IMG/VR virus record: IMGVR_UViG_3300007276_000067
Span: 1-51,706 of that record
Source: a virus
DNA: 51,706 bases
Direction: 5' to 3' (one strand)
Each line of letters begins with the position of its first letter. Within the stretch, counting starts at the first letter, position 1. The notes beneath the pieces were generated by a model. It worked only from the letters and a program-made list of their open reading frames with translations, searched no databases and had not been told where the DNA came from. This document shows, piece by piece, positions 1 to 51,706 of the stretch. The translations under genes were made by a program, and so were the position numbers.

Positions 1-1
1 T

Positions 2-3000
2 ACTAACGAACCTTCAGCTACAAAAGAAGATGCATTGTTTACTAGGTCTGATGGACAAGGACAGTTTGAATTAACAGATGACGGTAAAGTTTTTGTTAGT
101 TCTACGGGACAGCCTTTTTCTAATAACCTTGATGAGCAGAGAACAGTAGACGGGAAACCCGTCATAGACCGCAAAGACTTACTTGATAGTGAAGAAGTAA
201 AAGCTGGTAGTACTGTAGAGCTTGAAGTCATAGAAGATTCTTGGTGGTTAGAGAACAGAAACAAAACTGAATACTCTAATCAAGCAGCACATATTCCTAT
301 ATATGTACGTGTACCTGGGAAAGGTATTGTAGGTGTTCTTGCATCTAATGATAGCGCTATGCGTCGTGCTGTTTATGAGAACTGGAAAGCAGGTAAGCAA
401 GAAGAACAAGCAGTAACTGTTAAAGTAGCACAGAAGCAACTTAATAACAGAAACAATGCTGTTGCGGCGGCAGAGGACGGAACGCAAGTACCTTTCTTCT
501 TTAATGTATTTGAAACCTTTGGAAACGTACCTATAGGAGTTGTTATCTATGATAAGGACGGTACAAACGCGAGAGGAATCACAGTTGCTAACACACAAAT
601 GTTATCTCCTGCAGAGCAAGCAAGCCTTGATACTGCAGTGCAAAGAACAAAAGCACAAGGACTTAAATACGGACAAGTTGTAGTCTTTGCTAAAAACTCT
701 AACGGAGAATGGAGATCCCATGTAGTCTCAACCGCAAAGCTTAATGAAGCAGAGCAAGCTAGAGCATTAGAGCTTCTGTCAAAATCAAGTGACTCTGCAG
801 CATACAATGAGCTTGTTGATCTTGTCGGACTTAACACGTTAGAGCCAGGAGAATTTGATGTAATACAGAATCTATTCTTACAAGTAGAAGACAGATATAT
901 ACCTGGGACGAATAAACGTGTCATACGTATGGGTATACCAATACCTACAACACAGACTACTGTTCCAGGAGCATTTCTTATAGCATCTATTGATAGTGAA
1001 ACTTTAGAAGGTCTTGTAAATGGGACCTTGACTGCTGCTGACATTAGAAAAAACAAAAATGTCCTTGGAAATCTAGTGCAAGAAGTTACTAAGGATGAAG
1101 AAGGAAGAGTTATTACTAAAGGAATTGGATTCCAAGTACTCAAGCAAAACGATGTAGCTGATAAATTTATAAACAGCATTGTCCCAGAGCTATCTAAGCT
1201 TATTGCTAATAAAAGACGGCAGGTTGACATAGCGGATATGAACACCGACCCTGCAGCATTCCAAGCGCTAGCTAGTGCTACGCATGAGCGTAATCCAAAC
1301 GACACCGCAGCTGGGTTTGCAGGAATCATAGGGACAGACATAGCTAAAGTTAATGGATCTATACATCACGATATAGGCCTAAGCTTTGATGTAGCTGAGA
1401 CAAGAGTAGGAGGGAAGAAGCTAACTGCAGAATCTGTAAAAATAACTCCTCATCAACCTAACACTCCCCCACAAGCAGCACCAACTAATACAGAGCGCGC
1501 ATTTGCAGAAGCAGCAGAAGCACAACGTAGAAAAGCTGCACAACAACAAAACCAAGAGCCTGGACCGCAACAGGAACCAGGACTTGAACAAAAAGAACCT
1601 GAGTTTACTCAAAAATATATCTTTGAACCAGGCATAACCATAGAAGGAAAAGACGTACAAGTTGCTCTTGGTCCAAAGACAGGAAAGATAGCTGCAATTC
1701 AGTACTTCGATAACGACACAATTTATTTTGTAGAGAAATCAAATACTGCTGAGTGGGAAAAAAGCATAGGGCCTAAAGTAGTACAAGCAATTCGTGCCCA
1801 GGCAAATACAAAGTTAGATGATAACGTAAGTGAGGACGATGCCCCATTCCGATTAGCTGGAGAAGATCCTATAGTTAAGATGGATAGAGCTGAGGCTGAA
1901 GCATGGCTAAAGAAGAGAGGTATACCTGTAGAGTTTTATGATGCTGCACTACGAGTAGGCAGTTCAGTTGCTCATGGTTACATGAAGAACGCTGGGGTAT
2001 ACTTGTGGAACAACGCTGAAGTAGGTACTGAATACCACGAGGCATTCCACTATAGCTTTCGAACAATGCTTACAGATAAGCAAAGAGAAGCGCTGTACAA
2101 AGAAGCACGAGTAAAGTACAACTTGCCAAATGCTACACCTCTTGAGTTAGAAGAAATGATGGCTGAGGAGTTTAGAGACTATGTGTTTACAGCACAGGGT
2201 ACAGAAGAAACTCTCCCAGGTAAGATCAAAAAGTTCTTTCAAGACCTGTTTAACTTTATTAAAGCTCTATTTACCAACACAGTAGAGATACAACAGTTTT
2301 ACTCTCTTATAGAGTCAAACAAGATGCCTAAGAAGTTTGAGCGTAGTGCTGAAAGATTTGAGGGCAAGGAAGCGTACAGACTTGTAGACGCCTTTAACCA
2401 AGACTTTGAGTTCCAACAAGAAGTAGTAGACAGTGTTAGCTCCGTCTTTATAAAGCATTTCAAAGAGCTAGAAGACTTCCGTATAAACAAAAAGCTTTTA
2501 GTTACAGAATTGCTAGGAACAGGTGAGAACAACAAGGGAGAAATTGCTAGATTTTTTCTTAAGCACTCTATCAGTAATCCTGATGGGACATATGTAAGCG
2601 AAGAGGCTCTTGACGCATTTGCAAAAGCAACAACTAAACAAGAACGAGGTGCAGCAGCCAAGAAATATAAATTTATAGCAGGTATTCCTGCAACAGATGC
2701 AATCCTTGAAGGGGCAATTCCCATTTCTTTTATACGAAACTCAAACAGTGCTGATCTCAAAAAAGCTGCAAGTGTATACTTCAATGTGTGGAACAATTGG
2801 ATTAACGTAGAAGACGAATTAGGAAACGTAGACAAATTTGGGTGGAGAGACGCTGTCGCAATGGACTTGAAAAAATACGGCTACACCGTAGGACTTGCTA
2901 AATCACAAGTCAGAAAAGACTTAATAGAAGACGAAGGATTGGCAAGTAAAGAAGAAACTAATTACGATAAGATTTTCAACATCTCTCACTTTGAGCAAGA

Positions 3001-6000
3001 TCCTACAAAGACTGTTAGCGAAGAGGTAAGAAGATTATTCTCTAAGATTACAAATGCCAAAGAAAATTCTGTAGGCTTTGTTACATACGTTAATGTAGAT
3101 GAAGCTATACGAGCTTCACTCGCAGTTGCAGTAGGATCACAGTCATACGAAGAAATTTTAGGTAACATCATAGAAGCTGCTCCTAACTTCGAAGTACTAC
3201 AACCTATTGCAAACTTTTTAAAAGGTCCTGTACAGGCAGCAGATGCTGCAGCATTATCTAGGTTCTTTAAAAAGACTTACTCGGAACACCGAATAGTAAA
3301 GGAAGAGATGATAGAAGAGGCGATGAACGTTAAGACGATCAACTCTGATAGAAAAAGTGCTGCAATAGGATGGGCTACTAGTTGGAAAGCAGAGTCAGTA
3401 TCCACTGAAATTGTAACTCGACCAGGAGCAGTATTTATAGAATCAAAAGGCAAGCTAAAGTTTAACAATAATGTTATTGAAGGCAAAGCAAGATTGCAGC
3501 ACATTAAAAGTGCTATAGCTCAATACCAAAAAGCATCTAGTACAGAAGCAAAAGCAGTTGCGCTTAATGACCTTATGTGGTTCTCATCACTAGGAATGGC
3601 TAGGACTAAGTCAGAAGCAGAGGCTAGATTGTTAAGCTACTTGAAGAAGCATGAGGGTAACCCGGAAGATGAAGCCCAAATCATATATAACAAGTTAATA
3701 AACGCTGTTATAAGTAAAGCTCTTAATCTTACAACCGAAGGAGGCATAGTAAAGAAGGCAACACTGAAAGAGACTCCAGTAAACTTCTTTAAGTCAGAAG
3801 GTTCTACCATTAAAGCTCTGGCAGAAATAGCCGCAGAGTTTACCCTCCCTACAGCACTCGCATACGTTAACGGAAAAGGAAAGACTATCTATCCTTACAA
3901 CCTCCCAACTACGTTTAGTGATACGTTGCAGGATATGAGAAAGGGAAAGGACTCAGAGCTGTACCAGCTTATGATGAAAGACCCTTCTTTGGCAATGACT
4001 ATTGGGGAGAAGGAAAAAGGTAGAGCGCTATTCTTGTACTTGTTAGAAAGCAAAGAGTTTGACATTACTAGCTTTAGCTTAGATGTAGTTCAGAATGAAT
4101 CGCAGGACGATCAAAATATAGAGTATAAGAAGTTGTCGGAAAGAGACTCTATGATTCTTCGACTCAACATGTTCTTAAACGACGGACAGAAATACTCTTA
4201 CATACCACTCCCTGTACAGGAAACAAGAGGTAGAATAGATTTCTTAAAGGTTCCCACTTTTGGTAACCCTATTAAGAAAAGCATAACAAAAGCAGGTATC
4301 CCAAAGACCGCATCGGGAGAACAAGCTATGCTTACTCATATTGTTCTACGAGACTTAGTAAGACTAAGCCTTAATCCTGCTCTGGCAAAAAATGTAAATA
4401 ACGGCTTCCATCTATCAGGTATAACAGACGTAGAAGTAAAAGGGGGAAGACTATCTCAAGTTATTCAGGACGCATTAAAGTATCCAAAGGGTCCAGAGTA
4501 TAAATACGTATTTGATGAAATTAACAGTCAAGTAAAAAACTATTCTGAAACTGTGTTTCAAAAATACGGACAGGAGTTTATGCAGGAACTTGCTAAATAC
4601 AACATTCTCAAACTAGACGAGGAGAAAAACTCTTGGTCAATACCCAAGAACTCGAGGCTAGACGCAAGTCAAAGTAACTACGGAAGTGTCTCTGAGATGG
4701 TGAAGGCTTACATGCTTACTGACCTTGTAGCTAGGATAGAAATGGCACAAGCATTCCGTGGAGGAGTGATGCAATTTAAAGACACAACAGCATTCTATAA
4801 AAGAATGGGCTTGCTCAATACTCCAGGTGATAAGCTAATGATGGAAGGAGAGGTTGTACATGATCCTACGTACGGTATACCTAAAATTATTAAGGAAGCA
4901 AGCATACAGAAGATTCGTATTTCTGATCCTTACCATGATGAGATAGCTGGACGCATAGAAAGAATGTACGTCAAGTACTTCGAAAACTTGAATTACAGTA
5001 TAGAGGAGGCCGCTGAAAAAGCAAGGAATATAGCGGATCAGTATAAAACTGATAACAGAGGTGCTGACCACACAGATGCGCAGGCATTTATATCTCCATA
5101 CATGTTCCGTAATATTGAGCAGGGTCTGGGCAGGTGGACAGCTAAGGATGAGCAGTGGTTCAATGAGTATATCGCAGGAAAAGGAGAATGGAAAGCAAAG
5201 TACACTCCCGCTTACAAGTTTTACGCAGAAGAGAGACTAATAGATAAAGGAGTCTTAAACGTAGATATGCAGAAGAACTCCTATGTTGTACTCACAAAAG
5301 ACTTTGTGCAGGGTAACGAGTTGTTAACTGCTATGTACAATAGAATGATGAATCCTAACGATCCTATTGACATCATCAACACAGAGTCTGCGAAGAAATC
5401 ATTTAAAGGACAGCTCTTTGAAGTTAATCAAGAGTTAGGAGAACAGATGTTTGCTGGGTTAGAATCAAGAGACATGGACGGCTCTAAGCTTTACATGCCT
5501 CAAATTATCAATGACAAAGAGGACATGACTGCTAAGATGAATCGCCAGATTCGTAAAGGCATTCCTACAATGGTAGATAAAACAGCTACCTATACCTTAG
5601 CAGACGGCACCACTCTTACAGGGGAACAGTTACTCAACGAGTATCACAATGCCAATGAAGAGATCATACAAATGCAGGGCAAAAAGTTATTTGATGAACT
5701 TGGGTGGACCGCGTTAAAAGAAGATCCAAGCAACAATGAGTTACGTCTTAACTTCCTGCAAAGAATACGTGAGGTTATATATGATAACAAGCTTAAGAAC
5801 AATCAAGTTGATTCTAACTTAGATAAGCAGCTTAGGTTAGTAGAAGACTTGGAAACAGGACGCTACGATTTCAACGTACCTCTGTACTTCCCAGTATACC
5901 AAAGAGAGTTCGAGAGTTTAATTTACTCTTTGTTCAAGTCTAATGTCTACCAGATCAAGCTCCCAGGAAGAGAGCTAGTGCAAGTTGCAGGTCCAGGTAA

Positions 6001-8458
6001 GTGGGAGATTGATGGAGAAATAAGAGAGCTCAGACACCTAGATATTGACGAGTCAACTGGAAATGTAATACACTCAGAAGTACTTATCTCACAAGACGTA
6101 GCAGACAGATTAGGACTAAAAGTAGGAGATACAGGTATTATGTACCGTATCCCAAACCAAGACTACTCTTCAAATGTCCCAAGTAGAATAGCAGGCATTC
6201 TCCCAAAAGGGTACAGCAAAACAGTTGTAGTCGCAGGTAACATAACAGTGCAGACTGGTAGTGACTTTGACATTGACAAACTGTTTGGACTCTTCCGAGA
6301 CAGGAATGCAAAATCTAAACTAGCAAAGAGAAAAAATGACTTGCTGAATTTATCAGAGGCAGTACTACTTAATGCTAAGACAGCCCCGTATTTGTTCAGA
6401 CCTCTTACTCAGGATACCCTAAATGCTTTAGCAGATGAGGTCCAAGAAGGAGAAGAAGAAATGGCTTTTGACAATCCTCTAACTGAGATACGGATGGAGT
6501 CTAACTACAAAAGTGCAGCTACTCTAGTAGGTGGGTACGCTAACGCTATCTCAGGGTGGAACATCGCAGCACAAGCAGCAGAGTATAATGATCCTAATTC
6601 CGAGTACATTAGTACAGGAACTATGGTCAACTCATCTAAGCACTTTATGCTTAATGGTGTGTTGTTGAATCAGATTAATATTCTATCCCCATTCACACAG
6701 GAACGAACGTTAGATGGAATTGTAGAAAGACTTTCAGCAGCTCTCGACGCCGCTTCTAAGTTGATACACACCGCGTTGAATGACAATGAGCAAACCCTAA
6801 ATGCAACAGTGTACTTAAAGAGTATAGGATTTGAAGATGCTGACGTAGTTGCACTTCTCACTACACCTCTTGTACGACAGTTTGTAGAAAAACGTAGAAC
6901 CAGCTCAGCTGGTGTAGGAACCGTGTTCCAGGAATTAGGTATTTCTAAAAAGGTGTACGGGCAGATATCTAAGAATGATCCAAATCTGGAAACCCCCGTC
7001 GTAAATACAGAAGAGTTAAAAGCAATTACTGCTGCTAATGATAGCACAAGTGAGGCTGCTAAGAAAGCATTTATAGCTTTTGCAAATGCCTACTCTGCAG
7101 GTAATAGCTTATCCGAATACTACGAGGTAATTGCAGTAGATAACCTAGATAGCATGGGAGATCTTGGTGAGGTCATGGCTTATCTAGACACTCTTGAAAA
7201 CTACAGAAGAGGAGGAGACAAGAATATTGTAGGGTACAGTGAGGTAGAGAAGATACTCAAAGGAGAGGCATACAGAACTATGCGTGCCTTCTACAATATG
7301 ATTGATGAATCAATGCAGGTATCGTCACAGCTGTTCTTAGGAGGAGCCGAATCTGTAAAACAATTTAAGTCAGACCTTAAAGAGGCTACAGGTAAAACTA
7401 AGCTAACAGCTGCAGAGCATAGATTTACAGACAGAGCCTTATTCTATCACTTGCTTACTAAAGACGGCTCTCCTATGACACAGTTCATGAGAAAGGATGT
7501 CATTAAAAGCATGCTGTTAAACCCTAACGACAATTTGAATACACAGATACAGAATCTTATAAAAGAGATTCCAACGTTGCAGGTGAATGAGATGCTAAGC
7601 AGAGCAATTCCTGGTATTGGGAATGATAAGCCCACTAATAGAGTGTGGGGCATATCGATGGAAAATACTGAGAAGATGACGTTAGAGGCGAGAGAGAAGG
7701 TTAGACAAGACTTTGGTAAGCTTCTGTACACTCCAGAGATATACACACAAGGACAAGAAAACAGCGAGAAGTTAAACAAAAGAATACAGAATATAGCCAA
7801 GCGATTGGTCATCAACTCTGTAGTTACCACTGGACTTGCTCCTTCGTTCGGTACGTATTACAACTCTGTTCCAATTGACTTCTTCTTGCAGATTAAAGAT
7901 GAGGCTACAGGCAAAAGCCTTATGGAGTACATGCGAGAAGAGTTCCATACAGCCAAGCAAGATCCAAGATACTTTAGTGACTTTATGTTTGACTTTGTAC
8001 AGAACTATGGTACATCTACTATAGGTGGAAGACCACTAATAAGTAGAGTACCTAGCGGATTTAAAGATGAAGGAAAAATTCTAGTAGGGAGGAAAGCTAG
8101 CGCAGAGCAGAACTTTCCAAGGTTTGCTACTAAGGCAAACTACAAGAAAGGAGTAGACAAAGTGTCTGTGTACGAATACAAAGACGGAGTCTACTATAAG
8201 ATACATAGTTTAGGAATTGCAAATAACCTGCTAGAGTTGAACTTACGAGATGCAGCAGGAGAAGTAGTTAGGACTAGCTTCTGGTCAGCTGTTAATGGGC
8301 AGAAAATTGTTAATGTTAAAACGTCTGGGGGTAAAGTAAAAAAAGTAAATTTGACAAGCCGCAATGGGATAACCAGTTCTCAAGTAGGAATAACATCTCC
8401 TAATGGGGAGGTAAAAACTACGACTACGCAGACTAACCTAGATAAAAACTGTAAATAA
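2..8458 (+). CDS. Giant virion protein: crAss-like RNA polymerase with zincin domain (5' partial)
   Basis: The reading frame is open to the left edge, so the start lies outside; the TTG at 35 is not a convincing start. Residue numbers below count from that TTG. A zincin-type metalloprotease site HEAFH lies at about 668-672, after a Pro/Gln-rich linker near 475-535. A DFDID motif at about 2077-2081 follows the sequence QTGS. It matches the catalytic DxDxD of the crAss-like virion RNA polymerase (phi14:2 gp66 family), a distant relative of double-psi beta-barrel polymerases. From family knowledge, such proteins are packaged, ejected with the DNA and transcribe early genes. The gene ends TAATG, overlapping the next start by one base, so the two are coupled. 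The polymerase call rests on motif and size; the protease role is inferred. Confidence 0.85.
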   Translation, partial: TNEPSATKEDALFTRSDGQGQFELTDDGKVFVSSTGQPFSNNLDEQRTVDGKPVIDRKDLLDSEEVKAGSTVELEVIEDSWWLENRNKTEYSNQAAHIPIYVRVPGKGIVGVLASNDSAMRRAVYENWKAGKQEEQAVTVKVAQKQLNNRNNAVAAAEDGTQVPFFFNVFETFGNVPIGVVIYDKDGTNARGITVANTQMLSPAEQASLDTAVQRTKAQGLKYGQVVVFAKNSNGEWRSHVVSTAKLNEAEQARALELLSKSSDSAAYNELVDLVGLNTLEPGEFDVIQNLFLQVEDRYIPGTNKRVIRMGIPIPTTQTTVPGAFLIASIDSETLEGLVNGTLTAADIRKNKNVLGNLVQEVTKDEEGRVITKGIGFQVLKQNDVADKFINSIVPELSKLIANKRRQVDIADMNTDPAAFQALASATHERNPNDTAAGFAGIIGTDIAKVNGSIHHDIGLSFDVAETRVGGKKLTAESVKITPHQPNTPPQAAPTNTERAFAEAAEAQRRKAAQQQNQEPGPQQEPGLEQKEPEFTQKYIFEPGITIEGKDVQVALGPKTGKIAAIQYFDNDTIYFVEKSNTAEWEKSIGPKVVQAIRAQANTKLDDNVSEDDAPFRLAGEDPIVKMDRAEAEAWLKKRGIPVEFYDAALRVGSSVAHGYMKNAGVYLWNNAEVGTEYHEAFHYSFRTMLTDKQREALYKEARVKYNLPNATPLELEEMMAEEFRDYVFTAQGTEETLPGKIKKFFQDLFNFIKALFTNTVEIQQFYSLIESNKMPKKFERSAERFEGKEAYRLVDAFNQDFEFQQEVVDSVSSVFIKHFKELEDFRINKKLLVTELLGTGENNKGEIARFFLKHSISNPDGTYVSEEALDAFAKATTKQERGAAAKKYKFIAGIPATDAILEGAIPISFIRNSNSADLKKAASVYFNVWNNWINVEDELGNVDKFGWRDAVAMDLKKYGYTVGLAKSQVRKDLIEDEGLASKEETNYDKIFNISHFEQDPTKTVSEEVRRLFSKITNAKENSVGFVTYVNVDEAIRASLAVAVGSQSYEEILGNIIEAAPNFEVLQPIANFLKGPVQAADAAALSRFFKKTYSEHRIVKEEMIEEAMNVKTINSDRKSAAIGWATSWKAESVSTEIVTRPGAVFIESKGKLKFNNNVIEGKARLQHIKSAIAQYQKASSTEAKAVALNDLMWFSSLGMARTKSEAEARLLSYLKKHEGNPEDEAQIIYNKLINAVISKALNLTTEGGIVKKATLKETPVNFFKSEGSTIKALAEIAAEFTLPTALAYVNGKGKTIYPYNLPTTFSDTLQDMRKGKDSELYQLMMKDPSLAMTIGEKEKGRALFLYLLESKEFDITSFSLDVVQNESQDDQNIEYKKLSERDSMILRLNMFLNDGQKYSYIPLPVQETRGRIDFLKVPTFGNPIKKSITKAGIPKTASGEQAMLTHIVLRDLVRLSLNPALAKNVNNGFHLSGITDVEVKGGRLSQVIQDALKYPKGPEYKYVFDEINSQVKNYSETVFQKYGQEFMQELAKYNILKLDEEKNSWSIPKNSRLDASQSNYGSVSEMVKAYMLTDLVARIEMAQAFRGGVMQFKDTTAFYKRMGLLNTPGDKLMMEGEVVHDPTYGIPKIIKEASIQKIRISDPYHDEIAGRIERMYVKYFENLNYSIEEAAEKARNIADQYKTDNRGADHTDAQAFISPYMFRNIEQGLGRWTAKDEQWFNEYIAGKGEWKAKYTPAYKFYAEERLIDKGVLNVDMQKNSYVVLTKDFVQGNELLTAMYNRMMNPNDPIDIINTESAKKSFKGQLFEVNQELGEQMFAGLESRDMDGSKLYMPQIINDKEDMTAKMNRQIRKGIPTMVDKTATYTLADGTTLTGEQLLNEYHNANEEIIQMQGKKLFDELGWTALKEDPSNNELRLNFLQRIREVIYDNKLKNNQVDSNLDKQLRLVEDLETGRYDFNVPLYFPVYQREFESLIYSLFKSNVYQIKLPGRELVQVAGPGKWEIDGEIRELRHLDIDESTGNVIHSEVLISQDVADRLGLKVGDTGIMYRIPNQDYSSNVPSRIAGILPKGYSKTVVVAGNITVQTGSDFDIDKLFGLFRDRNAKSKLAKRKNDLLNLSEAVLLNAKTAPYLFRPLTQDTLNALADEVQEGEEEMAFDNPLTEIRMESNYKSAATLVGGYANAISGWNIAAQAAEYNDPNSEYISTGTMVNSSKHFMLNGVLLNQINILSPFTQERTLDGIVERLSAALDAASKLIHTALNDNEQTLNATVYLKSIGFEDADVVALLTTPLVRQFVEKRRTSSAGVGTVFQELGISKKVYGQISKNDPNLETPVVNTEELKAITAANDSTSEAAKKAFIAFANAYSAGNSLSEYYEVIAVDNLDSMGDLGEVMAYLDTLENYRRGGDKNIVGYSEVEKILKGEAYRTMRAFYNMIDESMQVSSQLFLGGAESVKQFKSDLKEATGKTKLTAAEHRFTDRALFYHLLTKDGSPMTQFMRKDVIKSMLLNPNDNLNTQIQNLIKEIPTLQVNEMLSRAIPGIGNDKPTNRVWGISMENTEKMTLEAREKVRQDFGKLLYTPEIYTQGQENSEKLNKRIQNIAKRLVINSVVTTGLAPSFGTYYNSVPIDFFLQIKDEATGKSLMEYMREEFHTAKQDPRYFSDFMFDFVQNYGTSTIGGRPLISRVPSGFKDEGKILVGRKASAEQNFPRFATKANYKKGVDKVSVYEYKDGVYYKIHSLGIANNLLELNLRDAAGEVVRTSFWSAVNGQKIVNVKTSGGKVKKVNLTSRNGITSSQVGITSPNGEVKTTTTQTNLDKNCK

Positions 8459-11400
8459 TGAGCTGTAGCTATAGAGTTGGGGGAGTAGAAAACGCATTAC
8501 TTACAGATGTCTTTAATTATGTTGAAGACAACCCTAGTGGGGCGCGAGCAGGCTTCAAAATTGAAAACATGCTGCTCTCTCGTAACATGGTATTTAAAGA
8601 TGGGAATGCTTTGTTTGCTGTAAAACAAGATGGAGTAACAGAAGACATAGCTAACATAAATAACACGGCACGTGAGTTTTTTGGAGTTGTAGGAGATCTA
8701 ATAATGCAAACTCCAGTAGGGAGAGACATACAAATCTCTGTAAATGACAACATTTTAGAGCTACTAAATCCTACAAGTGACCTTCAGAATTCATCTACTA
8801 CCACAAGAGGGGTAGATAGGGTAGTAGAAGAAGTAGAAGAAACCGTTGACCCTTTGATCAGCGAAGCATTTGATAGGAAAGAAAAAGTAGACGATCTAAC
8901 AGACAAGATCGTTACTAACCTACAGCTGCAGATAGACAGACTAAACAGGCTTGAGGAAACGGAGCCCATAAAAAGTAGGAGAAGAGAACTTGAGTTGTTG
9001 AAGTCTAAGCTTAGGAAAGTAAAGACTGGAAAAGAAAAGGTAGACAACTTCTATGAATACATAGATTATGTATTTAATCTAAGCAAAAGAGCTGCTACAG
9101 CGATGGATAGGATTGAAGATGAGTACGCTGTTGCGTACAAAACTATGCCTAACTCAGATAGAGCTGCAATCTTATCTAAGATATCTACATTAAAGCAAAC
9201 CCTAGATGCTTTCTACACAGAAGACAGAAATCTATCGGTCATTAACCAGCTCCAGAGTAAACTGGTGCGTATGCAAGATGAGTCTGGGACAAAAGATGAA
9301 CTCTTAGACAAACTTGTAGTGTCAATAGCTGACATGAAGGAGCTAAATGACAGATACTTAGAAATAGCTATACCCATCCAGGCTGATCTCCTGCTGGAAT
9401 ATGCTCCAATGGAAGTTAATCAAAAGTTTAACGCGAGCATAGAGAGGCTAGAAGCTGCAATAGCAAAGAAAGACTTTAACATTCCCTATGAAGGATTGAA
9501 GAGGAGAGATCCGCGTGCAATTAAAATTATGCGTGACACTCTTAAGATAGGGGCAGGACAAGAGAGGAGAGAGAAGTTAATGAAGCTGAACGTTATCCAG
9601 CTGAAAGAACAGATAATTGGGAGAGAGGCTATCATACGAGAGTTACGAGAGACGCATCAAGATGCTTCGTCCTTTTCTATGTACGCTGATCCGTTAGTAT
9701 ACAATTCAGAAACTAACATTCAACTGTTTGCAAATGCTGTAAAGTCAGAACTGTTTGACGCTCACCAAAAAACAATCGACACAAAGTATCAGTTAGAGCC
9801 TGCGTTTAAAAAGTTCAGAGAATGGAAAGGTGTATCAGAAGATAGGCCTGACAAGTTCTATGAAGACTTGTTTGAGACTGTAAACATTGCACGAAGACAA
9901 GAAGACGGTACAATTAAAATGGTACCGGTCCTGTCCTTTGTGCAGCCCTACGACATGAAACGGTTTCAGAGTGCAAAGACTCAAGCATTTGAAGCTGCTA
10001 AAAAAGCACACAACTATCCCAAAGACAATGCCGACTTAGATGATTTCTTTAAGTCTGATGATGGGAGAAGGTACAATGCAGCTGTCGCAAAATGGTATGC
10101 TGAAAACACTGAACCTATACAGGGAGCCCAGGACATTATTGACCAGATGATACGGGAGCGGGATAGTTTAGATTACGCAAGAAGCAAAGCATTTAAAGAC
10201 GGAAAAGAAGAAACAGGAAAAGAGTTAAGCTACCAGTACCATGCGTTAGAATTAGAGATAAAAAAAATATACAGACGTGGTAGGAATGGGATGCAAATAG
10301 TTGGAAACCTGACTGTACCTAACCAAAGCTACAATAACACAAAGTTTACTTCTATGCCCGCAGAGGCAAAAGAGTTTTATGATGTGCTGCTAGACATATA
10401 TAAAACACAGCAGAAGAAGCTTGGTAAGGGAGGTATGTCTCAAAACTCTTGGGACAACTTTTCGTACATACTTCCATCTGTTAGAAAGTCTGCGTTGGAT
10501 ATAGGACTAGAAGGCAACCCAGGAGAAGCAGTGACTGACGTAATAAACGATGCGTTTTACCTGCAAGAAACTGATACAGACTTTGGGGAGCTAGTACAAG
10601 CTAGTGGTGAGCGAATGAAGTTTATACCTAGATACTTCACCAACGTAGTAGAAGAAGCTAAAGTGTCTAAGAACATAGTAGACAGTATAGTTAAGTTTAC
10701 TGATATGTCTAACCGCTACGAGGCTAAAGCTAAGATGCTGGGCATGGTAAACGTAATGCACGATGCTATTGCATCTAGAGGCAGCCTAACTATGATGGAG
10801 TCAGGACATTATCTCTCTGATCGTACTGGACAAAAGCTAGGATATAACCTTGAGCTGAAAAAGAAAGGTAAAGAGTCAAACACATATAAAGCATTAGAAA
10901 GCTTCATCGACAACGTAATCTATGGAGAGTCTATAAAAGGAAATGCTAAGAAAACAATCTTAGGTAAGCTGTCAGTATCAAAGCTAGTGGGGCAAGCTTC
11001 CTCTCTTACAGCATTAGCAAGATTGTCTGGTAACATGCTACAAGCAACCAACCAGCTGATTATTGATAGCACCATGAATGCCCAAGAAGGCTGGGCTAAT
11101 CAATTCTACAGTAGATCAGATTTATCTCGTGCAAGATTTAAAGTACTTGCAAGCATGTCCTCAGAGGGACTAAGCCCCAAGTTCAATAAAGGAACTAAGC
11201 TTAATAAAATGCTGGAGATGTTTGATGCTTTGCAAGAGCATTCACAAGCATTTGAAAAGACAACTGGAACTGCAGTTAAGAAGGCTGCAGATTTTGGGAC
11301 ATCGTTTGCAGCGCAAAGAGGAATGGAGTGGCAGACTACGGCTGAGAAGATGGTGGCTTTGGCTATATCCCTGGAAGGAACTCTTAAGGATAAGAACGGT

Positions 11401-12297
11401 AAGGTTGTAAAAACAAAAGGTGGGAAAGACGCCAACTTGTGGGACGTGCTGGAAGTAAACAGCAGAGGCAGACTTGTAGTAAACTCAGAGGTTGCAAACT
11501 TTGGTAAGAAAGAGCTAGCAGCTTTTGCAAGTAAGCTTAATGGGATTACTAAAAGAACTAACCAGCTTAAAGGTCCTATTGATAAGGTGCTATTAGAGCG
11601 TCAGAACGCTACTAGACCTTTAATGCTTTTTAGAAAGTTCTTAGTGCCTGCCTATCGTAAAAGATTTGGACACTCTACTGGGGGCTACCACGTTGATGTA
11701 GAACTAGGAGATATTACAGAAGGATACTACACAACTGTGGGAAGAGCAATGGGTAGTGCGTTTTCATTTGGGAAACAACTTCAATTTAAAAGAGCATTTA
11801 GTCAGCTGAATCCGTTCTCAAAAGATTTGTCAGATTTGCAGAGGCAAAATTTAATAAGAGCTTATCACGAACAAATCTATTTGTCAATGCTAGGTCTTAT
11901 AACTGCTGCGTTAGGAGCTGCAATGGATGATGACGACGAGTTCGATAACTTTGCAGGACACTTTGCTATCTACCAAGCACATAGACTGCGAACAGAACTT
12001 AATGCATTCAGAGATCCGTCTGAATTATTTAGACTGGCAAAGAATCCTACAGCAGCTAGTCAATTGATTGAGGACAATATTGATTTAGCCTTCGCGACTA
12101 AAGACTTGCTGCTTAATTCTGTTGGTATAGTCCCTGATGAGGATGTGTACTATCAGCGGAGAGCAGGTCGAATGCAGAAGGGAGATCTTAAATGGACAAA
12201 AGAATTCTTAGATGTATTCCCAATTGCTGCTGGTTTGTACAAATCAGTAGACCCAGAACAGGCTTCTAAGTACTACGAGATAACGAGTAAAAAGTAA
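8458..12297 (+). CDS. Large virion/ejection protein downstream of the RNA polymerase
   Basis: This 1,279-residue protein starts at the ATG of the TAATG shared with the polymerase gene. Long charged helical stretches (about residues 120-460) suggest coiled coils. Near the C-terminus a hydrophobic segment, LSMLGLITAALGAAM, is followed at once by the acidic run DDDDEFD, which could be a membrane-active helix. No catalytic motif was recognised. In crAss-like phages the polymerase gene is accompanied by other very large capsid cargo proteins, so a co-packaged or co-ejected internal protein is the most likely role. This is inferred from position, size and composition, not from a recognised domain. 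Confidence 0.65.
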   Translation: MSCSYRVGGVENALLTDVFNYVEDNPSGARAGFKIENMLLSRNMVFKDGNALFAVKQDGVTEDIANINNTAREFFGVVGDLIMQTPVGRDIQISVNDNILELLNPTSDLQNSSTTTRGVDRVVEEVEETVDPLISEAFDRKEKVDDLTDKIVTNLQLQIDRLNRLEETEPIKSRRRELELLKSKLRKVKTGKEKVDNFYEYIDYVFNLSKRAATAMDRIEDEYAVAYKTMPNSDRAAILSKISTLKQTLDAFYTEDRNLSVINQLQSKLVRMQDESGTKDELLDKLVVSIADMKELNDRYLEIAIPIQADLLLEYAPMEVNQKFNASIERLEAAIAKKDFNIPYEGLKRRDPRAIKIMRDTLKIGAGQERREKLMKLNVIQLKEQIIGREAIIRELRETHQDASSFSMYADPLVYNSETNIQLFANAVKSELFDAHQKTIDTKYQLEPAFKKFREWKGVSEDRPDKFYEDLFETVNIARRQEDGTIKMVPVLSFVQPYDMKRFQSAKTQAFEAAKKAHNYPKDNADLDDFFKSDDGRRYNAAVAKWYAENTEPIQGAQDIIDQMIRERDSLDYARSKAFKDGKEETGKELSYQYHALELEIKKIYRRGRNGMQIVGNLTVPNQSYNNTKFTSMPAEAKEFYDVLLDIYKTQQKKLGKGGMSQNSWDNFSYILPSVRKSALDIGLEGNPGEAVTDVINDAFYLQETDTDFGELVQASGERMKFIPRYFTNVVEEAKVSKNIVDSIVKFTDMSNRYEAKAKMLGMVNVMHDAIASRGSLTMMESGHYLSDRTGQKLGYNLELKKKGKESNTYKALESFIDNVIYGESIKGNAKKTILGKLSVSKLVGQASSLTALARLSGNMLQATNQLIIDSTMNAQEGWANQFYSRSDLSRARFKVLASMSSEGLSPKFNKGTKLNKMLEMFDALQEHSQAFEKTTGTAVKKAADFGTSFAAQRGMEWQTTAEKMVALAISLEGTLKDKNGKVVKTKGGKDANLWDVLEVNSRGRLVVNSEVANFGKKELAAFASKLNGITKRTNQLKGPIDKVLLERQNATRPLMLFRKFLVPAYRKRFGHSTGGYHVDVELGDITEGYYTTVGRAMGSAFSFGKQLQFKRAFSQLNPFSKDLSDLQRQNLIRAYHEQIYLSMLGLITAALGAAMDDDDEFDNFAGHFAIYQAHRLRTELNAFRDPSELFRLAKNPTAASQLIEDNIDLAFATKDLLLNSVGIVPDEDVYYQRRAGRMQKGDLKWTKEFLDVFPIAAGLYKSVDPEQASKYYEITSKK

Positions 12298-12303
12298 GGC
12301 CCT

Positions 12304-12333
12304 AAAAAGGGGGCAGCGAAAGCCGCCACCCCC
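12304..12333 (-). terminator. Rho-independent terminator ending the minus-strand block
   Basis: On the minus strand a GC-rich stem (arms at 12309-12317 and 12322-12333, one mismatch and one bulge) closes on a four-base loop and runs into five T's. It lies between convergent genes ending at 12297 (+) and 12341 (-). On the plus strand the same stem is followed only by AATTT, so it may stop both directions but fits the minus strand best. Confidence 0.85.
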
Positions 12334-12340
12334 AATTTCC

Positions 12341-12622
12341 TTACTTTCTCGATCGGTTAACGGCTACCATAAACAACGTTAGATATCCCATGAGATCCAT
12401 GAGAGTATCTTCCGTGTCGCCGTTAACACCTAGGTTTTTAAGCCTACGCAACTTATGTTCTATCTGTCCTTCTAGCAATTGGAGTGACGATAGATTGCAA
12501 AACAAATTGATATCAGAAAGAGCACTGTCTCCATAAGCTTCATTCTTCTTTGCAAGAAGAGTCTTTAAGCTGTCTAGAATATCGTGTGCTTCTTTAATGG
12601 TATCTGATTTGATTACATCCAT
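12341..12622 (-). CDS. DUF1599-like (nucleotide-modification-associated) small protein
   Basis: I place the start at the ATG at 12622 (MDVIKSDTIKEAHDIL). A longer reading from 12742 would overlap the preceding gene by 77 bases and adds an unlikely N-terminus. The 93-residue helical protein has KKNEAYGDSALSD, then F..LS..Q..EGQIEHKLRRLKN and EDTLMDLMGYL. This order resembles the DUF1599 / nucleotide modification associated domain 1 family, which is common in phages beside nucleotide and DNA metabolism genes. The biochemical role is not established. It is the last gene of the minus-strand block, just before the terminator. Confidence 0.6.
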   Translation of the reverse strand: MDVIKSDTIKEAHDILDSLKTLLAKKNEAYGDSALSDINLFCNLSSLQLLEGQIEHKLRRLKNLGVNGDTEDTLMDLMGYLTLFMVAVNRSRK

Positions 12623-12665
12623 AGTAGTTGTTGTTTTATAGTCTTGTTCCCAAAACCTAAGTTTG

Positions 12666-13412
12666 TCATTGCCATACATCTTGATCGTACATTTTAATTT
12701 GTGCATCTTCGGATACAGGTTCTGGAAGTTTAAACCAGTCAATGTTACCTACTCGACTATTTAAGTCTAGGAAGTGTCCATTGCCGTGGAACCCACCTTT
12801 ACCGCCTGTGTATACCTCAGCTGCAGGATGTGCAGATGAAATCGTAGCGACATTAATGAATTTAGTAAACTTCTGAGCGTGCTTACCCCAGAGAACAAAT
12901 ATAGTGTGTCTCCGTTTCGCTTGTACCATTTGCAACACTTCTCTCACAAACCAATCCCACATACCAGCGTGGGCTCCAGGAGTTTTCTCTTCTACAGTTA
13001 GACAAGTATTAAGAAGTAGAACTCCTTGTTTTGCCCAATGCTCTAGAGTGTGATCGAACTCCTCGATTGGTTGGTTGTGATCGAACTGTGCGCATAGCTC
13101 TTTGTGTATGATACGCAAAGAAGGAGGGATAGGTTTATGTGCTACCCCAAAAGCTAATCCAGTTGCTTGACCATTATGATATGGGTCTTGTCCGAGTATC
13201 ACTACTCTAACCTTTTCTAGCGGACAAAGTCTAAAGGCCTTAAACAAATCCTCTCGTTTAGGATATATCTTTTTGCCTTTTGTCTTTATCTCTTCTACCG
13301 TAAAATCGAACTGTGAGCTATTGATGAGGGGCTCCAACTCCCCCCATCCATAGTCCACATCTTTAAATAGTGGATGCATGTGTTTGATAGTATTCTTTAT
13401 TAAATCGCTCAT
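12666..13412 (-). CDS. ung: Uracil-DNA glycosylase, family 1
   Basis: Removes uracil from DNA as the first step of base excision repair. The 248-residue protein has the catalytic-water motif GQDPYH (residues 74-79), the uracil-pocket motif LLNTCLTVE and a C-terminal SAHPAAEVYTGG segment. The last replaces the usual HPSPLS leucine loop, so the minor-groove wedge differs from the textbook form. The ATG at 13412 overlaps the upstream gene by 50 bases. An internal ATG at 13379 would put GQDPYH at residue 63, close to the E. coli spacing, and is an alternative start. Uracil glycosylase is a known member of the crAss-like replication gene set. Confidence 0.95.
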   Translation of the reverse strand: MSDLIKNTIKHMHPLFKDVDYGWGELEPLINSSQFDFTVEEIKTKGKKIYPKREDLFKAFRLCPLEKVRVVILGQDPYHNGQATGLAFGVAHKPIPPSLRIIHKELCAQFDHNQPIEEFDHTLEHWAKQGVLLLNTCLTVEEKTPGAHAGMWDWFVREVLQMVQAKRRHTIFVLWGKHAQKFTKFINVATISSAHPAAEVYTGGKGGFHGNGHFLDLNSRVGNIDWFKLPEPVSEDAQIKMYDQDVWQ

Positions 13413-14121
13413 AGGTCATATTAGGGATGCTGTGCACCTCCGAGTCTCCTAGGTTTGTGTCTAGACGTTCCTCTAGTTCTTTCCTAAGCTCTGAGCTTTT
13501 GTACAGTATCTGCGCCGTTTGTCCTTTGCTGTCAAATCCGTGATAATCTAATATTAGTAATTTCCATATATCATCAATCTTCGAATATTGTCCGTTTCTA
13601 AATTGCTCATAAGAGCTCTTCGCAGAACTCGGAACATCAAAAGTGAAAAGCACGTGGTGTTTATCCACATCTTCAAATTTGATAAACGTAGGCATAGCAC
13701 ACATTGCAGATTCAAACTTTGTAAATATCTCTTCCCCCGAGAACCTGTATAGAAGAGCAATGCACTCATCATATTCAGGTGTAGAGATAAAAGCATTCAC
13801 AAATAATGAATCCCACAACATGTACTTTCTGTTACCGCCCAAAAAAGGAAGCGCAAAAGTACTAGAACTAGTAAGCAAAGCACACTTTAGATCATAGGAA
13901 ACAAGTTTCCCTTCATGTGTACCACGACTAATAATATTTACTTTGTGCTTCGTTTTTCTGTAAACTACAGAAGTCCCAGCTACAACAGCTAGATCGTCAG
14001 ACTCTCGATATAGCTTAACTATATCTTTGTCTACCATAACTTCTCTAAAATCTACAGGACGGTTCAGACGAACAGTACGCCCATCAATAGGCGTTAAATT
14101 AAGACCCTTTGCATCACTCAT
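13363..14121 (-). CDS. Hypothetical protein, 252 aa, in the DNA-repair operon
   Basis: Not recognised. The soluble, mixed alpha/beta protein has no signal peptide or membrane segment. Its N-terminus reads MSDAKGLNLTPIDGRTVRLN. The start lies within the last codons of the upstream flap nuclease gene, an eight-base overlap indicating translational coupling, and its end overlaps the glycosylase gene. Position between a flap nuclease and ung suggests a part in DNA metabolism, but nothing in the sequence shows an activity. Confidence 0.75.
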   Translation of the reverse strand: MSDAKGLNLTPIDGRTVRLNRPVDFREVMVDKDIVKLYRESDDLAVVAGTSVVYRKTKHKVNIISRGTHEGKLVSYDLKCALLTSSSTFALPFLGGNRKYMLWDSLFVNAFISTPEYDECIALLYRFSGEEIFTKFESAMCAMPTFIKFEDVDKHHVLFTFDVPSSAKSSYEQFRNGQYSKIDDIWKLLILDYHGFDSKGQTAQILYKSSELRKELEERLDTNLGDSEVHSIPNMTYERFNKEYYQTHASTI

Positions 14122-14887
14122 CTTCCCATATATCTAACTCGTTTTGAGAAATGTCAATGCACTCTAAAGCAGATAAAGTAAGACCATACCTGGCCATATC
14201 CTCATCTGTTTTTAGTAGGTACACAAGGTTAAAGTTTTTGAAGAACTCCATGATACCATTTATCATACCGAACTTCTCTACATACTTACGTATAGCAAAA
14301 GACTCAAAGTCTTTCGTTCTATCCTTTAACCAATTCTCAGCAGTCTTTACTCCTACTCCTGGAATACCTGTTATATTATCTGTGCTGTCGCCCATCAACG
14401 CTTGTATCCATAGAAACTTAAGAGCTTCATCAGGCGACGTGTGTGTGAACTCTGCTTTCCCATAATTATAATGCATCCCAACACATTGTTTGAGAACATC
14501 TTTGTCAGGAGAACAGATAATTGTATTCTCTTCGTGATTGTATGAATAATAGCTGACTAAATCATCAGCTTCCAGCTCAGTCACGTAAGTAAAGCCCCAC
14601 TTCTGCTGTGCATACTCCTTCAAAGAAGGAAACAACACAGATCGGTTAGACTTTTTACGTTTAGCCTTGTATTCAACATCCACCTCATACCTAAAGCACT
14701 TGCCTTGAGTTAAAAAACCCGCATACTTAGTAGTATTGCACTGTTCTAGGATGTGAAGAACACGTTGGTCAAGACCAGCCATAGCCTCTTCCAACGTTTC
14801 CTTCCCCATCTCATAGTACAGCAACGAGTCTGCGTCAATCAAACAAACGGCCTTTCCTTTAGGAAGTCGTTCAATTTGCTGACTCAT
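14114..14887 (-). CDS. 5'-3' exonuclease / flap endonuclease
   Basis: The 257-residue protein has the family's acidic metal sites in order: LIDADSLLY near the N-terminus, ELEADDLVSYY, SPDKDVLKQ, and GDSTDNITGIPGVGVKTA. The last is the third acidic cluster leading into the helix-three-turn-helix that binds DNA. It is the size of stand-alone phage enzymes of the T7 gp6 / T5 D15 class, and probably removes RNA primers and flaps alongside the polymerase at 26746-28647, which lacks its own 5' nuclease domain. It starts two bases after the rIIB-like stop. Confidence 0.9.
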   Translation of the reverse strand: MSQQIERLPKGKAVCLIDADSLLYYEMGKETLEEAMAGLDQRVLHILEQCNTTKYAGFLTQGKCFRYEVDVEYKAKRKKSNRSVLFPSLKEYAQQKWGFTYVTELEADDLVSYYSYNHEENTIICSPDKDVLKQCVGMHYNYGKAEFTHTSPDEALKFLWIQALMGDSTDNITGIPGVGVKTAENWLKDRTKDFESFAIRKYVEKFGMINGIMEFFKNFNLVYLLKTDEDMARYGLTLSALECIDISQNELDIWEDE

Positions 14888-14888
14888 G

Positions 14889-16037
14889 TTACATTACATC
14901 TAAAAGTTTATCTTCTGCTTGAAGCTCTTGTATCTTTTCAAGATTATCTGTCATAATCTCTAAGCGAAGAACAGCCCACTGCGCGTCTGTCATAGATGCA
15001 TAGGTAGAAGAATGATACATACTACCATTTACACCAGCTAAACTAGAATGCACAAAATACTGCAGGCAACGAATTGCTCCATCATTTGAATCAGGTATCG
15101 CACCAATATGCATAGGGTCGACAAACACATTGTGTATCTCACCAGCATACCAAGCAATATATTTCAAACCACCAATGTGAAGTCCGGGGACACACACTGA
15201 ATTGTCATCAGTATTTACCTGATCCCAAGATTCAAGAGAATGTGTTTGTCCTACTTTAATGTGATGACCTTTGTTATCACCACAATAGAACTCATCGCCT
15301 CTAGTACCCATAACTGCAGGCTCAAACACACGATCTTCGATGTACTGGGGGAGTCCTTCTGACTCTATCTCTCCAGTATCAACATTAAAAGTGCGCTTGT
15401 AGCGATCAACTTTCTCTCCTGTTTCAATATCATACTTATGCAATAGCTCTCTGCTAACTTTGTAGCCGTTCAAGAGACCTTCATTAGTAATCTTTATCTG
15501 ATACACAGTAGCCAGTTCAGTAGCTACGTCTTCGGCAAGACCTTTCCCAAGAAAAACTTCTTTATTTGCAGGATGCACATAGCGCATGTTTACAAAGTCA
15601 GCAAATCTTTCTGCAAAAGCAGCTCCCTTCTTCTTCAAGAAAGGATTACGTAGAAAACGAGTCCACAATTTCACAACAGGTAGGAAATCTATGTTCTTGT
15701 CAATCGAATCCATTATACGATCAACTAGAGACTGAGGCATAGGTATATCTGAAATCTTATCGTCTCCATATGTCAAGAAGAATCTCTTAGACAGAGGATC
15801 TTGCACAATATGATCACATTTAGATTGTATAAGTGCTGCAGAATCTATTCCGTTTTCCTCAATCAAAGTTGAGATTTCTCGGACATAAACTTCGTAGTCT
15901 TCATACGTCTTTGCAAAATTAGCCTGAGCAGCTAAATCACTTAACCGCTTCATTGTAGCAGTGTTGTGCGGAATAACGTAAAAATCTTCACCTATTGATA
16001 TAGAGATGTTCTCATCTATCAAGTTTATATTTATCAT
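14889..16037 (-). CDS. rIIB: rIIB-like protein
   Basis: The C-terminal third, around GLHIGGLKYIAWYAGE, VFVDPMHIGAIP and GAIRCLQYFV, resembles the conserved region of T4-type rIIB proteins. The 382-residue length is somewhat longer than T4 rIIB. It lies 15 bases downstream of the rIIA-like gene, the same pairing as in T4. T4 rIIA/rIIB act near the membrane and are needed to grow in lambda lysogens (Rex exclusion), but the molecular function of the family is unknown. The identification rests on similarity remembered for the family plus the adjacent rIIA. Confidence 0.8.
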   Translation of the reverse strand: MININLIDENISISIGEDFYVIPHNTATMKRLSDLAAQANFAKTYEDYEVYVREISTLIEENGIDSAALIQSKCDHIVQDPLSKRFFLTYGDDKISDIPMPQSLVDRIMDSIDKNIDFLPVVKLWTRFLRNPFLKKKGAAFAERFADFVNMRYVHPANKEVFLGKGLAEDVATELATVYQIKITNEGLLNGYKVSRELLHKYDIETGEKVDRYKRTFNVDTGEIESEGLPQYIEDRVFEPAVMGTRGDEFYCGDNKGHHIKVGQTHSLESWDQVNTDDNSVCVPGLHIGGLKYIAWYAGEIHNVFVDPMHIGAIPDSNDGAIRCLQYFVHSSLAGVNGSMYHSSTYASMTDAQWAVLRLEIMTDNLEKIQELQAEDKLLDVM

Positions 16038-16052
16038 TGTTAATGTTTGGAA

Positions 16053-18803
16053 TTAACTTCGAGGAGTAAGGTTAAATCTCAATCCGGGTACCTCGATTTC
16101 CGGGATTTCGATATCAAATTTGTTGTAGTGTGCAAATACTACATTATATATAGAATCGTGTTGCGCATTACTATAGCCTGTATCACGAGAGTGAAGCATC
16201 CAATTGCCAATATGCTCTGACAAGTCATCTAAAACAGATCCGACCTCTGCAATTTCTTTGTCGTACGCATCGATGCTTGGGACATCTACAACAAAAAACT
16301 CACGAGACTTCTCTTGCTTCAAAGATAGATCATCAGTATCACAAATATCTTGATACTGTATAAAGTTTACAAGATATTGAACAAACTCATCTACCTCTAA
16401 ATCGCTGCTACAAAGATTAATAGGATAGCAAAACTCTAAATACCTGTGCACAGTTTTGTACAGTGCATGTGCAGGAGAGAGCAAACTTTTAGCTGTAAAG
16501 TTTCCTAACCATGACCACTCTTGTTTTCTATCTCGTAGAGATATAGAAGTGAGGACAGGTTTAAGATACTTACTTGCAGTGATAGCGCCTTCTTCACTCA
16601 TTGTAAAGAAGAAGTCATCAATGTGCTTCCAGTTTGTGTTCTTGCGTGCGTATTTACAGTTGCTCTCTGATAATCTGATAAGCTGCGGAGCTTTAGTTTC
16701 GTACTTGTTTATAACATCAGGAAACTCTTTCTTATAGTACCCGTCAACAGAAGAAGGAACCGCTTCCCTAAAAAGCATAGGACTTCTTTCCCACTGTGAT
16801 CCGACCATATGATTAGAAATTTCTCCCCAATTAGGGACTCGTCTGCGCAACATTTCAGCCGCTAGTTTTATCTTAGGTCCGTCTTCTGATGTTCCGTAGT
16901 ATGTTTCAATTTTAGAATTTACAACTGTTTCAATTGTTGGTTCTACCTTGTCCCATATCCACTTGTCATCATTCCACGGCCTCCTCAAAGAGTAACCTAC
17001 AGTCTTCTGTTGGAGTTTACGAAGTTCTGCAGGTGTAAGCTCTGGGGTAATATCCCTAGCTTCTATATCTTGAATTGTACTTAGGGCATCTGCTGGCACT
17101 TCTATATCAGAGTAACTATGTACAGATGAGGTTTGCGTATTCAAAAGAGATGTTATGATCTGCTTGTTCTGCTCGTATTTATTCTTCTCTGCCTTGAGTT
17201 TTTGAATTATCTCAGGACGAGTCTCGCGTGCGATATCGTCTGAGAGATAGTCAGTACCTCTAGGTGAAATAAGAATAAAACTACGAGAGTCTCCAATAGT
17301 CAGATACAAATCATTTATTTTGACTGCACCACCTTCATCTGCAACATAGACTCTAGACATATCTGCCGATGTCCAGTCGTTTAATTCAGTCCGTTCAATG
17401 CTATTACCAACACGTCGAATCTGTCGAACACTGTACCCTGCAAACATCTTCTTGGGATTAGTAAATCTAATTCCAGAAGACTTAAACATAGGTCTAATCT
17501 TCGAGGTATCAACCATACGAGCTATCTGATTAAGGCCAACTAGATCGTCACCTAGTCCTTCCCCAGACGGATTCTTGTATAGTATGTTAGTACACAGCTT
17601 AATCCATTGTATAAAATCATCCTCTTTTAGTGCTTCTTGTATGACATCTGCTGCTTCATCTGCAGCTTGCTCCAACATTTTCTGCACATATTCCTTTGTC
17701 GATTCATTCCATATAACTTTCTCACGAGAAGGAGTGACGTCTACACCTTCTTGCAATACTATTTCTTTTCCATCATCATTTATATACGATTGCTTCATAG
17801 GACATTTGATGCCTATGTTTCCTGAAAGGTCCTCCATCTCAAGCTCACGGAAATCAATGCTACCATAGTTAATGCCTACAGAATCACCAGGATTCTTGAC
17901 AATAACAATGTGAGGCTTTGAATACCATCTGCTTCCAGCAGCTACAATACAAGAAGGCGTGTTTACAAGAACTTCTTTGTTTACCTCTTCCTTGTATGCA
18001 ACCTCCGTTCCATCAGCATTAAGATACACAATAGAGAAATCTACATTAGAGATATAAGAAAGCTGTTCTTTGATTGCGTTTCTGTACGCTGACCGATTGT
18101 GCTTCTTAGATCCAAATGAAATCTTAGTGTAGTTAGTAGATGTGGTTTTCTTGTAGTACGCATGCTCTCCATTACTAAGAACTACATGCCCATCGCAATC
18201 CCACTTACTTATTACAAAGTCAGTTTTGTATGGGTAGCAGTTCATCTTGAACTTCTTGTTATTATGCACAGTCTCAATAGTGTAGTGCGATACACCTGTA
18301 GACAATGCAATTTTGCTGCCTAGACCAAAGGCACCAAAGTTCTCAGAGGTATTTCGCTTGGTAGAATAACCTAGCTCCAACATACCTTCAAGTCTCCTGT
18401 TACCAATGCCTACGCCATAGTCAATAATCTCAACTGTATCACAAAACCCTGTACCTGCATCATCCTCACGGTATTTAACATTTACATTGTTTTGAATTAC
18501 ATTAAGATTTTCAAGAGAATAATACGACGGATCGAAGTTTGAATCCGTATACTCTTCCCCATCTCGGGTGATGAAGTAATCCTCCACCTTTGCTTTACCT
18601 GTTAGTATTTCTACTGCAATCTCCTTCTCGCGTTGTGAATCGCAGGCATTTGTTACCAGCTCACGTATTGTTGAAGGGATTGGGGTAGAATACTGAGTAG
18701 ACTGTAAGACATCAATTACAAGACGTTGAGCGCCTTTATTGATAATCTTTTCTAATCCACTAGTGTTTGATTGAGTCTGTTGCCCAATAGTTTTTATACT
18801 CAT
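16053..18803 (-). CDS. rIIA: rIIA-like protein with GHKL ATPase domain
   Basis: This 916-residue protein opens with a GHKL (histidine-kinase/MutL/gyrase-type) ATP-binding domain. The N-box is ELVTNACDS at residues 48-56, the G1 box is DYGVG at 128-132, and GLGS lies at 160-163. Phage rIIA proteins share this fold; T4 rIIA is shorter, at about 725 residues. The remaining 700 residues contain no motif I recognise. It is followed directly by the rIIB-like gene, which supports the pair. The probable role is host takeover or resistance to exclusion rather than DNA replication itself. The ATG at 18803 overlaps the previous gene by 44 bases. Confidence 0.85.
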   Translation of the reverse strand: MSIKTIGQQTQSNTSGLEKIINKGAQRLVIDVLQSTQYSTPIPSTIRELVTNACDSQREKEIAVEILTGKAKVEDYFITRDGEEYTDSNFDPSYYSLENLNVIQNNVNVKYREDDAGTGFCDTVEIIDYGVGIGNRRLEGMLELGYSTKRNTSENFGAFGLGSKIALSTGVSHYTIETVHNNKKFKMNCYPYKTDFVISKWDCDGHVVLSNGEHAYYKKTTSTNYTKISFGSKKHNRSAYRNAIKEQLSYISNVDFSIVYLNADGTEVAYKEEVNKEVLVNTPSCIVAAGSRWYSKPHIVIVKNPGDSVGINYGSIDFRELEMEDLSGNIGIKCPMKQSYINDDGKEIVLQEGVDVTPSREKVIWNESTKEYVQKMLEQAADEAADVIQEALKEDDFIQWIKLCTNILYKNPSGEGLGDDLVGLNQIARMVDTSKIRPMFKSSGIRFTNPKKMFAGYSVRQIRRVGNSIERTELNDWTSADMSRVYVADEGGAVKINDLYLTIGDSRSFILISPRGTDYLSDDIARETRPEIIQKLKAEKNKYEQNKQIITSLLNTQTSSVHSYSDIEVPADALSTIQDIEARDITPELTPAELRKLQQKTVGYSLRRPWNDDKWIWDKVEPTIETVVNSKIETYYGTSEDGPKIKLAAEMLRRRVPNWGEISNHMVGSQWERSPMLFREAVPSSVDGYYKKEFPDVINKYETKAPQLIRLSESNCKYARKNTNWKHIDDFFFTMSEEGAITASKYLKPVLTSISLRDRKQEWSWLGNFTAKSLLSPAHALYKTVHRYLEFCYPINLCSSDLEVDEFVQYLVNFIQYQDICDTDDLSLKQEKSREFFVVDVPSIDAYDKEIAEVGSVLDDLSEHIGNWMLHSRDTGYSNAQHDSIYNVVFAHYNKFDIEIPEIEVPGLRFNLTPRS

Positions 18804-19128
18804 TTTTTATAAGTGATTTAATTACATGATATTTTTCTTTAGCCGTCTCTGATAAACACCTAGGATCAGCATGAATAATCCTATCTGGTACACGCTCACC
18901 ATAAATAAGATCAGCGTTTTTACGAAGCCATTGTATTGTAGGGTTCGCAGGCAGGTCTTTAGACCCCCAATAATTAAGAGCAAAATGTTTAACTATAAAA
19001 TGTCCATTTCCACGTTTGCTTTCTATAAATACAGAGGGATAGATCATCCCAGCTCCCCCATAACTTATGCCCACAAGGTCTCCAGGGTCAGGAGGATCTA
19101 CCCCTAACCCTAATTTAAATTCTTCCAT
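18760..19128 (-). CDS. Hypothetical protein, 122 aa
   Basis: Not recognised. The N-terminus is Gly-rich (GLGVDPPDPGDLVGISYGGAGM) and the C-terminal half basic and helical. It starts at an ATG 23 bases downstream of the nuclease gene's stop, just past a terminator-like hairpin, and overlaps the rIIA-like start by 44 bases, so it is probably translated ahead of that gene. Confidence 0.7.
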   Translation of the reverse strand: MEEFKLGLGVDPPDPGDLVGISYGGAGMIYPSVFIESKRGNGHFIVKHFALNYWGSKDLPANPTIQWLRKNADLIYGERVPDRIIHADPRCLSETAKEKYHVIKSLIKNEYKNYWATDSIKH

Positions 19129-19135
19129 ATTGTTG

Positions 19136-19169
19136 TAAATAAAAACGACCCCTATTTAGTAGGGGCCGT
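19136..19169 (-). terminator. Terminator-like hairpin after the nuclease gene
   Basis: On the minus strand a ten-pair stem (19145-19154 with 19160-19169, one G-T pair, five-base loop) is followed by TTTTTATTT. It includes the TAG stop of the nuclease gene at 19152. It probably lowers, rather than abolishes, read-through into the downstream rII genes. Confidence 0.75.
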
Positions 19170-19643
19170 CAGTTCTAAAATCATCTCCATCGTCTGCAAT
19201 ACTTGCTTTTGATTTCGAGGTACGAATAATACAGGAGGATCATCCTGTTCCATTAGCAGCTTTAAAAACATCTTCCATTTCAAGGGAAACCTTTCGTTAG
19301 CGTATCCCTTACACTCTATAATCCATTTCCCTTTTGGGTCAAGGAAGTCAGGAGTGTAAGTAATATCTCTAACCTTATGAGATTTCTTATCCTTGTATCC
19401 AGTTTTTCCGTTGTCCTCATACCTACTATTACTGTAGTGCATGCCGTCAAACAGAACAAACTTTTTAGTTTCGTACTCTGAGCTAATACCGTTTTCTTTG
19501 AGCTTTTCGTAGCAGAATACTTCGAGCATACTTCTAAAGTTTATGCCGTCAACTTCTTTCCTGCGTGCGTTTCTTACTCTTGTAGATCGGGTACCAGCAT
19601 TTTGTACTGTTCTGGATCTATGTCTTTTATTTCTTGAAGCCAC
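19152..19643 (-). CDS. PD-(D/E)XK-type phage endonuclease (DUF1064-like)
   Basis: The core is E40 in the RSMLEVFCYEKL helix, then YTPDFLDPKG and WIIECKGY. These give the D...ExK pattern of restriction-like and Holliday-junction-type nucleases, and the arrangement resembles the DUF1064 family of phage endonucleases. The N-terminus is strongly basic (RNKRHRSRTVQNAGTRSTR), suited to DNA binding. The start at 19643 is a GTG inside the small frame at 19574-19714, so it is uncertain. Likely jobs are resolving branched DNA before packaging or degrading host DNA. Confidence 0.75.
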   Translation of the reverse strand: MASRNKRHRSRTVQNAGTRSTRVRNARRKEVDGINFRSMLEVFCYEKLKENGISSEYETKKFVLFDGMHYSNSRYEDNGKTGYKDKKSHKVRDITYTPDFLDPKGKWIIECKGYANERFPLKWKMFLKLLMEQDDPPVLFVPRNQKQVLQTMEMILELTAPTK

Positions 19644-19714
19644 TTTCGTTCTATTTGTTTTGCTTTATCCCTACTACCTACGTCATCCTTTGTTTTCATT
19701 CCAAGATTGCTCAT
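19574..19714 (-). CDS. Possible small coupled gene, 46 aa
   Basis: The ATG sits in TAATG with the primase stop, the same one-base coupling used elsewhere here. It encodes a charged helical peptide starting MSNLGMKTKDDVGSRDKAK. It overlaps the nuclease gene's N-terminal codons by 70 bases in another frame. Either it is a real small gene or it serves to bring ribosomes to the nuclease GTG start. Confidence 0.45.
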   Translation of the reverse strand: MSNLGMKTKDDVGSRDKAKQIERKWLQEIKDIDPEQYKMLVPDLQE

Positions 19715-20742
19715 TAGAATGGAACATCTATGTAAGATATTGTCGATTCGCTGTTGTTTGTCACTTTCCATATCTCATCTTTAATTAATTGCTGTGCTGT
19801 AGCCAGACCGCGATTTTTAATTAGATCAGAGATATCCTTGCTGCAATATATGTCAGGAACATACATATTAGCTAAATCAAACTTAGAACAAATCTTAGAA
19901 GCCATTACCTGCCCCGGATTCTGCTCTGACCCAAAATCATTATCGTAGAATACGATTACTTTTTTGAACCTTTCCTTGAGCGTTTGTACGAGGGTTTCTT
20001 CTGGCAATTGCATTTCGGATTGTAACGCGATGGATGCGTAGCCAAGCACTTCCAAGCACATGACGTCCTTGAGCGAGCTTGTGAGAAATACAACTTCACC
20101 AGTTTTAGCCAGTTGACTATACCCTTGTATGACGTTTCGGCCCACGTTAGAATACCACTTATTGTCACTTTCATGCGGGCTATAAACCTTATAACCGCTG
20201 TTAAAACGGAAAGCATAGCTGATACTAGGCGGGTGAAAACGTGTCTCATTAATCCAAAAGTATTTTATCGGGTGAACGTCAAATTTAACCAATAAACTCT
20301 TTGGAATACAAAACTTCTTCCAATAATCTGCATCCTCAGGAAGCCATCTTCTTGATTTTATGCGGATTACAGACTTTTTAAGTGGGGTTTTTGTGTAAGT
20401 ATACTTACGAGCTGTAGGTGTTACATCAGTAGCAGTTAGTCCAAGACCAAAGTCTCGGGAAATAAGTTGAAGAGCACCTACAAAGTCAAGGTTATACTTA
20501 TGCATCACATAACCAAAACAATTAAAGGTGTGTTCTTCATTAGCAAAATCCTTGTACAATAAGGTGCTCTTCCACTCAACTATACTAACACCAGGGCTTT
20601 TATCTTCCCTGAGGTCACTACAAAACTTAACACCAAGCTTCTTAAAGCTAGAACAATAGTGTTTGAATATATCGTACTCTGATACTTTAGCAAGAATTAC
20701 ATCGGTGTGCAGATGATCGTCACTATTTCTGTGTTTAATCAT
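19714..20742 (-). CDS. DnaG-like TOPRIM primase without visible zinc finger
   Basis: I choose the ATG at 20742 over the TTG at 20751. The N-terminal part keeps DnaG-like elements (KFCSDLREDKSPG, YKDFA...FNCFGYV) but not the usual CxxH...CxxC zinc ligands. The TOPRIM region follows: VVFLTSSLKDVMCLEVLGY, where T/S residues stand in place of the usual E-G, then VIVFYDNDFGSEQNPGQ and CSKDISDLI. It would make RNA primers for the polymerase together with the DnaB-like helicase encoded upstream. The unusual first TOPRIM motif makes catalysis less certain than fold. Confidence 0.8.
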   Translation of the reverse strand: MIKHRNSDDHLHTDVILAKVSEYDIFKHYCSSFKKLGVKFCSDLREDKSPGVSIVEWKSTLLYKDFANEEHTFNCFGYVMHKYNLDFVGALQLISRDFGLGLTATDVTPTARKYTYTKTPLKKSVIRIKSRRWLPEDADYWKKFCIPKSLLVKFDVHPIKYFWINETRFHPPSISYAFRFNSGYKVYSPHESDNKWYSNVGRNVIQGYSQLAKTGEVVFLTSSLKDVMCLEVLGYASIALQSEMQLPEETLVQTLKERFKKVIVFYDNDFGSEQNPGQVMASKICSKFDLANMYVPDIYCSKDISDLIKNRGLATAQQLIKDEIWKVTNNSESTISYIDVPF

Positions 20743-20749
20743 AACCTGC

Positions 20750-20779
20750 AAAAATAAAGAAGGGGACCGAAGTCCCCTC
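20750..20779 (-). terminator. Terminator with TTCG tetraloop
   Basis: On the minus strand GGGGAC-TTCG-GTCCCC (20762-20777) is followed by TTCTTTATTTTT. It lies between the end of the ssDNA-binding-protein candidate (20800) and the primase start (20742), so it should make the upstream gene more abundant than the primase. Confidence 0.9.
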
Positions 20780-20799
20780 CATTATCTAGATGTCTATTC

Positions 20800-21558
20800 T
20801 TACCAATTACTGTCAGCTGTCTCTACTGCTGGCTCAGGATCAGGAGCAATCAAACCAGGGACATACTTCTCCAGCTCTAAGCTAGAGTTGTACTCTGCAT
20901 TGAATGAACCATAATCATCGTTCAGCTGCTTGACAAACAGATCCTTACGGAAAGGCTTGAGTCTACCAAAGTGTTTGGTATATACCTGCTGGTACTTACC
21001 ATCTTTGACACCAAGCAAGAGACGAACTCTGTTCTCAGCAAGTGCATTAACAAGCTGACGAATCTCAGTTACATCGCCTGCCATGATTTTATCCATAGTC
21101 TCAAATGCACACTCATCTCCGTTAGCTACGTTTGCATATGCTTGTATAAACCTCATCAGAGTTTCCTCACCAATGTAAGCTTCACGCACACCTGTGTCTT
21201 TGAACCAGTCATATGCTTCTGACGCTTTTTGGTCTGCAAATGCAAACTGACCGACAGAATTACACCACTGTGGTTTCCCTGACTTAGCAACACGATGCTC
21301 TGGCTTAACCAGTACATCAAAGCGAGTCAAGAACTCAGGCTCGATACACTTAACCCAGAAGGTTATCTTGTTAAATGTGTCAGAGTTAATGTTCACGCCT
21401 ATATACTCTGGCTCTACCTTAGCATTAATACCAAGATCGTTGAGCTCTTTGAGTGTAGGATTAACAGCGACTACCTGCATAGGCGCAATACCTACGTACA
21501 TAGCAATGCCACTGCCTCCTGCTACTTCTTCGTTTGAATTATTTGCGGTAATAGCCAT
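20800..21558 (-). CDS. Putative single-stranded-DNA-binding protein
   Basis: The 252-residue soluble protein ends in an acidic, Pro-rich tail finishing with an aromatic residue (PDPEPAVETADSNW), the typical tail of phage and bacterial ssDNA-binding proteins. It lies between the primase and the RecA-like ATPase and is followed by a strong terminator, as expected for a protein made in large amounts. The body contains no sequence I can match to an OB fold by eye. The start ATG overlaps the upstream TGA by one base. The call is an inference from tail and context. Confidence 0.55.
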   Translation of the reverse strand: MAITANNSNEEVAGGSGIAMYVGIAPMQVVAVNPTLKELNDLGINAKVEPEYIGVNINSDTFNKITFWVKCIEPEFLTRFDVLVKPEHRVAKSGKPQWCNSVGQFAFADQKASEAYDWFKDTGVREAYIGEETLMRFIQAYANVANGDECAFETMDKIMAGDVTEIRQLVNALAENRVRLLLGVKDGKYQQVYTKHFGRLKPFRKDLFVKQLNDDYGSFNAEYNSSLELEKYVPGLIAPDPEPAVETADSNW

Positions 21559-21932
21559 CAGTTAACAATTTCAAATGTGTCAAAACCTTCTGAGTCGTTC
21601 TCAGAAACATTATCTTCTACTTTTTGTGCCTCTGTGTCTACACGCAGCTGATTCTCATCATGCGTTGTTTCCTCATCAGGAGTGACATCATCGACAAGAG
21701 TAAAAGAAATCTTAGTCAAAGCACGTTTTGGACGACGCTTCTTGAGCACAGGCACTTGGAACAAGGCTTTTAGCTCAGTAGCAGTCAAGCTATACTTCTC
21801 TTTGATTTGTGGACGACCTAATCCGTTATCCAAATCCATAATAATCTGTGATACTTTGATCACACGGTCTTCTCCTTTTGGAGTTTCTTGCTTTTCTACG
21901 GTGTGCTCCGTTTGTTGGTTTGCTTCAATCAT
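21558..21932 (-). CDS. Small acidic protein with helix-turn-helix-like segment
   Basis: The ATG at 21932 (MIEANQQTEHT) lies just after the RecA-like gene; an earlier in-frame start would run inside that gene. The middle segment VIKVSQIIMDLDNGLGRPQIKEKY, given here only as the region around residues 25-48, resembles a homeodomain/HTH core. It is followed by the basic stretch KKRRPKR and an acidic C-terminus. Possible DNA-binding accessory factor; not recognised as a family. Confidence 0.65.
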   Translation of the reverse strand: MIEANQQTEHTVEKQETPKGEDRVIKVSQIIMDLDNGLGRPQIKEKYSLTATELKALFQVPVLKKRRPKRALTKISFTLVDDVTPDEETTHDENQLRVDTEAQKVEDNVSENDSEGFDTFEIVN

Positions 21933-21942
21933 AATAGTTGAA

Positions 21943-22656
21943 TTAGTCAATAAAGATTTTGTCCCATTCGAGGGGGAACGTTTGCCCTTTGAGGTGATCG
22001 CAACGGCTACCAGCCTGAATGTCACCGAGTGAGTCGAAACTAATCATAGTAGTATCATTCTCACGGAACACATAGCCGATAGCATCTGCATTAGCGCAGG
22101 TAATGTTGCGAATCTTACCTGTCAAGTCGAGGTCTTTGTAGGCGACCTCTTTGCCTTTCTTCTCAATCTTTGCCTCCTTTAGGTGACCGACCAGTATTAC
22201 ATGGTCAGCGAGAGTATTTAACCGCTCAAGCCACTTCTTGAAAGCTATGCGTAGATACATGTAACCACCGCCGTTAGGTAAAGTCAACACAGACAAACCT
22301 TTGTTGTCTTTGTCAAAGTTCTTGCCCATAGGCGTGTTCTGATACAACTTCTTGGCTTCTGGTTCGCACCAGACTTCAAGTTGTGTAACTGTATCAATAG
22401 CAATATACTTATAAGGTTTGCCTTGATTTAATACTTCTCTCCCGATCTCACTGAGATGTTTGAGATTCTTAGCTTTGATTTTCAAAGCATCTAACATGTC
22501 TGTACCATCTTCCAAGTCTATGATAAGGCAATTATCTAGCTGAGCTAGAGCAGTTGTCTTACCTACTTTTGGTTGACCATACAAGACAAAGTTTTTAGGA
22601 GACTTCCGCACAGCTTTTGTTTTCTGTGTCGGAAGACTAATCTTTACTTCGCTCAT
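21943..22656 (-). CDS. RecA/Sak4-like AAA ATPase
   Basis: Walker A is GQPKVGKTT (residues 27-35). LIIDLEDGTDML and YIAIDTVTQLE give the acidic strands, with VILVGHLKE as a further core strand. The 237-residue, single-domain design matches phage AAA_24/Sak4-type ATPases that assist single-strand annealing or recombination. It lies between the helicase and the putative ssDNA-binding protein, a common arrangement for such recombinases. The start overlaps the helicase gene's end by 20 bases. Confidence 0.85.
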   Translation of the reverse strand: MSEVKISLPTQKTKAVRKSPKNFVLYGQPKVGKTTALAQLDNCLIIDLEDGTDMLDALKIKAKNLKHLSEIGREVLNQGKPYKYIAIDTVTQLEVWCEPEAKKLYQNTPMGKNFDKDNKGLSVLTLPNGGGYMYLRIAFKKWLERLNTLADHVILVGHLKEAKIEKKGKEVAYKDLDLTGKIRNITCANADAIGYVFRENDTTMISFDSLGDIQAGSRCDHLKGQTFPLEWDKIFID

Positions 22657-23578
22657 TAATTGTAAAAGTTGATAAATCTGTTTGAAATGGTATCATACCT
22701 AACAACCCATCACGATTCTTCTCTACGTGACAAGCAAGTAACCCTACAGGGTCTTGTCCACAATACGAATCAGTAATACCATACAAATCGTACGGTCGCT
22801 GTAGCATCATGACTACATGAGAGTCCTGGCCAATAGAATCACCTCCGAAGAGGTCAGTAAGCAATGGTTGATATTGCTGCTTGGCTCGGTACTCTTGCTC
22901 GATATTACGATTCAGTTGTGAGAGTAGTATAGTAATGGATTGCATTTTAGCCTGCATCCACATGCAGGATTTAGAAACTGTATTTAGTTTCTGTAGTTCC
23001 GTATCCTCTCGACCTAGCACTAATCGTGAATGGTCAATCAAATTGATGACAGTTTTAGAAGGATGTCGTAAAAACATTTCTTCGTTGACTTTTTTGATAA
23101 TTGCCATGTCCTGAGGGATACTACAGAAATACATAGGATATTCCTTATATCTCTGTACGGCCTGTTTATATCGTTCAAACGATTCTGTAGATAGAGTTTT
23201 CTCTACTGACAGAAGATCGAACGTTTGCAGTTTTGTGTCTTTTGAACCTGCACGAAGAATTTGTTGTTCGCCAGGCATCTCAAAGCTCCAATAGATAACT
23301 ACGAGATCGTTTTGTTTTGTCTTGTTTACATCTAGTATGTCGAATATTAATTGATTAGAAAATGCTGATTTACCTACACCTGGGCGACCTGCAATAACAT
23401 ACATCTTGCCTGGTTGTAAACCACCCATAAGATTTCTGTTAAGTCGGGGCCAAGACGTAGGATATACTTGTCTTTTGCCTTCCATACCATCGTGGACATC
23501 TTTGATAGATTTCTCTACTGTCTTTGATATATGGAAAAGTTTTGGGAGACTAGAGTTCCCTTGTGATGCGCCGCTCAT
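22637..23578 (-). CDS. DnaB-like replicative helicase (SF4)
   Basis: The sequence shows the RecA-like motor of the DnaB family. SWPRLNRNLMGGLQPGKMY leads into Walker A AGRPGVGKSAFSN, then YWSFEMP, LIDHSRLVLG (motif H2), and ITILLSQLNRNIE (H3), followed by a glycine-rich FGGDSIGQDSHVVM region. At 313 residues it lacks the N-terminal primase-binding domain of bacterial DnaB, as short phage versions often do. It unwinds DNA at the fork with the primase and polymerase of this block. The start overlaps the previous gene by 29 bases. Confidence 0.92.
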   Translation of the reverse strand: MSGASQGNSSLPKLFHISKTVEKSIKDVHDGMEGKRQVYPTSWPRLNRNLMGGLQPGKMYVIAGRPGVGKSAFSNQLIFDILDVNKTKQNDLVVIYWSFEMPGEQQILRAGSKDTKLQTFDLLSVEKTLSTESFERYKQAVQRYKEYPMYFCSIPQDMAIIKKVNEEMFLRHPSKTVINLIDHSRLVLGREDTELQKLNTVSKSCMWMQAKMQSITILLSQLNRNIEQEYRAKQQYQPLLTDLFGGDSIGQDSHVVMMLQRPYDLYGITDSYCGQDPVGLLACHVEKNRDGLLGMIPFQTDLSTFTINERSKD

Positions 23579-24101
23579 TGTTATCTAAAGATTCTGTAAG
23601 GTCTTGATACTTCTCCCACGAATGCTGATTAACCCATGTACTGAGCATCTGCATATAACCTAGGTTGTTAGCTTTCTTTCTCTGGTTTAGCTCTACACCC
23701 AAACACCTTATTACCTCCTTATGCTTAGCAACGCTTTCGCCTATGTACTTTTTGTACTGCTTACGTGCTTTATTATTTGTTGAGGCGTTAGGGTCTTTGG
23801 CTCGAAGGGGTCTTATACCCCCATTTGCATACACCTTAAGAGGAAAGTGGGAGAGAAGCTCTGACCACATTTGATCGAAAGGAGTAGAATTAGCAGAACT
23901 AAATCTATCTCTTACGATATGTTGATCAGTGCTCTCCCCCAGCTTAACTAGGCCTTTGGTTTGCAGTACTTCTAACCTAACAACTAACTCTAGATCGTCT
24001 ATGACATCGTGGGAACCACTTTGTAATAACTGTAAATATACATATTCATCAGCAGTTATCCCAAAATCTTTGAGACTTATTGTACTAATCTCTACGATCA
24101 T
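23550..24101 (-). CDS. Hypothetical protein coupled to the helicase (possible loader)
   Basis: Not recognised. The N-terminal 60 residues (KDFGITADEYVYLQLLQSG...VVRLEVLQTKGLVKLG) look like a winged helix. The rest is basic and helical with FPLKVYANGGIRPLRAKD. It precedes the helicase gene and overlaps it by 29 bases. Winged-helix proteins in this position are often helicase loaders or replisome organisers, but that is only inference. Confidence 0.7.
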   Translation of the reverse strand: MIVEISTISLKDFGITADEYVYLQLLQSGSHDVIDDLELVVRLEVLQTKGLVKLGESTDQHIVRDRFSSANSTPFDQMWSELLSHFPLKVYANGGIRPLRAKDPNASTNNKARKQYKKYIGESVAKHKEVIRCLGVELNQRKKANNLGYMQMLSTWVNQHSWEKYQDLTESLDNNERRITREL

Positions 24102-24153
24102 AAAGAAAAGTATTATGTGTTGTGTCTGTCTATACCGGTTTTACTTACATGTT

Positions 24154-25305
24154 TTAAAGCCATTTTATATTGTTTAAAGATTTAACTGCATTTTTTAACC
24201 ACTTTTCTTCCTGCGAGTCTTTGATGTACATGATATAGATCTTCCCAATCTTATCAGGTGTACTTAATCGCAGCAATCTACCTACACGTTGTATCATGGG
24301 TAAAGATTTGCTAGTAAGACCAGCAATAATGCCCACAGAAGCATCAGGAACATCAAAGCCTTGGTTTAGTGCCTGTGTACTGCACAAAACCTTGTTAGAG
24401 CCGTCTCTAAAGTGACTAAGTGTAGCTTCTCGTACCTTCTTTGTATACTTTGAATGATAAGGTAAGCCACCTAATTCTTCTGCCATCTTATCAGTAAAGG
24501 TATTGACTCCAGAAAACACAAGAATCTTCTCATCAGTATGATTTGATATTAGTTCTTTAGCTTTCTCAATCTTGACAGTAGATTGCTGTACAACAGCTTT
24601 ACGTTTGCGTATAGCGTTGAAGTACTGAGCTGCCGCACCTTTGTCTCCCTCTCTAGTCCCAGCTAAGATTGCTTTTGCATGTGTAAACACGTCAAAGCCA
24701 CCTAGCTTGTACTTCATTTGTACAAACAAGTTGTTAGCTTTCTTATACGTCAACCTGTCTTCTTCGGTTAACTCCAAAGGAACACACACAATCTCGTAAG
24801 GACTAACTAAGCCTAGGGTTACACACTCATCTAGTGAGATGTGATACCGTATAGGAGCTAGTTGCATTAGATAATTACGATAGTCATCATCCTCAGGGAC
24901 AGTAGCTGTCATACACAGCAGCTTATCATATGTGTTATTATCAAAGAACTTGCGATACTGCTCACTAATACCTAAGTGAACCTCATCGCACACTACAATA
25001 TCATAGTGCATGTTCTTTAATTTGTACGCAGACTGATAACACACAAATTCTACTTGTTTTGTGTTCACTAGATGCCCCGCTTCCCATTTGTCAAACTCTT
25101 CTGCAAACTGATCCTGCAGTTGAGTAGTAGGTACAAGAACAATAGCTTTACCACCGTTCTCTAACGCCCATTTAGTAGCAAGTACACCACAGCGGGACTT
25201 CCCAAAGCCAGTACCAGCAATAATAGAACCATTACAACCTGCTTTTGCCCACGCATTAAGTGCTTCACGCTGTTTCTGGTTCTTTATACTTAATACTTTT
25301 TTCAT
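24154..25305 (-). CDS. SF2 DNA helicase (UvsW/RAD25-like)
   Basis: The helicase motifs are visible in order: Q-like KNQKQREALNAW, Walker A AGTGFGKS, DIVVCDEVHLG (DEVH box), LLCMTATVPEDD (TAT motif III), VLCSTQALNQGFDVPDA, and QRVGRLLR (motif VI). At about 383 residues it is a compact form of the phage UvsW/RAD25-type helicases that remodel forks and recombination intermediates. I prefer the ATG at 25305 (MKKVLSIKNQK) to the one at 25335, which overlaps the upstream gene by 71 bases. Confidence 0.9.
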   Translation of the reverse strand: MKKVLSIKNQKQREALNAWAKAGCNGSIIAGTGFGKSRCGVLATKWALENGGKAIVLVPTTQLQDQFAEEFDKWEAGHLVNTKQVEFVCYQSAYKLKNMHYDIVVCDEVHLGISEQYRKFFDNNTYDKLLCMTATVPEDDDYRNYLMQLAPIRYHISLDECVTLGLVSPYEIVCVPLELTEEDRLTYKKANNLFVQMKYKLGGFDVFTHAKAILAGTREGDKGAAAQYFNAIRKRKAVVQQSTVKIEKAKELISNHTDEKILVFSGVNTFTDKMAEELGGLPYHSKYTKKVREATLSHFRDGSNKVLCSTQALNQGFDVPDASVGIIAGLTSKSLPMIQRVGRLLRLSTPDKIGKIYIMYIKDSQEEKWLKNAVKSLNNIKWL

Positions 25306-25786
25306 TGTTTTTGTATTCGATGTCATTATCGTCAACTTTAAATTTCCTAACTAGGTTAATTCTGTTTGCAATTTTCTCTAGCTGATACGCTTCCTTAATT
25401 GTATCTGCTTTCTGCAGTAATCTAACACACATCTCATATCTATCTCGGAATAGAGGATATGTATCAATTAAATCGCTTGCTCTTTTGTAGCTGTTAACAG
25501 CAGTTGCATGATTTCTTTTACCTAAGTAATCAGCTATCATAGTGTAGGATTCATTTGTCCTATCTCTAGCTAGCTTTACAAATGCGTGTCTGCCCATAGC
25601 AAACTCTTGTCTTCTGCAAGAACCAAGAATATCATCTCTTGAAACACTAAATACGATAGTACAAACTTCTAGTACCCCATTAAGATCTGCAGTACTGCTT
25701 GTTTGTGCGTTAAGCACATACAATCGTGATCTGTGTTTTAGTCCCGCATACACCCAAGGAGATGTTAAGGATTCTTCTTTTTCCAT
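25265..25786 (-). CDS. DnaA domain IV-like DNA-binding protein without ATPase
   Basis: The central segment SRDDILGSCRRQEFAMGRH followed by ESYTMIADYLGKRNHATAV follows the DnaA C-terminal domain pattern: the basic loop, recognition helix and the DHxTV-like signature, here NHATAV. No Walker motifs or AAA+ domain are present in the 173 residues. The start at 25786 (MEKEESLTSPW) is chosen because the longer reading runs through the neighbouring small gene. It could bind DnaA-box-like sites in the phage or host genome, either marking a phage origin or blocking host initiation. Confidence 0.75.
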   Translation of the reverse strand: MEKEESLTSPWVYAGLKHRSRLYVLNAQTSSTADLNGVLEVCTIVFSVSRDDILGSCRRQEFAMGRHAFVKLARDRTNESYTMIADYLGKRNHATAVNSYKRASDLIDTYPLFRDRYEMCVRLLQKADTIKEAYQLEKIANRINLVRKFKVDDNDIEYKNNEKSIKYKEPETA

Positions 25787-25911
25787 TTTCTCTGAATGTT
25801 GTGTTTGGTTTCTGCCCATTCGTCGATGATGTAATTCATCAACATTAAAGTCAATAGCACGCATGTCAAAGACATTAGTACTATCGCTACTATTGTTAAG
25901 ATTGTTTCCAT
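25765..25911 (-). CDS. Small single-pass membrane protein, 48 aa
   Basis: From the ATG at 25911 the peptide starts METILTIVAIVLMSLTCVLL, a clear transmembrane helix, and ends in a basic KHNIQRKWKKKNP tail, giving an N-out/C-in prediction. The longer in-frame reading would run into the tRNA gene and is rejected. It overlaps the DnaA-like gene by 22 bases. Function unknown. Confidence 0.6.
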   Translation of the reverse strand: METILTIVAIVLMSLTCVLLTLMLMNYIIDEWAETKHNIQRKWKKKNP

Positions 25912-25944
25912 TTTCTTATCATGTGTTTGTGTTTTAAGTGTTTG

Positions 25945-26018
25945 TACTCCCGGCGGGACTTGAACCCACAACCTACAGCTTAGAAGGCTGTTGCTCTATC
26001 CAGTTGAGCTACGGGAGC
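25945..26018 (-). tRNA. tRNA-Arg (TCT)
   Basis: The full cloverleaf is visible on the minus strand: acceptor GCTCCCG with CGGGAGT (terminal G-T pair), D arm AGCTCAACTGGATAGAGC, anticodon stem ACAGC/GCTGT around the loop CTTCTAA, and T loop TTCAAGT. CCA is not encoded. It reads AGA, a frequent codon in these A/T-rich phage genes. Confidence 0.95.
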
Positions 26019-26022
26019 TTAA

Positions 26023-26076
26023 TACCTCACAGGTGTCGGTGACCTGCTGCTTGTAACAGTCATAAATGACGAGGTA
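26023..26076 (-). ncRNA. Cloverleaf-like spacer between two tRNAs
   Basis: A six-pair closing stem (26023-26028 with 26071-26076) encloses three hairpins: five pairs at 26030-26034/26042-26046, three pairs at 26047-26049/26057-26059, and four pairs at about 26059-26062/26067-26070. The last two share base 26059, so they compete for it. It has no T-loop consensus and is not a tRNA. The symmetry makes the strand ambiguous; minus is assumed because it lies within a minus-strand tRNA transcript. Confidence 0.5.
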
Positions 26077-26078
26077 AG

Positions 26079-26152
26079 TGCGCCTACTAGGACTTGAACC
26101 TAGGACCTGCCGATTATGAGTCGGATGCTCTAACCAACTGAGCTATAAGCGC
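26079..26152 (-). tRNA. tRNA with CAT anticodon (Met or lysidine-type Ile)
   Basis: The minus-strand cloverleaf has acceptor GCGCTTA with TAGGCGC, D arm TAGCTCAGTTGGTTAGAGC, anticodon loop CTCATAA and T loop TTCAAGT. The acceptor ends in G1-C72, so it is not an initiator tRNA of the usual bacterial type. CAT could mean elongator methionine, or isoleucine after lysidine modification; sequence alone does not settle this. Confidence 0.93.
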
Positions 26153-26155
26153 ATG

Positions 26156-26240
26156 TAGCTAAGACCGGACTCGAACCGGTACGACCCTTCGGGTCAACAG
26201 ATTTTAAGTCTGTCGTGTCTACCAATTCCACCACTTAGCC
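26156..26240 (-). tRNA. tRNA-Leu (TAA)
   Basis: The class II tRNA on the minus strand has acceptor GGCTAAG with CTTAGCT, anticodon stem ACAGA/TCTGT around the loop CTTAAAA, a long variable arm TGACCCGAAGGGTCG and T loop TTCGAGT. It reads TTA, the leucine codon favoured in A/T-rich genomes. It shares its first base with the last base of the preceding gene's stop. Confidence 0.95.
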
Positions 26241-26551
26241 TAGCAGTCAATAGTGGCTGCTTCAAGGATTTTTTCCTCGATTACACTACTATTCTGTTTA
26301 ATCCATTGATCTATGAGAGTTTTTTCTTCTTCCGTAATTTCTACGTCATTACCATCCTCATCAATCAATGTTACTTCTTCTATGTACGGGGAAGACTCTA
26401 GTTCTTTTACAATATCTGTGTGATATCCTCTAGTGCCCCAGAATTCGTAATCCCCTATCCCATTGTCTACAGCAATTACTCGAGCTTCCATAACAATAGA
26501 TAAGCCATAGTCTCCTATGTCTCCTTCAAATTCTGCGCTTACTAGTTCCAT
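26240..26551 (-). CDS. Hypothetical acidic protein, 103 aa
   Basis: Not recognised. From the ATG at 26551 (MELVSAEFEGDIGDYGLSIV) the protein is strongly acidic, with a probable beta-sandwich N-terminal half and a helical C-terminal tail. A GTG at 26602 would add 17 Cys/Asp-containing residues and is less likely. Its TAG stop abuts the tRNA-Leu gene. Confidence 0.65.
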   Translation of the reverse strand: MELVSAEFEGDIGDYGLSIVMEARVIAVDNGIGDYEFWGTRGYHTDIVKELESSPYIEEVTLIDEDGNDVEITEEEKTLIDQWIKQNSSVIEEKILEAATIDC

Positions 26552-26611
26552 ATCCAGAGTAGTATAAAAGTTACAATTATCCCCATCCAAGCTGCTACAC
26601 ACATATCTTCA

Positions 26612-26758
26612 CTAAACTTTATCTGTTTTTCCGTATGACTCTCGCATCTTTTTTTTCCATTCATCTTTGTTTCGTTGTATCATCCAGGTTGACCATTGAC
26701 TAAAAGAATCAAGCGGATACGGAGGATGAACCGTAGACCGAATATTTATTTTTCCCAT
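26612..26758 (-). CDS. Small basic Trp-rich protein, 48 aa
   Basis: The ATG at 26758 overlaps the DNA polymerase stop by 13 bases. The peptide begins MGKINIRSTVHPPYPLDSF, continues SQWSTWMIQRNKDEWKKKM and ends at a TAG at 26612. Lysine-rich with three tryptophans. It fills what would otherwise be a 200-base gap in a gene-dense operon, which supports it being real; function unknown. Confidence 0.6.
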   Translation of the reverse strand: MGKINIRSTVHPPYPLDSFSQWSTWMIQRNKDEWKKKMRESYGKTDKV

Positions 26759-28647
26759 GTCTTCGAAATATTTGTGTCTGCTTTTAACAGACCATTAGTT
26801 ACAATAGTTAAAGCTGCATCTTCCATCAGCTTTGTCATATGTCCTTTCCACTCTTCTGCTATGTCCTCTTTACATATAGTGTCAATCTGGTCATGCACAG
26901 TCATAATAATCTTGACTTTGTCTGACAACTTGTTGTCTTGTATGTAATCGTGGATCTTAATAAGAGCAAGCTTGGTCATGTCAGCAGACGCACCCTGTAT
27001 AGGTGTATTTTTGCTAGCACGCTCAATCATACCTAGCTCTTTCATAGGAGTGTTGGGGCCATCCCAGTAATCAAAGAAACGTTTGCGCTTAAATGGTTTG
27101 AACGTACGAATATAGCCATTCATTTTACCAAAACGTCCTAACATCTCGAGAAATTTCTTGATGTTTGGGAACGCTGAGAAGTACTTATCAATAAGCTCTG
27201 AGGCATCTTTTACAGAAATCCCAAGTGTGTCACTTAGCTTGTGTGGTCCCATGCCATAGGCTAGACCAAAGTTGATAGTTTTTACTTTAGTACGCATCTC
27301 TTTGTGTTTAGGACAGTTGCATTTAGATTTATTACGCATGTAAGCGCAATCATCTTCAGCTGCATCTATCCATGCATCCTGAAAGACAAGATCTGCACAT
27401 ACAGAGTGCAAGTCTTGACCTTTTTCTAGTGCTTCTAAGAACACAGGGTCTTTGCTACCGAATGCGATAACGTTTAACTCCTGTGAGCTGTAGTCACTAG
27501 ATACAAATAACCACCCTTCAGGGCAGATAAAACAGTTACGATACTTGTTATCAGCAGGAATCTGCTGCATGTTAGGCTCACTTGAGCTAACTCGACCAGT
27601 ATCCAGTATCTGAGAGAAGTTCGTGTGCACCTTACCATCGCAGTTTACATACTTAAAGAAGTTGTTGCCGTAAGCGTTAGCCAACTTGCTAAGTTCTTTA
27701 TAACGTATATAGCTTTTGATTATAGGATGCTTGTATCTGTACTTGTTTATGTTCTTACCATTGACATCTCCAAGCTTAGGCACTAGATATTGAAACAATT
27801 TTAACATCTGTGCAGGTGAACTCCACTTAATGTTAGTAACCCTGTGCTCTTCTGCTGGCAAGAACATATCCTGTTGTATAGGAACATGATAATGAGGACT
27901 GAGCTTAGGGTGTTCAATCACTTCTCTATCTAATTGTAGCTCTAAATTGCTTGCTAACTCTAAATTATCGTTAGCTAGATCAACCCACTTGTCTTTATCA
28001 ACAATTAAACCTTCATACTCAATTTCACTGAATACAATGACTGCCTTGTTTTCTAGATCAGCAACTTGAAATAAATCACTTTCATCCAGTAGCTTGTTTT
28101 GTTTCTCCCAAATTTGAACCAAATAAACAACGTCTTTGGCACCATAGGTAATTTGATTGTACGTGAACGGCTGACCTTGGAGTCCGACAAACTTGTTTCG
28201 TTCCGCTTTGTCCAAAGTAACACCGATGTACCTTTCACAACATCTTGATAGTGAGTAACCGAAATTGAGTTTGCCACAATGTAAAACTCTCTCTGTGAGA
28301 TAGGTGTCGTATACGTTTTGTACAGAGATTCCTGCCCACCGCTTGATAAATTTGTAGTCGAACTTGGCATTATGAAATATCTTTTGAATTTGTTTGGACT
28401 CTAGTATTTCTCTTAGTGGCTCTATTGATATGTGTCTCGTATCGATGACGAACTGTTGATGTTCGTCACCGATTTGAAACATAATCATCTTCTTACACGT
28501 GAAGTCAAAGCCTTCAGTTTCAGTGTCCACCCCCAAAATGCTACGGGTCTCACAATATTCTTTGCATTCTTCGATAGTCCCTTGTTGAATTTCATTATTC
28601 TGAGACGTCGTCGGTAATTGTGTCTGATTCCCTATGAACTTGATCAT
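26746..28647 (-). CDS. Family A DNA polymerase with 3'-5' exonuclease
   Basis: The start is taken at the ATG at 28647 (MIKFIGNQTQLPTTS). The N-terminal proofreading domain shows GVDTETEGFDF (DxE) and FHNAKFDYKF. The polymerase domain has motif A FVSSDYSSQELNVIA, motif B KVKTINFGLAYGMG and motif C MTVHDQIDTI. At 633 residues it lacks a 5' nuclease domain; that activity is encoded separately at 14114-14887. This is the phage's replicative polymerase, consistent with the family A type seen in part of the crAss-like group. Confidence 0.96.
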   Translation of the reverse strand: MIKFIGNQTQLPTTSQNNEIQQGTIEECKEYCETRSILGVDTETEGFDFTCKKMIMFQIGDEHQQFVIDTRHISIEPLREILESKQIQKIFHNAKFDYKFIKRWAGISVQNVYDTYLTERVLHCGKLNFGYSLSRCCERYIGVTLDKAERNKFVGLQGQPFTYNQITYGAKDVVYLVQIWEKQNKLLDESDLFQVADLENKAVIVFSEIEYEGLIVDKDKWVDLANDNLELASNLELQLDREVIEHPKLSPHYHVPIQQDMFLPAEEHRVTNIKWSSPAQMLKLFQYLVPKLGDVNGKNINKYRYKHPIIKSYIRYKELSKLANAYGNNFFKYVNCDGKVHTNFSQILDTGRVSSSEPNMQQIPADNKYRNCFICPEGWLFVSSDYSSQELNVIAFGSKDPVFLEALEKGQDLHSVCADLVFQDAWIDAAEDDCAYMRNKSKCNCPKHKEMRTKVKTINFGLAYGMGPHKLSDTLGISVKDASELIDKYFSAFPNIKKFLEMLGRFGKMNGYIRTFKPFKRKRFFDYWDGPNTPMKELGMIERASKNTPIQGASADMTKLALIKIHDYIQDNKLSDKVKIIMTVHDQIDTICKEDIAEEWKGHMTKLMEDAALTIVTNGLLKADTNISKTWEK

Positions 28648-28819
28648 TCTGTTTAGTTTCCAACAAAGTAACGATAGCACGTGCTTTGTCTGTAGTTAAA
28701 ATCTCTCCGTCAAAGTGAACGTATTTTAAGTTGTATTTTATTGCCTTGTCTAAGGCTGCTTTCAACAACGTTAGTGTGTTGTTATGTTGCATGCTTGCAA
28801 CTAGTTTCATCCATCCCAT
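28595..28819 (-). CDS. Hypothetical protein, 74 aa
   Basis: Not recognised. MGWMKLVASMQHNNT is followed by a helix and the strand LKYVHFDGEILTTDKAR, with an acidic tail. The start is preceded by CAAATTTTAAATC, the A/T-rich leader type seen before other genes here. It overlaps the polymerase start by 53 bases and is probably translationally linked to it. Confidence 0.65.
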   Translation of the reverse strand: MGWMKLVASMQHNNTLTLLKAALDKAIKYNLKYVHFDGEILTTDKARAIVTLLETKQNDQVHRESDTITDDVSE

Positions 28820-28840
28820 GATTTAAAATTTGATTGAAGA

Positions 28841-29422
28841 TTACCATTTTACAGGAACTTTAATGTCTCCACGTTTTATAAGCTGTTCGGTGTCTTTAAT
28901 GTCTTGCTTATATTGTAACGTGTAGCGATTTGCTTTGTATGTTTGATTTCCTTCATAATTAGAAGTACTCATTTCATAGTTTTGCGGGTCACATCTATCG
29001 ACCACGTCTACTAGTTTACCTAAAACTTTTTTGTAAAAGACCGCAGTGGTCATTTTAACTCCCTTATAACTTTTACCTAAGTATTTAGGAAACTTTATAA
29101 CGTATTGCATGGTCCATAAAAGTGCGGGAATAGCTGCTATTAAGTGAGCTATAAAAAATGTATGTTCTTTACACCCACCACTGTATACTTGAGCAACGTT
29201 GTAACCGTCACCATTTATTATATACACGTTTTTATAAGACGCACTCCTGTGCCCCCTATAAATATTAGAACTCTCTCTTACGACTACGCGCCACTTATCT
29301 GCACATGTTGTTTTGATAAATGACTCATGTAATGACATTTCAGGGTTACCACCCATCTCTGTAACCATTTCTTTCAACCTCTCAATTTGCTCCAAGGCCT
29401 CCTTTAGTTTAGTGTTATCCAT
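28841..29422 (-). CDS. Hypothetical protein with one hydrophobic segment, 193 aa
   Basis: Not recognised. An N-terminal coiled coil (LKEALEQIERLKEMVTEMG) leads into a beta-rich region. A hydrophobic stretch FFIAHLIAAIPALLWTM at about residues 89-105 may touch the membrane, and a basic C-terminal half follows. It starts 20 bases after a terminator-like hairpin, so it may have its own promoter or depend on read-through. Confidence 0.65.
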   Translation of the reverse strand: MDNTKLKEALEQIERLKEMVTEMGGNPEMSLHESFIKTTCADKWRVVVRESSNIYRGHRSASYKNVYIINGDGYNVAQVYSGGCKEHTFFIAHLIAAIPALLWTMQYVIKFPKYLGKSYKGVKMTTAVFYKKVLGKLVDVVDRCDPQNYEMSTSNYEGNQTYKANRYTLQYKQDIKDTEQLIKRGDIKVPVKW

Positions 29423-29441
29423 TGCTTTTAATTTTGTGGTG

Positions 29442-29472
29442 AAAATAAATGGACAGCCTCCGCAAGCTGCCC
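29442..29472 (-). terminator. Hairpin terminator upstream of the 193-aa gene
   Basis: On the minus strand GGGCAGC (29466-29472) pairs with GCTGTCC (29451-29457) around an eight-base loop and is followed by ATTTATTTT. One G-T pair. Second stem in series after the 194-residue gene. Confidence 0.65.
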
Positions 29473-29540
29473 ATTCGTGTCACCTGTTCATACCATGAAA
29501 CAAGTCAAGAGGAGGAAATTGTCAAAACCTCTCTTGGCGG

Positions 29541-29572
29541 AAAAGAAAAGAGGGGAACCGTTATAGTCCCCC
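29541..29572 (-). terminator. Rho-independent terminator after the 194-aa gene
   Basis: On the minus strand GGGGGAC (29566-29572) pairs with GTTCCCC (29552-29558) around a seven-base loop, followed by TCTTTTCTTTT. Strong stem plus T tract; the main transcription stop for the gene at 29640-30224. Confidence 0.8.
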
Positions 29573-29587
29573 TCCCGTCCTAAGGTC

Positions 29588-29625
29588 TCGCATTATGCGA
29601 AACTCCCATTACACTGCCAGTGTAA
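29588..29625. repeat. Two adjacent perfect inverted repeats
   Basis: TCGCATTATGCGA (29588-29600) and TTACACT-GCC-AGTGTAA (29609-29625) are perfect palindromic arms with a one-base and a three-base centre. They lie in the 217-base gap 29423-29639, between the 194-residue gene's stop and its terminator. They could be transcript-stabilising hairpins or protein-binding operators. Confidence 0.6.
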
Positions 29626-29639
29626 CGAGCTTGTGCAGT

Positions 29640-30224
29640 TTAGGAGAAGATCTCTCCTGTATTCACACTAACGTTTTCGTTAGCAAGAATACCTGCGTTT
29701 GAAACAGAAACATCCGCGTCAAGGAACACATTATTTGGTTCCCCAAACACAACGGTAGACTGAGTGAAGATGTACATCCCCTTGTGGGTGATGAACTCTC
29801 CATCTTTACCTTTGCGCTTGGCAGCTTTGTGGATGTTGGCTGCTTGCCACTCACTAGCCTCAGTTGTCTCAACGATTTGAGGACGCAAACGTTGTCCGTC
29901 TACCTCAGGGTTCAAAATGTTAAGAGGCTTAACAACATGACCCATTTCGTTGGTGGTGTACTCTCCTCCCAAGTCGATACCAAGCAGCACTTCTGCGTCT
30001 CGGGCTTCAACACTCATCCATGCACGCCGGGCTTTTCCGCCCGTATTGAATCGTTCATCTGATTTGTTGAACATTCCAAGAGCATTGACTGGTCGATCTT
30101 CTTGATTAAGAATTTCAGCAAACTCCAACTGAGTTTTGTTACCCTCGACCTTGCGCGCCGCGAGGAGTAGCGTTTGTCCTGGAGTTAAGGTCTCCAGAGA
30201 ACCTGAGTTAATTGCGTTTACCAT
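29640..30224 (-). CDS. Unknown, probably abundant 194-aa protein
   Basis: Not recognised. The soluble protein starts MVNAINSGSLETLTPGQTL, has a basic middle (KAAKRKGKDGEF) and a beta-rich C-terminus ending in SVNTGEIFS. It stands alone with a 39-base leader containing ACATTTAAATTC. Three hairpins in tandem, including a strong terminator, follow it. That insulation is typical of genes expressed at high level, such as ssDNA- or nucleoid-binding proteins. Function not shown by any motif. Confidence 0.75.
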   Translation of the reverse strand: MVNAINSGSLETLTPGQTLLLAARKVEGNKTQLEFAEILNQEDRPVNALGMFNKSDERFNTGGKARRAWMSVEARDAEVLLGIDLGGEYTTNEMGHVVKPLNILNPEVDGQRLRPQIVETTEASEWQAANIHKAAKRKGKDGEFITHKGMYIFTQSTVVFGEPNNVFLDADVSVSNAGILANENVSVNTGEIFS

Positions 30225-30263
30225 GATAGTTATGTAGGTAAATGAATTTAAATGTAGGAGCTG

Positions 30264-30473
30264 TTAATGGTCGCTCCATTCACCATTGCTTGTTGTAATA
30301 CCAAGAGCATGTAACTCTTCGATATTAAGTACTGCGTATAAACGACAAAACGTATCAGCTGCTCCTTCACGGAGATCATCTAAACCATATTGTGTTGCAT
30401 ACTCATAAGTAGCTACAATTGAGGCTAAGTTTACGTCTTGATAAAACTCGGAATTAAATTCTTCGGGTGCCAT
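30264..30473 (-). CDS. Hypothetical acidic protein, 69 aa
   Basis: Not recognised. Helical and acidic (MAPEEFNSEFYQDVNLASIV, then YGLDDLREGAADTFCRLY). It overlaps the preceding gene's end by 43 bases. A small regulator or inhibitor is possible, but nothing in the sequence says so. Confidence 0.6.
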   Translation of the reverse strand: MAPEEFNSEFYQDVNLASIVATYEYATQYGLDDLREGAADTFCRLYAVLNIEELHALGITTSNGEWSDH

Positions 30474-30706
30474 TTTTCTAAATTATACTCTAATGTAAAA
30501 CTTTTAATGGTTTTAACTGAGTCCGGCACTAGACTTTTCATAGAGTCATACTTGCAGACAATGAACTGTCCATCTTCGTATTTCTCTTTGTTCTTCTTCA
30601 AGTGATTGGTTAAGTCTTTTTTAGAAGATGTTGCATAATGTGCAAATTCATTCAAGTCCTCTACAGTCCATATGGTCCTGTTGATATTGTATGTCTTTAT
30701 TCGCAT
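30431..30706 (-). CDS. Hypothetical protein, 91 aa
   Basis: Start placed at the ATG at 30706 (MRIKTYNINRTIWTVEDLN), preceded by CAAATTGTA. The sequence is basic, with TVEDLNEFAHYATSSKKDL and a lysine-rich central helix, and probably binds nucleic acid or protein. It overlaps the lipoprotein gene by 59 bases. Confidence 0.6.
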   Translation of the reverse strand: MRIKTYNINRTIWTVEDLNEFAHYATSSKKDLTNHLKKNKEKYEDGQFIVCKYDSMKSLVPDSVKTIKSFTLEYNLEKWHPKNLIPSFIKT

Positions 30707-30848
30707 TACAATTTGAATTGGTGAAACTGTACGCAGCACACTTAGTTGTACTAGTGGTGTAGCCTGCGCTTGAGCAACTTGTTATGGATGCTATAAATAA
30801 AGCACACGCAACAATGAGCATTGCTCGTAGAAATAATCTCTCTTTCAT
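30648..30848 (-). CDS. Small phage lipoprotein
   Basis: The N-terminus MKERLFLRAMLIVACALFIA followed by SITSC is a type II signal peptide with the lipobox cysteine at residue 25; a short 41-residue mature peptide follows with two further cysteines. Mature lipoproteins of this size made early by phages often block superinfection at the cell surface, but that is family-level inference. The gene starts 27 bases after the tRNA-like hairpin at 30876-30920. Confidence 0.75.
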   Translation of the reverse strand: MKERLFLRAMLIVACALFIASITSCSSAGYTTSTTKCAAYSFTNSNCNANKDIQYQQDHMDCRGLE

Positions 30849-30875
30849 GTGGGTATATGTTAAAGGTTAAAATTG

Positions 30876-30920
30876 TGAAGAGGGGGGAATCGAACCCCAG
30901 TGGCTAAACCGTTCTCTTCA
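30876..30920 (-). ncRNA. tRNA-like acceptor/T-arm mini-hairpin 1
   Basis: On the minus strand TGAAGAG (30914-30920) and CTCTTCA (30876-30882) form a seven-pair acceptor-like stem. They enclose a T arm with the canonical loop TTCGATT on a GGGG/CCCC stem. Between them is only a linker of about 14 bases starting AACGGTT, with no room for D and anticodon arms. The sequence before it (CTGACGAGGTAAGC) faintly resembles tmRNA 3' domains. Could be a tmRNA end, an intron-split or decayed tRNA, or a genuine mini-helix. Confidence 0.55.
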
Positions 30921-31435
30921 TATTTCGTAGCTTACCTCGTCAGGCTTACTACTAGTACCGGCAGGCACGGTGACCTGTACTTCCTGGGTCTTCACCCTAT
31001 TAATAGTTATTTAAATGCATGCGTCCATGCATCGAGACGGTCAGTTATCTAAGCTTTATCCTCGCTCGGTCACTTGATCCGGTTGTGTGACTCGCGGTCG
31101 TCAATCCGCTCAACAATGTCTATTCTACTTTGGTTTAAGAGGCCGATGTTGAACTGCCCCTGATGTTAAAGCAGCACGGCGAAACACCGCACTATATCTT
31201 CTACCAGTACTACTTATAGTACATCGTTGTTCTCAGAGCTGCTAATCCTTAGGTTTGAATAGAGCTATCTATTCCTAACTAGCACAACGTCAAACGGTGA
31301 AGACTGCTTTTTAATTCGTTAATGTGTTTATAGACCAACACTATCACATGCCTATAGGTAGCTACCCTATAGTACCCTATTGTGGGAATACTGCATGACT
31401 CGCAAGTGCACTTACTGCTTGCCTTGTATACCAAG
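30921..31435. other. Gene-free, hairpin-rich region
   Basis: No credible reading frame over 515 bases. Perfect or near-perfect hairpins are frequent: 30962-30977 (CAGG/CCTG), 31015-31032 (ATGCATG/CATGCAT, four-base loop), 31352-31372 (CTATAGG/CCTATAG) and 31402-31422 (GCAAG/CTTGC). Base composition is more even than the flanking A/T-rich genes. It looks like a structured RNA or a control region, probably transcribed on the minus strand and ending in the tRNA-like hairpin. Confidence 0.5.
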
Positions 31436-31651
31436 TTACAAGCACGTGTTTAGTCTCGCCTTCTTATACCCACAATGGGCTGAGCTACGTTGTGCACGTA
31501 GTCGAAGTAAGGCTAGTGAGAATCTAATCTCAGTATAGTATGTTCTGTAGGACACTAATGCTATCAGTAAGATAGACATGAGCCACGGCACATACCAAGC
31601 GTTAAAAGGATTCTCACCTTTTTGTTGGCACCGAACAAAGTTAATAGACAT
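31436..31651 (-). CDS. Possible small membrane protein, 71 aa
   Basis: The frame encodes one hydrophobic segment, WYVPWLMSILLIALVSY, and a basic tail rich in Arg. It lies inside hairpin-rich DNA (stems at 31485-31501 and 31561-31575), and its C-terminus looks random, so it may be a chance frame in a structured RNA. Kept as a low-confidence call. Confidence 0.3.
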   Translation of the reverse strand: MSINFVRCQQKGENPFNAWYVPWLMSILLIALVSYRTYYTEIRFSLALLRLRAQRSSAHCGYKKARLNTCL

Positions 31652-31715
31652 CGTTCCATGCTATTCAAACTTATCGCTACTGTACGGGTAGCCACGGTGA
31701 CCTAACTCTGCAGCG

Positions 31716-31991
31716 TTAGGATTTGGGTATATCTTTTAATTTCTGAATGAGAGTGTAGACAAGAGCTTTCTGTCCGATGTAATCGTTCATATCTACTATG
31801 TCATTACATTTTAACATCTCATCACGAATCTCAGTCATCATAGTTATTCGAGTCAGCAATACATTACGAGACGCTACAAGGTCACGCAAATCCTTACTGA
31901 AACTAGAGTCACGAATAACTTCGTTCTTGTCAGCAAGAATTTGATCTTGCATCTTTAGCGTATCTTCGACGCCTTGTAAATCCCAGTTCAT
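31716..31991 (-). CDS. Hypothetical coiled-coil protein, 91 aa
   Basis: Not recognised. It is all-helical with heptad-like spacing (LQGVEDTLKMQDQILADKN, then ASRNVLLTRITMMTEIRDEM). Its ATG overlaps the end of the two-helix membrane protein gene by four bases, so the two are coupled and may form a membrane-associated pair. The stop lies inside a CCTAAC/GTTAGG hairpin at 31701-31720. Confidence 0.65.
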   Translation of the reverse strand: MNWDLQGVEDTLKMQDQILADKNEVIRDSSFSKDLRDLVASRNVLLTRITMMTEIRDEMLKCNDIVDMNDYIGQKALVYTLIQKLKDIPKS

Positions 31992-32209
31992 GATTGCTCA
32001 AGGTTTTGGTTGGTGTCATGTTCAACATACAGTGCGAACCACAGTCCACCAACAACAAACATCCCAAGGATGCCAATACATGCTACTGCACTCTCGTTAA
32101 TGTTGTAGTTCTGTGGCTCACTGAGTCCAATGAGTAAACCCATGACACTAGAGTAACAGGCTGTGACGACAGCTATTGCCATCGTGGGGAGGAAAGAATT
32201 GTTCATCAT
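31988..32209 (-). CDS. Small membrane protein with two helices, 73 aa
   Basis: Two hydrophobic segments, MAIAVVTACYSSVMGLLIGL and VACIGILGMFVVGGLWFALY, are joined by a short polar loop, with an acidic tail. Size and layout would suit a holin-like or inner-membrane exclusion protein, but it is in the minus-strand block, not beside the lysis genes. It starts 26 bases after the tRNA-like hairpin at 32235-32275. Confidence 0.65.
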   Translation of the reverse strand: MMNNSFLPTMAIAVVTACYSSVMGLLIGLSEPQNYNINESAVACIGILGMFVVGGLWFALYVEHDTNQNLEQS

Positions 32210-32234
32210 TAAAAATGTATTTGAATCTATTAGA

Positions 32235-32275
32235 AGTATGGAGAGGAATCGAACCTCTCTTCAACCATTCATACT
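32235..32275 (-). ncRNA. tRNA-like acceptor/T-arm mini-hairpin 2
   Basis: On the minus strand AGTATG (32270-32275) pairs with CATACT (32235-32240) and encloses GAGAGG-TTCGATT-CCTCTC, a perfect six-pair stem with the same seven-base T loop as element 1. The linker after the first strand begins AATGGTT, close to AACGGTT in element 1. D and anticodon arms are absent. Like element 1, it stands immediately before a small envelope-protein gene. Confidence 0.55.
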
Positions 32276-32501
32276 AGTTTGACCTACAACATCTAAACAA
32301 CTGTTGCTTCAAAGGCTGGTCTGCCTGTCCAAGACTTTACGCTGTACGTCTACAGTGAGGGCTGGAAATACACCCGTGTGTGATACTATTGTATGTGAAC
32401 AAAAGTATTACGTGGAGAAAAGTGGGAGAAAGTGGGAGGAGAACACTAGTGTGTGCTCTCACTCCCTTGCAGTAAATTGTTACTGCGGCTAGACATTAGG
32501 G
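32276..32501. other. Gene-free, hairpin-rich region
   Basis: No supported gene. It contains stems at 32342-32355 (CTGTA/TACAG), a ten-base palindrome ACACTAGTGT at 32443-32452, a seven-pair stem at 32469-32486 (GCAGTAA/TTACTGC), and a purine-rich direct repeat of GTGGGAGAAA type at about 32412-32440. A further perfect stem, GGAAGC/GCTTCC at 32500-32515, overlaps the stop of the next gene. Confidence 0.45.
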
Positions 32502-32505
32502 AAGC

Positions 32506-32679
32506 TTACGCTTCCTTCGTTAGCTCCATCCACCTAGCATGCGTAACAGGATTCGTTGCAATCTCCAATGGCTGAGGTGACGTCTCTACAACATTATCGT
32601 TGGAGTCAAGTACAAATACAGTTGGGTGCCAAAGGTAAGTTCCTTCCTTACTAAGGCGATAGTTCTTTAATGGATACAT
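32506..32679 (-). CDS. Hypothetical protein, 57 aa
   Basis: Start at the ATG at 32679 (MYPLKNYRLSKEGTYLW), the first gene of the minus-strand block after the divergence point. It is beta-rich and aromatic, with VFVLDSNDNVVET. Small enough to be an immediate-early product; no family recognised. Its stop lies inside a GGAAGC/GCTTCC hairpin. Confidence 0.55.
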   Translation of the reverse strand: MYPLKNYRLSKEGTYLWHPTVFVLDSNDNVVETSPQPLEIATNPVTHARWMELTKEA

Positions 32680-32809
32680 GGTAATATAGTTTTGTGGGGG
32701 GATACCCCGGTGACGATGCATAGCGGGGGTCATTGATTGTGTAGGTTAACGCACTCGAAAAAATCCCAGATAAAATTTTTTTACCCAGAATTTTGTATAG
32801 CTTTGGGGC
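32680..32809. promoter_or_regulatory. Divergent intergenic control region
   Basis: This 130-base gap separates the leftward minus-strand block from the rightward plus-strand block, so promoters for both should lie here or nearby. On the plus strand TAGCTTTG (32798-32805) fits the Bacteroidota -7 consensus TAnnTTTG but lacks a proper TTTG at -33 and sits only four bases before the next ATG. The A/T-rich run at 32771-32782 is the other notable feature. No minus-strand consensus is visible, as expected if the phage polymerase has its own promoters. Confidence 0.45.
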
Positions 32810-32941
32810 ATGGCAAAAATCCAATCACATCAAAGGGAAGAGAGTACAGTCTCAAGACCTGGAGTGCACGCTAAGACTAAGACATCAGTGCACAAGCGAT
32901 CAAAGAATTATAAAAAAGCGTACCGAGGTCAAGGGAGGTGA
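32810..32941 (+). CDS. Small basic protein, 43 aa
   Basis: ATG at 32810, TGA at 32939-32941. The peptide is very basic, starting MAKIQSHQREESTVSRPGVH and ending KRSKNYKKAYRGQGR. The SRPGVHAKTKTS and KNYKKxYRGQGR blocks recall small conserved proteins in Bacteroidota prophages, so I consider it a real gene too short for routine calling. Probably binds nucleic acid. Confidence 0.65.
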   Translation: MAKIQSHQREESTVSRPGVHAKTKTSVHKRSKNYKKAYRGQGR

Positions 32942-32980
32942 AGAACTATGACGTATCTTTACCGTCCCAATTAAGTAGCA

Positions 32981-33118
32981 ATGGAAAACGAAAAGGACGA
33001 CTTCAACGTAGATTTCTTAGATAAGAGCAGAACGGAAAAGCTTGCAAAGAAAATAGAGACCGGAGAGATTACATGCAACGTGGACAATCCAGAGGCATGT
33101 GAGAACTGCGGAAGTTAA
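32981..33118 (+). CDS. Small acidic protein with C-terminal Cys cluster, 45 aa
   Basis: ATG at 32981, TAA at 33116-33118. It begins MENEKDDFNVDFLDKSRTEK and ends in CNVDNPEACENCGS, giving three cysteines that could bind a metal ion. Spacing and orientation follow the small basic gene. Function unknown. Confidence 0.55.
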   Translation: MENEKDDFNVDFLDKSRTEKLAKKIETGEITCNVDNPEACENCGS

Positions 33119-33358
33119 CAGCCTAGAGTAATCTAGATCACCCCCGAGGGATAGTAGTAGGGGGTCAGAAGTTGGGTTAATAGCTGCAGCCTTGAGATAA
33201 CAGGTGAACATAGCGGTGAAGTTGTCCCCAATAGCTGTGCAAATTGTGACACTATAAAACTCGGGTCTGGGAACACGGTAATAAGTAATTCCCCCAGACG
33301 TCAGGCTCAATACGCCGAGTGGAAGTGTGTCGTTTAATAAAAACCTAAGGGGGATAAT
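33119..33358 (+). other. Untranslated, structured leader upstream of the holin
   Basis: No gene on the plus strand in 240 bases. A frame on the minus strand overlaps the small gene at 32981 and is discounted. Stems: ACCCCC/GGGGGT at 33140-33145/33160-33165, and GTCTGGG/CCCAGAC at 33265-33271/33293-33299. It may be a long leader, a terminator pair for the small genes, or a separate small RNA. Confidence 0.45.
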
Positions 33359-33366
33359 TATGTTTG
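33359..33366 (+). promoter_or_regulatory. Candidate -7 element of the late export operon
   Basis: TATGTTTG fits the Bacteroidota TAnnTTTG consensus. The -33 TTTG is not seen at 19 bases; the nearest is GTTTA at 33332-33336, 22 bases upstream. Transcription from here would begin near 33373, leaving a leader of about 33 bases to the holin ATG at 33406 that includes AAACTAACTA. Confidence 0.4.
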
Positions 33367-33405
33367 GTTTTAATTGATTACTTTTACGACAAACTAACTA
33401 GTCGT

Positions 33406-33837
33406 ATGAGCAAGAAGATTAAGGACACTAAGTTAGGGGCCTGGTTAAGAGACAAGGCTCCTAGCGTTCTTGGTACTGTGGGTGACCTATTACCTGACCA
33501 AGGAGCATTAGGACTTGTAAAAAACCTCTTAGATAAAGAGCCCAATATCGATCCTGCCGAGGCGCAGGCAAAGATAGATGCAGAGGTGCGATTCCAAGAG
33601 AACGTAACGGAACGGTGGAAGGCTGATATGGGGAGCGATATTAAACTCGCCAAACTAATACGGCCCGTCACCCTGATTACTTTAATGGTAATGTTCTGCC
33701 TAACTATGGTGTTTGACAGTATGGACAATTGGCCATTCAACGTCAAAGATAGTTACATCGATTTATTGCAGATACTAATGCTCACCTCGTTCGGTGCATA
33801 CTTTGCAGGAAGAACGATCGAAAAAACAAAAAGATGA
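33406..33837 (+). CDS. Holin, three-transmembrane-type (GTA holin-like)
   Basis: From the ATG at 33406 the 143-residue protein reads MSKKIKDTKLGAWLRDKAP, an amphipathic charged helix, then RFQENVTERWKADMGSD. Two clear membrane helices follow (PVTLITLMVMFCLTMVF and a second, YIDLLQILMLTSFGAYFAG), ending with a basic KKTKR-like tail. This layout, with the conserved ERWxxD...R segment before the first helix, matches the GTA-type 3TM holin family. A TTG at 33364 in frame is rejected because it overlaps the likely promoter. The stop overlaps the next ATG (ATGA), coupling lysis and export genes. Confidence 0.8.
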   Translation: MSKKIKDTKLGAWLRDKAPSVLGTVGDLLPDQGALGLVKNLLDKEPNIDPAEAQAKIDAEVRFQENVTERWKADMGSDIKLAKLIRPVTLITLMVMFCLTMVFDSMDNWPFNVKDSYIDLLQILMLTSFGAYFAGRTIEKTKR

Positions 33838-35957
33838 GATCCCTACTTGCACTGATGTTGCTCCTCCCAAGCATAGTGCTGGGACAGAGCTGGGTAATTG
33901 TAGAACTTCAAACAGACCAATACGCACTCGAGACCAGTTGGGTAATCGTACAAGACAACGAAGTCATAGAAGAGTCAAGCACTTACGCAAGTAATTCATA
34001 CAACGAACAGCTTGTCTTTCTCTCCCCAGGTAACTACGAGTTTATCATATACGACAGCTTTGGGGACGGGATCTGTTGTGGATTTGGGGAAGGATGGTTT
34101 GCCCTTAGTAATGCGTGTCAATTAGATACAGCAGTATACGACTTCAATAGTCCAGAACTAATACTCCCATTTGAAGTATTCCCTTGCCCGCCCCCAATCT
34201 TTGGATGTACAGATGCAGCAGCTACTAACTATAATCCTTGGGCCAACGTCTCTCTCCCATGTCTGTATCCTCCTCAACCTTGTACCGACGGAGAAACCAC
34301 CATCATTGTAACAGTAACCCCAGACACATACGCAGGTGAAATTAGTTGGGCTCTGCAGTCTAACGGAGTAGAGGTATTGTCCGAGGACGAGTATAGTATC
34401 GTTGGTCTCCCAATTACACATGATGTTTGCGTAGCTGTTGGAGACACCTTAGTACTAGAAGTATACGACACGTTTGGGGATGGGATGTGCGGCAGCTGTT
34501 ACGGAGGAGTCGACGGGAACATCTCTATAACTACGCTATGTCAAGATACGCTATACTATATAGGAGATACTACACAATACTTAACAGCTTCTAGCGAACC
34601 AATCGCAGTAGAAGAGTGCCTGCTTAATGTAGTGCAAGGGTGCACCGATCCAAACTTTACAGAGTACAATCACTTAGCAGAAACAGATGACGGGTCTTGT
34701 GCTACAGAAGTAATACTAGGATGTACAGACCCAGATGCATTTAACTTTAACGAAGATGCAAACACCTTAGAAACGCAACCGTTTTGTATGACCCTTTTAA
34801 CATTAACAGACGGAGCGGGTGACGGATGGTTTGGGAGCTGGTTAGGTGTTGTGCAAGGGGACGAGATATTTGGCCCGTTCCAAATGGGTCCTAATGACGG
34901 GACGGAAGAGCAGTTTTTTATCCCGCTGTATTCAGGAGAGCCTATCGAAGTAATGTTCTTTACAGGAGGTAACGCCGAAACTACTGCAGCACAGTGCGGG
35001 TTTTTCTTTACTAGTCCTACAGGAATCTTTATGGAAGCAGGAAGTAATCCTTGGACAGACGCAATAAAGAAGTTCCCATTTAAATACGAAGGCGTCCCAT
35101 TCTGCCAAGACTTCTGCATCGAAACAATTGTTGGGTGTACTGACCCTGATGCATGTGACTATAACCCAGAAGCAAACGTCGAATCAGAGTGCACTCTCCC
35201 AATAGAATTCTATAACTGTGATAATCAATGTGTTACAGATTCGGACGGAGATGGTGTATGCGATGAGCTAGAAATAGTTGGGTGCATAGATGCTACAGCA
35301 TTTAATTACGACCCTACTGCTACAGATAGTGGAGACTGTGAGGACATTGTCTTTGGGTGTACCGATCCCACACAGTTTAATTATAACGAGGAAGCAAATA
35401 CAGATAATGGAAGTTGCGTAGAGTTCATTTACGGATGCACTGATCCAGAAGCAATCAACTACGACGAAGAAGCAAATGCTGATGGGGGCGGTTGTATTGA
35501 CGTACTAGAAGGGTGCATGGACACTGACGCCTACAACTTTAATGAAGATGCTAATACTGCAGATAATGAGCAGTGCTTATATGATGCAGGATGCATAGGA
35601 GAGCCAGGCGATCCATACTGGGGGAATGACCAGTGTTACTCATGGGTAATTAGTGTCGACCCCTACTGCTGTGAAACTAGTTGGGATGACGTATGTATAG
35701 AAATGTATGGGTATTGCGGAGACGGATTGACAAACATACCCGAGCTCTCTGAAAGAATAAACATATACCCAAACCCAACAAGAAGAGATATATACGTACA
35801 AGCTCCACAAGGTAGCATAACTACTGTGTACAATTCTATAGGCCAAAAGATTGTAACAACAAGTAATTCACAAATAGAGCTCCCAAGTGCGGGAGCGTAT
35901 ATCGTAGTAGTAACATACAACGGTCGAGTTGTCAAACAAACAATTGTAAGAGAATGA
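33834..35957 (+). CDS. Secreted repeat protein with T9SS type A sorting domain
   Basis: The 707-residue protein has a signal peptide (MRSLLALMLLLPSIVLGQS), so it crosses the inner membrane by Sec. Eight GCTDPxAxNYxxxAN-type repeats, each with two cysteines, lie at residues about 124-570. They are mixed with three DxxGDG domains near 74, 215 and 327 and a calcium-type DSDGDGVCDELE motif. The last 75 residues have INIYPNPTRRDIYV, VYNSIGQKI and GAYIVVVTYNGRVVKQTI, the T9SS type A C-terminal signal. Bacteroidota use this signal to export proteins across the outer membrane and anchor them. The gene overlaps the holin stop and the next start by ATGA, so it belongs to the phage transcript. It probably coats or leaves the infected cell. 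Confidence 0.88.
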   Translation: MRSLLALMLLLPSIVLGQSWVIVELQTDQYALETSWVIVQDNEVIEESSTYASNSYNEQLVFLSPGNYEFIIYDSFGDGICCGFGEGWFALSNACQLDTAVYDFNSPELILPFEVFPCPPPIFGCTDAAATNYNPWANVSLPCLYPPQPCTDGETTIIVTVTPDTYAGEISWALQSNGVEVLSEDEYSIVGLPITHDVCVAVGDTLVLEVYDTFGDGMCGSCYGGVDGNISITTLCQDTLYYIGDTTQYLTASSEPIAVEECLLNVVQGCTDPNFTEYNHLAETDDGSCATEVILGCTDPDAFNFNEDANTLETQPFCMTLLTLTDGAGDGWFGSWLGVVQGDEIFGPFQMGPNDGTEEQFFIPLYSGEPIEVMFFTGGNAETTAAQCGFFFTSPTGIFMEAGSNPWTDAIKKFPFKYEGVPFCQDFCIETIVGCTDPDACDYNPEANVESECTLPIEFYNCDNQCVTDSDGDGVCDELEIVGCIDATAFNYDPTATDSGDCEDIVFGCTDPTQFNYNEEANTDNGSCVEFIYGCTDPEAINYDEEANADGGGCIDVLEGCMDTDAYNFNEDANTADNEQCLYDAGCIGEPGDPYWGNDQCYSWVISVDPYCCETSWDDVCIEMYGYCGDGLTNIPELSERINIYPNPTRRDIYVQAPQGSITTVYNSIGQKIVTTSNSQIELPSAGAYIVVVTYNGRVVKQTIVRE

Positions 35958-36997
35958 GATACATTATAGCACTATTATTATTAGTTCCTACAATTAGCTG
36001 GGGACAAAGTGACTTCTATAAAAAAGTTCTTAGACGTGCTACTTTCTACGCAGCAGTCAACGGGGGCAATTCTGTCTCTGATCAAGAAACCTACTCTGTC
36101 TCTACAGGAGCACTACAAACAGGTGTAATTAAAACTCCATTTGATTACTCACTTACATTAGGGGTTAGAAAAATAGCTAGGTTTGGGTACGAGAACAGAG
36201 CTAACGTATTCTACAACGGAACAGAAAAAACTTATGGTGATGCTGCTACCGTTGGAAAATATGACGGGTTCGAGTTCCTGGCGGAAGCGGACTGGAGGAG
36301 GCAGCAGGGGCGGAATTTTCTAGACCAAGATTACTTTATTAGATATGTAGACAATTGGTGGTTAGCAAAAGCAGAGTACCTACAAGATGGATTTGCAGAC
36401 GTAAAATACTTTGAGTCTTCGCAACGAGCACGACTTAAGATTGGGAAAAAGTTTTCTTTAAACCTTGGCGTCGTACAAAGAATATCAGAGCCTTACGGCT
36501 ACGACCCCTTACAACAATGGGTTCTCCCAAACAACCAGCTGCACTACACAGCGCTTGCAATCCAAGAAGGATATAGCATAGATGTTAATACAGGAGAATT
36601 CTTTGATCAGAATGGGAACCTGGTGGCAAACGATCCTGCAATATGGGAACAAGTAGTAATCCCAGAAGTGCTAGATAACTATGTAACAGATAGGCGAGCA
36701 GAACTCCCAAGTATATGGATGCATTCTGCTGTAGTAGGGTTTGACTTCTACCACTACACAAAAGATTTTTGGATACACTCTTGGGGAAATATCATGCCCT
36801 TCCATTTAAACAGTGGCAATGAATTTTCATACCACAACTTTGTGAATGGGAATCAATGGGTAGACACCGGAGCTGGAATAGTCTTTGGTTCTAAAATAAC
36901 CAAAAGCTTGGGGGTGTTTGCAGAAGGAAGATACAACAAATATTGGAACAGAGAGTGGCACGACTTCTCCATAGGGTTAAACTACATACTACTATAA
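35954..36997 (+). CDS. Probable outer-membrane beta-barrel protein
   Basis: Signal peptide MRYIIALLLLVPTISWGQS, then 328 residues of aromatic, alternating beta strands without a membrane helix. The C-terminal strand is HDFSIGLNYILL, typical of a barrel closing strand. It starts in the ATGA shared with the T9SS protein gene and ends TAATG with the next gene. It may sit in the outer membrane as a receptor mask or a partner of the exported protein. No specific family recognised; some Bacteroidota phages carry similar proteins, as far as I can recall. Confidence 0.65.
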   Translation: MRYIIALLLLVPTISWGQSDFYKKVLRRATFYAAVNGGNSVSDQETYSVSTGALQTGVIKTPFDYSLTLGVRKIARFGYENRANVFYNGTEKTYGDAATVGKYDGFEFLAEADWRRQQGRNFLDQDYFIRYVDNWWLAKAEYLQDGFADVKYFESSQRARLKIGKKFSLNLGVVQRISEPYGYDPLQQWVLPNNQLHYTALAIQEGYSIDVNTGEFFDQNGNLVANDPAIWEQVVIPEVLDNYVTDRRAELPSIWMHSAVVGFDFYHYTKDFWIHSWGNIMPFHLNSGNEFSYHNFVNGNQWVDTGAGIVFGSKITKSLGVFAEGRYNKYWNREWHDFSIGLNYILL

Positions 36998-37281
36998 TGG
37001 CACAACATATCAGTGAGAACACTAAGATTACTTTAGATCTTAAAACAATTGGGTTAGCGGTTACGGGATTGGGGGCATTGATAAGCATGTGGTTTGTACT
37101 GCAAGCAGATATTGAGGAGGCAAAAAAACTACCAGAGCCTACAGCCCCTGAAATCACACGTATGGAATTTGACATGAAAGACAAACTAGTACGTCAAACT
37201 ATTATGACTACTCAAGAAGATGTCACAGAAATAAAACAAGACATCAAGAGGATTGAGGAGAAAATAGATCAACTTAAATAA
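36997..37281 (+). CDS. Membrane-anchored coiled-coil protein, 94 aa
   Basis: Start at the ATG of TAATG (36997). One membrane helix, IGLAVTGLGALISMWFVL, lies near the N-terminus, then a Pro-rich hinge (KLPEPTAPE) and a C-terminal coiled coil (VTEIKQDIKRIEEKIDQLK). The layout of anchor, hinge and periplasmic coiled coil resembles an inner-membrane spanin or a holin accessory protein. In the holin operon a lysis role is plausible but not shown. Confidence 0.65.
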   Translation: MAQHISENTKITLDLKTIGLAVTGLGALISMWFVLQADIEEAKKLPEPTAPEITRMEFDMKDKLVRQTIMTTQEDVTEIKQDIKRIEEKIDQLK

Positions 37282-37288
37282 ATGAGAA

Positions 37289-37657
37289 ATGAAAACCTTA
37301 CTCTCTGTTATATTATCCCTACTGCTATTCTCAACAGCCGTGTATGTAAACACGCCTGCAGAAGAAGCTAAAATTTGCACATCTGGGGTGTGCGTAGTAG
37401 AATTCAATGCTAACTTTAATCAACAAAACGCTGTTCCTTGGATAGAGAAATTAAATGACTGTGAGACTGGGAGAGTGGATATTGCCGCTTCCCCTGACCT
37501 GCAGCAAAAGCACAAGATTGTAGTTGTTCCTACCATTGTCGTATTTAACGAAGGTGAAGAGATAACACGATTTCAAGCCAACATTATGATGACAATGGAG
37601 GCCACTGAAGATGAAGTGCAAGAAGCGGTTGACGAGATAATCTTGAACGACTTTTAA
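37289..37657 (+). CDS. Exported thioredoxin-fold protein without CxxC
   Basis: Signal peptide MKTLLSVILSLLLFSTAVYV, then a thioredoxin-like core: VCVVEFNANFNQQNAVPWI, the strand KIVVVPTIVVFNEGEE with the family's cis-proline, and a C-terminal helix. The active-site WCxxC is missing; the only cysteines are CTSGVC before the first strand and one in NDC. It therefore cannot be a standard oxidoreductase. It could be a periplasmic chaperone for the Cys-rich export protein encoded two genes earlier. Its TAA overlaps the convergent gene's stop. Confidence 0.7.
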   Translation: MKTLLSVILSLLLFSTAVYVNTPAEEAKICTSGVCVVEFNANFNQQNAVPWIEKLNDCETGRVDIAASPDLQQKHKIVVVPTIVVFNEGEEITRFQANIMMTMEATEDEVQEAVDEIILNDF

Positions 37658-39429
37658 CGAAAAAGTGTGACGCTCCCGTTGAGATTTAAAACATCTCCAG
37701 AGTATCCTCTTGCAGTTAAAGTCCATACGTATACCCCATCTGCGGCATAGTGCGTATCCGATAAACTCTCTCCCTCCCAACGTACTTCGGGGTCATCAGT
37801 CGACCACACTATATTGCCCCAACGATTGTACACTACTAAGCTCCAATCTAACCAGCAGGTGTAGGACTCTGACACTGCATAGAATGTATCGTTGATTCCG
37901 TCATTGTTAGGGGAAAATGCATTGGGTACAAATACTGATCGGCAGTCATTGCCCGTAAACCCATTTTCACAAGGGAGACCAGTACTGCAGTCGACTAATA
38001 CGTCATTGTAAACAACGTCGTAGATAGTATCGGTTTGGTAGATGTACTCATACACTACAACCTCCTGCATTAATGTATCTACTTGAGTAATGTACAAAGT
38101 ATCAACCAAGGGGATCTCTAACGTATCCGTCACATAAACGTACTCTATGTCTATCTCGGTGACAATAACTGTGTCTAATACATTGACATAGATGGTGTCA
38201 AATACATCTACGTAAATAGTATCATAGAAGTAATACTCCCACGGGATGTAAACCGTGTCTAGCTGCAAGACTGTTACAGTATCGGGTGGCAACTCGACAT
38301 ACTCTATCAGGGTATCAACCTCTAACAGAACAAGGGTATCTTGAGGCAACTCTACATACTCTACAATGGTATCGTACGTCGCCACATATAACGTATCAAA
38401 CTCATATAGTGTAGTGTATATCTCTACTGTATCAGGTACGCACTCTACTGGGCACTCTGGTATCTCTGGTAGCCAAACAGTTTCATTATTATTCCCTGTA
38501 ATAATCTCATCGTTTACACTATCGACACTGATAACAAACAAACTTCCCGGACCATCCATTTCAAAGAATGGAGTAGTAAACGTTTGCCCTTCTCCTGGTG
38601 GTATTTCGTACGCTCCAAACAACTCCGAGTCAAAGCAAACATAATAGTCTTCATTCCAAAGCTCTATGCAATACTCAGTGATTGGCTCATCCCCATTATT
38701 ATATACAACGTATTCAATATTGTAGAACGCTTGATCCCCGATGCAGCCCGTAGTAATCACTACATTAATAATCTCAGCATCTGGTGCAGGAGGAGGGGGA
38801 CAAACTATCACCGAGTTATTTTCCGGAGCTACATCGGGATAAGCTTGAGTGCTGCCCCATGGAGTACCATCACCATTAACACCAGTAGTTGCCCAACCTC
38901 CTTCGGATGCATAGTATGTCTGAGAATAATTAATCTGCCATACTACAAACTCTACACACTCGTCTAAGCTGTGCCAATAGTCTATGTAGTCAGGAGCACA
39001 GCAGCTCATAGACCCCGTAAGAAAAGGGTCGTTAACACAGTCTGTACCGTACGGGTTATCCAGCTGCATGACAACTACATCCCCAGTCTCTAAAGGCATG
39101 TCAATGTCATAGCTGTTTGCCCAGTTGTTTGGCATCGAGTTAATGCTAGGACCATAAGTCCAACCTAAATGGTTGGAGGTGGGAGACATATCGCAAGGGC
39201 CTTCAGCATCTGGATCCCACGGGATATCGTATCCTGGAACGTGTATCCCAATCATAAGCATATTGATTGCGGAGTTTGTGCCGTTATAACCCTGAGCACC
39301 GCATCCTTCTGAATTAATTACTTCGACCGTAACCTCATAAGTATTGACGTCGACTCCCGTAATAGCCACATCGCACTGAGCACCAGTTACAAACGGGATA
39401 AATAGTAATAAGAGAAATACTTTTTTCAC
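37654..39429 (-). CDS. Secreted stalk protein with T9SS type B (gliding) C-terminal domain
   Basis: Start at GTG 39429 with signal peptide MKKVFLLLLFIPFVTGAQC. Residues about 25-330 are beta-rich, Cys-containing adhesin-like domains. Residues about 340-480 are a long series of DT(I/V/L)Y-type repeats, probably a stiff stalk. The C-terminus contains FVPNAFSPNNDGINDTF, VYNRWGNIVW and DGVYVWTLTARGY, the gliding-motility-associated type B signal of the T9SS. It lies opposite to the late genes around it and shares TTAA with the convergent thioredoxin-like gene, without a terminator between. This looks like an accessory gene inserted in the late region; it would be displayed on or released from the host surface. 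Confidence 0.88.
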   Translation of the reverse strand: MKKVFLLLLFIPFVTGAQCDVAITGVDVNTYEVTVEVINSEGCGAQGYNGTNSAINMLMIGIHVPGYDIPWDPDAEGPCDMSPTSNHLGWTYGPSINSMPNNWANSYDIDMPLETGDVVVMQLDNPYGTDCVNDPFLTGSMSCCAPDYIDYWHSLDECVEFVVWQINYSQTYYASEGGWATTGVNGDGTPWGSTQAYPDVAPENNSVIVCPPPPAPDAEIINVVITTGCIGDQAFYNIEYVVYNNGDEPITEYCIELWNEDYYVCFDSELFGAYEIPPGEGQTFTTPFFEMDGPGSLFVISVDSVNDEIITGNNNETVWLPEIPECPVECVPDTVEIYTTLYEFDTLYVATYDTIVEYVELPQDTLVLLEVDTLIEYVELPPDTVTVLQLDTVYIPWEYYFYDTIYVDVFDTIYVNVLDTVIVTEIDIEYVYVTDTLEIPLVDTLYITQVDTLMQEVVVYEYIYQTDTIYDVVYNDVLVDCSTGLPCENGFTGNDCRSVFVPNAFSPNNDGINDTFYAVSESYTCWLDWSLVVYNRWGNIVWSTDDPEVRWEGESLSDTHYAADGVYVWTLTARGYSGDVLNLNGSVTLFR

Positions 39430-39494
39430 GTAGCTAATATATAACTATATTTGTGACTACTATGAATTTAAGGTACCCAAATAACCGTAAAACT
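39430..39494. promoter_or_regulatory. Divergent promoter region between T9SS-B gene and DUF5675 gene
   Basis: On the plus strand TATATTTG (39446-39453) fits the -7 consensus TAnnTTTG; 19 bases upstream is TTTT, not TTTG. On the minus strand TATATTAG is a weaker match just before the GTG at 39429. The leader GTAAAACT before the ATG at 39495 matches the TTTAAAACT before the capsid gene. Confidence 0.5.
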
Positions 39495-39965
39495 ATGCAG
39501 CTAGAAGTTGTAAGGTTTAGCTCTCAAAAAGACAGTACACTTGGACTGCTATTTGAAGTCACAGACGCAAAAAGAGAATTTTTATGTTACACGCTAGAGG
39601 ATGAGTACAGAGATGACAAAGTCATGCACGAAACACGTATCCCAGCAGGGACATACGAAATCACACTTAGGACTGTGGGCGGCTTTAATTCTAGATACTC
39701 TGACAGGTTTGCTGATATTCATAAAGGGATGTTGTGGGTTCGCGATATACCTGGTTTTGAGTATATTCTTATCCATTGCGGTAATGATGATGATGATACT
39801 AGTGGGTGCTTACTCTTGGGGAACACGCAAACGGAAAACATAATGTCCGACGGGTTTGTGGGCAGTTCTAGTGTAGCGTACAAAAGAATATACACAAAAG
39901 TAGCAGACGTACTTGAGAAGGGTGAAAAAGTAGAAATTTCTTATATAGACTTTGACACTATATAA
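39495..39965 (+). CDS. DUF5675-family protein (possible cell-wall enzyme)
   Basis: I take the ATG at 39495 (MQLEVVRFSSQKDSTLG), the usual start pattern of this family, rather than upstream GTG or ATG codons. Conserved features are CYTLEDE, VMHETRIPAGTYEI, FEYILIHCGNDDDDTSGCLL and a C-terminal basic segment. The IHxGN...TxGC pattern recalls the active-site region of L,D-transpeptidase-like folds, and members are common near phage lysis genes. An endolysin or peptidoglycan-processing role is therefore plausible. No other endolysin is visible nearby. Confidence 0.7.
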   Translation: MQLEVVRFSSQKDSTLGLLFEVTDAKREFLCYTLEDEYRDDKVMHETRIPAGTYEITLRTVGGFNSRYSDRFADIHKGMLWVRDIPGFEYILIHCGNDDDDTSGCLLLGNTQTENIMSDGFVGSSSVAYKRIYTKVADVLEKGEKVEISYIDFDTI

Positions 39966-39981
39966 GTTTCCTTTATATTTG
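39951..39981 (+). promoter_or_regulatory. Consensus Bacteroidota promoter before the groES-like gene
   Basis: TTTG at 39951-39954, exactly 19 bases, then TATATTTG at 39974-39981: a full match to the primary sigma factor consensus of the Bacteroidota (TTTG / TAnnTTTG). Transcription should start near 39988, 11 bases before the ATG at 39999. It overlaps the last codons of the DUF5675 gene. Confidence 0.8.
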
Positions 39982-39998
39982 CTGCAAAGCAAACTATT

Positions 39999-40286
39999 AT
40001 GGGAACCAAATTGAATTTTAATCCTACTCGAGACTGGGTAGTATTTAGAAGTCCTAGACAAGAAACAACCGACTCCGGTATTCACTTGTTAGGCGATGCG
40101 CAAAAAAACATAAGCACTAACATTGTAGAGATCCTGGAAGCAGGTCCAGACTGTGTGATGGTTAAACAAGGAGACACAGTTCTTGTGCATCCAGAGTCAG
40201 GAGCTCTTATCATAAATCTCGACAAGAAAGAGTATGCATGTGTTAATGAATTCCAGATTGTAGGCGTTATCCCAAAGAACGCGTAA
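39999..40286 (+). CDS. GroES-like co-chaperonin
   Basis: The 95-residue protein follows the whole GroES layout: NPTRDWVVFRSPRQETTDSG (first strand, then the mobile-loop region), STNIVEILEAGPD (VxxVGxG-type turn), VKQGDTVLVHPESG, and EYACVNEFQIVGVIP at the C-terminus. Phage versions (T4 gp31, RB49 CocO) pair with host GroEL to fold the capsid protein. Position in the late block, ahead of terminase and capsid genes, fits that. The mobile loop lacks the usual GGIVL and reads SGIHLLG. Confidence 0.85.
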   Translation: MGTKLNFNPTRDWVVFRSPRQETTDSGIHLLGDAQKNISTNIVEILEAGPDCVMVKQGDTVLVHPESGALIINLDKKEYACVNEFQIVGVIPKNA

Positions 40287-40289
40287 TTG

Positions 40290-40532
40290 ATGAACGGGAC
40301 AGTCACTCTCCCGCTAAAAGACTTTGATGAGCTACGAAGCTCAAGCAAAGACACTCAGGATATGCAGAAGAAACTAAGTCGAGCCGCTAAGGAGATTGAA
40401 GTTTTTTTGTCTTTCTTGTGCACGCGGGAAAACATTCAGATATACGTGGATGAATTTAACAACCAGTCTTCTCAAGCTACAATACACATTGTAGATGGGA
40501 AAGCTAAAGTGCGAATCAATGAAAACACTTAA
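40290..40532 (+). CDS. Hypothetical protein, 80 aa
   Basis: Start at the ATG at 40290; the TTG one codon earlier is less likely. It has VTLPLKDFDELRSSSKD, a helical middle and a beta hairpin ending in VDGKAKVRINENT. Not recognised. Overlaps the next gene by 14 bases. Confidence 0.65.
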   Translation: MNGTVTLPLKDFDELRSSSKDTQDMQKKLSRAAKEIEVFLSFLCTRENIQIYVDEFNNQSSQATIHIVDGKAKVRINENT

Positions 40533-40839
40533 GATAGAAGTAGATTCTACACTCAAGTATCTACAAGTATTTAATGGTATACTAGAGCTTACAGACAAAG
40601 AGCTACTAGTATTGTCAAAGTTCATAGATCTGTCGGATACAATAAATCTATGCTCTACAGATAACAAGAGAGTAGTTGCAGATAGTTTAGGTATTAAAGA
40701 TTACAATACTCTAAACAACTACGTAAAGAAGTTAAAAGACAAAGGGGCCATTAGAAAAACAAAAGACGGATACAAACTGTCTCAGATATTAATGCCTCAG
40801 AAAAACATTAACCTGCAAATATTTTATACAAATGGGTAA
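40519..40839 (+). CDS. Winged-helix DNA-binding protein
   Basis: From the ATG at 40519 (MKTLKIEVDSTLKYLQV) the 106-residue protein has LTDKELLVLSKF, VVADSLGIKDYNTLNNYVK and KLKDKGAIRKTKDGYKLS. This is a clear helix-turn-helix with a wing, like phage replisome organisers or small regulators. It lies in a string of overlapping small genes before the terminase and may act in late regulation or in packaging-site recognition. Confidence 0.7.
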   Translation: MKTLKIEVDSTLKYLQVFNGILELTDKELLVLSKFIDLSDTINLCSTDNKRVVADSLGIKDYNTLNNYVKKLKDKGAIRKTKDGYKLSQILMPQKNINLQIFYTNG

Positions 40840-41092
40840 GCTGTCTGTACGTCAAATGCTAATAAACTTCAAAGATGAGGTTATACGATACGCAAGAGAA
40901 GGAGCACCACACGTGTCAGATACAGCGTATGAAACTAGATTGTCTACCTGCACTAGCTGTCCTCATCTAGAAGAGCAACGCTGTGGTATGTGTGGTTGTG
41001 TAGTAGAAGAAAAAGCAAAATGGGCAACATCTAACTGCCCCGATAATAGATGGGAGGATGAAGGAAAAAATAATAATTCAGAAACTAGCTAG
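40832..41092 (+). CDS. Small zinc-binding protein
   Basis: The 86-residue protein contains CTSCPHLEEQRCGMCGCVV and a later NCPDNRW, so CxxC...CxxCxC plus one more cysteine, a probable zinc ribbon. It resembles small phage proteins of the DUF6171 type. Overlaps neighbours on both sides by eight and 35 bases. Confidence 0.7.
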   Translation: MGKLSVRQMLINFKDEVIRYAREGAPHVSDTAYETRLSTCTSCPHLEEQRCGMCGCVVEEKAKWATSNCPDNRWEDEGKNNNSETS

Positions 41093-41267
41093 TGAGCATA
41101 ATTTGCCATTACACAAAGTAGAAGAAGCTGTTTACTTTCAATTTAAGTATGCAGCGGATGTCATGCGTGCAGGAAACTTTGAGTCAGTGCGACTCCCATT
41201 TCTAGGCAAGTTTCACGTAAGAAAAGGAAGATTAAAATACTTAAATGAAGAACCTAATAACAGCTGA
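41058..41267 (+). CDS. IHF/HU-like DNA-binding protein
   Basis: The 69-residue protein matches the helical half and beta start of the HU/IHF fold: QKLASEHNLPLHKVEEAVYF and VRLPFLGKFHVRKGR, the latter equivalent to the FGxF turn. The DNA-embracing arms are shortened, as in the small IHF-like proteins of crAss-like phages, where this gene also precedes the terminase. It probably bends DNA for packaging or late transcription. Confidence 0.8.
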   Translation: MKEKIIIQKLASEHNLPLHKVEEAVYFQFKYAADVMRAGNFESVRLPFLGKFHVRKGRLKYLNEEPNNS

Positions 41268-41742
41268 CGGAAATACGGTTATACCCTCACCGTATGTGCT
41301 TACGATATCTGAGTTTAAATCGCTCAAGATTGAGGAGCTCTCTGCTGTATATTTTTTTGTGGACCACAGATCTCCTTACGGAGTGTATGAGGAAGAAGAT
41401 AGGTGGAATCACATCATGGACCTGTTAAAAGTTAAGTCTACCCCGAAGATTAAAGCAGCAATAGAGAAGTACAAAGAGATGTCAGAGACATCAGCAGTAA
41501 AGCTGCTCAAAGCTGCTAGAGAATCCGTAACCAAACTTGAAGCGTACTTTAGGGATGTTGACTTGACGCTAGCAGATGATAATGGTAAGCCTATATTTCA
41601 CGCCAAAGATTTAATATCTAATCTGTCTAACATGGCAAAAGTGGTGCAAAGTCTAGATGAGCTGGAAGATCTAGTAAAAAAGCAACAGCAAAAGGACAAT
41701 CCTAACAGAGGAGGCGTAGTAACTAACAAGTATTCGCAGTGA
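41245..41742 (+). CDS. Hypothetical protein, possible small terminase subunit
   Basis: The 165-residue protein ends in a helical, charged C-terminus with MAKVVQSLDELEDLVKKQQQ. The gene overlaps the terminase GTG start by four bases (GTGA). Immediate linkage to the large subunit and helical makeup suit a small terminase, but no HTH is evident in the N-terminal part, so the call is positional. Confidence 0.5.
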   Translation: MKNLITADGNTVIPSPYVLTISEFKSLKIEELSAVYFFVDHRSPYGVYEEEDRWNHIMDLLKVKSTPKIKAAIEKYKEMSETSAVKLLKAARESVTKLEAYFRDVDLTLADDNGKPIFHAKDLISNLSNMAKVVQSLDELEDLVKKQQQKDNPNRGGVVTNKYSQ

Positions 41743-43703
41743 TATTCCAAAACACACATAATTTCTCCCCAGCAGCCCGAACATACCTCAAGTCTGGCTA
41801 CTATACTGATGCACTGGCGGGAACAAAAGAGTATTATGAGTTTTGGGATACAGAGAGAAGCAGATGTTTGTATGGATTCGAGGTAGACGGCGTAAGAATT
41901 ACAGGTTATCACTACTTTTACCTTAATTACTGCCCTATTGACCGAGCAGTAGACGAAGTTCTCCCAGATGGGACCGTCCAGGCAAGAAGAGAGCGCACAT
42001 TTCCAGCGTTTTACGATGGAGACTACAAATACTACCACGCAGTAGACACATGTAGAAAAGAAAACAAGCATATGTCTGTACTTAAGGCTAGACGTAAGGG
42101 ATTTTCCTACAAAGCTGGAAGTATGCTAGCACGTAACTACTTCTTTCTACGTAACTCCAAGAACTTTGTATTTGCAGAACAGAAAGAATACCTAACAGGG
42201 GACGGACTGCTTTCTAAAACTTGGGATTTTATATCATTCATAGATGATAACACTGCATGGACACAGCCTCGTCTTACTGACAAGGAGATGCACAAACAGT
42301 CTGGGTATAAGAAAAGAGTTAACGGAACAGACGTAGCTCTTGGTATGAAATCCCAAATAATCGGGGTATCACTTAAGGACAATCCGCACAAAGTGCGTGG
42401 TAAAGCGGGTGAGCTCATATTCTTTGAAGAAGCTGGATCATTTTCAGGACTTCTAACTGCCTGGGAGATTGCTATGCCTACAATGAAACAAGGTTCTAAA
42501 ACACTTGGAACTATGATAGCATTTGGTACAGGGGGTGAAGAAGGGCACGGATTTGCGTCATTGGAAGAGCTATTCTACCACCCAGAAGCGTATAACTGCT
42601 TATCATTTGAAAATGAATGGGATGCAGGAGCTATGGGAACTTCATGTGGGTACTTTGTTCCCATATACCAAAACCTAGACGGCTTTATGGACGACTACGG
42701 TAACTCAATGATTGCGGACGCAAAAGAGTTTGAAGAAGAAGCTCGAACTAATAAAAAGAAAGCAAATGATGCAAAGGCTCTAGACCAGTATATAGCTGAG
42801 CACCCCTTTACACCACAAGAAGCCACACTCCAGACTACAATAAACATCTTTGATGTTACTTCCTTAAAGGAGCAATACAATAGAGTAAAAGCACATAACC
42901 TAGAAAAGGAGGGCACTGCTGGATTGCTGTACTATAAAGGAGAGAGTGTACAGTTTAGACCTGATCCCTCTGTCAAAGCAATAAACAAGTTTCCACACAG
43001 AAAGGATGATGATTTAACAGGGGGAGTAGTAGTGTATCAAAATCCGTTTAAGACTAAAGAAGGAAATACTCCTCACAATCTCTACGTTATCTGCCATGAC
43101 CCGTATGCACAGAGTAAAAGTACAACGAACCAATCCTTAGGAGCAGCATATGTAATTAAACGTCCCAACAATCTATCTAAACCAGACGATATGATTGTAG
43201 CTAGTTACGTAGGACGCCCGCAAACACAAGACGAATACAACAGAAACCTGTTTATGTTAGCAGATTACTACAATGCTAAGATTGGGTTTGAGAATGACAG
43301 AGGAGAACTTATTGCATATGCTAAGCGATATCGCAAGTTGCATAAACTGCAAGAAGAGTTTGAAATGCTAGACAAGCGGGAGCTACGATCGAGAAACGTT
43401 AAGCGGCAGTATGGTATGCATATGACGGAGCAACGTAAGCGTCAAGGAGAGCTATATATAAGAGACTGGTTAATATCGCCACGAAGCACAGATGAAGATG
43501 GTAATGTAAGATTAAATTTACATGACATTTATGATGTTGGATTATTACAAGAATTGATTAAATTTAACCACAAAGGTAATTTTGACCGAGTCATGGCTTT
43601 TATGGTGGGAATGTATCACACTAGAGAGCTATATAATAAAGAGGTCGTTGAAAGCATTAACGACATGTCTCAGAACGAATGGTTCGATCGAAATTATAAC
43701 TAA
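41739..43703 (+). CDS. terL: Terminase large subunit
   Basis: The start is a GTG inside the previous stop. The ATPase half has an atypical Walker A, KARRKGFSYKAG (residues about 113-124), and Walker B GELIFFEEAGS (about 225). The nuclease half has YVICHDPYAQS (about 450) and GFENDRGELIAYAKRY (about 515), both carrying metal-binding acids. At 654 residues it is normal for the family. The KARRKGxS form of Walker A is typical of terminases in this branch of Bacteroidota phages. Confidence 0.93.
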   Translation: MIFQNTHNFSPAARTYLKSGYYTDALAGTKEYYEFWDTERSRCLYGFEVDGVRITGYHYFYLNYCPIDRAVDEVLPDGTVQARRERTFPAFYDGDYKYYHAVDTCRKENKHMSVLKARRKGFSYKAGSMLARNYFFLRNSKNFVFAEQKEYLTGDGLLSKTWDFISFIDDNTAWTQPRLTDKEMHKQSGYKKRVNGTDVALGMKSQIIGVSLKDNPHKVRGKAGELIFFEEAGSFSGLLTAWEIAMPTMKQGSKTLGTMIAFGTGGEEGHGFASLEELFYHPEAYNCLSFENEWDAGAMGTSCGYFVPIYQNLDGFMDDYGNSMIADAKEFEEEARTNKKKANDAKALDQYIAEHPFTPQEATLQTTINIFDVTSLKEQYNRVKAHNLEKEGTAGLLYYKGESVQFRPDPSVKAINKFPHRKDDDLTGGVVVYQNPFKTKEGNTPHNLYVICHDPYAQSKSTTNQSLGAAYVIKRPNNLSKPDDMIVASYVGRPQTQDEYNRNLFMLADYYNAKIGFENDRGELIAYAKRYRKLHKLQEEFEMLDKRELRSRNVKRQYGMHMTEQRKRQGELYIRDWLISPRSTDEDGNVRLNLHDIYDVGLLQELIKFNHKGNFDRVMAFMVGMYHTRELYNKEVVESINDMSQNEWFDRNYN

Positions 43704-43721
43704 ATTTTATACTTTTACAGG

Positions 43722-45944
43722 ATGTACGGAGCAGCAAAAATACCGCAGCAGAGACTCCCGCTAAAGAAGAAGACTAAGAAGTGGAGAGAGGAATGCATTG
43801 ATGCTTTCATTAACCTATCTAAGTTCGGACTCAGCGAGAGACGCAGCAACCTTAAGGCCCTATATGATTACTATAACGGAGAGGTAGACGAGACTGATTA
43901 TCGCTATGTTATAAAGCCGTACGGTAAAAGCAGAGAAAACTTCCCATCCAAGCTACGGAACTACCCAATCATCAAGCCAATCATAGACTTGTTGCTAGGA
44001 GAGAAGTCAAAAAGACCATTAAACTACAGCGTTACTGTAAAGAACGCAGACAGTGTTAGCCTCAAAGAACAAGCTAAGGTTGAGCAATTACGCAAAACCG
44101 TGGAGGCTATGTTCTTAAAAGAAATAGCAGAGCCTAAAGATCTAGAGAGTCAGCAGGCACAAGAACAGAAGCCACTTCTCCCTAAACAAGTAGCAGAACA
44201 GTTTGAGCGTACATATGTAGATGACAGAGCCATCAAAGGACAGGCAGCTGTAAACTATATCATGTATGAGCAAGAAATGTATGATAAGTTCCAAAAACAG
44301 TTCTTTCATTTCTTAATCTCTGGAGAAGCATACTCCCACAAAGGAGTAAGACGCTCAGAGCCTTTCTATGACGTAGTTAATCCTATTGATATTGACTTTG
44401 ATAAAGACCCAGATGTAGAGTTTGTAGAGGACGGTGACTGGGCAATTGTTAGAAGATACGCGCACACGTCTACAGTCATAGATCAGTTTGGGGACTTTCT
44501 TACAGAGCAGCAGGTTCTAGAACTAGAAGATCCTAAGAATCAATCAGTAGACACATACTTATTGTACAGGTCAGAAGCAGCAGGTAACGGAGATAACGTA
44601 TACCGCAATAGACTTGTTGAGGTAGTTACTGTGTACTGGAAGAGCAGAAAACGTATTGGGTTTGTAGAATACATAGATCCACAAACAGGCGTAGCGGAAG
44701 AGTTTGAGATAGATGAGGAGTACAAAATGCCAGCAGAACTCAAAGCCCAGGGCGCTAAAACCAACTGGGAATGGGTAAATGAGGTGTGGGAGGGAACAAA
44801 GATTGATGGTAGATTCTATGTAAAGATGACCCCAATCGCTAACCAGCGTACATCACTAGATAACCCATCTCTGTGTAAGCTTCCAATAAATGGATTCAAG
44901 TACTCAGACATTAACTCTAATAACGTATCTCTAGTTAGTTTAGGTATACCTTTTCAGATTAACTACAACATATTCAAGTACCGCATGGAACTTGCTATTG
45001 CACGGTCTAAGGACATCATAGCACAGTTTGATATCAACATGATCCCAAAGAAATGGGACCTGGATAAGTTTATGTACTACGTAGAAGGCACAGGTATTGC
45101 TTGGGTTGACTACAACAAGGAGGGTATCCAACTATCACCACAACACCAATCTGTGCTTGACATGTCTATTAAGACAATAGAGCAGTACATACTTCTCTTA
45201 GAGAATACTATGCAGGAGTGGGAAAAGATATCAGGAGTAAACAGACAACGACAAGGAACAATAGGAGCTCATGAAGGCAAAGGCTCTTCCCAACAAGCCA
45301 TTGTACAGTCAAGTCACATTACAGAAGACTTATTCCGCAAGTTCTCACGATTCGAACAACGAGAGCTGCAAGGAATGCTGGACTACTCTAAAGAAGCTTG
45401 GATATCTGGAAAGAAAGGCATGTATGTAATGCCTGACACAACTACTCAGTTTATAGACCTTGATTCACTTGGGCACATGGAGTCTGAGTACGGAATCTTT
45501 GTATCTGATGCAGGTAGAGACCAGGAAAACATTAGACAAGCACGTGAGCTCTCACAAGCAATGATTCAAAACGGGATGCCTGCATCTGCAGTACTTGAGT
45601 TGCTTGATACTGAGAACTTCTCTGGTATCAAAGACAAGCTACGTAAAGCAGAAGCCGCACAGCAAGAACTTGAGCAAGCTCAGCAGCAAGCTCAACAACA
45701 ACAAATGCAGCAGCAACAGCAGATGGAGCAGGCTAAGATGCAGCAAGAGACCCAAGAAAAAGATCGTGACAGGCAGAAAGATATTGAGATAGCCCTGATT
45801 AATGCAGAAGCAAAAGACCAAGCTAATCGCTTGAACATTGACCTGCAGAAGATTATGATGGACAACGACATTAAGCAGAAAGAAGTAGATCTTAAACGTG
45901 AAGCGTTATCTAAAGAAGGTGACCTAGAACCTAATGGGGAGTAA
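43722..45944 (+). CDS. Portal protein
   Basis: The 740-residue protein lies directly after terL, 19 bases apart. Typical portal features are NYPIIKPIIDLLLGEKSKRP near the N-terminus, VNPIDIDFDKDPDVEFVEDG, IGAHEGKGSSQQAIVQSS (the conserved ...S..Q..I region before the long stem helix) and a C-terminal Gln-rich coiled coil (AQQELEQAQQQAQQQQ). It forms the dodecameric DNA channel. The stop and the next start share TAATG. Confidence 0.88.
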   Translation: MYGAAKIPQQRLPLKKKTKKWREECIDAFINLSKFGLSERRSNLKALYDYYNGEVDETDYRYVIKPYGKSRENFPSKLRNYPIIKPIIDLLLGEKSKRPLNYSVTVKNADSVSLKEQAKVEQLRKTVEAMFLKEIAEPKDLESQQAQEQKPLLPKQVAEQFERTYVDDRAIKGQAAVNYIMYEQEMYDKFQKQFFHFLISGEAYSHKGVRRSEPFYDVVNPIDIDFDKDPDVEFVEDGDWAIVRRYAHTSTVIDQFGDFLTEQQVLELEDPKNQSVDTYLLYRSEAAGNGDNVYRNRLVEVVTVYWKSRKRIGFVEYIDPQTGVAEEFEIDEEYKMPAELKAQGAKTNWEWVNEVWEGTKIDGRFYVKMTPIANQRTSLDNPSLCKLPINGFKYSDINSNNVSLVSLGIPFQINYNIFKYRMELAIARSKDIIAQFDINMIPKKWDLDKFMYYVEGTGIAWVDYNKEGIQLSPQHQSVLDMSIKTIEQYILLLENTMQEWEKISGVNRQRQGTIGAHEGKGSSQQAIVQSSHITEDLFRKFSRFEQRELQGMLDYSKEAWISGKKGMYVMPDTTTQFIDLDSLGHMESEYGIFVSDAGRDQENIRQARELSQAMIQNGMPASAVLELLDTENFSGIKDKLRKAEAAQQELEQAQQQAQQQQMQQQQQMEQAKMQQETQEKDRDRQKDIEIALINAEAKDQANRLNIDLQKIMMDNDIKQKEVDLKREALSKEGDLEPNGE

Positions 45945-48181
45945 TGGATAATGTTACTCGACGTGGGTTATTGACGAGACACAGACAGTCTCAGTTTCCT
46001 GGTTCTATACTTGATGTATTTAAGGCATATGACCAAGGAGTAGATCTAATTGGGGAGTTTGAACAGCAACAAATGCAAGTTGCACAAACACCTCAACAAC
46101 AACAGCAAGGATTGAGACCTGAGCACCAAGCGGGGAACGTTAATCAAAGTATGGCATTCCCTAATGTCCCTCCTAACACTCCATTCAATACGATGGGCAT
46201 GAAGGCCCCAATCGATATCAAGAAGTTCGATGAGCAGGGACACTTAGTCAAGTCATACGATGACGTTCCCCCAGGTGTACAGAATCTCCCAACAGGACCA
46301 CAACGTGGTACAGTCATTGAGACTCCTGCTAATATGCAGGCTGGAGGAGTTATTTCTGGAATGGAACAATACGCACAGTATAACAACCTTAACCCAGAGT
46401 TAGCAGCAGCCGTTGCGTCTCGTCCTCAAAACAATGATCGCTTAACGTCGTACACAGACGCACAAATGCGTCAGTTTAATAATAGGGGAGAACAGACTCG
46501 TGTAAATAAAGCCCAGACAAATATGTCGAACAGGTTAAGCACTGCAGGTAGCAATGCTTACCAGTTTCATAAAGACAAGCCTTTAGACGCTTTAGGCATG
46601 GACTTAGCAATTGCAGGACAACTACCTATAGTTGGGGAAGTAGCGGATTTAGCAAATGCTGGAATTAGTGGCGCGCGGGGCCTTTACAATACTGCAGTAG
46701 GGGACACAGCAAAAGCTAAAGAACAGTATGCATTAGCAGGTCTTAGTGCCGCCAGTGCAATACCGTTTGTAGGGAATGCAGCGGGTGCAGCTCGCCTTGC
46801 TAAAACTGGGCATAAAATAGCACATAAAGCACACAATCTTGAGAAAGGGGTAATTGGGGCAAAAACTTTTAAAGCAAGCGCTCATGAAAGCAAACAAAGA
46901 GGTGGATTTAAAGGTTCTGATTTAGAGTCCGCTATGAAAGTAGGAGCGGGGGCAGCTGTTACTAGCACAGTAGGAAGAGGAATATCTGCGCTTGCTAAAA
47001 ATAGAAATCTTGACAAAGATGCATTTGCTCAATGGAAAGCTGGACAAGACAGAGCTCACCAAGCATTGCTTGGAATGGACTATGACGAGTACTGTCTAAC
47101 AGGTGATTGTCCTGAAAACCCATTTCAAGGCGATCCTCCAAATTTTAAAGATTGGAGGAACCATGACTATTTCTCTGCTTCGCAAACTAATGCTCGTCCT
47201 GTAGGAAGACTTGTTCAAGGATTTGAAGACAACCCACTACAGGGCAAGTCAATACTTAAACAAGGAGTAAGAGATGGGATCGTTACAGGGGCACTGACCT
47301 ACGGTACCAACAAGCTGCTAGACAATACAAGGTTTGGAAGAAAAGTAAAACGCAACTTTAACGTAAAAGTAGGTTGGAACGGGAGAAGACAAGATGGAGG
47401 ACCTAGAAAGATGCAGTCAGGCGGCACTTTTCCACAGCAGGGACCTGATGGATTAGTTTTTCCTACTACCCCTCCTGATACAGCTCAAACAGCTACACCT
47501 ACGGCACCTCCTGTGCGCGAAGTACCAAGATTTCAAGATACTCGAGAGTGGATAGAAAGAGAGTACGGCCCTGATCAGTTCGGAGACACTCTTAACTTAA
47601 CTGCACTAGACTTAGTATCTGAGCACAGACAAAACATACAACAACCTCACGCAGTGAGAGACACCATTGCATACCACGAAACTGGGCCTCACCAAAGAAT
47701 GCAACCAAATGCAGTTCAGATTACAAATAGAGGAGGACAAGGAGTAGGAAGAGGAATGTATATGTATGACCAGCCTTCTACACTAACTGCTGCAAATAGA
47801 GTAGATGATATTGCTAATTACATGGGGCTCGAAACACCAAGCTTTATATCTAACCTACGAGAAAGTAATGGAACCTCTAGAGCAGATACTCTATCTAGAG
47901 AACAGCAAGACATGTTATTTATGGGGGATCTTATTGAAGGTCCTGCGCCTGGAAGAGCATACGGCGCAGGTCAAACAGATATTGAAAGCCTTTGGTATAG
48001 AGGACATAACAGACGTCCAGACGAACAAACTGCAAGGAGAGAGTTTAGAGAAAGTATGCGGGGTCTACAAGAAGATGATTTAAGAAATTATATGTTCCAA
48101 GAAGATCGTCGTAACTACTTTGAACGACAAGAAAGACGACATGGAGGAGCAATGCGGAAATACTTTAAACTACGAAAGTGA
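45944..48181 (+). CDS. Multidomain virion protein with membrane-active and lysozyme-like regions
   Basis: The N-terminal 200 residues are Gln/Pro-rich and carry MQAGG and later QDGG and MQSGG motifs seen in structural proteins of Bacteroidota phages. Residues about 210-300 contain two small-residue hydrophobic helices, LPIVGEVADLANAGISG and LSAASAIPFVGNAAGAA, much like the pre-toxin segment of polymorphic toxins. The C-terminal part has AYHETGPHQRMQPNAVQ (Glu579) and GRGMYMYDQPS with TAANR, resembling a transglycosylase-type E-x-G...Q pattern. It probably opens the envelope during DNA entry. The gene is coupled to portal by TAATG. Confidence 0.7.
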   Translation: MDNVTRRGLLTRHRQSQFPGSILDVFKAYDQGVDLIGEFEQQQMQVAQTPQQQQQGLRPEHQAGNVNQSMAFPNVPPNTPFNTMGMKAPIDIKKFDEQGHLVKSYDDVPPGVQNLPTGPQRGTVIETPANMQAGGVISGMEQYAQYNNLNPELAAAVASRPQNNDRLTSYTDAQMRQFNNRGEQTRVNKAQTNMSNRLSTAGSNAYQFHKDKPLDALGMDLAIAGQLPIVGEVADLANAGISGARGLYNTAVGDTAKAKEQYALAGLSAASAIPFVGNAAGAARLAKTGHKIAHKAHNLEKGVIGAKTFKASAHESKQRGGFKGSDLESAMKVGAGAAVTSTVGRGISALAKNRNLDKDAFAQWKAGQDRAHQALLGMDYDEYCLTGDCPENPFQGDPPNFKDWRNHDYFSASQTNARPVGRLVQGFEDNPLQGKSILKQGVRDGIVTGALTYGTNKLLDNTRFGRKVKRNFNVKVGWNGRRQDGGPRKMQSGGTFPQQGPDGLVFPTTPPDTAQTATPTAPPVREVPRFQDTREWIEREYGPDQFGDTLNLTALDLVSEHRQNIQQPHAVRDTIAYHETGPHQRMQPNAVQITNRGGQGVGRGMYMYDQPSTLTAANRVDDIANYMGLETPSFISNLRESNGTSRADTLSREQQDMLFMGDLIEGPAPGRAYGAGQTDIESLWYRGHNRRPDEQTARREFRESMRGLQEDDLRNYMFQEDRRNYFERQERRHGGAMRKYFKLRK

Positions 48182-48252
48182 CATATTATAAGGTTTTTTG
48201 TAAAAAATAATTTTATAAGAAACAAGCAAACTAACTAATTAAATTTGTAAAC
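48182..48252 (+). promoter_or_regulatory. A/T-rich leader before the scaffold gene
   Basis: The gap contains AAACTAACTAATTAAATTTG (48228-48247), five bases before the ATG. The capsid gene has a near copy (AAACTAACTTAAATTT, 49358-49373) and the holin a partial copy (AAACTAACTA, 33391-33400). TAAATTTG matches the -7 consensus but is too close to the ATG and lacks -33; a translation leader is more likely. Confidence 0.55.
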
Positions 48253-49356
48253 ATGCAACCAGACGACAAATTAAACATAGACTCTCTTACCCTAGACAAT
48301 GTCATAGGGGATGGAGTCGAAGTAGAACAGGACGCCACAGACGTTCTAGACAAAGCTCCTCAAGAAGTTGAGGAAGTAACAGATGAAATATCTGCGGAAC
48401 CTGATGATAGGGGTGATGAGGACGCTGATGATGATGAATATCAACATGAGCAAGAAGATCAAAACTATATTGAAGATGAAGCAGACGAAGATGTTGAAGC
48501 AGAAAGCGGAAGCGTAGCCTTTGAAGTTGCAAAAACTTTAGGGTTCGAATTAGACGGAGACTATGAAGATTCTGTAGAGGGTCTTACAAGCTTTGTAAAA
48601 GACGTTACGCAAAACGCAGCAGAAGAACAATTGGAAGGCCTATTCCAGCAGTTCCCTGAAGTGCAACAACATCTTGACTACGTACTAGCGGGAGGAGAAT
48701 CCCGTGAGTTCTTTCAAAGACAGGGCCAGCAGATAGATTACAACTCTATCCAAGTAGAAGAAGGAGACGTTAATATGCAACGTGCAATATTGGCTCAATT
48801 TCTTCAAACTAAAGGCCACGATACAGAATTCATACAAGACACTATTGATACGTATGAGGATTCTGGAAAGTTGTACAATAACGCTGAAAAAGCTAAAGGT
48901 CATCTTGCATCTTATCAAAAAGAAGAGCAAGAACAAATGATGGCTCAGCAGCGTGAAGAGTATGAACAACAACAAAAACAACAGCAAGAGTTCTGGGGTG
49001 AGGTAGCTGATACTATCGAATCGGGGAATGAGTTTGCTGGAGTTCGTATACCAGACCGAGAGAAATCAAACTTTTTTGAATACATATCTGAATCTGTTGG
49101 AGATAACGGGGAAACACAAAGAGACCTCGACTATCAAGAAGCAGGGACAGATGTCAAGTTGGCTATAGATTATATGCTATATAGCGGATTTGATCTTAGT
49201 GGTGTAATCGAAAAGAAAGCGAAAACTCAAGCTGCTCAGAATTTAAGAAACAGGATTGTTTCAAATGAAGAGAAAGTAAAGAGCGCTCGCAAACAACAAC
49301 GCAGATCTACAAACGTCGACTTTGACAACTTAGATCTCGGAAGCATCCTACAATAA
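48253..49356 (+). CDS. Capsid scaffolding protein
   Basis: The 367-residue protein begins with about 80 highly acidic residues (DDRGDEDADDDEYQHEQED). It continues as helical and Gln-rich (EEQEQMMAQQREEYEQQQK), and ends in a basic C-terminus (KEKVKSARKQQRRST-like). This charge pattern, acidic start and basic capsid-binding end, and the position directly before the major capsid gene, are classic for scaffold proteins. Confidence 0.8.
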   Translation: MQPDDKLNIDSLTLDNVIGDGVEVEQDATDVLDKAPQEVEEVTDEISAEPDDRGDEDADDDEYQHEQEDQNYIEDEADEDVEAESGSVAFEVAKTLGFELDGDYEDSVEGLTSFVKDVTQNAAEEQLEGLFQQFPEVQQHLDYVLAGGESREFFQRQGQQIDYNSIQVEEGDVNMQRAILAQFLQTKGHDTEFIQDTIDTYEDSGKLYNNAEKAKGHLASYQKEEQEQMMAQQREEYEQQQKQQQEFWGEVADTIESGNEFAGVRIPDREKSNFFEYISESVGDNGETQRDLDYQEAGTDVKLAIDYMLYSGFDLSGVIEKKAKTQAAQNLRNRIVSNEEKVKSARKQQRRSTNVDFDNLDLGSILQ

Positions 49357-49378
49357 AAACTAACTTAAATTTAAAACT

Positions 49379-50806
49379 ATGGCTTTAACGCAAGTACTAA
49401 AAACGTACTACAATGATCAGCAGATGACCGACACTAACTCGTTGGTTAATGCACTTATGGAGAAACCAGAAGAGTTGTCTCCAATTATTACTCACCTCGC
49501 AGGACGCGAAGAGAAGAAGTTTCCTTTGTCTTTCCTTACGGAAGGCGTAGGTAACACTAAATCTATCGACCGTTTTGAGTATGAGTACCGTGTAAAAACT
49601 CACGAAGTGAATGTACGCCCCGTGTCTAACGCAACAGCTTTGGCTGCAGCTCAAGGTGCAGGCGGTCAATTGTTCAAATTGACATTCCCTGACAAGTGGT
49701 TTATTTTCCCATATACCTTGGTTTCACAGTCTGGTGTACTTGCTCGTATTATGGAGCAGCCTAAGCCTGTATCTGGTGGATATGAGTATACATTGAAGCT
49801 CGTATCTCCTGATCAAGCTAGCATGCCCGCTGATGACGTCAAAAACGGCGCTCTCTTCGGTATGTTGTTTGCATCAGTAGGTGTAGACTTCTCTCGTGGA
49901 AATGCATCTAACTGGGCAGCGCCCGGATTGGTTCGTTCTAAGATCGGAACAGTACGTAAGTCTTACCACATGTCTGGTAATGCTAAGGATTATGTTGCAC
50001 AATTTGAGCTTCCAACTCGTGAAGGTTCTAAGACTAAATTGTGGATGGACTACGAAGAGTACCGTCACATGCTCAAGTTTAAAGAAGAGTGTGAGATGTA
50101 CTACTGGTATGGCCAGAAGACATATGGTGACAATGGTGTAAATGAGATGCTTGACGAGAACGGACAACCTGTAATTGCAGGTCCAGGTTTGTTTGAGCAA
50201 ATCATCAACAAGGACACTTACTCTACTCTCACTCAACAGAAGATTGAGAATGTAATTGGTGACTTGTTCTACGGAATGACTGACGCTACTGATAAGCAGG
50301 TGACTTTGTACACCGGTGTTGGTGGAGCACGTGAGTTTGATAAAGCAATGAAAGCCTACTATGGTGGTACCCCTTATCTCCAAACTACGGAGTCTAAGTT
50401 TATCACAGGTAGCGGACGTAGCTTAGGTATCACTGGTTACTTCAATTCTTATGAGCACGTTGATGGTCATAGAGTAAATGTAGTTAAGGTACCATTGATG
50501 GATCACGGTCCTGTTGCTCAAGCTTCTGCTAAGCACCCAGAATCTGGATTGCCATTGGAATCGTACAGAATGACGTTTGTCGACCAGTCTTCTTATGATG
50601 GAGAAAACAACCTCCAGATGATTAATAAGAAAGGCCGTGAAATGTTGCGTTGGGCTGTTGCTGGTTCAGTTGTCCCTAAGGGATTTGCTGAGTCCGACAC
50701 TCGCGCTAGTGACATAGACGGTGCATCTGTACACATGTTGAAGACAGCTGGTATCCTGCTCCGCAGATTCGATACTTCGCTTGATCTCCAGTGTGTGGCA
50801 TCGTAA
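49379..50806 (+). CDS. Major capsid protein (HK97 fold, crAss-like)
   Basis: The 475-residue protein lies after the scaffold gene and is followed by a strong hairpin. Codon use differs from the neighbours, with many C-ending codons such as TAC, CGT and GGT, as expected for the most highly expressed gene. It has PEELSPIITHLAGREEKKFP near the N-terminus and ATDKQVTLYTGVGGAREFD in the middle, resembling MCPs of this phage group. No separate protease is visible in the window. Confidence 0.85.
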   Translation: MALTQVLKTYYNDQQMTDTNSLVNALMEKPEELSPIITHLAGREEKKFPLSFLTEGVGNTKSIDRFEYEYRVKTHEVNVRPVSNATALAAAQGAGGQLFKLTFPDKWFIFPYTLVSQSGVLARIMEQPKPVSGGYEYTLKLVSPDQASMPADDVKNGALFGMLFASVGVDFSRGNASNWAAPGLVRSKIGTVRKSYHMSGNAKDYVAQFELPTREGSKTKLWMDYEEYRHMLKFKEECEMYYWYGQKTYGDNGVNEMLDENGQPVIAGPGLFEQIINKDTYSTLTQQKIENVIGDLFYGMTDATDKQVTLYTGVGGAREFDKAMKAYYGGTPYLQTTESKFITGSGRSLGITGYFNSYEHVDGHRVNVVKVPLMDHGPVAQASAKHPESGLPLESYRMTFVDQSSYDGENNLQMINKKGREMLRWAVAGSVVPKGFAESDTRASDIDGASVHMLKTAGILLRRFDTSLDLQCVAS

Positions 50807-50823
50807 TTTGTGTTTGGTTTGCA

Positions 50824-50854
50824 CAGGGGGGACTGCTATCGAGTGGTCCCCCTG
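50824..50854 (+). terminator. Strong hairpin after the capsid gene
   Basis: CAGGGGGGAC (50824-50833) pairs with GGTCCCCCTG (50845-50854), nine to ten pairs with one bulged G and an 11-base loop. It starts 18 bases after the capsid stop. It has no T tract (CTTACCAAAAAA follows), so it may be a weak terminator or a 3' transcript-stabilising stem. Confidence 0.65.
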
Positions 50855-50939
50855 CTTACCAAAAAACCCCTATTAAGTTATTCTTCTTATAAAAGAACAG
50901 CTTAGTTATTCTTTCTAAACTTAAAAGAACAATCAAACC

Positions 50940-51706
50940 ATGCGAACAATATACATACGCAGAAAAGAGACTCTTAATTTCTTACCAAAAGAGGTAAGAG
51001 CAGGAGCAAAAATTAGCATCGGAAGCATCTATGTAGGGCGACAGCCTTTACGAGGTGTAGAAGGTGAAGAATCACACAAACTGTTAGCGCAGATTTTAGA
51101 CGTTCCTCCAGGACACGAAAAGTGGCCAAAGGAAGAAAAGAACTTCTGGTCTAGCATGAGTGTAAAGATTCCTTTCGAAGGAAAGGAGTTAAACATTGCA
51201 GTAGATGAAGACGGTAACCCAGAGAATGTAATGGATTACCTAACCTACAAGTGGTGTTTGAAACACAGACAAGTTGCAGAGTCAGAAGAAGTAATGAAAG
51301 CTGACGGACAAAAGCGGTTCTATATATATGATCCACAAAAAGACTTGCTGAAACGAAATGTTGAGGTTAAGCTTAAGAAAGAGGCAGATAAGGAGTTTAT
51401 CAAGATTTCTGCTGACATGGATAAGATGCGCAGACTATTGCGAGTATTGTCTAAAGGAGCAAGACCAGAGACTCTCACAGACATGGAGATAGAGAATCAA
51501 CTGTACAGTATCAAAAGCGAGAAACCTGCAATGTTTCTTAAAATGAGTACAGATAAGAATCTTGATGTACGTGCAGAACTCGAAGAGATGATTGAGCTAA
51601 GTGTGCTTCGAACTATTGGTAATCAAATCATCTATGCAGATGAAACCATTGGTGAGAATATCACTGACGCTATAGTGTACTTTAATAATAAAAAGAACTC
51701 AGGGCA
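50940..51706 (+). CDS. Conserved virion-module protein (3' partial)
   Basis: ATG at 50940, open to the right edge for 255 codons. It starts MRTIYIRRKETLNFLPKEV and contains a charged, helical middle (DKEFIKISADMDKMRRLLRV). No membrane segment or signal. In crAss-like genomes the gene after the capsid encodes a conserved head or neck protein, so a structural role is likely by position only. Confidence 0.7.
   Translation, partial: MRTIYIRRKETLNFLPKEVRAGAKISIGSIYVGRQPLRGVEGEESHKLLAQILDVPPGHEKWPKEEKNFWSSMSVKIPFEGKELNIAVDEDGNPENVMDYLTYKWCLKHRQVAESEEVMKADGQKRFYIYDPQKDLLKRNVEVKLKKEADKEFIKISADMDKMRRLLRVLSKGARPETLTDMEIENQLYSIKSEKPAMFLKMSTDKNLDVRAELEEMIELSVLRTIGNQIIYADETIGENITDAIVYFNNKKNSG

Follow-up and report, generated by a model that had tools for sequence, protein, structure and literature searches.

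A late four-gene cassette with a type IX secretion cargo and an outer-membrane barrel recurs in Bacteroidota phages

Many Bacteroidota phages carry a late cassette of four genes, T9A, OMP347, P94 and TRX, which are kept together across phage lineages. The product of the first gene, T9A, has a Sec signal and, at its other end, a type A tail of the type IX secretion system (T9SS) with the predicted fold of known sorting signals. We estimate at about 40% the probability that this envelope-spanning cassette, exchanged among unrelated Bacteroidota phages, remodels the infected cell against adsorption by means of T9A brought to the surface by the T9SS and of the barrel OMP347. The analysis started from the linear virus record IMGVR_UViG_3300007276_000067, whose whole length of 51.7 kb is called the window here. 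The features of the cassette region are listed in Table 1.

Table 1. Features of the cassette region in the window
Feature	Position	Strand	Description and basis
Holin, upstream neighbour of T9A	33364..33837	+	phrog_3427, E 1.9e-22; actual start possibly at a later ATG
T9A, T9SS type A cargo, adhesin-like	33834..35957	+	707 aa, ATG start, 39 Cys
T9A, Sec signal peptide MRSLLALMLLLPSIVLGQ	33834..33887	+	hydropathy; by eye
T9A, three beta domains with DxxGDG (residues 19-115, 154-253, 317-420) and first GCTD repeats	33888..35093	+	AF2 model; motif positions
T9A, repeat block GCTD/GCID/GCMD (residues 434-564) and one TSP3-like DSDGDGVCD	35133..35525	+	motif positions
T9A, helical Cys-rich domain preceding the C-terminal sorting domain (..CYSWVISVDPYCCETSWDDVCIEMYGYC)	35592..35717	+	AF2 model; Cys and Trp invariant in 33 relatives
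T9A, T9SS type A C-terminal sorting domain (CTD), residues 643-707	35760..35954	+	TIGR04183; fold match 8glk_D, RgpB CTD
OMP347, phage-encoded outer-membrane beta barrel	35954..36997	+	12 strands, signal peptide, insert at residues 180-253; alignment, AF2, Foldseek
P94, single TM and C-terminal coiled coil	36997..37281	+	94 aa; ATG overlaps OMP347 stop by one base
TRX, exported thioredoxin-fold protein, NxxN for CxxC	37289..37657	+	PF00085; alignment
T9B, T9SS type B (CHU_C)	37654..39429	-	591 aa; PF13585 57.1 bits, cut-off 27; tail-to-tail with TRX
DUF5675 gene, often near the cassette	39453..39965	+	PF18925 90 bits; phrog_1501

The window phage is crAss-like (Crassvirales), since its terminase is related to that of the Suoliviridae (about 42% identity to crAss-like phages of this family) and its major head protein matches phrog_11589 (E 2.6e-86). 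An earlier note on this DNA had already assigned it in this way. The same note had named an assembly chimera as one possible case against its own reading of T9A. The T9A gene was, however, found on three contigs (86-87% protein identity) with the same neighbours from the holin through the portal, so that, in practical terms, a chimera can be excluded. Host contamination was likewise rejected, as T9A and its flanks recur on several independent viral contigs. Among the genome_contigs records, close relatives of OMP347 were confined to a single one, which is a phage contig within a MAG, and a tblastn search of the cultured phages in INPHARED found no relative of T9A or OMP347. The gene limits given earlier for T9A were correct, and both ATGA overlaps described for it are present, one between the holin stop and the T9A start (33834-33837) and the other between the T9A stop and the start of the next gene, OMP347 (35954-35957). 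The proposed membership of T9A in a late phage operon is supported. A promoter scan gave sigma-70 matches at chance level, the sigma-70 model not being informative for Bacteroidota. Elsewhere in the window, three tRNA genes (Arg-TCT, Met-CAT and Leu-TAA) lie on the reverse strand at 25944-26240 beside the DNA polymerase region, and residues 43-131 of the protein encoded by a large gene at 45944-48181 (+), between the portal and head genes, match DUF192 with 26.7 bits (cut-off 27).

The N-terminal signal peptide and the three DxxGDG modules noticed earlier in T9A were both borne out. Hydrophobicity of the N-terminus is maximal at residues 3-25, as expected of a Sec signal, and the hydrophobic N-terminus is also present in the T9A relatives. 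The DxxGDG motifs stand at residues 74, 212 and 326, and an additional TSP3-like DSDGDG was found at residue 469. Eight GCTD repeats had been claimed as well; eight repeats do stand in register, but strictly only six of them are GCTD, the others being GCID (483) and GCMD (560). Invariant cysteines occur along the whole length of T9A in the 33 relatives compared. The apparent T9A relatives L034, L035 and L037-L039 were rejected as chance matches to short repeats. The N-terminal domains are swapped between relatives; a MAM domain was detected in 7 of the 33 members (E 3e-24), and a convincing enzymatic domain in none. T9A is the faster-evolving, outward part of the cassette (dN/dS 0.11, compared with 0.04 for OMP347 and 0.02 for the terminase). 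In 295 cellular Bacteroidia genomes it was matched only piecewise, inside other proteins, with the single exception of the phage contig of L129, which points to T9A being an assembly, specific to phages, of surface domains of the host type. The AF2 models of T9A and OMP347 are of middling confidence.

The T9SS type A export signal proposed for the C-terminus of T9A was confirmed by TIGR04183, by the orthologues and by the predicted fold. In the window itself, the tail scores 27.1 bits against TIGR04183 (cut-off 23), at the very C-terminus, but only 19.4 bits against PF18962 (cut-off 27). The profile search suggested earlier with these two models thus succeeded with the former and failed with the latter, and the window tail is borderline by itself because of its PF18962 score. 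The TIGR04183 cut-off was exceeded in 34 of 50 related phage records (best 48.6 bits, E 4e-14), with essentially one match per record, located at the end of the T9A homologue, whereas the control set of 11 further phages of Bacteroidota, from the gut or from culture, contained no match over the cut-off. No ORF besides T9A carries such a tail in the cassette loci examined. The AF2 model of T9A ends in a beta-sandwich with the fold of known CTD signals. For this tail (residues 643-706), the NucA CTD as solved within the T9SS translocon ranks first among the confident fold matches (8glk_D; 75 residues, 2.2 A, TM 0.74 on the target, prob 1.00), and the RgpB CTDs (7pq4 and 5ag8) likewise match the modelled tail. 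The distribution among relatives and controls, together with the predicted fold match, settles the identity of the T9A CTD. Most members retain this CTD, and purifying selection acts on it.

OMP347 was modelled by AF2 as a 12-strand barrel (pLDDT 77), and its sequences align with 52-94% identity over 57 phages. The nearest structures by fold were the porin NanC, plus an unnamed viral protein, E 3e-24 (Foldseek). An assignment to PorP/SprF was rejected (hhalign probability 6.7%, no PF11751 match), and so was one to PorV, which is FadL-like with 14 strands; the T9SS complex chain 8gl6_F, presumably PorV, came at rank 29 with TM 0.31. A Pfam match to SH3_5 was below the cut-off and was dismissed. 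As the profile comparison separates OMP347 from PorP/SprF, its tie to the T9SS is one of adjacency only. The topology of P94, an N-terminal TM followed by a coiled coil, is compatible with an i-spanin; its weak PHROG matches are to unknown or 'lipoprotein' families, none of them is a spanin PHROG, and no o-spanin partner was identified. In TRX, the signature of the thioredoxin fold and the cis-Pro are retained, with Pro81-Thr82 invariant in the alignment. PF00085 was found in 32 of 36 TRX relatives (best E 4e-6), the window TRX alone scoring below the curated cut-off. The site of CxxC is occupied by NxxN, in which Asn44 is invariant and Asn47 nearly so, and with CxxC absent an active thioredoxin is ruled out. 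Profiles of OMP347 and TRX gave no match in 15 control records, in a run that had no positive control.

The earlier note had mentioned neither these conserved partners (barrel, TM/coiled-coil and thioredoxin-fold proteins) nor a second T9SS gene in the window, the type B gene T9B, which goes with the cassette in crAss-like phages. T9B scored 32.2 bits against TIGR04131, under the cut-off of 35, and CHU_C was above its cut-off in 12 of 50 related records. T9B diverges more than any other gene of the cassette region. Its product contains long, beta-rich repeats with a high content of DT(L/I)Y, and relatives were found on the viral contigs L121 and L125, where no OMP347 match was found. The DUF5675 protein contains a HCG...SGC motif, which we take to recall L,D-peptidase-like enzymes, and could be the muralytic enzyme. 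The cultured crAss-like Cellulophaga phage phi14:2 has a gene for an OmpA-domain membrane protein at its genome start (L150:283-1278), a further example of an outer-membrane protein encoded by a phage, and no T9SS type A cargo was found in its genome.

A scan with OMP347 confirmed 444 viral places, the best 80 of which were retained. Of the loci with enough flank, 68 of 70 contained all four families (a few contigs were counted twice), and only P94 was undetected in the other two. The cassette stands in about five contexts, in the first four of which the gene order is T9A-OMP347-P94-TRX. In crAss-like phages (context i) it follows the holin and is itself followed by the reverse-strand type B gene and DUF5675; in another phage group (ii) it is preceded by a giant gene and a holin; elsewhere it lies between the portal and capsid genes (iii), as in 30 of 72 rows of the OMP347 tree, or after a small TM gene, mostly on contigs of 50-165 kb (iv). 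In the one large context-(iv) phage that was read further, an endolysin-like gene comes next after the cassette. In context (v), OMP347, P94 and TRX come after a giant gene, and T9A follows at some distance. The coupling to the holin, to which the earlier note had drawn attention, therefore holds for crAss-like and some other phages but not for the many whose cassette is flanked by portal and capsid genes. Most T9A homologues of context (v) have no recognised CTD, so T9A export in this context is unproven. Instead, they (L007, L013, L017 and others) share an alternative conserved tail, ITDLLGRP..LFYIYDDGTV.KK.IK, in the last ~45 residues, which is possibly another sorting signal.

The context changes at least 8 times over the OMP347 tree, where the minimum would be 3. 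A comparison with the non-crAss phage G033 (terminase phrog_6681, portal phrog_6547) illustrates the exchange of the cassette. Between the window and G033, identity is 63% for OMP347, 71% for TRX and 79% for P94 (partial ORF), 77% for the holin and 60% for DUF5675, whereas the terminases are 22% identical and the capsid gives no match. More generally, OMP347, P94 and TRX have ~45-80% identity across phages with terminases that are ~22% identical and capsids that are not recognisably related, and of 36 records with a cassette just 4 contain the window capsid. The sharing of these genes by phages with unrelated terminases and capsids, together with the repeated changes of context, shows that the cassette is an exchanged and repeatedly relocated module. 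One cassette-bearing phage contig, L141 (G010), also contains a GroEL chaperonin gene at 10368-11933 (phrog_5725, E 7.5e-137).

Hosts were assigned from phage relatedness and from one MAG bin. The MAG in which a cassette phage contig was binned encodes SprA and six PorP/SprF proteins, and the link to a T9SS host depends on this binning. According to the proposed mechanism, T9A would pass the inner membrane by Sec and acquire its disulfides in the periplasm. The host T9SS would then move it to the cell surface while the proton-motive force lasts, before the holin fires. OMP347 would be placed in the outer membrane next to T9A, as its partner or anchor, while P94 would occupy the inner membrane and TRX the periplasm. 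The phage would probably gain from a remodelled surface to which neither its progeny nor rival phages adsorb on the dying cell and its debris. Since the T9SS is driven by the proton-motive force (PMC9127263), T9A export must precede holin triggering, and an effect on the still-intact cell is therefore favoured. A conserved barrel together with conserved inner-membrane and periplasmic parts, combined with a fast-evolving outer T9A whose domains can be exchanged, agrees with a device for surface remodelling. We infer that the most likely role of the cassette is surface remodelling before lysis, preventing readsorption and superinfection. The lack of a recognised CTD in most T9A homologues of context (v), the many cassettes that are not beside a holin and the distinctness of OMP347 from PorP/SprF speak against this model. 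The broader statement that several unrelated lineages share an undescribed, horizontally exchanged module, which spans the whole Gram-negative envelope, commandeers the host T9SS through the phage's own barrel and reshapes the surface late, has in our judgement a little less than an even chance of being right.

Given the neighbouring holin and endolysin genes, the chief competing explanation is a role in egress. The cassette would then be the Bacteroidota counterpart of the spanins, P94 and OMP347 bridging or breaching the outer membrane after the holin has acted and T9A loosening or marking the surface. In several contexts the neighbour of the cassette is a holin gene or one resembling it, in one large phage an endolysin-like gene follows, the holin and DUF5675 are shared alongside the cassette at similar identity, and the topology of P94 is i-spanin-like. 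We nevertheless regard this role as unlikely, since P94 has no spanin family match, many cassettes are situated between portal and capsid genes, and the holin destroys the proton-motive force that the T9SS needs, so that T9A must be exported before lysis. It is improbable that T9A serves adhesion and spread by sticking infected cells or debris to uninfected neighbours or particles and so helping released phage to find hosts. Although the MAM domain and the Cys-rich, multi-domain beta architecture of the T9A model agree with such a function, no ligand is known and domains of this kind are common in host surface proteins.

Phage T9SS cargoes with enzymatic domains are known (PMC7468147), and T9A might be a moron-like secreted binding protein that aids nutrient uptake by the host, as was suggested for the Cryophage enzymes. 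We give this only a small chance, given the lack of a convincing enzymatic domain in all 33 members and the fixed place of T9A in a conserved late cassette, unlike that of a variable accessory gene. That the sorting domain is vestigial or misleading, and T9A a virion protein or one kept in the periplasm, has a very small chance. The position of the cassette among head genes in many phages and the PF18962 score of the window tail would suit it; against it stand the signal peptide, the conservation of the CTD under purifying selection, its predicted likeness to translocon-bound signals and the restriction of such tails to T9A in the cassette loci.

Few phage proteins reach the outer cell surface, and the use of the Bacteroidota-specific T9SS by phages is almost unexplored. 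The fixed composition of the cassette and the hundreds of viral OMP347 matches suggest that many Bacteroidota phages routinely include T9SS-mediated surface export in their infection cycle. Two questions thereby become open to experiment: whether a functional T9SS in the host benefits phages, and whether Bacteroidota with a mutated T9SS are impaired as hosts in the late phase of infection in addition to the early one.

In the SprB-SprF and PorP pairs of Bacteroidota hosts, the gene of a T9SS cargo stands beside that of an outer-membrane barrel. T9A and OMP347 resemble them in this adjacency, but OMP347 is not a PorP/SprF protein by hhalign and the CTD of T9A is of type A, not type B. Llp of phage T5 and other phage receptor-blocking proteins act at the outer surface, where they block adsorption. 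If the function of T9A is exclusion, its mode of action would be comparable; Llp is a lipoprotein, whereas T9SS delivery and an outer-membrane barrel would be involved here. The earlier statement that no system of this kind had been described does not hold, as T9SS cargo has been reported in Cryophage (PMC7468147) and in gut phages with BACON domains (PMC6949934). For a conserved phage T9SS cassette with its own barrel, the open-licence literature yielded single-cargo precedents only, and the four-gene cassette appears to be undescribed. The 2019 study of gut phages including crAssphage located T9SS sorting domains in the products of phage genes that precede the head genes (PMC6949934). Such domains are common to those phages and ours, but theirs are linked to BACON domains, and the available part of that paper describes no barrel, TM/coiled-coil or thioredoxin partners. 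Cryophage (2020) encodes T9SS type A cargoes that are thought to hijack the host T9SS, and superinfection exclusion was proposed by the authors (PMC7468147). The type A sorting domains on phage proteins are the feature shared with T9A; the Cryophage cargoes are three variable alternatives, an endoglucanase, a GH39 and a PA14 protein (PMC7468147), whereas here one cargo family is fixed in a barrel-bearing cassette across unrelated phages.
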